Shown here: one piece after another, positions 1 to 21,482 of the stretch
Position numbering within the stretch: position 1 is the stretch's first letter
Layout of the letters: every line of letters begins with the position of its first letter
Source: a virus
Reading direction: 5' to 3' (one strand)
IMG/VR virus record: IMGVR_UViG_3300025012_000307
Coordinates: 1 to 21,482 of that record
Length of the DNA stretch: 21,482 nt
Notes under the pieces: generated by a model
The model's input: the letters and a program-made list of their open reading frames with translations, nothing else
Databases searched by the model: none
What the model was told of the DNA's origin: nothing
Position numbers and translations under genes: made by a program

Positions 1-416
1 TTTGTCTCGCCGACATTTTTTGTCAGCTCAATCCTGATCGCCACCGAGCCGGTAAACTGCGGAAAATTTACCCACAGAGATGCAGTGCCATTCGGCTGGT
101 CGGCCAAGTCTACTGTTGCCACCAGATCAGCCTCACCGGTCACCCAGTCAACATCCGGCCAATCCACGTTCTGCCAGTCAAGCCCCTCGGGCACGGATAC
201 AGTGACAACAGCCGAGTCGGCAACAACTCCCACCATGCCGAGCCCGCCGGTTACACCCGCAACCCGGATCAGCAGCGTGGCCGACATCACCGACGAATCC
301 GCGACCAGCCATTTCTTTTTCGGGCTGGCGTTGAGTATCAGGTTCGTCACTGGGTACGATGCATTCTCGGATGATGCAGACAGGCTCGATACCTGGTTGT
401 GGTTGATTATTTTCAT
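1..416 (-). CDS. Tail-tip/virion structural protein, C-terminus outside window
   Basis: The frame is open from an ATG at 416 to the left edge (138 codons seen). The product begins MKIINHNQVSSLSASSENA and continues with a short hydrophilic stretch (NASPKKKWL) and a beta-rich region. That N-terminal pattern (residues lying over a 'position then spacing' motif before a KKW) is common in phage tail-tip proteins that carry a galactose-binding-like fold; this is recognition by eye, not a search. The start overlaps the stop of the upstream gene in an ATGA, and a GAGGGAGAGGG purine tract lies about 8 bases upstream, which fixes the start. It follows the tape measure and another tail protein, so a distal tail or baseplate role is inferred. 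The exact function is unknown. Confidence 0.75.
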   Translation of the reverse strand, partial: MKIINHNQVSSLSASSENASYPVTNLILNASPKKKWLVADSSVMSATLLIRVAGVTGGLGMVGVVADSAVVTVSVPEGLDWQNVDWPDVDWVTGEADLVATVDLADQPNGTASLWVNFPQFTGSVAIRIELTKNVGET

Positions 417-1837
417 GATATAGTGCCCTCTCCCTCGATCGTGCATTGATCATTATCAAAGTCCAGCACAAGCGCCGACACACGGGCCCATATCGTCGCC
501 GTGACATGCAGGCTCTCGTCAGTCAGCGTGATTTTCTGTCCGATTTTCGGGATCGTCGTTAGCGGTTTGTTGATCCTCACCCGCAGCCTCTCGGCAATGG
601 TTTTGATATCGGTCAATGCGGTTTCAATGTTCGCCCTGACCGTATGACAAACCGGAGAAATATCTAGATCGCTATCATTCGCATATCGGTATGTGCCATA
701 GATCACTATTTCCCATGTCGGCTGCGAGGCCGTGAATTTCCGCACCTCGGCGGCTATCCAATCACCCTCGGTGCGCTCTTCCTTGATCGTCCGCCACAAC
801 CCGGCAACATGGTCATACCCTTGGAAATTCCAGGATACCGGGGACTCTGCTGGCGTCGGCGGCGCAGCAATAGTGTATTCGATTACCGGATTTCCACCCA
901 AAACGTAGGGAAAAACAAACCCCCAGTACATTCCAGTTGTCCCGGCGGCCGTCGATGATTGCCAGTACGTTGCGGCATTATCGTCAACGGCGCGGACTGG
1001 CAGGTTGGGTGATGTTGAGTCTTTGGCGATCGCAGTGCCACCGATCGTCAGGGTTGCATCGGCGCCGTCTGCTGTTACCCGCATTTCCGCCTCAGCGATC
1101 GCGGCCTTGTTTGCGCCGCCACCCTGCACGACGATATCGTTGAGGATATACCTGTCGGTCTGCGCCGGATATTTCGCGGTAAACCTGGAGATCGGCTCTG
1201 GATATGCGTATGAGCTCGGGAAAATGTCAAACTCGGTCAACGCCATCACCGGACCGTTATCCAGCAAACAGTCGATGAGATAGAGCGTGGTCCCTGAAAT
1301 GTAAAAGCGATGGGAAAAAAATGCGGCGATATCGGAAAGATCATCAACCAGCAGCCGTTGCCCGCTCGATTGATAATCAACATCTGGTGACACAGCCCGG
1401 GCGTATGTCGCGTCAAGCCCCAGCCCGAGAGCGATGCAGCCAGCGTTGAACACCGACCCCAGTGTTCCAGCGTAAGCAGCATCGGTAACGGTAGTCGTCA
1501 GGGATGGCCCAAACAGGTCATATACGATTCCATCCCGTTTGATCTCTGGATTGAGATGGGCGATGCCCTCAAAAACCACAACGGCATTGGATTCGCCGGT
1601 GACTGCGACGCTGATTTTGATCGCGCATGACACCTGGGGGAGATACGGACCGAACAGCGTTGGCAGGATATCGATCTGACCGAACGTCGGCGCGGCGAAC
1701 CCACCATGGACCTGCCGAGTCGCAACCCTGAGTTGCCCAAGGCTGGCCACATACGGATCATAGTAGTGCTCGATGTCGAGATACTCGTTCGAGATGTAGT
1801 ATTTTGTCGCACCGACGGTGAACTCAACGAGTAGCAT
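413..1837 (-). CDS. Tail-tip/baseplate protein with inserted F5/8C (discoidin)-like domain
   Basis: A 474-aa protein lies immediately downstream of the tape measure, overlapping its end by 14 bases; GAGG sits 7 bases before the ATG. Residues 1 to about 210 are beta-rich and resemble phage tail-hub or baseplate proteins. Around residues 280-370 there is a discoidin-like segment: AVDDNAATYWQSS, then MYWGFVFP, then SWNFQGYDH, the usual 'altered composition, then covering sheet, then intact deviation' pattern of F5/8 type C folds. The C-terminal 100 residues return to a tail-like beta region ending in EGEGTIS. By position it should correspond to the distal-tail/hub stage of siphovirus assembly. 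The carbohydrate-type domain suggests surface glycan contact, which is inference. No enzyme motif was seen. Confidence 0.7.
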   Translation of the reverse strand: MLLVEFTVGATKYYISNEYLDIEHYYDPYVASLGQLRVATRQVHGGFAAPTFGQIDILPTLFGPYLPQVSCAIKISVAVTGESNAVVVFEGIAHLNPEIKRDGIVYDLFGPSLTTTVTDAAYAGTLGSVFNAGCIALGLGLDATYARAVSPDVDYQSSGQRLLVDDLSDIAAFFSHRFYISGTTLYLIDCLLDNGPVMALTEFDIFPSSYAYPEPISRFTAKYPAQTDRYILNDIVVQGGGANKAAIAEAEMRVTADGADATLTIGGTAIAKDSTSPNLPVRAVDDNAATYWQSSTAAGTTGMYWGFVFPYVLGGNPVIEYTIAAPPTPAESPVSWNFQGYDHVAGLWRTIKEERTEGDWIAAEVRKFTASQPTWEIVIYGTYRYANDSDLDISPVCHTVRANIETALTDIKTIAERLRVRINKPLTTIPKIGQKITLTDESLHVTATIWARVSALVLDFDNDQCTIEGEGTIS

Positions 1838-4800
1838 ATACCGTCCTCACTCCGAGTTGTCCGCGGCGGGTCTGGGCCGCTACCTGCTCATTAACCATCG
1901 GCAAAAGCACCCTTTTTACCTCCTGCCCGGCTATCTCGATTATGATCGTCGTCGGCCCCTGGCTTCCAGATCCACCCTGGCTGGCTTTTTTGATCACATC
2001 ATCAAGGGATTTTATCCCAGGAGGCAGCGGGATAAGGGCCTCGCGCACATCGCCAAACACGTGTGAGCCGATGCGGGTAGGCCGCACAAACTCGCCGCCA
2101 GCCGCATGATATTTCAGATCCGGATAGTCGCTGTTGCCACCCACCAGATGGGAGTCAAAATTCTCGCTCGACATACTTTCAATCGACCGCCATGCCTGGT
2201 TGATTTGGTTCGCCGATCCGGCAATGGCCCCGGCGGCCGTCGCGCTGGCATCGCCGAGCCCTGACACGCTGTCAGACAAGGCGTAAACCGGATCGGTTGA
2301 GCCGTTGGCGTTATCAGAAAAAGAATCTACCGCCCCGGATAAAGCGCCCGCACCTTTCGCGGCGGCGCTCATGGTGCCATTGAGTTCGTCGGTCCGGGCA
2401 GCCAGGTCGGCGGCCGTAATTGATGCCCCATTCGCGTTATTGCCGAAAACGTCAGCCTCAACCGAAAAATGAGAGAGCGCAAGGGACGAAGCGTCGACAT
2501 TGTCGATCAGTTTCTGCGCAGCAACCGCGGCCTCGTCCTCGGTCATTCCCAAATCAAGCAGGTAAGTATTGAGCTGATTCGCTGACCGGCCGGCCGAGTC
2601 GGCCCCGTTTGTCATGCTGGAAAATGCATCGATGGCGAGATTTGTGGCCTCGTGGACCTGTTCGACCGATGCCGGCAACGGAGCGAACGAATTGATGATA
2701 TCGGCGGCGGCCGATGTAAGTATCGATGTGCCCCCGGTAAGCTCGGAACTCCACTGGTGGCCAGCCCTGGCGGACGCATCATATTGGAGCTGCAATTGCT
2801 TATGACCGTTCTGTAGGGTCAGAATCTGCGTCTCACTATCATACATCGCCTGATTGTATTTCTGCAGGGTCGGCACGGTCTGCAGAATCGAGCCGTCCAT
2901 TGATTTCCACTCGTCGCGGAATTCGCGGATGTTGTCCGGGGTAACCCCGTACTCATCGATCTCGGCGGATGCACTCGGTCGTTTTGATTTGTCGTAGATG
3001 CCCTTGATAGCCAAGGCGGCGGCGACAGCGGCAACAGCATATGGTGCGGCAGCGATAGCCCCTGATGCCATGCTGCCCCCGGTTGTGGCGGCAGTTGAAG
3101 CCGGGGCGGCGGCGGTCGCCGCAGTAGACGTAACGACGGGGGCAGCGGCAGGGGCCACAGAAGGAGCCACAGCGGCGATCCCAACCTTGGCCCCAGCAGC
3201 TTTCATCATGCCGGTAAAAACGCCTTTTTCAATCAGCCCGAGGGTGACCGCGCCCTGGTATGCCGACGTTGCCCCGAGCCCGACCTGTAGCGCACCTACC
3301 CCGGCATTGCCTTTTTTGATATTCTGGGCACCGGCATACATGCCGTAGGCCCCACCGGCAACCGCCAGAGTGCCCATAGCTTTGCCACCCCAGCCGGATC
3401 CGTCAGGGTTTGTCCAGCCCGTTGCGCCTGGGCCAGAAATGCCGCCGCTACCATATCCACCGCCCATTCCGCCGAAGCCTGCAGCCCTAGATACCCCGCC
3501 AATAAAGGCACCGTACATGTCACCGCCATTGATCATGGCAAAAAAAGCGTCTTTGATTCCGGATGCCAAGATAGCAATTAGCATCTCAGCCAACATCCGC
3601 TTGAAAATATTGAGGATATCTCCGAAATTGAACTCAGCGCCCATGACGAGGTCAACAAAATACCCCTGGACGGAACCCATAGCCCGGTTCCATTCCTCGA
3701 CTACAACCGAGGTCGTGGCCTGCATTGATGCCTCAATGGCAACTCCAGCCTTCTTCTCGGCCTGGACCTTGGCCTCGGCATTAACCTGCCAAGCATCCTT
3801 GGTCTTCTCCAAGTTCTGCTTCTGGGAAGAAGTATACATATTGTCATATGTCTGCAACTTCGCCCAAGACGCTTGATTGAGCCTGTTGATTTCCTCAATT
3901 TCCTGCTTCTGTTCATCAGCCAGTTTCTTACGGGCCTTAGCTTCCTTGTCAATCTCGGCTTTTACAACAGCGCCAGTAGCCTTGACGCCACTCTGAATTC
4001 CATCATTAAGTGTCTTAGTACTGGAAAGGGCGACTCCGGCAGCAGCTTTATGGGCTTCTCCACTGCTTTTGACCACCCCAATATAGCCCTTGATAGTCGA
4101 GCCAATCGTATCATAACCCCTATTCGTTTTATCAATATCACTAAGAACTTGCTCGGAAACATTACGGCTTGACCAAGCAAAATCCCCGAGTGAACCCTCG
4201 ATTTTATCAAACGGATTTACGTCGATTTGGCCAATTTTAACCAGGCCATCAAAAATCATATCAAGCGGCGCAAATACCTTCCGCAAACCGTCAAATAAAA
4301 GTTTCAAACTGCCGGCAATTGCTTCGATAGATGCTACGCCAACTAGCTTGATTCCCAGCCAAGCATTATGAAAAAAGCGCATTGTCTCAAGAGTATACAA
4401 TAATGACTTGAGAAGACCAAGAGATATAGCCTCAGATAAACTATCTGCGCTATCTGCTGCGCCGAACAAACCTTCATTAATCTTCTTCATTACATCAGCA
4501 ACAACTGGCATCAAGCGTTCACCAAAAGCAGCTTTCAAATCATCAATATGGGATTCAAAAATTTTCGTCTGATTGGCCAGACCATCCGTAGTCTTGATAA
4601 AATCCCCAACAGCTTTAGTATTACTTTCCAAAACCAGTTGATACATCGCTTGAGCTTTAGCGGCAGCAGTAAGGTCGTCCTTGGTCTTAGCCAAGCCCAT
4701 AGAAAAAGCTTTCTGCTCGACAGTTGCAGCAGTAATTGCCCCGGCAAAGCGCTGGATCGGATCGTATTCGCCGACAATGGCGGAGCGCATCGCCTCCAGC

Positions 4801-5336
4801 ACATCGACCGTCGGCAGGTTATTGAACGAGCCGAGATCGACGGCCAGCTTGATCATATCCGAGGACAATTTCCCGGCCTCGCCCTGGGTCATACCCATGC
4901 CCTGATTGAGCACCTGCAAACTGGCCAGCATATCCATACTGCCGGCCTTACTCATTCCATAAGACGATTGTAATTCTTTTGCCCAAGTAGTAGCCTTATC
5001 AGCCATTCCAGCAAAAACAGTATCGAACTTATTTACTGTTTCGTTCAAATCTGAAGCAGATTTAACTGCCGATACCATTATGGCAGTAAATCCAGCGGCA
5101 ACAGCAGTTCCGACAGCAGCTATACCAAGAGCCAGCGAAGAAAGAGTCCCTAAATTAACATTGCAACTCTTATCAAAATTATTAACGGATTCTCTTAGGC
5201 TCGCGAACCCACGATTGCCATCAATATCAGCCTTTTTGATTTCGGTACCAACTAAGCGGACAGCGGCGATGGTTTTTTCAAGATCCTTCGTATCCGCCTC
5301 TATCTTAGTATAAATTGATCCTAAATCAGTTGACAT
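1824..5336 (-). CDS. Tail tape measure protein
   Basis: This 1170-aa protein is the longest gene in the window. It sets tail length and threads the tail tube; by the usual rule of about 0.15 nm per residue the tail would be near 175 nm (estimate). Evidence: position straight after the tail chaperone pair; an N-terminal coiled-coil-like region; a hydrophobic segment at about residues 62-90; the phage tail tape-measure core (FDTVFAGMADKA, SYGMSKAGSMDML, YDPIQRFAGAI, around residues 100-210); Gly-rich (around 620-650) and Ala/Pro-rich (around 715-780) segments; and a C-terminus with GSHVFGDVREALIPLPPG, typical of these proteins. An AAGGCGG sequence lies 5 bases before the ATG. G+C content changes sharply inside the gene (see findings), as expected for a recombination-prone tape measure. 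Confidence 0.93.
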   Translation of the reverse strand: MSTDLGSIYTKIEADTKDLEKTIAAVRLVGTEIKKADIDGNRGFASLRESVNNFDKSCNVNLGTLSSLALGIAAVGTAVAAGFTAIMVSAVKSASDLNETVNKFDTVFAGMADKATTWAKELQSSYGMSKAGSMDMLASLQVLNQGMGMTQGEAGKLSSDMIKLAVDLGSFNNLPTVDVLEAMRSAIVGEYDPIQRFAGAITAATVEQKAFSMGLAKTKDDLTAAAKAQAMYQLVLESNTKAVGDFIKTTDGLANQTKIFESHIDDLKAAFGERLMPVVADVMKKINEGLFGAADSADSLSEAISLGLLKSLLYTLETMRFFHNAWLGIKLVGVASIEAIAGSLKLLFDGLRKVFAPLDMIFDGLVKIGQIDVNPFDKIEGSLGDFAWSSRNVSEQVLSDIDKTNRGYDTIGSTIKGYIGVVKSSGEAHKAAAGVALSSTKTLNDGIQSGVKATGAVVKAEIDKEAKARKKLADEQKQEIEEINRLNQASWAKLQTYDNMYTSSQKQNLEKTKDAWQVNAEAKVQAEKKAGVAIEASMQATTSVVVEEWNRAMGSVQGYFVDLVMGAEFNFGDILNIFKRMLAEMLIAILASGIKDAFFAMINGGDMYGAFIGGVSRAAGFGGMGGGYGSGGISGPGATGWTNPDGSGWGGKAMGTLAVAGGAYGMYAGAQNIKKGNAGVGALQVGLGATSAYQGAVTLGLIEKGVFTGMMKAAGAKVGIAAVAPSVAPAAAPVVTSTAATAAAPASTAATTGGSMASGAIAAAPYAVAAVAAALAIKGIYDKSKRPSASAEIDEYGVTPDNIREFRDEWKSMDGSILQTVPTLQKYNQAMYDSETQILTLQNGHKQLQLQYDASARAGHQWSSELTGGTSILTSAAADIINSFAPLPASVEQVHEATNLAIDAFSSMTNGADSAGRSANQLNTYLLDLGMTEDEAAVAAQKLIDNVDASSLALSHFSVEADVFGNNANGASITAADLAARTDELNGTMSAAAKGAGALSGAVDSFSDNANGSTDPVYALSDSVSGLGDASATAAGAIAGSANQINQAWRSIESMSSENFDSHLVGGNSDYPDLKYHAAGGEFVRPTRIGSHVFGDVREALIPLPPGIKSLDDVIKKASQGGSGSQGPTTIIIEIAGQEVKRVLLPMVNEQVAAQTRRGQLGVRTVYATR

Positions 5337-5338
5337 TT

Positions 5339-6084
5339 TTACCGCCTTTTCTTTTTGATGGCTTGCTTCTTTACCTGCTGTTTATTCGATCCCGCAATCT
5401 CTTGCAGTACAGCTTTCATCTCTTCTGGCGTTTGCTTCTTTTTGTTAGCCGCCCGTTCCTTTACTAAACTTGGCATAAAATCTTCTGGATACCAAATCTT
5501 TCTTTTCCCGGTTTCGTCCTTAGCTATTGCCATGGAAAAATTGGCGATTGTCGAACTTATTATTCCTGCCGGCAATTCTTCTTGCCCGATCCCAGACCGG
5601 AAAGGTTCAATCCTTTCGTATACCATCCATTCTGCAAATTGATGAGATGTTAATTCCTCAATTAAACAGTCTGGGTGGCTTCTTCCGAGTTCTCTACAAA
5701 GCCGGAAGGCAAAGAGGCGTTCTGGGCGGGCTCGGAGTTTTTTTCCATCTCGTCCAGGAGAGCCTCACCAATGCCCGACAGCCTGGCCCCAATCTCCGAA
5801 AGCCGATGAATAATCGCGGATGATTTCTTTACAAGATCCGGAATGTCCAAATCCGAAAACAGCAACTCACCATTTTCATCAACGACTGTGGCGATCAGAA
5901 TTCGGAAACGAAGGCCAGGCTCTTTTTGATGAGTCATAACCCAAGTATCAAACTCATCCCGCGCCCCAGCAGTCATCTCTTGAACCCATACTGAACCGCC
6001 CCATTCGGGAACCGGGACAAGCCTTTTTCTCAACGGACGAGCTTTCAAAAAATCCAATTTCCCCAAAACTTTGTCTTCGCTCAT
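5339..6084 (-). CDS. Tail assembly chaperone, long form made by -1 frameshift (G-GT type)
   Basis: Predicted fusion of 248 aa: codons 1-116 of the short chaperone, then a -1 shift on A AAA AAC (5743-5737), then 132 codons to the stop at 5339. The -1 frame after the slip reads FRLCRELGRSHPD, then LIEELTSHQFAEWMVYERIEPF. This is the conserved signature of lambda T-like/DUF4035 tail proteins (RELGR...ELT..EFAEWMxYxRIEPF). That signature starts well upstream of the only ATG in the frame (5626), which would cut it in half. No ATG, GTG or TTG occurs between the frame's last TGA and 5626. In lambda-like phages G and GT bind the tape measure and recruit tube subunits, which fits the position between tube and tape-measure genes. 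The C-terminus is Lys-rich (KKQ, KKKRR). Confidence 0.85.
5662..6084 (-). CDS. Tail assembly chaperone, short form (lambda G-like)
   Basis: A 140-aa protein, the zero-frame product of the frameshifting gene. It lies between the tail tube gene and the tape measure, the invariant place of G-like chaperones. The start ATG has AGAGGA 6 bases upstream. It contains VWVQEMTAGARDEFDTW near residues 33-49, a motif seen in this class (tail assembly chaperones with a 'mtaleRdefe' segment), and an acidic tail that ends at a TAA inside the overlap with the -1 frame. It is expected to be made in excess over the fusion form, as in lambda. The family match is by eye. Confidence 0.85.
   Translation of the reverse strand: MSEDKVLGKLDFLKARPLRKRLVPVPEWGGSVWVQEMTAGARDEFDTWVMTHQKEPGLRFRILIATVVDENGELLFSDLDIPDLVKKSSAIIHRLSEIGARLSGIGEALLDEMEKNSEPAQNASLPSGFVENSEEATQTV
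5737..5743 (-). promoter_or_regulatory. Slippery heptamer A AAA AAC for -1 ribosomal frameshifting
   Basis: On the coding strand, codons 114-116 of the chaperone gene read GAA AAA AAC, giving X XXY YYZ in the correct phase. The -1 frame is open only from a TGA about 24 bases upstream of this site, so a slip must happen between there and the zero-frame TAA. This heptamer is the only classic slippery sequence I found in that interval. A 6-bp complementary pair (TCCGAG directly after the site, CTCGGA about 41 bases on) could form a downstream stem, but its spacing to the slip site is shorter than usual. Confidence 0.8.
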
Positions 6085-6149
6085 AATTATCCTCTGGTTA
6101 TTTTTATTATTGGTTGTTTCTGTTAATTGTTTCTACCCACCAAATCCAA

Positions 6150-6569
6150 TTACGAAGTTAAGGTCACCTCCCCGGAAATCTTGATTGTTACCGGGGCCGT
6201 AATCTTGTTATCCATTGGGATGCCCATTCCAAGATTGATAACCAGGCCGGCAAAGTCAAGGGTAGTATTCCCGGTGTCCGGCAAAACGATCTGGTAATTG
6301 ACGAGGGTGTCCAATTCGAAATCATCGTTCATATCGGAATAACCAGCCCTGGTGAAATTCATTTCAAGTTCCACCTGACCGGCATCCCTGAACGAAGCAA
6401 TAAACTCCCGGTATCCACCGGTTGAACCAAGGGAAGTTGCATCGATTATACTCCTGCTTTTATTCGGCCCTTGGATACTGTTGATTTCCGCAATAGCAGA
6501 AAAAACCTCCGTGCTCATCATGTTCGATCTTTTAAAAACTGTTCCAACTCCACTTATCGCATTACTCAT
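6150..6569 (-). CDS. Major tail tube protein
   Basis: A 139-aa protein with AGGAGGA 5 bases before the ATG, one of the strongest ribosome-binding sites here, as expected for an abundant virion protein. The sequence reads AEINSIQGPNKSRSIIDAT, then GGYREFIASFRDAGQVELEM, and ends in TIKISGEVTLTS. This pattern is characteristic of lambda V-like/HK97-type tail tube subunits (N-terminal 'sIqGP', a middle 'DaG.v.fe.n', a beta-strand C-terminus). It sits between the tail terminator and the chaperone pair. It lacks the extra C-terminal Ig-like domain found in some tube proteins. Confidence 0.88.
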   Translation of the reverse strand: MSNAISGVGTVFKRSNMMSTEVFSAIAEINSIQGPNKSRSIIDATSLGSTGGYREFIASFRDAGQVELEMNFTRAGYSDMNDDFELDTLVNYQIVLPDTGNTTLDFAGLVINLGMGIPMDNKITAPVTIKISGEVTLTS

Positions 6570-6593
6570 AACATCCTCCTGTCACTTTAGCTG

Positions 6594-6995
6594 TTACGAC
6601 CTTTTGATCCGCAAATTACACGAAAAAATCGGCCTTCCTTGGGTGTCATTCCCAACATGAAATGGTTCCGTCAACTTCCAAATTAAAATATACCTTGTGC
6701 TATTTATTGTCGTGTTTGCCAGCCCATGAATATGGCTGAGTATTTTTTCCATCTTATTCCAAGCATCTTCATAACCGCCAACAATCCCCCTAACCAATAT
6801 CTGAATTGTTGGATTTCTAATATTAGTTGGTTCTGGGCTCGTTCCGGAAGTATCAAAAATGGCTGCAGTTAAAACTGATGTTTCTGGCAAAAGTGAAATA
6901 AAAAGATTCGTTTTAAAAGTAAGGCCAAGAGTCGAACCGGAATCATCCGATTTGTCCAGCAGGTAATCTTTTATATCTTCAGAAGGAGCATTCAT
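6594..6995 (-). CDS. Tail terminator / minor capsid-type protein
   Basis: A 133-aa protein. It starts MNAPSEDIKDYLLD and continues with PTIQILVRGIVGGYEDAW, HGLANTTINSTRYILIW and GRPIFSCNLRI. This order (N-terminal helix, a beta strand with 'iqi.vRg', then 'in..ry.i....Pf..g.De.gRpifs.n') matches the small tail-terminator family that Pfam groups with phage minor capsid proteins (PF12691 or a neighbour; family name from memory). It should cap the tail tube and join it to the head. The ATG follows the upstream stop in TAATATG, without a clear Shine-Dalgarno, so translational coupling is likely. Confidence 0.8.
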   Translation of the reverse strand: MNAPSEDIKDYLLDKSDDSGSTLGLTFKTNLFISLLPETSVLTAAIFDTSGTSPEPTNIRNPTIQILVRGIVGGYEDAWNKMEKILSHIHGLANTTINSTRYILIWKLTEPFHVGNDTQGRPIFSCNLRIKRS

Positions 6996-6996
6996 A

Positions 6997-7359
6997 TTAT
7001 TTCAACTTTGCATGTTTAACTAATATTTGGAGTATCCTGCCTTGATTTTTCAACAATGCTTTTTCAAGAAATTTATTTGAACCAGAATTAAAATTGTAAT
7101 GAGCCGGCATCTCATGAACCCACAGTGCATAGTTTGCCGTATAACCAACAATTGCGCTAAATTTATGTTTACCATCTTCCTCTACTAAATGAAAAGCACT
7201 TCCTCGAAGATTACCGGTATCAATTGGTGTTCCTTTAACCGAATCTGCCTTGACAACCAAAGCCGCTTCGGTCAAACCCTCTTTGGTATGCAATTCAATA
7301 TCCGCAATAGTCTTATTGAGTTTTTGCAGAACGGCAGATAGTCCTCGAACCTCACTCAT
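6997..7359 (-). CDS. HK97 gp10-like neck/tail completion protein
   Basis: A 120-aa protein. The motif KADSVKGTPIDTGNLRGSAF (residues about 37-56), then AIVGYTANYALWVHE, and a C-terminal FLEKAL, is diagnostic of the HK97-gp10_like family of siphovirus neck proteins. The start overlaps the upstream stop in ATGA (7356-7359). Neighbours are a head-closure protein and a tail terminator, the standard neck order. Confidence 0.92.
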   Translation of the reverse strand: MSEVRGLSAVLQKLNKTIADIELHTKEGLTEAALVVKADSVKGTPIDTGNLRGSAFHLVEEDGKHKFSAIVGYTANYALWVHEMPAHYNFNSGSNKFLEKALLKNQGRILQILVKHAKLK

Positions 7360-7712
7360 ACCAAAAATGCCTTCCGTAAAAATTGATCTCCTTTGATTGT
7401 CGGGATCTTCTCAAATCCCTCAATAGTCAAAGCATCTTCTGTTTCTGGAGCTCCTGAACTGGAAAGATCGATCAAATTCATCAAGGCCATTCTTCCTTTC
7501 ATCTCAAAATCAGTTTCGGAAAGGACTACAACCCTGGAGAGGATTTCCTCAACTCCATTTCCGGCACCTTGAGAACTCAAAAACTTCTCTTGCTTTACGG
7601 TCCATCTAACATCGACTTCAACCGGCTCGCCATAAGTATATCCGCCGTAACCATCCGGGGTTGGAGATGGCCAGTAAACTGCTTTCTGATTGAAAAACTT
7701 CCCAAAATTCAT
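7356..7712 (-). CDS. Head closure / head-tail joining protein
   Basis: A 118-aa beta-rich protein. It starts MNFGKFFNQKAVYWPSPTPDGYGG; a short N-terminal strand followed by a Gly-rich turn before 'V.vrw' is usual for head-tail stopper proteins. The ATG overlaps the previous stop (TGATG) and its own stop overlaps the next ATG (ATGA). The neck position, directly after the connector and before the gp10-like gene, supports the role more than sequence does. Confidence 0.75.
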   Translation of the reverse strand: MNFGKFFNQKAVYWPSPTPDGYGGYTYGEPVEVDVRWTVKQEKFLSSQGAGNGVEEILSRVVVLSETDFEMKGRMALMNLIDLSSSGAPETEDALTIEGFEKIPTIKGDQFLRKAFLV

Positions 7713-8083
7713 CAGTGATACCCAATCATATTCAAGGAAGCGGATTTGCTATAACCGTTTTTAGCTATCTTCCCAAGAGTTCCAGAGGTATCCAAAAGAA
7801 TTGCCATCTGGCCATAACTGGTACCATTCAAACCCATCCCCCACTGCCCTTGATAAGATTCAGAAAGGACATCAACACCAACAGATTTTACTCTCTGATC
7901 CTGTACGCTCAATACATGGGCGGAGAGATATCGCTCAATCTCTTTCAAGGTTTCATCTGTCAACCCAGCTGTTTCCAGCCAGGAAGTAACCATCATATTT
8001 GCAGTATTGATAAAGACATCAATATCGGTCAAAGAAGTATCGATAATGGCAAAGACTTCATCATCAGTTACTCGCGGTGCCAT
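7712..8083 (-). CDS. Head-tail connector / adaptor protein
   Basis: A 123-aa, mostly helical protein. VTDDEVFAIIDTSLTDIDVF, then FINTANMMVTSW, then EIERYLSAHVLSVQDQR, then SVGVDVLSESYQG. This layout (two N-terminal helices that define an 'integration window', a long 'erwlaAHll' helix, and an 'ses..gys' strand) is that of phage head-tail adaptors (gp6/gp15-like, DUF4054 neighbourhood). AGGAGG lies 8 bases before the ATG, which overlaps the stop of the sulfotransferase gene in TAATG. This overlap ties the cargo island physically to the neck genes. Confidence 0.82.
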   Translation of the reverse strand: MAPRVTDDEVFAIIDTSLTDIDVFINTANMMVTSWLETAGLTDETLKEIERYLSAHVLSVQDQRVKSVGVDVLSESYQGQWGMGLNGTSYGQMAILLDTSGTLGKIAKNGYSKSASLNMIGYH

Positions 8084-8760
8084 TACTTACCCTCCTGATT
8101 GAACCATTTCGGTTCGATAAATGCCTTGATCATCGGCTCATTGAATACCAAGCCAACTTTCTCAATCATATCCCTGGCGTAATCCCAATCCCCTGCACAT
8201 AGCCGGGATGGCCAGAAATCGATAATATCCAATTCGGCCGTATGCATTTCTGCAAATCTTTTTTCGTGCTGATCAATCCAAGTCTGCCAGCCTTCAGCAT
8301 CGCGATACGCCCGCATGAATCGCGTCAATTGACAACTGCGGATAATATCTTTATGGTCACGATGAATGATGATCCATTTTGCCCTGGGGAACGCCATATG
8401 CCACATATACCACATTCCAGCGGCTTTGGTGCATTTACAGAACCACTCACCACTTTTATATCCCTGCGACATCATAAGCCGCTGAACAATATCTCTCCAG
8501 TGATCTGCTTCCGGTTGGGAAACTTCAAAGACCTGGCGATTATTCGGGAGTGGTTTCTGACCCATTGGATCAGCCCCAATCTTTTTCAGGTACGGCTTGA
8601 CAATATCAGTTCGGAGTTTGCAATTCTCAAACATTCCCTTCTGGGCATCAATACTGGGGCCATACATCTCCCCACCAAAAGCCCCGCAAATATTGAGCAT
8701 CCCAGCCGTCATTGATGTTCCAGAACGAGCACAACCAACTACCAGAATCGGATCTTTCAT
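8083..8760 (-). CDS. Sulfotransferase-like protein (PAPS-dependent type)
   Basis: A 225-aa protein. The start is set at ATG 8760, not the upstream in-frame ATG at 8787, because 8760 forms an ATGA overlap with the previous gene, has AAAGGAG 5 bases before it, and begins right at the first beta strand: PILVVGCARSGTSMTAGML. CARSGTS (residues 10-16) matches the 5'-phosphosulfate-binding loop. IIHRDHKDIIRSC (about 131-143) matches the 3'-phosphate-binding motif, with Arg134 and Ser142 eight residues apart as in known sulfotransferases. The family moves sulfate from PAPS to hydroxyl or amine groups, often on sugars. The acceptor is unknown; the adjacent glycosyltransferases make a glycan plausible (inference). 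No PAPS-synthesis genes are present, so the donor would come from the host. Confidence 0.82.
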   Translation of the reverse strand: MKDPILVVGCARSGTSMTAGMLNICGAFGGEMYGPSIDAQKGMFENCKLRTDIVKPYLKKIGADPMGQKPLPNNRQVFEVSQPEADHWRDIVQRLMMSQGYKSGEWFCKCTKAAGMWYMWHMAFPRAKWIIIHRDHKDIIRSCQLTRFMRAYRDAEGWQTWIDQHEKRFAEMHTAELDIIDFWPSRLCAGDWDYARDMIEKVGLVFNEPMIKAFIEPKWFNQEGK

Positions 8761-9404
8761 GCATGCTCCTTTACGATTTCTTGCCAAAGGGTTGGAACTT
8801 CAAACGGCCTGGGTTTACCATGGAAAACAAGAACTTTACAATTCGAAGATATCCCGCCAGAACAATGTCGCTTATATGAGTAAATGCTCTCTGGAAAGGC
8901 ATCTTGTAATATTTTTGGGATAACTCTTTTTTCTCTCAGTTTGGCATTCGTATAATCTTCTTCCCCACGAAGTTGCTTGGAGAATTTCTCATAATCGAAT
9001 TGTTCATACAACCAGGACCAATCGCCATTCCAAGCCATAATCCCTGAGATAGTTCTGACTGGTGGCCGGAAAGATCGAATCATCCAAAAGTCTTTTTCGC
9101 TTGAATCAGTAGCCACTTTAAACAGGTCATCAATATTGCCTCTGATCACAGTATCAATCCCAGTCACAACTGTCGGCCCGATATTTCTGAAGACCTCGGG
9201 AACAGACCACCAACCAGGCCAGTTATTGATCAGGGAGATAGAAGTGACGCCATCAATCTTTTCCTTGGAATCTGTAAAACAAATGAAGTCATAAGGAATC
9301 GTCGTATTTGCTCGTACCTGCGCTGCAAGGAGCCGGACGTGCTCTTCTATATAATCCCCTCCTAACTTCAGTACGCAAGCAAATACAGGCATTGTTGACC
9401 TCAT
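8757..9404 (-). CDS. GT8-like glycosyltransferase, paralogue 2
   Basis: A 215-aa protein. The start is set at ATG 9404 (MRSTMPVFACVLKLGGDY): it overlaps the previous stop in ATGA and has GGAGG 8 bases upstream. The in-frame ATG at 9434 would overlap the upstream gene by 34 bases. A GT-A-like layout is visible: an N-terminal strand, YDFICFTDS, NWPGWWS, VVTGIDTVIRGNIDDLF (the place of the GT8 DxD strand), WNGDWSWLYEQFDYEKFSK, and a late VLVFHGKPRPF resembling the GT8 'H..G..KPW' end motif. It is clearly paralogous to the next gene upstream. The first Asp of DxD appears replaced by Gly (GID). Sugar donor and acceptor are unknown. Confidence 0.72.
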   Translation of the reverse strand: MRSTMPVFACVLKLGGDYIEEHVRLLAAQVRANTTIPYDFICFTDSKEKIDGVTSISLINNWPGWWSVPEVFRNIGPTVVTGIDTVIRGNIDDLFKVATDSSEKDFWMIRSFRPPVRTISGIMAWNGDWSWLYEQFDYEKFSKQLRGEEDYTNAKLREKRVIPKILQDAFPESIYSYKRHCSGGISSNCKVLVFHGKPRPFEVPTLWQEIVKEHA

Positions 9405-10036
9405 TCCACTAACCTCCACAGATTCGTTCTCCAAGGCTTGGGATCTCCATGGAAAATGACGATTCCTGGATCTTTAACAAGCCCTTTCCGAACATGGCGC
9501 TTATAACTACAAATCCCTTCGAAGTATTCTTGAATTGCTGTTAAATCAACCCCTTTAGTCAACAAAGCATTTATCTGGTAATTTTCATCACCACGATGGA
9601 GTTTTGATTCCTTCTCAAAGTCAAACTGATCGTATAGCCAGGACCAATCTCCATTCCAGGCCTGCATTCCATTTATGAACTCTCCCGGATGAAAGAACGA
9701 ATCAAGCAAAAAGAAATCCTCTTCCGGGATATGACAGACCATTTTCAAAAGGTCGTCGATGTTCTTCAGGATCATCGTGTCCAGGCCAATAGCAATTGTC
9801 GGCCCTTGATGTTTCCAAAGCTCAACGCAAGACCACCAACCGGGATAATTCTTTTCAAGTTCGACAGTCTCTATTTCTGGGAGTTCATCGGCCTGATCTG
9901 TATAGCAAACAAAACGATAAGGAATCGTCGCATTGCGATCAATCTGCCTTGCGAGCGCTCTCACATGGCCTGGATAATAATCCCCACCAGAGCGAAGGCA
10001 AACGACTATTGAAGGGATCTGATCAATCATAGCCAT
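9401..10036 (-). CDS. GT8-like glycosyltransferase, paralogue 1
   Basis: A 211-aa protein. Two in-frame starts are close together: ATG 10036 (GGAG five bases before) and ATG 10030 (ATGA overlap with the previous stop); I give the first. The layout matches its tandem paralogue: SIVVCLRSGGDY, YRFVCYTDQ, NYPGWWS, IAIGLDTMILKNIDDLL, WNGDWSWLYDQFDFEKESK, CSYKRH, IVIFHGDPKPW. The 'LDTMIL.NIDDL' strand corresponds to the GT8/glycogenin-type 'DADTLVL.NIDEL' with Gly in place of the first Asp, and HGDPKPW to the C-terminal GT8 motif. A role as a cytoplasmic sugar transferase is inferred from this; similarity was judged by eye. Confidence 0.74.
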   Translation of the reverse strand: MAMIDQIPSIVVCLRSGGDYYPGHVRALARQIDRNATIPYRFVCYTDQADELPEIETVELEKNYPGWWSCVELWKHQGPTIAIGLDTMILKNIDDLLKMVCHIPEEDFFLLDSFFHPGEFINGMQAWNGDWSWLYDQFDFEKESKLHRGDENYQINALLTKGVDLTAIQEYFEGICSYKRHVRKGLVKDPGIVIFHGDPKPWRTNLWRLVE

Positions 10037-10524
10037 TCACTCTCCGGCACCATTCCAATTTTAACTGCCCTGCTTTTCCCGTGAGGTGTTCCCCAAACTT
10101 CACCAGCCGGGATATCTTTCGTTACAAAAGAGTTGGCATGAACGAAGGCATTCTCACCAATATTTACACCAGGAGCAATCACAGCACCAGCCCCAATCCG
10201 AGCACCATTGCCTATAACAGCCCGCTCGATCTTTGGAACTGCCCGACCCTGATTTGCAATATTCTTTTCGTTGGTCATTACCACTCCAGGTCCAAAGAAA
10301 ACATTATCCCCGATAGTGGCTTCTGCAGTAATATGACATTGGGACTGGATTGTCGTATTACTGCCAATCTTGGTATCCCTTTCGATCACTACATTGTGGC
10401 CAATGATCGAGTTCTTGCCGATCTCCACATTATCACGCAGGACAACAAAGTGGAAAACCTTGGCATTAATAGCGATTTTGACCCCTCGATCAATTACAAC
10501 GTATGGGCTGATAAATCCTGACAT
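10027..10524 (-). CDS. Hexapeptide-repeat acyltransferase, WbpD/WlbB-like
   Basis: A 165-aa protein, almost entirely left-handed beta-helix: successive [IV]G-x(4) turns such as VEIGKNSIIGHNVVI, TKIGSNTTIQ, ATIGDNVFFGPGVV, AVIGNGARIGAGAVIAPGV, NIGENAFVHANSFV. GPGVVMTNEKN followed by a loop and the ending FVTKDIPAGEVWGTPHG is typical of UDP-2-acetamido-3-amino-sugar N-acetyltransferases (WbpD/WlbB), which use acetyl-CoA to finish O-antigen sugars. The full-length family is about 190 aa, so this is slightly short. AGAGGT lies 4 bases before the ATG, and the gene overlaps the previous one by 31 bases. The exact acyl acceptor cannot be read from sequence. Confidence 0.85.
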   Translation of the reverse strand: MSGFISPYVVIDRGVKIAINAKVFHFVVLRDNVEIGKNSIIGHNVVIERDTKIGSNTTIQSQCHITAEATIGDNVFFGPGVVMTNEKNIANQGRAVPKIERAVIGNGARIGAGAVIAPGVNIGENAFVHANSFVTKDIPAGEVWGTPHGKSRAVKIGMVPESEWL

Positions 10525-11141
10525 ATGACCTCTAATGGTTTTCGTTCAAATATTTCAAGGGCGCCACCAACTGTCGCGTTTATAATCCTCAAACCAACCT
10601 GCGCTGCATCTCTTTTTATCGCCGGCCAATGCTTCATAAACCTTGGATATGGATCGTGCAATTTCCCTTCTTTTTTATCCCACCGGACTTCATAATCATT
10701 ATGCCAGTGAGACTGTTTGTCCTTTGGGTCATCCGGGTTCTTCATATCGAACCCCAAGAGAACAACACTTGTAGCCCCCAGCCAATAAGCAAAATTAACA
10801 GCAGAGGCACCAGAATTACCATTCCAACCAATATGGGTTCGTCTTTTTGTTTCGAGTCCTGATTGTTTGCTCCTTCCGACATATCGCACCCGCCCTCTTC
10901 TCTGCCCTGGCAAAGTCGCCGAACAAGTAGCAATCAAACCACCATACTCATTGATTGCCGGCAAATTCTCTTCGTACCATCCTTTATCCCCGAACCAGCA
11001 AGCATCAACCCAAGGGCCGAGTTTATATGCCTGATTCACTCCAATTACTCGGTGATTATGGATGAGAGATAAATCTTGTTTTAAAAGACTGGCTCCACCA
11101 CCGATAATGAATACCGTCGAGCCCGGCCAGAGCGCCGGCAT
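10494..11141 (-). CDS. DUF115/GT42-like Rossmann-type protein, probable glycosyltransferase
   Basis: A 215-aa protein from ATG 11141 (MPALWPGSTVFIIGGGASLL). The open frame extends up to 11279, but those 46 codons lie inside the preceding gene, are basic and low in family-like features, and carry no family signal; a GTG at 11159 is a second possible start. Motifs: TVFIIGGGASLLKQDLSL (residues 9-26), RVIGVNQAYKLGPWVDACWF (31-50), GWNGNSGASAVNFAYWLGA (105-123) and VVLLGFDM. This arrangement (G.GpSL, N.ay...pwvD, GnSga.A...a..lGa..i.LlGfDm) matches the DUF115/MptE-like group and the sialyltransferase family GT42. Relatives recur in phage virion modules, sometimes called norphogenetic protein. Reaction not determined. 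Confidence 0.68.
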   Translation of the reverse strand: MPALWPGSTVFIIGGGASLLKQDLSLIHNHRVIGVNQAYKLGPWVDACWFGDKGWYEENLPAINEYGGLIATCSATLPGQRRGRVRYVGRSKQSGLETKRRTHIGWNGNSGASAVNFAYWLGATSVVLLGFDMKNPDDPKDKQSHWHNDYEVRWDKKEGKLHDPYPRFMKHWPAIKRDAAQVGLRIINATVGGALEIFERKPLEVICQDLSAHTL

Positions 11142-11151
11142 TTCCCAAAAA

Positions 11152-11631
11152 TCAGCCACGTGCTTCGAGTATTGCTTCCCGGAGATGATCTTCAGTTTCG
11201 TATTCTTCCATGATCTCGATTCCTTCCTCTTCCATGAGACTGATAAGGGCATCCCAATCGAGTGCGCCAAGATCGACAATTTCAGTCTTGGGGATCTCCA
11301 TCATTTTTCCCATGATTTTTTCCGCCTCGCCTTTTTTCATTGGGGTATCATTCAGGGGTTTATCGGGATTATCTGGATTGATAATATTGTACATTCCCCG
11401 CTGCACTCTGACCAGATGGAGTTCGTTCGGTGGAGCAATTGGCTCTTTAATCTTTACCGGTTCGGGAATCGATTTAACCGCCGTCAGACAATCATAATCC
11501 GCCTCGAATGAACCAAGGAATCCCTCCGGCACTTCGACTACATCGCCAGGCACTACCGAATATCTTTTCCCCTCATACTTAAAGGAATGCCGACCTGTTT
11601 TTGCTTTCTTTCTGTATTTACAAAGGTTCAT
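11152..11631 (-). CDS. Hypothetical head-module protein with HeH/LEM-like C-terminus
   Basis: A 159-aa protein with AAGGAGGA 4 bases before the ATG. The N-terminus (residues 15-45) looks like a small beta domain (KYEGKRYSVVPGDVVEVPEG), common in small phage head proteins. The acidic C-terminal 40 residues (DWDALISLMEEEGIEI, then TEDHLREAILEARG) resemble the HeH/LEM helix-extended-loop-helix motif found in some DNA-packaging and head-associated phage proteins such as lambda FI; this is a weak, by-eye match. It lies between the major capsid gene (with a hairpin between) and the sugar cassette, ending 10 bases before the next chosen start. Function unknown. Confidence 0.7.
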   Translation of the reverse strand: MNLCKYRKKAKTGRHSFKYEGKRYSVVPGDVVEVPEGFLGSFEADYDCLTAVKSIPEPVKIKEPIAPPNELHLVRVQRGMYNIINPDNPDKPLNDTPMKKGEAEKIMGKMMEIPKTEIVDLGALDWDALISLMEEEGIEIMEEYETEDHLREAILEARG

Positions 11632-11662
11632 GGAATCCTCCTTGCTGGTTATTTGGATGAAA

Positions 11663-11691
11663 TAGAATGGTGGATTGCGCCCACCATTCTA
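11663..11691 (-). terminator. Strong hairpin after the major capsid gene
   Basis: A perfect 11-bp stem (TAGAATGGTGG paired with CCACCATTCTA) with a 7-base loop lies 30 bases after the capsid stop codon and 31 bases before the next start codon. On the minus strand it is followed by ATTTCATCC, not a continuous T run, so it is at best a leaky terminator. A role in mRNA end protection or RNase processing that lifts capsid expression over the downstream genes is equally likely. Confidence 0.65.
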
Positions 11692-11721
11692 ATATCATTT
11701 TGCCTTCTTTGTGGGCGCGGA

Positions 11722-12795
11722 TTAAGCCTTCAGGATCGTTACGCCACAATTACCATTCTGATCGGCCCGAATCTGTGGCACCATGATCGTCATGACCTTG
11801 TAATTCGTGGTCATCCCACCACCCTCAGTCCACTCAACAGTGGTAAGGGGAAGGCCTTCAACCATCCGAACAACATCAGAAGTCATCTGGACCAGGATTA
11901 CGTTATCAGCGGTCAGTTTATCGACGACTTTAACCTCGGTAATGCCGGCAATTTCCAGGATACGCTGACGAATGGTCTTGTCGGACTCGGCCTTGTAATC
12001 ATCATCGAGAACGGTTTCGTACGAAGTCGGCACATAAAGAACCCAGGGGCCGTAGAAATGGGAGTCGATGGAGGCCTGTTTCATTTCCCGAACATCATCA
12101 AGAATCTGCTCACCAGTCTTGCCGGAGGCGTCCCAATTTGCCGTCAAGGTGACGTCGTTGGCCTGGGGGTGATCTAAGTACCCGTAAATCGTTCCACCGC
12201 CGTAAGCATAGGAAGAAACGCCAGCAAACAGCATCTCCTCGATCTTCTCTGCCACGACCCTAGCAGCCATGGTAGCGGTCGTGGTATCCAGCGGGGTACT
12301 GCCATTCCTGGAGGCCGTCAGGGTCCGGATATTATATTGGAAGTCCTTATGGACGATAGGCAGCGGCAAATACTTCAGGGTCGTTTCGGGCCGGTCGCGC
12401 TTGCTTGGAGTGACCGCATCCATGGTCAGTTCGGCGGCGGTCAGTTCAGAGATATCCTCATACTCAAGAACGGTTTTCCCAAGGCCATTACCAATCCTAT
12501 ACACCAGATTCCGGGAATACAGATCCGCTACACCAACAAGACGTTCCTGAGCGGCAAACATAACCGCCTGATCCAGTTCCTTCCATTCATCTTTCCGGAG
12601 AGTGGCGGCGTTAACCCGGACTACCTGCGGCTGACCGCTATTATAGACAACGGCATAAGCGTTGCCGTCCTCCCCGATCCAGGGTTTGAGCAGACCAACC
12701 GACATCCCGCCGGCCATCAATTTCTGTGCTACGGGACCAGACCCGGCACCATTCTGGATAAATTCAATCCCAGCATTCGCATACATTTTATTCAT
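11722..12795 (-). CDS. Major capsid protein, encapsulin/linocin-like HK97 fold
   Basis: A 357-aa protein with AGGAGGA 4 bases before the ATG. The sequence matches the linocin M18/encapsulin-like branch of HK97-fold capsid proteins: EWKELDQAVMFAAQERLVG, LEYEDISELTAAELTMD, LPLPIVHKDFQYNIRTL, AARVVAEKIEEMLFAG, IYGYLDHPQANDVTL, and a C-terminal domain with VVDKLTADNVILVQM and PQIRADQNGNCGVTIL. The length fits a phage capsid protein without a fused N-terminal scaffold; the separate protease/scaffold gene two genes upstream agrees. It forms the icosahedral shell. Assigned by motif pattern and by position after protease and decoration genes. Confidence 0.9.
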   Translation of the reverse strand: MNKMYANAGIEFIQNGAGSGPVAQKLMAGGMSVGLLKPWIGEDGNAYAVVYNSGQPQVVRVNAATLRKDEWKELDQAVMFAAQERLVGVADLYSRNLVYRIGNGLGKTVLEYEDISELTAAELTMDAVTPSKRDRPETTLKYLPLPIVHKDFQYNIRTLTASRNGSTPLDTTTATMAARVVAEKIEEMLFAGVSSYAYGGGTIYGYLDHPQANDVTLTANWDASGKTGEQILDDVREMKQASIDSHFYGPWVLYVPTSYETVLDDDYKAESDKTIRQRILEIAGITEVKVVDKLTADNVILVQMTSDVVRMVEGLPLTTVEWTEGGGMTTNYKVMTIMVPQIRADQNGNCGVTILKA

Positions 12796-12832
12796 TGCTT
12801 CCTCCTACGATTTTTATCTCAAAAACTTTTAT

Positions 12833-12849
12833 GCTACCAACCAGGCAGC
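12833..12849 (-). terminator. Short hairpin between decoration and major capsid genes
   Basis: On the minus strand GCTGCC-TGGTT-GGTAGC can form a 6-bp stem with one G-T pair, followed seven bases later by a run of five T. The T run is too far away for a textbook intrinsic terminator. It may be a processing hairpin in the capsid mRNA leader, or chance. Confidence 0.25.
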
Positions 12850-12855
12850 GAAATA

Positions 12856-13347
12856 TTACGCGATTTCTACCGGGCAGCGGCCGGACGGATCGGCAGCGCT
12901 GGAACCAGACATATCAACAGCGGCCATTGCGTAGCCAACAATACAGTTATCGGCAATCGGGGTGGTATCGGCACTGGAATCATCCCATACCGATTCGGTC
13001 GGGGCTGTATATTTGGTCAAGGTGCCATCGCCAGCAGACTGCAGAGGATCGCCGATAGCGATATTCTGGCCATTGGCAATAATGGCATTGACCTCAGCGC
13101 CGCGCTCCATGATCTCATACTGTACGCGAGTATTGGCGGTGTAAGCGTCGGAAATCGTCTTGCCCTGCATATCATCTTCAATAGCAAAAGCCTTCTGTGC
13201 ATGTCCACCAGCCGTAGCATGAACTCGCAGTTTACCAGTGGTCATAACTTCAACCAGATGACCCGGAGTGATAGCGGCGTTTGCCACTCGCTCTTTCCGG
13301 ATTCCTTCACCGATCAGGATGATCGTTTTTGCATTTGTAGCGGCCAT
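12856..13347 (-). CDS. Capsid decoration / cement protein
   Basis: A 163-aa protein with GGAGGG 5 bases before the ATG. It starts MAATNAKTIILIGEGIRKER and continues with ITPGHLVEVMTTGKLRVHAT, KAFAIEDDMQGKTISDAY and a C-terminal DNCIVGYAMAAVD. This beta-barrel pattern (a 'G.aI.pG.lv' strand, an 'A.a.e....g..i...y..g' strand and an 'a..vGya..avd' end) is that of phage head-decoration/cement proteins lying just upstream of the major capsid gene. It is expected to bind the expanded capsid surface and stabilise it. Confidence 0.78.
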   Translation of the reverse strand: MAATNAKTIILIGEGIRKERVANAAITPGHLVEVMTTGKLRVHATAGGHAQKAFAIEDDMQGKTISDAYTANTRVQYEIMERGAEVNAIIANGQNIAIGDPLQSAGDGTLTKYTAPTESVWDDSSADTTPIADNCIVGYAMAAVDMSGSSAADPSGRCPVEIA

Positions 13348-13403
13348 TTTAGCCCTCCATTATATTTTTGTTATTCGATTACTGCATCAATTTCAATTAC
13401 TGC

Positions 13404-13979
13404 TTACTTCTTGCCGAGATTCTCCGAAAGAGTCACTGGGATATACGCTTCTTCGACATGGCCGGTATTGACAACCTGACCTGCAGGAGCCTGGCCGGAA
13501 TAATTCGGGGCAGGAGCCGGGAGGAGATTGGAAATGGATTCGAGCATACCCATATCCATGCCTTTGAGCTGATCCTCATTGAAGGTGTTCCTCTCATTGG
13601 CCGTGATCTTGGCGATCAGGGAGGCCCGTTTGGTATCCAGTTCTTTCATGCCGGCGTTGACCACGGAACGGATCTCGGTGGGGACAGTTTCCAGCCAGCC
13701 AGCCAGGGTGGTCGGTACTGCTTTGGTGTTGTCGATGACTTTTTCCACGATCTTTTCAACCTCCTTGATAATTTCTTTCGGTTCGGCATTGGCCAGTACC
13801 TTACTGAACTGGACTTCGTTCAGGCCGGTCAACCATTCACGGTCTTCCTCAGTAAAGGCGTTATCCTGATTTTCGATCATTTGATTGACCGTCATTTCTT
13901 TACATTTTGCCTTGTCAGCGGGTGTTACCGCCTTCTCAGCGCACTTTGCCTTATTGGCGGGAGTTGCTGTCTTTGCCAT
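13404..13979 (-). CDS. Nested scaffold protein from an internal in-frame start (proposed)
   Basis: In frame with the protease gene, GGAGG (13989-13985) stands five bases before an ATG at 13979. Translation from here gives a 191-aa protein (MAKTATPANKAKC...) that is exactly the scaffold-like, coiled-coil-rich half without the protease. This is the arrangement of lambda C/Nu3 and similar protease genes with a nested scaffold. The ribosome-binding site is as good as that of the main start. No direct evidence of expression. Confidence 0.5.
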   Translation of the reverse strand: MAKTATPANKAKCAEKAVTPADKAKCKEMTVNQMIENQDNAFTEEDREWLTGLNEVQFSKVLANAEPKEIIKEVEKIVEKVIDNTKAVPTTLAGWLETVPTEIRSVVNAGMKELDTKRASLIAKITANERNTFNEDQLKGMDMGMLESISNLLPAPAPNYSGQAPAGQVVNTGHVEEAYIPVTLSENLGKK

Positions 13980-14657
13980 AGTTTCCTCCATAGCATTGAT
14001 TTTGTCGGCGGTATCGCCATCGTTAAACTTCGCTGTAATACTGGTTACATCAATAATATTTTTCTCGTTCGCCCGCAACCCGCAACCATCATCCCAAGAG
14101 CAGGCCCCGGTTGAATTAGGGAGCAAGGCCAAATGATCCGGGATCATATCGACTATACTAGCGCTGTACTGCTCGGAATTCCATTGACCGGCCTGACCGT
14201 CATCCATGGCCAAAAGGCCAGTAGACACCTCAAGTTTGCCGCCATTCTCGATGAATGAAAACAGGCTTGGGGACTTCTGGCCAACCAGTGCCGTATTGAG
14301 AAAGAGTTCAGCCTTGAGTTTCCCTCCCTCAAAAACCACATTGGCCACATACCCAACCTGCCATTCCTGCCGGATAGTTCCGTCGTGATTACAGAGGACG
14401 TGGGTACCATCAGAAAGAATAGGATGACCAACTGTAACCGGCATATTGTTCCAGTGTGGGGCCGATGCTTCCAAAACTTGGGGTGGATAATAAACCGGAT
14501 CAGTACCAACTCCATGGTGGACCCCTTCAGCCAACATCACAACCGGGTAAACTTGGTATTCAACACCACCAATTCTCCGCCGCTGCAGGACTTTCAGGCT
14601 CGGTCCTTTCTCAATTGCCTGAGCAACCATTAATTGCATTTCTTTCAAAACTTTCAT
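13404..14657 (-). CDS. DUF2213 prohead protease-scaffold protein
   Basis: A 417-aa protein. The start is set at ATG 14657 (MKVLKEMQLMV), with AGAGGA 5 bases upstream, placing it after the MuF stop; an earlier in-frame start at 14708 would overlap the MuF gene. Residues 1 to about 200 hold the DUF2213/S78-like protease region: NMPVTVGHP (His near 78), KLEVSTGLLA (Ser near 145) and PDHLALLPNSTGACSWDDGCG (His near 175). A charged, helix-prone C-terminal half (EPKEIIKEVEKIVEKVIDN) fits scaffold. A short internal duplication, TPANKAKCAEK then TPADKAKCKE, links the two halves. It processes the prohead; catalytic residues are assigned by pattern, not experiment. Confidence 0.85.
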   Translation of the reverse strand: MKVLKEMQLMVAQAIEKGPSLKVLQRRRIGGVEYQVYPVVMLAEGVHHGVGTDPVYYPPQVLEASAPHWNNMPVTVGHPILSDGTHVLCNHDGTIRQEWQVGYVANVVFEGGKLKAELFLNTALVGQKSPSLFSFIENGGKLEVSTGLLAMDDGQAGQWNSEQYSASIVDMIPDHLALLPNSTGACSWDDGCGLRANEKNIIDVTSITAKFNDGDTADKINAMEETMAKTATPANKAKCAEKAVTPADKAKCKEMTVNQMIENQDNAFTEEDREWLTGLNEVQFSKVLANAEPKEIIKEVEKIVEKVIDNTKAVPTTLAGWLETVPTEIRSVVNAGMKELDTKRASLIAKITANERNTFNEDQLKGMDMGMLESISNLLPAPAPNYSGQAPAGQVVNTGHVEEAYIPVTLSENLGKK

Positions 14658-14668
14658 TTCGGTCCTCT

Positions 14669-15628
14669 TTAATTTTCCGGAATATACGGTAAAGCCACAC
14701 ACCGACATTGTGGATGCGCCGGGATTATATACTCAGCATCATCAATCGAAAATAACTTACCATTCAACGGCGCACATTTCGGACATACTCGACTATCCCC
14801 AGCAGTCAGCCACTCGACCTGCACATTGATCCCCAGAATGCCAGCGGCCTTGTACTCACCGATGTTGGCTGAGTGGTGTGCCCGAATGATCTCTGTCCTG
14901 GCTAAAATTTCCGCTCTTCGACGAGAAGGTATCTTCCTACCCAATGAGTCGATAATCGATAAATCCGAAGGCGTTCCATCGCCAGTGATGGCTTTATCTA
15001 GTAGTCGCGCAATCTCTCTTGGTCCTCGGCCGTCAGCCAGACCCATTGCCAGGACGTCGGAAACCACTGACTCCATCTCCGCAGTAATGCCCTGAAGCGA
15101 TGAATATGCCCTTGTATAGATAAGGCCAACACGATCAGCATGAACTGGACCATTAAAAGCAGAAACGATTGGTTCTCCTCCGAGTTGACCTTCATCGATT
15201 TCAATCCCCTTTTTCCTGAGTTCCTGCCTGGCCCTTCTGATCCCCTGTTGGTATGCGCTGTCGATATATAATTTCATCCATGTGGATCTAGCGGAGTTGG
15301 GATCGGAACTAATCAAATCAAAAGCCATCCTCAATCCCTGCTTTCCATCTGTAAAGAAATATTCCTCATTCTTTGCTTTCAACCACTTTACAAACGCTTC
15401 AACCTTCTGATCATTCCTGGGAAAGTCATATTGCTTGGAAGATAATCCAGAAGCATTTACAGTAACTCTCGTTTCCTCTACCAATCCAAACACATCCAGT
15501 TCGACTATAGCCTGACGGATATCTATCATTAAACTTGCAAACCGATTGCGCATCTCAGCTACGAACTTATTACGGAGAGTAATAGTTCGAGTTGGGTCAA
15601 TCGAGTTTGTAAGGAAGAGAGATATCAT
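14669..15628 (-). CDS. MuF-like minor head protein (SPP1 gp7 family)
   Basis: A 319-aa protein from ATG 15628, which overlaps the stop of a 25-aa gene in ATGA. The open frame upstream reaches a TTG at 15667, but that would overlap the small gene completely. The C-terminal MuF domain is clear: ILARTEIIRAHHSANIGEY, then VEWLTAGDSRVCPKCAPLNG, and PAHPQCRCVALPY, with the Cys and His residues (CPKC, H, CRC) that could form a metal site. Members of this family are minor head proteins made with the portal and may be ejected with DNA. There is no C-terminal toxin extension. Confidence 0.88.
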   Translation of the reverse strand: MISLFLTNSIDPTRTITLRNKFVAEMRNRFASLMIDIRQAIVELDVFGLVEETRVTVNASGLSSKQYDFPRNDQKVEAFVKWLKAKNEEYFFTDGKQGLRMAFDLISSDPNSARSTWMKLYIDSAYQQGIRRARQELRKKGIEIDEGQLGGEPIVSAFNGPVHADRVGLIYTRAYSSLQGITAEMESVVSDVLAMGLADGRGPREIARLLDKAITGDGTPSDLSIIDSLGRKIPSRRRAEILARTEIIRAHHSANIGEYKAAGILGINVQVEWLTAGDSRVCPKCAPLNGKLFSIDDAEYIIPAHPQCRCVALPYIPEN

Positions 15629-15702
15629 ATCAATTGTGTAATCGTAAGTAGTATAGCAATGGCCCAAAGAGTTCCGGATATAATTTTCTCTATTCTACTC
15701 AT
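15625..15702 (-). CDS. 25-aa single-span hydrophobic peptide
   Basis: A tiny open frame: MSRIEKIISG followed by TLWAIAILLTITQLI. A short charged N-terminus precedes about 15 hydrophobic residues. Its ATG overlaps the preceding stop (ATGA at 15699-15702) and its own TGA overlaps the MuF ATG (15625-15628), so it fills the gap between the two genes exactly. There is no Shine-Dalgarno of its own, so translation would depend on coupling. It may be a real membrane peptide or a leader that only keeps ribosomes moving from one gene to the next. Function unknown. Confidence 0.5.
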   Translation of the reverse strand: MSRIEKIISGTLWAIAILLTITQLI

Positions 15703-16061
15703 TTCGGGGTGGCTTGAGCCTGCACCTCAACCACCACAGTTACCCGGACATTCCCTGGAGCATCATCAGGCGGCGGATCATACTGATAGCATGGAGAATG
15801 CTGAGACTCCTGCCCACCAGCATCGATAGCCGTCAGTGTGTAACAGGCATCAGCGTCGCTCATATCCAGATCCCCGGTAAATGTCCTGGCGGTAGGGTTG
15901 TTGAATGCAGATAGCTTTACCCCATCCTTGTACATTACGAATCCGGCAAGGTCAGACGGACCATTCGCGTAATCCCATTCGACAGTTACAGACCTGGTTT
16001 TTGCCTGAGCAACTGAGGACAGAATCAGGACCGCCAGTATTGATAAAATTATTCGCTTCAT
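15699..16061 (-). CDS. Secreted small protein with fibronectin type III-like domain
   Basis: A 120-aa protein from ATG 16061 (AAAGGAGG about 11 bases upstream). The in-frame stretch further upstream (to 16265) runs across other small genes and is not used. Residues 1-20 form a textbook Sec signal: MKRIILSILAVLILSSVAQA, with AQA before Lys21 as a signal peptidase I site. The mature part (VEWDYANGPSDLAGFVMYKDG, ... YTLTAIDAGGQES) has the Trp/Tyr pattern of an FN3 domain. Cys73 and Cys91 could form a disulfide outside the cytoplasm. A secreted protein within a head-assembly operon is unexpected. It could coat the cell envelope or block superinfection, but nothing in the sequence decides this. 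Confidence 0.72.
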   Translation of the reverse strand: MKRIILSILAVLILSSVAQAKTRSVTVEWDYANGPSDLAGFVMYKDGVKLSAFNNPTARTFTGDLDMSDADACYTLTAIDAGGQESQHSPCYQYDPPPDDAPGNVRVTVVVEVQAQATPK

Positions 16062-16084
16062 CGTTTCATTTTCCTCCTTTAATT

Positions 16085-16168
16085 TCACATCGACCCAGCA
16101 ATCAGCCACAGCCCCGCCGCCAGTTCGACAGCGAGGATGACGAGCAGGGCGTTGATGATGTGGGTCAT
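16085..16168 (-). CDS. 27-aa single-span membrane peptide
   Basis: MTHIINALLVILAVELAAG followed by LWLIAGSM: nearly the whole peptide is one hydrophobic helix. GGAGAGG ends two bases before the ATG (GGAG five bases away), and the ATG overlaps the previous stop in ATGA (16165-16168). It lies 23 bases before the secreted FN3-like gene. Size and build are like small phage membrane peptides (holin-associated or inner-membrane regulators), but nothing identifies the role. Confidence 0.55.
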   Translation of the reverse strand: MTHIINALLVILAVELAAGLWLIAGSM

Positions 16169-16290
16169 GGCCTCTCCAGACTACACCGCGTAATATTCGC
16201 CACCTCAACCCCATCCACCATAGTCGGTTGCCAGATGTTGGGGCGGTCCTGGATGCACAGATCAAACCGCCTGCCCAGCCATTCAGGCAT
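16165..16290 (-). CDS. 41-aa hypothetical protein
   Basis: A short open frame starting MPEWLGRRFDLCIQD and continuing RPNIWQPTMVDGVEV. The ATG sits in ATGCCTGA, overlapping the last 8 bases of the SGNH gene, with GAAGGTG 7 bases upstream; the stop overlaps the next ATG (ATGA). It is soluble and mixed-charge, with two Cys. No family recognised. Coupling on both sides argues that it is translated. Confidence 0.55.
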   Translation of the reverse strand: MPEWLGRRFDLCIQDRPNIWQPTMVDGVEVANITRCSLERP

Positions 16291-18469
16291 AAGTTGTCAC
16301 CTTCAGTATCTCCACATTACTCGCTGGCTTGCCCCAGACTTGGGATTGTATCGCCCCGATTGACTTGTCTATCGTGTACCCCCATCTCAGATGAGTACTT
16401 GGGTTTACCGAGCCATCATAATTCGCTTCAGCCCCCCATGTGATATCTGCATCGGCCTCTTTCTTATACCCGATATACTGCTTCGTCCCGGCAGCATTGG
16501 TCTTCCATGCAATCAAAGGAGTCTCGCCTCTCGCCCATCCACCAGCCACTGTCACAGTAGCAGTGTTCGTGCCATCGAATGCTTTCAGCACCCCACCTGC
16601 GGCTGCGTAGATACCACCTGTGGCGCTGTTGTTGAATGCAAGGATATTCGTGTCACTGGTCACTTCGGCTGAAGATGCGCCGAGGTAGATCAAAGCGGCA
16701 GCGGTGAACACTGATGGCTGGATTCGTTGGACGGAAATCCAGCCAATTGTCAAGTCAGTATTAGCAACATTCCGGGTGAAAGATATATGCGGACCAGTTG
16801 CTACAAAAAAGACAATTTTTGTTTCTGCTTTAGTAAACGTGACATCAGATGCAGCCATGCCCGATGTCTTTATGCTGCCTGATGTGTAGTTTGATACTTT
16901 TACTACCATCCTATATGTCGATCCAACAGTCAGTACGTTGGTCTTGGCAAACGTTAAAGCGGGGCTAGTGGTCCCAGACTGAAATCTCATCCCGCTCGCA
17001 ACATCAGTAATGGTGTGGGTAGCGTCCTCGCCAGTTACAGCCCAGTCAGCTTTTCTTGCCAGGGTTGATGATGTTCCTGGAGAGGTTTCTATACTATCAG
17101 TAATATTTGTAAGTTCCGCCCACGGCGCTACAGCATCAAATTTCCCCGCCATAACCGCAGCACCGGCAGAATTAGGATGCATGTGGTCGCCAGTGTCATA
17201 GGCCGCAAGAAGCGCATCTGGGTTTTCTGGGTCTTCCAGCGGCGTGTAATTATCCACAACAACCACACCAGAGAAAGACGCGGCGAGAGAGGGTATCCAG
17301 GTGTTTAGCGTATCTGTTACCTCCTGCCTACCGGCACTCCACAAAGTTGCCCCTTTCCAGGGGGTGAGCAAGGACAGAGCTACTCGGCACCCAGTCGATG
17401 TAAGGGAGGAAAGTATTGCTGTTAGATTTGCCTGTATTGTCGCAATAGGAACATCAGTGGCAATGTCATTAATTCCAATCAGCAGCGCCACATAAGACGC
17501 ATTTAGGGCATACACATCAGTCTGAAGTCGTGCCAGCACATCGGCGGTTTTGTTTCCACTAACGCCCTTATCATAAATTACTGTTTTTGGATGTAATTCT
17601 TTTAAAACCAGGGGGTAGTCGGCCAATGTGATTGAGTCACCAATAGCCACAAGCGAGTACATACCACCAAGAGATCTCTTAATTCCTAAATTCAGCGGGA
17701 TAGCTGCCCCTATGCCTAATGATGTCGCTGCGGTTGATGGGATCAAGACAGATTCCGTTGTGCTCCTGACATACGGCAGAGAATATGCACCGAGGGTAAG
17801 CTGAGGTTGCCATACCGAAACAGTTCCGGTTGCAACTGCACTCGCACCGAGCCCGAAGCGAAAAATCGCTGTATCTCCGACCGCTCCCGCTGTAACCTTG
17901 ACCGACAGTTTGAATGTTCCAGCGGCAGGGACAGCAGTCTCGTCGGCTACGATAACTCCGTCTTTCATCACGACGATGGTTCCGCCAGTCAGTGAACAAT
18001 ACTCAATGTCAGCGTACCTCAGCACCCCATCAGTCGTCACCATCACATCGAAAGTATAGACTGCAAGTGCTGCGACCGCTTGTGATAGGCTGAGATACCC
18101 CCTTGATGCTGTGCCGCTGAATGTCAGTTTATTCTCTCCTTCAACATCCGTTACGGCCATCGTCGGGGAGCCGACAACAGTATACGTCCATCCTGTTGGG
18201 GTCGTTCCTGGCGAACCTGCAACCGCGCCAGCCAACACTGAATTGACAGCCAGTTGGGTATACGCAGGCTGCACCATCACCCCCCGCCCAGGATGATTGA
18301 CCGGGAATGCTACCATGTTGCCGTCAGCGTCGGGGACTGTGCCTGCTGCTGAGGTTTGGATTTGGGGGCCTATGGGGCAGGTAGTGGGTGTCTTGGCGTT
18401 CCACAAGGAGAGAAGACCAGCGGGGTATCTTTTTCTACGGCCACCAATTAAACCAAGCGATAAATTCAT
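16283..18469 (-). CDS. SGNH/GDSL-hydrolase virion protein (probable glycan esterase)
   Basis: A 728-aa protein that starts in TAATG with the previous stop, so translation is probably coupled. Residues 1-260 form a beta-rich, Gly/Ala/Thr-rich region with a lectin/carbohydrate-binding look (YTFDVMVTTDGVLRYADIEY, QLTLGAYSLPYVRSTTES). Residues about 270-450 form an SGNH hydrolase: LVAIGDSITL (Ser279), KGVSGNKTADVL (Gly), GINDIA (Asn334) and DHMHPNSAG (Asp428, His431). Blocks I, II, III and V are all present. The remaining 280 residues repeat the beta-rich style (TFAKTNVLTVGSTYRMVVKV, LIYLGASSAEV, VTVAGGWARGE). Such proteins deacetylate surface polysaccharide as tail fibres or spikes. Its location between portal and MuF genes is unusual. 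Confidence 0.82.
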   Translation of the reverse strand: MNLSLGLIGGRRKRYPAGLLSLWNAKTPTTCPIGPQIQTSAAGTVPDADGNMVAFPVNHPGRGVMVQPAYTQLAVNSVLAGAVAGSPGTTPTGWTYTVVGSPTMAVTDVEGENKLTFSGTASRGYLSLSQAVAALAVYTFDVMVTTDGVLRYADIEYCSLTGGTIVVMKDGVIVADETAVPAAGTFKLSVKVTAGAVGDTAIFRFGLGASAVATGTVSVWQPQLTLGAYSLPYVRSTTESVLIPSTAATSLGIGAAIPLNLGIKRSLGGMYSLVAIGDSITLADYPLVLKELHPKTVIYDKGVSGNKTADVLARLQTDVYALNASYVALLIGINDIATDVPIATIQANLTAILSSLTSTGCRVALSLLTPWKGATLWSAGRQEVTDTLNTWIPSLAASFSGVVVVDNYTPLEDPENPDALLAAYDTGDHMHPNSAGAAVMAGKFDAVAPWAELTNITDSIETSPGTSSTLARKADWAVTGEDATHTITDVASGMRFQSGTTSPALTFAKTNVLTVGSTYRMVVKVSNYTSGSIKTSGMAASDVTFTKAETKIVFFVATGPHISFTRNVANTDLTIGWISVQRIQPSVFTAAALIYLGASSAEVTSDTNILAFNNSATGGIYAAAGGVLKAFDGTNTATVTVAGGWARGETPLIAWKTNAAGTKQYIGYKKEADADITWGAEANYDGSVNPSTHLRWGYTIDKSIGAIQSQVWGKPASNVEILKVTTYA

Positions 18470-18741
18470 TACATTACCGCCAAATCAACATTAGTGGAAA
18501 AGGTAAATGTGGTGCCAGGCCTAATTCCAATTACCTGGCCGGCAGAAAGATTTACAAAAGTTGATTCTGAAGTGCCTTCTCCGATTGTAAATGTAGTATC
18601 AATACTGGTAAAGAAAGCCCTGTCGGTAGTATCCGGCACCCACTCTGTATCGGCTAAAGCAGATTCGATTCTTGACGGAGCAAATACCGGGATTTTACGA
18701 AGGATAATTGTTTCATCTGGAGTACTAAAAGGATTCGGCAT
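18469..18741 (-). CDS. 90-aa hypothetical structural protein
   Basis: Starts MPNPFSTPDETIILRKIPVF; the C-terminal half is beta-rich with Gly/Thr-containing turns (TTFTIGEGTSESTFVNLSAG, FTFSTNVDLAVM). GAGGA 6 bases before the ATG overlaps the end of the portal gene. The last codon and stop overlap the start of the SGNH gene. Possibly a companion of the SGNH fibre-like protein, judging by overlap and beta character (inference). No family recognised. Confidence 0.65.
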   Translation of the reverse strand: MPNPFSTPDETIILRKIPVFAPSRIESALADTEWVPDTTDRAFFTSIDTTFTIGEGTSESTFVNLSAGQVIGIRPGTTFTFSTNVDLAVM

Positions 18742-18743
18742 TG

Positions 18744-20165
18744 TTATTCCTCAGTTGTTTTAATATCAAGATCATCATCTCCCTGGCCATCATCTGCTGC
18801 CATAGGAGGAATATAAGTTTTCAACGCTGTCATTATCCGTTCAACTTTATCCTCTGCCAATTCCATAATCTCCAGCAAATACTGTTCCAGCGGCATTGAC
18901 AGTTGCGCATCCGGAGAAGACAAATACTTGGACAATCCTTCAGAACGAATTCGACCAGTTTCTGCTTTGTCTTTATCGCTGGGGGCAGAAAGATCAGGCC
19001 ATTCAATCTCATATCCACCAGCCGGAACTTTCAGTATTCCAAAAGCATTCAATTTATCAATTACCGGCCGCAATATACAGGGTTCAACAAACGTCTTTCT
19101 CCGGCCATCACATTGATCGTCCCAGGCCTCTGTATCCTGGCTGCTGGATAACTCCCCTCGCTCCGAGCCCTCAAGGATTCGTTTCGGGATACCAGTAGCA
19201 ATGGAAATCATCTTCAGTTGCAGTTCCCCATGCTGCGTAGGATCGGCAACAGTAGGGGCCAAACTCTTTACGTCCAAGCCCTGGAGTTTCATATACCGTT
19301 CCAGGTTGTGGACGTACTTCTGGATCTCCTCTTCCAGGGCAGCGGCGTCTTGAGGTTGGATGGTCGTATCTTCTGCTGCAGTAAATGCCATACCCGGAAA
19401 AGCACCTTGCCAGAACATCTCTGCGGAGCCACCGACAATCAACTCCATATTAAGCAACCTGTTGTAAATTCGTTCCAGGCGGGGAAGGCCAAGTACATTC
19501 GATTCAAGGAGATTGTCGGCTATATGGACAACCCGGCTGTAATGAACGGTTGTTTCCAGAGTAGATGCTGTTCCAGGAGTGTTGGCTATCCTCAACCCAT
19601 ATGTAAGAGGAAGACCAAAGCGAGGGTCTTTTGGATCAGTGACATATTGTTTGATGGGGGCATTGGCTTCGGTAAAGGGCTGGAGATAAAGAAGTTCACT
19701 GGCACTTTCCACTGGTAGACCAAGATTCTCTGCCTGGTCATTAAACCCCATCAGCAGAACACCATACTGGCCAATACCAGAAACCTTATCAGCACGAATC
19801 AGAATATTGTAAATTCTCAGTCGCTTTTCTAACTCTTCCCAGGCCTCTTTGTAGGTATCCGAGGAATCATCCGTGCCGCGTACAATTGGTAAACGACGCC
19901 AGCTCGCCTCAACAGGTTTTTCGATAACCTTGCCGGCGATATCTTGCCGCCTGTAGCGGTGGTAATAGTCCGAGAATTTGATTGCATCAAGCCCAGGATA
20001 TCCGAGAGCGGTATATACATCCCTCAATCCTCCGAAAGTGGTTGTATTTCCATAAGTGAGTCTTGACCCAACAATGCCAGACGACAAAGCCCGATATAAA
20101 GCTACCCGGCGGATCTGTTCATCCTTCTCATTGGCGGTCAACTTAACTGGTGAATTACGCCTCAT
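18744..20165 (-). CDS. Portal protein, DUF1073 family
   Basis: A 473-aa protein with AAGGA 4 bases before the ATG; the ATG overlaps the stop of the 76-aa gene (ATGA). Pattern of the DUF1073 portal group: YHRYRRQDIAGKVIEKPVEASWR (residues about 67-89), ADKVSGIGQYGVLLMGFND, RVVHIADNLLESNVLGLPRLE, and the signature ISIATGIPKRILEGSERGELSSSQD in the last third. Acidic C-terminus (DDGQGDDDLDIK). It forms the dodecameric ring at one capsid vertex through which DNA is packaged. Position next to the terminase agrees. Confidence 0.92.
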   Translation of the reverse strand: MRRNSPVKLTANEKDEQIRRVALYRALSSGIVGSRLTYGNTTTFGGLRDVYTALGYPGLDAIKFSDYYHRYRRQDIAGKVIEKPVEASWRRLPIVRGTDDSSDTYKEAWEELEKRLRIYNILIRADKVSGIGQYGVLLMGFNDQAENLGLPVESASELLYLQPFTEANAPIKQYVTDPKDPRFGLPLTYGLRIANTPGTASTLETTVHYSRVVHIADNLLESNVLGLPRLERIYNRLLNMELIVGGSAEMFWQGAFPGMAFTAAEDTTIQPQDAAALEEEIQKYVHNLERYMKLQGLDVKSLAPTVADPTQHGELQLKMISIATGIPKRILEGSERGELSSSQDTEAWDDQCDGRRKTFVEPCILRPVIDKLNAFGILKVPAGGYEIEWPDLSAPSDKDKAETGRIRSEGLSKYLSSPDAQLSMPLEQYLLEIMELAEDKVERIMTALKTYIPPMAADDGQGDDDLDIKTTEE

Positions 20166-20392
20166 TGTTTCCTTACCGAGTCACCAAGAATTATTTGAAC
20201 CTTACCTATCGAGTGATGGATAATTAATTTAATACCTTCTGGAGTATATTCCGTTTGTGGAGGATTATCGTAATAAAGAACTTCGCCTTTCTCTTCATCG
20301 GCAGATATACAATTACGGACAGTCATTCCATTCAGTCTAACTTCGACCAGTGGTCTGCCCATCCATTTATGTATATCCATATCAATTTTCAT
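20162..20392 (-). CDS. 76-aa hypothetical protein
   Basis: Starts MKIDMDIHKWMGRPLVEVRL and continues NGMTVRNCISADEEKGEVLYY. The gene is ATGA-coupled at both ends: its ATG overlaps the stop of the small frameshifted gene and its TGA overlaps the portal ATG. A compact beta-rich protein; no family recognised. A position between terminase and portal suggests a packaging or head accessory role, which is inference. No clear Shine-Dalgarno, so coupling is likely. Confidence 0.65.
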   Translation of the reverse strand: MKIDMDIHKWMGRPLVEVRLNGMTVRNCISADEEKGEVLYYDNPPQTEYTPEGIKLIIHHSIGKVQIILGDSVRKQ

Positions 20393-20606
20393 TGTATTTT
20401 CAGCCCCGCGCGAATGAAACAGTCTTTTGCTTCGAGTAGTTTCCGAAAACCCTCTGCTTTCTCCGGACCATCTGGAAGTTCGTCCATCATAATCTCGGCC
20501 AGATCAGCAATGAGTCTACCAATCTTTGAGAAGATTCAGGCAGATCACCGTAAAAGAAATGTTTATATATTGGATAAAGATGTTTCGATGCTGGATTCCT
20601 GGCCAT
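20389..20606 (-). pseudogene. Small conserved phage protein gene, frameshifted (Acb2/Tad1-hairpin-like possibility)
   Basis: Two overlapping open frames: A (20606-20487, 39 aa, MARNPASKHLYPIYKHFF...) and B (open from 20535 to the stop at 20389). Read together with a -1 shift near 20525-20535 they give one 72-aa protein: HFFYGDLPESS, then KIGRLIADLAEIMMDELPDG, then PEKAEGFRKLLEAKDCFIR. That order matches a widespread small phage protein (pattern 'yFkyehLPe.lq..s.pf..LA..m...LP.gpE...alRkLLEAKDcfvRA', recalled, not searched). Frame B has no ATG/GTG/TTG before 20490. Alternatives: two coupled half-proteins (the frame A stop overlaps ATG 20490), a sequencing indel, or recoding. The link to Acb2/Tad1 hairpin domains rests only on the helix motif and is weak. 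Confidence 0.5.
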
Positions 20607-20610
20607 TATA

Positions 20611-21482
20611 TCACCACGTCCCTACTCGTTTTGTATTGGTTAGTTCATCGAAGGCGTCTGCGGCCGCATCGACCTGATCCTTGAATTTGCCTTCCGGGAA
20701 GTTTTCGGCCTCCAGTAGAAAAGCTTCATTCCATAAGCCCCGTACCAGCTTTACATTGCCGGCCTGGGCTTGGCTGGCCAATGGGGTAGCCCGGACTTCT
20801 TTCGACCCCGTAACCGGCAGTGTCTTTACTGTATAACCGGCCAATTCTTTGACGAAGGCCTTTGCCTGACTCTTGCCAGCCTGGCCCGGATCTTGTGGTA
20901 ACCGAACCGGTACCAACTTACCATCCTGACTGGCAATATTTTTGATGGAATCAATTACTTTACTGGCGTCAATCTGGAAGCGGGTGGAATCCTCGATATA
21001 ATAAACCCCGGCAACCTTGGCCATCTTGATCCCGGCTGTATATGCCGGCCCGCCATCTTTCTTTGCTTTCCGATCTTCCGGATCTCGATCAGTCCCGGCA
21101 AGATCCCATGCCCGTACTCTTTTTGCTCCTGCCGGCACCGCACTCACTATTTCGAAATCAGTCCGCTTGAAATAACTGCCGGCGGTTGGCCGTACATTCC
21201 AATTCCCCTCAAGAAGCTGCGCCCGTTCAACCCGGGGGAGAGCGTTCAGTTTTGCAAGATAGGTCGGATCTTTTTGGAGAAGAATCTTGTTATCGTTAAT
21301 TGTTGAACGAATAAAAGTAAAGGAGAGAGGTTGAACGGGCTCAGCATCAGTGCTGTATTTGTCGAGTAATTCTTGTTTTGAATCGCCCCAAATAACTTCA
21401 TCACCAAGCAGAATGAACCAGCGAATTACACCGGATCTACTGGCAATAACAAATCCATCCTCACCAATCCACCAGTCAATGA
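20611..21482 (-). CDS. Terminase large subunit, C-terminal part
   Basis: The frame is open to the right edge of the window (289 codons seen); the ATPase half lies outside. FTFIRSTINDNKIL, then YLAKLNALPRVERAQLLEGNW, then the RNase H-like nuclease domain: VRAWDLAGT (first catalytic Asp), QDPGQAGK, and KDQVDAAADAFDEL (last catalytic Asp). This is the usual C-terminal layout of phage large terminases, which cut and pump DNA into the prohead. The GTG at 21147 is an internal codon, not the start: the conserved FTFIRSTINDN region lies upstream. It ends 4 bases before the next ATG. Confidence 0.93.
   Translation of the reverse strand, partial: IDWWIGEDGFVIASRSGVIRWFILLGDEVIWGDSKQELLDKYSTDAEPVQPLSFTFIRSTINDNKILLQKDPTYLAKLNALPRVERAQLLEGNWNVRPTAGSYFKRTDFEIVSAVPAGAKRVRAWDLAGTDRDPEDRKAKKDGGPAYTAGIKMAKVAGVYYIEDSTRFQIDASKVIDSIKNIASQDGKLVPVRLPQDPGQAGKSQAKAFVKELAGYTVKTLPVTGSKEVRATPLASQAQAGNVKLVRGLWNEAFLLEAENFPEGKFKDQVDAAADAFDELTNTKRVGTW

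Follow-up and report, generated by a model that had tools for sequence, protein, structure and literature searches.

A phage tail chaperone pair very probably joined by programmed -1 frameshifting at a conserved A_AAA_AAC heptamer

In a 21,482-nt stretch of viral DNA (the window), two overlapping reading frames at 5339-6084 lie between the genes for the tail tube and the tape measure. Is the second frame a gene of its own, or is it translated by ribosomes that enter from the first frame? A sequence-only reading had proposed that a programmed -1 frameshift links two tail chaperone frames. We examined this proposal using protein families, the conservation of the slip site, and the surrounding RNA in related loci.

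Results

Two frames with tail chaperone domains

The features that we discuss first are:

5662..6084, minus strand: G-like tail assembly chaperone ORF, 140 aa, 0 frame (ORF listing; phrog_344)
5737..5743, minus strand: slippery heptamer A_AAA_AAC, in phase (in-phase XXXYYYZ at the homologous place in related loci)
5339..5742, minus strand: T-like region, entered by the slip and read in the -1 frame as far as the TAA at 5341-5339 (PF06223, phrog_337)
5339..6084, minus strand: predicted frameshift product, 248 aa (translation with a -1 slip)
6150..6569, minus strand: major tail tube protein, upstream neighbour (PF16461, E = 9.7e-09; phrog_158, E = 5.3e-16)
1824..5336, minus strand: tape measure protein, downstream neighbour (phrog_1535, E = 1.3e-21)

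The sequence-only reading had placed the heptamer in phase at 5743-5737, and the codons bear this out: in the 0 frame, the slip site is read as GAA (5745-5743), AAA (5742-5740), and AAC (5739-5737), and its phase relative to the G-like ORF (6084-5662) is X_XXY_YYZ. That reading also held that the -1 frame opens just upstream of the heptamer and has no usable start before 5626. Indeed, the nearest upstream stop in this frame is a TGA at 5767, the frame is open from 5764, and the first ATG, GTG, or TTG is the ATG at 5626 (there is an ATT at 5662). The length given for the G-GT type protein, 248 aa, is what we obtained by translating with a -1 slip.

For the 0-frame protein, we found a match to phrog_344 (tail assembly chaperone; E = 1.1e-22) and none in Pfam at E up to 1. 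The -1 frame protein matches Phage_tail_T (PF06223; E = 2.4e-12) at residues 32-118 of the frame translated from 5743-5339, which corresponds to 5650-5390, and the tail protein family phrog_337 (E = 2.9e-10) at residues 7-131. The ATG at 5626 is residue 40, so the lambda T-like domain does begin upstream of it, as had been claimed. The related claim that a gene call at 5626 would cut a conserved domain stands with a change of emphasis: the PF06223 match would be shortened by just its first 8 residues, and the larger loss is from the phrog_337 match (33 residues of its span, among them the motif FRLCRELG at residues 13-20). The family suggested for the -1 frame, DUF4035, did not hold up; it was absent from the Pfam matches at E up to 1, and the family is Phage_tail_T. 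In a profile search of solved structures with A1, the sole match was to a ribosomal protein (E = 0.21).

The gene order, tail tube, then chaperone pair, then tape measure, is that of lambda, and the PF16461 gene is lambda-type. Among the relatives described below, we found phrog_344 in all 12 of the G frames that were scanned and PF06223 in all 13 of the T frames (window included in both); for the other relatives, we relied only on open frames and tblastn.

Elsewhere in the window, a cassette at 8083-11279 separates a connector-like gene from the capsid region. It encodes a sulfotransferase-like protein (PF13469, E = 4.8e-09), two proteins that are alike by eye and have no Pfam match (8757-9434 and 9401-10036), a hexapeptide transferase (PF00132, E = 1.3e-28), and a protein whose MptE-like match is weak and falls short of the cut-off. 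Such a cassette is unusual inside a structural module, and our guess is that it is possibly involved in glycan modification. A GDSL/SGNH hydrolase domain (PF13472, E = 8.6e-21) is present in the 728-aa product of 16283-18469, which a single small ORF separates from the portal gene.

The heptamer is conserved across related loci

How surprising is the heptamer? When we shuffled the codon order of the G ORF 5,000 times, 7.4% of the shuffles had an in-phase heptamer in the overlap. In 5,000 synonymous shuffles, an in-phase heptamer arose in the overlap 42% of the time and at the very same place 27% of the time. Judged from the window by itself, the heptamer is no more than moderately unlikely and might be there by chance, so the case rests on its conservation in relatives.

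A search with the T half found 18 viral loci, of which one is identical to the window; all 18 have AAAAAAC in the same phase at the homologous place. (A search with the G half as the single query protein gave one locus, which shares its contig with L001.) With an alignment as the query, we confirmed 160 viral relatives and kept the best 80 of the 160, ranked by similarity of the T half, which might mildly bias the set toward the same first residues. Together with 3 loci from genome assemblies, this gave 83 loci, which include the contigs of the 18-locus search and comprise 68 distinct sequences over 350 nt. L001 and L021 are identical to the window over the 350 nt around the site and are not independent evidence. 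Every one of the 83 loci has an in-phase XXXYYYZ at the homologous place: AAAAAAC in 79, GGGAAAC in 2 (L072 and L073), and GGGAAAA in 2 (L102 and L103). The last two are contigs of Planctomycetes MAGs that encode a related T domain and match only residues 2-44 of the query.

The changes in the type of heptamer, from AAAAAAC to GGGAAAC, or to the in-phase GGGAAAG of the lambda-like Escherichia phage PhiR12_2, show that slipperiness is kept, rather than one particular sequence.

For finer comparisons we used 62 sequences, including the window, that are distinct over 45 nt; L102, L103, and rows with an identical 45-nt stretch were left out. These sequences are related: grouped by identity of the T region, they form 43 groups at 70% and 25 at 60%. 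In the codon before the slip, the residue varies (V, T, I, L, E, S, or A), and the final base is A in 61 of 62. The two codons that follow are AAA in 61 and AAC in all 62. For comparison, further upstream in the same open frames, AAA makes up 0.58 of the lysine codons and AAC makes up 0.30 of the asparagine codons (frames were counted from the upstream stop, and hence cover some bases that precede the start codon). In AAC, the C doubles as the first base of a conserved leucine codon in the -1 frame, so that C is partly explained by coding.

A rival reading: the T-like region as a separate gene

The rival that fares best, which we nevertheless consider very improbable, is that the pair is two separate genes, with a 95-aa T-like protein starting at the ATG at 5626 and perhaps translated by coupling after the G stop (5664-5662), which is just 35 nt away. 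Such a protein would lack the residues described above, FRLCRELG included. Furthermore, in 61 of the 62 sequences, the first ATG, GTG, or TTG of the -1 frame is at +42 or later, and in 61 of 62 there is no start upstream of the FRLC motif, which in the window occupies +36 to +47. The exception is L072, which has a GTG at -81 within a longer open stretch. A second gene with its own start would also leave the conserved heptamer unexplained.

Annotated phages point in both directions. In the Streptomyces phages Dubu (MK937595) and phiSASD1 (NC_014229), which have GGGAAAC at the homologous place, the chaperone pair is annotated as a joined CDS. In Moraxella phage Mcat11 and Thermobifida phage P1312, the records list two CDS. 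The second CDS of Mcat11 (L106:1501-1836) begins at an in-frame TTG at +33. Starting there would cost the -1 frame no more than its first 11 residues, so ribosomes could translate most of the T region of this phage with no slip. However, Mcat11 itself has AAAAAAC at the junction, followed 5 nt further on by a stem of 6 perfect base pairs and a loop of 4 nt, and its separate T gene is probably a missed frameshift annotation. P1312 is distant (27.4% identity); its T-like frame is also -1 relative to its G-like frame (L107:986-1049), and within about 100 nt of the junction we found no XXXYYYZ heptamer of the type that we sought, as two separate genes would have it.

Probable stimulatory elements in the relatives

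Across the relatives, we identified a 6-bp stem with a 3-nt loop that begins 6 nt after the heptamer (columns 14-19 with columns 23-28 of alignment A3). By three measures, none of 500 shuffles scored as high as the stem: 79.3% of its cells are paired (66.1% in shuffles), both sides are changed in 51 cells (mean of 20.3 in shuffles), and its covariation score is 0.275 (0.101 in shuffles). Two other measures were not above the shuffles: double changes occur in 3 pairs, a number reached by 477 of 500 shuffles, and there are 10 further pair types, reached by 482 of 500. When we slid the stem along the alignment, every control was lower on the fraction paired, double-changed cells, and covariation, the nearest being +3 (60.2%, 19, and 0.120). 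The +1 control had 4 pairs with a double change, one above the real stem. All 6 pairs form in 31 of the 62 sequences, 5 pairs in 9, 4 pairs in 9, and 3 or fewer in 13, so that 40 have at least 5; among 43 representatives at 70% identity, 21 have 6 pairs and 29 have at least 5. Folds of single sequences from four hairpin-bearing relatives were modest (z from -1.64 to +0.20).

There is also a Shine-Dalgarno-like (SD-like) stretch upstream of the heptamer. The mean pairing energy of 12-nt stretches with the anti-SD is -8.1 kcal/mol at offset 6, as compared to +0.9 to -3.2 kcal/mol at offsets 24 to 117. With a line at -8 kcal/mol or better, which was our choice, 42 of 62 sequences have SD-like pairing within offsets 0-9 and 20 fall short. 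Synonymous codon choice favours the SD-like stretch as well. At -11, 44 of 50 glutamate codons are GAG (p = 9e-13; 0.39 upstream); at -14, 36 of 48 lysine codons are AAG (p = 5e-6; 0.42 upstream); and at -8, GAG is used in 17 of 24 (p = 0.0025), although all of our p values for codon choice ignore relatedness. GAG is favoured further off too, at -20 (29 of 40, p = 2.6e-5) and -41 (12 of 17, p = 0.011). We saw no preference for GAG at -23 (16 of 45, p = 0.76) or for AAG at -41 (11 of 25).

In 30 of the 62 sequences, SD-like pairing that reaches the -8 kcal/mol line is combined with a stem of 5 or 6 pairs. In many relatives, the SD-like stretch and the short hairpin probably raise the rate of frameshifting.

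Both putative stimulators are weak or lost in the window

5716..5730, minus strand: place homologous to the relatives' 3' hairpin, degenerate, 2 of 6 pairs (alignment; fold compared to shuffles)

In the window, with 2 of 6 stem pairs, there is no downstream stem-loop of the dnaX kind. The 92 nt of RNA from the slip onward fold no better than shuffles (z = 0.98; 0.79 for a second stretch), and we rejected a simple hairpin. The window's SD-like pairing is weak as well, at best -6.4 kcal/mol at offset 15 and -3.7 kcal/mol within offsets 0-9, which is short of a dnaX-like element. Because these stimulators are weak or lost, the window's frameshifting rate is probably lower than in its relatives, or else is set by another element.

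At longer range, the window's 5736-5731 can form 6 of 6 pairs with 5689-5684, a stem that we set aside as too weak and too constrained by coding. Among the 62 sequences, 4 have 6 of 6 of these pairs, 16 have 5 of 6, and 42 have 4 or fewer. In Rfam, neither the window nor L044 or L038 had a match at the gathering score.

Two unlikely alternatives: slippage by the polymerase and sequencing error

The window has seven consecutive A (5744-5738), and RNA polymerase might drop one of them, which would let the fusion be read without a ribosomal shift. Transcriptional slippage usually requires longer runs. Moreover, relatives with AAAAAAC have a run of six A unless the preceding base is also A; L072, L073, Dubu, and phiSASD1 have GGGAAAC instead; and the covarying 3' hairpin and the SD-like codons of the relatives point to the ribosome. 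We consider transcriptional slippage even less probable than separate genes. Finally, a single G-T gene broken by a missing or extra base at this homopolymer is scarcely credible, as the two-frame arrangement is repeated in all 83 loci, on contigs from many samples, and in named phage genomes.

Discussion

The two halves match tail chaperone families, the gene order is that of lambda, the heptamer is conserved even as its type changes, a start for the whole T-like region is missing in 61 of 62 sequences, and two phages carry joined annotations. For these reasons, we consider it very likely that the chaperone pair at 5339-6084 is expressed by programmed -1 frameshifting at A_AAA_AAC, of the lambda G/GT kind, as the sequence-only reading had proposed. 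The locus has the features of that type: a chaperone ORF between the tail tube and tape measure genes, an in-phase heptamer in the overlap, and a T domain without a start of its own for its whole length. Some ribosomes would slip back one base at 5743-5737, so that the pair would yield the short G-like protein (140 aa) and the 248-aa G-GT fusion. By analogy with lambda, the G part would serve as a coat for the tape measure protein; fewer copies of the T part would be present, and these would recruit tail tube subunits.

Frameshifting of this kind is textbook knowledge and is found in lambda and in many tailed phages; Dubu and phiSASD1 already have joined genes. Our addition is modest: a three-part cassette in many relatives and its decay in the window's branch. 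Among the paper titles listed, we found none on this lineage's hairpin and SD-like stretch, which may still have been published. In practice, the gene call changes from a truncated 95-aa gene to one joined 248-aa product. The locus also adds a well-conserved A_AAA_AAC case to the tail chaperone frameshifts, with compensatory changes that support a hairpin in many relatives.

A broader hypothesis, which could as easily turn out wrong as right, is that a large phage lineage, mostly uncultivated, sets its ratio of G to GT by a dnaX-like cassette (an SD-like stretch, A_AAA_AAC, and a covarying 6-bp hairpin), and that the window's branch lost both stimulators and kept the slip site. If so, the window's branch and its relatives would form a natural series for asking how well tail assembly tolerates different rates of frameshifting.

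Comparison with known systems

The G/GT tail assembly chaperones of lambda were reportedly described by Levin in 1993 and by Xu in 2004 and 2013. Like lambda, the window has a chaperone ORF between the tail tube and tape measure genes, an X_XXY_YYZ heptamer near its 3' end, and a T domain in the -1 frame. In contrast, the heptamer of lambda is G_GGA_AAG rather than A_AAA_AAC, and the SD-like stretch and hairpin are extra elements in many of the window's relatives. According to the PRFect paper (PMC10885494), 28 phage genomes of the chaperone-frameshift kind were reportedly found by Xu et al., and joined tail assembly chaperones are annotated 2397 times in 3679 SEA-PHAGES genomes. Dubu and phiSASD1 share the window's gene order and -1 junction, but are 35.4-36.5% identical to its two halves, and their G stop comes directly after the heptamer.

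Another paper reports that the A_AAA_AAG of dnaX gives about 50% frameshifting in E. coli and that A_AAA_AAC is less shift-prone there than A_AAA_AAG (PMC5009743). The archaeal virus HCTV-2 is said to use A_AAA_AAC. The window differs from E. coli dnaX in that the protein is unrelated, the heptamer is A_AAA_AAC instead of A_AAA_AAG, and both stimulators are missing. In the dnaX cassette, the SD is spaced upstream of the heptamer, and many of the window's relatives resemble it, with an upstream SD-like stretch, an A-rich heptamer, and a downstream stem-loop.

Follow-up and report, generated by a model that had tools for sequence, protein, structure and literature searches.

A variable gene island between capsid and connector genes probably gives phage particles a sulfated sugar coat

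Results

Here, we found that five overlapping genes for predicted sugar-modifying and sulfating enzymes, lying between the capsid and connector genes of a viral genome fragment of 21,482 nucleotides (the window), are one version of an island that varies within a group of uncultured tailed phages but keeps both its ends fixed, and that its products probably coat the virus particle with sulfated sugar. All five open reading frames, which the initial annotation had described as one coupled same-strand run at 8083-11141, are present on the minus strand (Table 1). As read from the sequence, the GT42-like and hexapeptide genes overlap by 31 nt, the hexapeptide gene and GT8-like gene A by 10 nt (4 nt with the second ATG as start), the two junctions that follow by 4 nt each (ATGA), and the sulfotransferase and connector genes by 1 nt (TAATG). 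The run is flanked by the major capsid protein (MCP) and decoration protein genes on one side, and by the DUF4054 connector, neck, terminator and major tail protein genes on the other.

Table 1. Features of the capsid-connector junction in the window
Feature	Position	Strand	Evidence or remark
GT42/CstII-like CMP-sugar transferase (predicted)	10494..11141	-	ATG at 11141; fixed first island gene
Hexapeptide (left-handed beta-helix) sugar acyltransferase	10027..10524	-	PF00132, 97.9 bits
GT8-like glycosyltransferase A	9401..10036	-	PHROG 1962 'glycosyltransferase', E 6e-26
GT8-like glycosyltransferase B	8757..9404	-	PHROG 1962 'glycosyltransferase', E 3e-29
Predicted PAPS-dependent sulfotransferase	8083..8760	-	PF13469; fixed last island gene, TAATG-coupled to connector
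DUF4054-like head-tail connector, right anchor	7712..8083	-	PF13262, 22.0 bits (cut-off 23.9); PHROG 302
Small protein, left island border, after capsid gene	11152..11631	-	Homologue in 127 of the loci retrieved
Major capsid protein (MCP), left anchor	11722..12795	-	PHROG 771, E 4e-30; PHROG 264
Head decoration protein	12856..13347	-	PHROG 766, E 3e-17

The first gene had been called DUF115/GT42-like, and it is the second half of this label that held. The protein matches PHROG 4603 'alpha-2,3-sialyltransferase' (E 3e-33), its family profile matches CstII over 14-196 (E 0.001), and the top PDB match of its AlphaFold model (pLDDT 95.5) in Foldseek is CstII 1ro8, with a probability of 1.00, an E-value of 2e-3 and a TMq of 0.52, which indicates a distant relationship. 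Formal membership in DUF115 was not obtained, since PF01973 (DUF115/MptE-like) scored 18.6 bits, under the Pfam cut-off of 34.6. Judged by profile and predicted fold, GT42-like is the better supported label.

The remaining family calls were borne out by profile, structure and motif evidence. The hexapeptide protein is a beta-helix related to amino-sugar N-acetyltransferases of the WbpD/WlbB type, and its closest solved proteins are the N-acetyltransferase 7s43, the WxcM-like 4mzu (E 2e-19) and the LPS acetyltransferase 3mqg (E 2e-18); the NeuD model stayed below its cut-off on this protein, which we treat in general terms as a predicted sugar acyltransferase. For the two glycosyltransferases, a GT-A fold of the GT8 type was found: the family profile of A matches GT8 enzymes, and the AlphaFold model of B (pLDDT 96.7) matches GAT1, GlyE and glycogenin in the PDB with a probability of 1.00. 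The DxD metal motif reads DLD in the family consensus and GID and GLD in the two window proteins, with an invariant second Asp (D84); because the first Asp is Gly, the catalytic competence of the window pair is uncertain. The last island protein scored 37.4 bits against PF13469 (Sulfotransfer_3; cut-off 27), a family found above cut-off in 13 of 20 relatives' contigs. It carries a GxxRSGxS-type loop near the N-terminus as 5'-PSB and an R...D...S element as 3'-PB, whose residues R134, D138 and S142 are invariant in 23 sequences.

Is the run a chance assembly of a single genome? We compared 73 non-redundant relatives' loci at the capsid-connector junction and found an island of 0-14 genes. About a dozen IMG/VR contigs have these five genes in the identical order, with protein identities as low as 42-63% (L036); the five-gene run is thus real and not a product of chance. 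The set recurs, but as one form of a variable island and not as a fixed cassette. The GT42-like gene stands first in 59 of the 60 islands of at least three genes that carry it (random positions would give 10.7), and the sulfotransferase gene last in 49 of 53 (random positions would give 9.4), counts that come from loci that are not phylogenetically independent. In three of the four exceptions, just an APS-kinase-like gene comes after the sulfotransferase gene. This rule for start and end is also seen in loci far more distant than the five-gene carriers, and when only the capsid gene serves as anchor, 37 of 44 islands contain a GT42-like gene, 31 a sulfotransferase gene and 29 a GT8-like gene. 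The middle genes belong to sugar-enzyme families, which in relatives comprise other glycosyltransferases, methyltransferases, epimerases, transketolase halves, dehydrogenases and cupins. They turn over rapidly, and by 40-50% capsid identity the median number shared has dropped to 0.

The DUF4054-like connector is conserved in the relatives compared, and the small post-capsid protein has a homologue in 127 of the loci retrieved, directly after the MCP gene in nearly all of them. GT42-like distances track capsid distances with a rho of 0.57 (decoration protein versus MCP: 0.65), sulfotransferase distances weakly (rho 0.25), which counts against the pathway proposed below. The glycosyltransferase genes are conserved and linked to structural genes, as expected of a phage virion glycosylation system. 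MCP relatives fall in MAG bins of many phyla, and we accordingly claim no host; the cultured capsid relatives (Brevundimonas MaInes, Citrobacter K1M and Halorubrum Hardycor1) contain no comparable annotated run at this junction, and no near-identical copy of the cassette was found among cultured phage records.

The lineage also encodes enzymes of donor supply. APS-kinase-like genes occur in 16 loci, in all 16 beside the sulfotransferase gene (in L157 with one small ORF between), and the seven proteins tested all exceed the Pfam cut-off; one relative has a full-length APS kinase away from the island. A CMP-Kdo synthetase gene (KdsB) sits in the virion operon of about ten relatives: terminase and portal flank it in about nine of these genomes, and in one it comes right behind portal. 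Relatives further encode a UDP-sugar dehydrogenase, epimerases and transketolase halves. The earlier statement that genes for nucleotide-sugar and PAPS synthesis are missing applies to the 21.5-kb fragment but not to the lineage, in which donors, as these gene families indicate, are not purely host-made. Genes for NeuB (PF03102) and a generic nucleotidyltransferase (PF00483) were absent from 20 relatives' contigs, so we do not claim full sugar synthesis by the phage. With an order this deeply conserved and PAPS-supply genes adjoining the sulfotransferase gene in relatives, the proposal of one functional unit for sugar modification and sulfation in the virion operon is strengthened.

Discussion

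Based on these observations, we consider it fairly probable that the island encodes a modular cytoplasmic pathway in which a CMP-activated sugar is placed on a virion protein, then lengthened and finally capped with sulfate. Late in infection, the GT42-like enzyme would transfer a CMP-activated ulosonic sugar (Kdo- or nonulosonate-type) in the cytoplasm to a Ser/Thr residue of a protein at the capsid surface or in the neck or tail. The two GT8-like enzymes would then lengthen the glycan, the hexapeptide enzyme may N- or O-acetylate a sugar, and the sulfotransferase would cap the glycan, or a protein residue, using the sulfate of PAPS. The genes for the two ends of this pathway, attachment and sulfation, hold fixed places next to capsid and connector; phages exchange the genes in between, which would determine how the sugar is built. 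The benefit may be a charged, variable virion surface that alters recognition or adhesion. We speculate that a C-terminal Ser-rich loop of the decoration protein is a candidate acceptor: a motif of this loop is present in 39 of 57 GT42-positive and 0 of 10 GT42-negative sequences, a post hoc comparison in which the motif was picked after the data were seen and the GT42-negative sequences are few and related.

The sulfotransferase could instead modify a virion protein residue (tyrosine or other) directly, with the sugar genes at this locus serving a pathway of their own. In a profile comparison, its nearest proteins of solved structure were tyrosylprotein sulfotransferases (E 0.0035), a match that is weak and covers part of the profile. 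In locus L177 the sulfotransferase gene stands alone, and in locus L176 it is present but the GT42-like gene is missing, and sulfation need therefore not depend on the GT42-like gene; yet 57 of 59 sulfotransferase-bearing islands also have the GT42-like gene, and we regard this reading, with two separate pathways, as improbable.

Do the enzymes act on the virion or on the host? The LPS core, too, is built by Kdo, GT9 and GT8 chemistry and with soluble enzymes, which counts against a virion target. In the main alternative reading, the island would act late in infection to remodel a glycan of the host surface (LPS/LOS core or capsule), for instance so that progeny do not re-bind to lysed cells or so that other phages are kept out, and its position would simply suit late expression. 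Indeed, KdsB, GT9, GT8, GT42 and sulfotransferase families all take part in LPS/LOS or polysaccharide assembly, and such soluble enzymes would rely on the host's own export. However, the island is fixed and overlapping within the capsid-connector block across deep divergence, and its GT42-like gene is co-inherited with the capsid. Its products are almost all soluble: a strong hydrophobic segment was found in 2 of 434 island proteins, so the islands hold no flippase or membrane-anchored glycosyltransferase of the kind found in seroconversion cassettes, and a serotype-conversion (gtr) cassette was rejected on this ground. We therefore judge host remodelling to be rather unlikely and lean towards the virion as acceptor.

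Transfer of sugars and sulfate to phage DNA bases appears very improbable. Nucleotide modification based on glycosyl- and sulfotransferases has been mentioned for phages (PMC10829341), but thymidylate-synthase/hydroxymethylase family proteins occur in just 4 of 20 relatives' contigs, for which we set this reading aside, and the GT42 and GT8 folds and the capsid-neck placement also speak against it.

The function of phage sulfotransferases has been recorded as unclear (PMC10580990). Genomic context now links one such family to a sugar pathway, PAPS supply and the virion operon, and makes this open question testable. More tentatively, we see a possible, though not quite probable, wider picture: a widespread lineage with sulfated-glycan virions, fixed attachment and sulfation enzymes, an exchangeable middle and, in some members, a phage-encoded CMP-Kdo and PAPS supply, which would be the first phage virion sulfation system. 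Cassette swapping would then diversify phage capsids chemically, much as bacteria vary O-antigens and flagella, with negative charge as a common final step. Such variation would have consequences for phage recognition, persistence and antibody shielding, and the islands would be a source of compact soluble enzymes for glycosylation and sulfation.

How does the island compare with known systems? The set had been said to lack a standard phage counterpart. This stands for the sulfotransferase, for which a tblastn search of 50,697 phage records with three queries found no match at E 0.01, and we found no report of a sulfated sugar coat on a phage particle; for the GT42-like part, counterparts exist. 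In the D3/PMG1-type Pseudomonas phages, the genes for the major head protein and the head-tail adaptor directly flank a GT42-like gene, and a methyltransferase gene lies a few genes beyond, but neither a GT8-like nor a sulfotransferase gene is annotated in the region examined. P1 (pmgO/pmgP/pmgQ) and Citrobacter phage phiNP combine GT42-like (pmgO) with GT8-like (pmgQ) homologues, which in P1 are annotated with putative morphogenetic functions; in contrast to the island, these genes do not lie between capsid and connector, and the region examined shows no sulfotransferase gene.

Maf flagellin glycosyltransferases offer a precedent: in the cytoplasm, they attach CMP-activated nonulosonates to Ser/Thr residues of a protein that self-assembles (PMC3426422, PMC4065374), and they do so before export (PMC4065374); by comparison, the window GT42-like protein falls under the PF01973 cut-off and its acceptor is a putative one. 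Chloroviruses and prasinoviruses share virus-encoded capsid glycosylation and a variable region bordered by capsid genes, but are eukaryotic viruses, and a sulfotransferase is not mentioned for them (PMC12906663). A further precedent comes from mycobacteriophages, whose glycosyltransferases (Che8 gp110, Corndog gp38, Myrna; Freeman et al. 2023, as cited in PMC12363180) modify the capsid and tail-tube proteins of the phage itself; the systems described there consist of glycosyltransferases only, and no fixed-end modular island, sulfotransferase, APS kinase or CMP-sugar enzymes are reported for them. Virion glycosylation is thus already known in mycobacteriophages, and its modular, sulfating form appears to be new.

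RESULTS AND DISCUSSION

The five island genes in their late operon

The contig (IMG/VR, linear, incomplete, 21,482 bases) carries on its minus strand a siphovirus-like late operon in the order large terminase (a fragment), portal, GDSL-domain protein, SPP1 gp7-like head morphogenesis protein, protease, decoration protein, major capsid protein (MCP), small protein, five island genes, DUF4054-like connector, head-tail joining protein, neck protein, tail terminator, major tail protein, tail chaperone and tape measure, with tape measure and terminase identified from size, position and sequence. The inverted repeat after the MCP gene could place capsid gene expression above that of the island.

The five open reading frames and overlaps of the initial annotation were confirmed from the window sequence. 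The sulfotransferase scored 37.4 bits against Sulfotransfer_3 (cut-off 27), both PAPS-binding motifs being retained in the alignment, and the hexapeptide acyltransferase reached 97.9 bits in a profile search. Both GT8-like proteins match PHROG 1962 and have the first Asp of DxD replaced by Gly; the AlphaFold model of one (GT_B, pLDDT 96.7) matches GT8 enzymes. The first gene had been labelled DUF115/GT42-like; its score lies below Pfam's DUF115 cut-off. It matches PHROG 4603, its family profile aligns with Campylobacter CstII over almost the full length, and CstII is the top PDB match of its AlphaFold model (pLDDT 95.5), a distant relation since the Foldseek E-value is just 2e-3.

Features of the window and of loci from related IMG/VR contigs (L handles)
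Locus	Position	Strand	Feature
Window	8083-8760	-	Sulfotransferase
Window	10494-11141	-	GT42-like protein
Window	11663-11691		11-bp perfect inverted repeat between MCP and small protein genes, attenuator- or terminator-like
Window	12856-13347	-	Decoration protein
Window	15699-16265		Small protein after GDSL/SGNH gene; signal peptide-like start, FN3-like sequence
Window	16283-18469	-	728-aa protein carrying a GDSL/SGNH hydrolase domain; its gene follows portal and precedes head morphogenesis
Window	16283-18469 and 15699-16265		GDSL slot; relatives have other genes here, some lipoprotein-like
L035	202-963		KdsB, terminase-portal slot
L057	4787-5518		KdsB, terminase-portal slot
L086	610-1308		KdsB, terminase-portal slot
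L090	5331-8357		1008-aa island protein with GT29 (eukaryote-type) sialyltransferase domain
L101	13635-14854		Transketolase as two adjacent genes (TPP-binding, pyrimidine-binding halves); also in related islands, about six loci
L164	3858-4481		GIY-YIG homing-endonuclease-like sequence (by eye) inside sugar island

Constant ends and a changing middle at the capsid-connector junction

Relatives were collected via the sulfotransferase, the GT42-like protein and the MCP, the last being the less biased anchor, and 190 loci were annotated with profiles made from the window proteins. The capsid-connector junction proved to be an island whose content varies while its ends stay fixed. Across 73 non-redundant loci in which the two anchors share a strand, it holds 0-14 genes (small post-capsid protein included) over 0.1-10.3 kb; the finding is real, recurrent and larger than first described. 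In islands of at least three genes, the first position belongs to the GT42-like gene in 59 of 60 and the last to the sulfotransferase in 49 of 53 (about 11 and 9 expected at random positions); these counts take in loci retrieved with the sulfotransferase and lack phylogenetic independence. In three of the four exceptions, an APS-kinase-like gene alone lies downstream. The 44 MCP-anchored islands contain the GT42-like gene (37), the sulfotransferase (31), a GT8-like gene (29) or none of these (5). Minimal islands consist of both ends only (L065, L128, L141, L171), the GT42-like gene only (L073) or the sulfotransferase only (L177), and two are empty (L178, L184).

The middle of the island is, by its predicted families, devoted to sugar chemistry: representatives matched glycosyltransferases (GT2, GT9, GT11, GT29, GT-D), FkbM and further methyltransferases, epimerase/dehydratase, UDP-glucose/GDP-mannose dehydrogenase, short-chain and zinc dehydrogenases, two transketolase halves, cupins, radical SAM enzymes and extra sulfotransferases, while several had no match in profile searches. 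Phage pairs above 80% MCP identity share most middle genes, and pairs at 40-50% a median of zero. Distances correlate with MCP distances at rho 0.65 for the decoration protein, 0.57 for the GT42-like protein and 0.25 for the sulfotransferase. The homing-endonuclease-like sequence of L164 and an intein-like insertion within a radical SAM-type gene of the L148 island are possible agents of turnover.

Donor supply

The initial annotation saw no genes for donor synthesis, which holds for the window and fails for the lineage; because relatives encode donor supply, the lack is a local state. APS-kinase-like genes flank the sulfotransferase in all 16 loci that have them (in L157 with one small ORF between). 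All seven tested exceed Pfam's cut-off; the proteins are short, so activity is putative. Another relative encodes a full-length APS kinase elsewhere. GT42 enzymes use CMP-sugars, and eight fetched loci carry a CMP-Kdo synthetase (KdsB) gene between terminase and portal, overlapping both neighbours in some relatives; the gene also lies immediately after terminase in the L053 contig and just after portal in L071. Three of four tested exceed the KdsB equivalog cut-off. Besides the island, the virion operon has a second accessory slot in the terminase-portal interval. Neither NeuB nor a generic nucleotidyltransferase was found in 20 relatives' contigs.

Site of action and comparison with known systems

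The products had been proposed to act together, late in infection, on a virion protein or host surface glycan. A strong hydrophobic segment occurs in only two of the 434 island proteins, unlike in seroconversion cassettes. Taken with the position between capsid and connector genes, the translational coupling and the co-inheritance, this makes an acceptor that is cytoplasmic and later assembled into the virion the favoured reading. Modification of the LPS core stays the main rival, because KdsB, GT9, GT8 and GT42 all serve there. At the C-terminus of the decoration protein, a Ser-rich loop (DMS[GD]SSxxDP) may be a modification site, a lead only: the motif, present in 39 of 57 GT42-positive and 0 of 10 GT42-negative sequences, was picked once the sequences had been inspected, and these are related to one another. 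Flagellin is glycosylated by Maf enzymes before export (PMC4065374), and mycobacteriophage capsid and tail tube are modified by phage glycosyltransferases (PMC12363180).

D3/PMG1-type Pseudomonas phages likewise have GT42-like genes at the capsid-adaptor junction, and phage P1 (pmgO, pmgQ) and Citrobacter phiNP have GT42-like and GT8-like genes. For the sulfotransferase family, three queries gave no relative at E 0.01 among 50,697 cultured-phage records. Phage sulfotransferase function is recorded as unclear (PMC10580990); a phrase search of open-licence literature returned no further paper, an absence that does not prove novelty. We conclude that the island is probably a modular one for a sulfated virion glycan. 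Virion glycosylation is already known as a kind; sulfation and the modular architecture would be the new elements.
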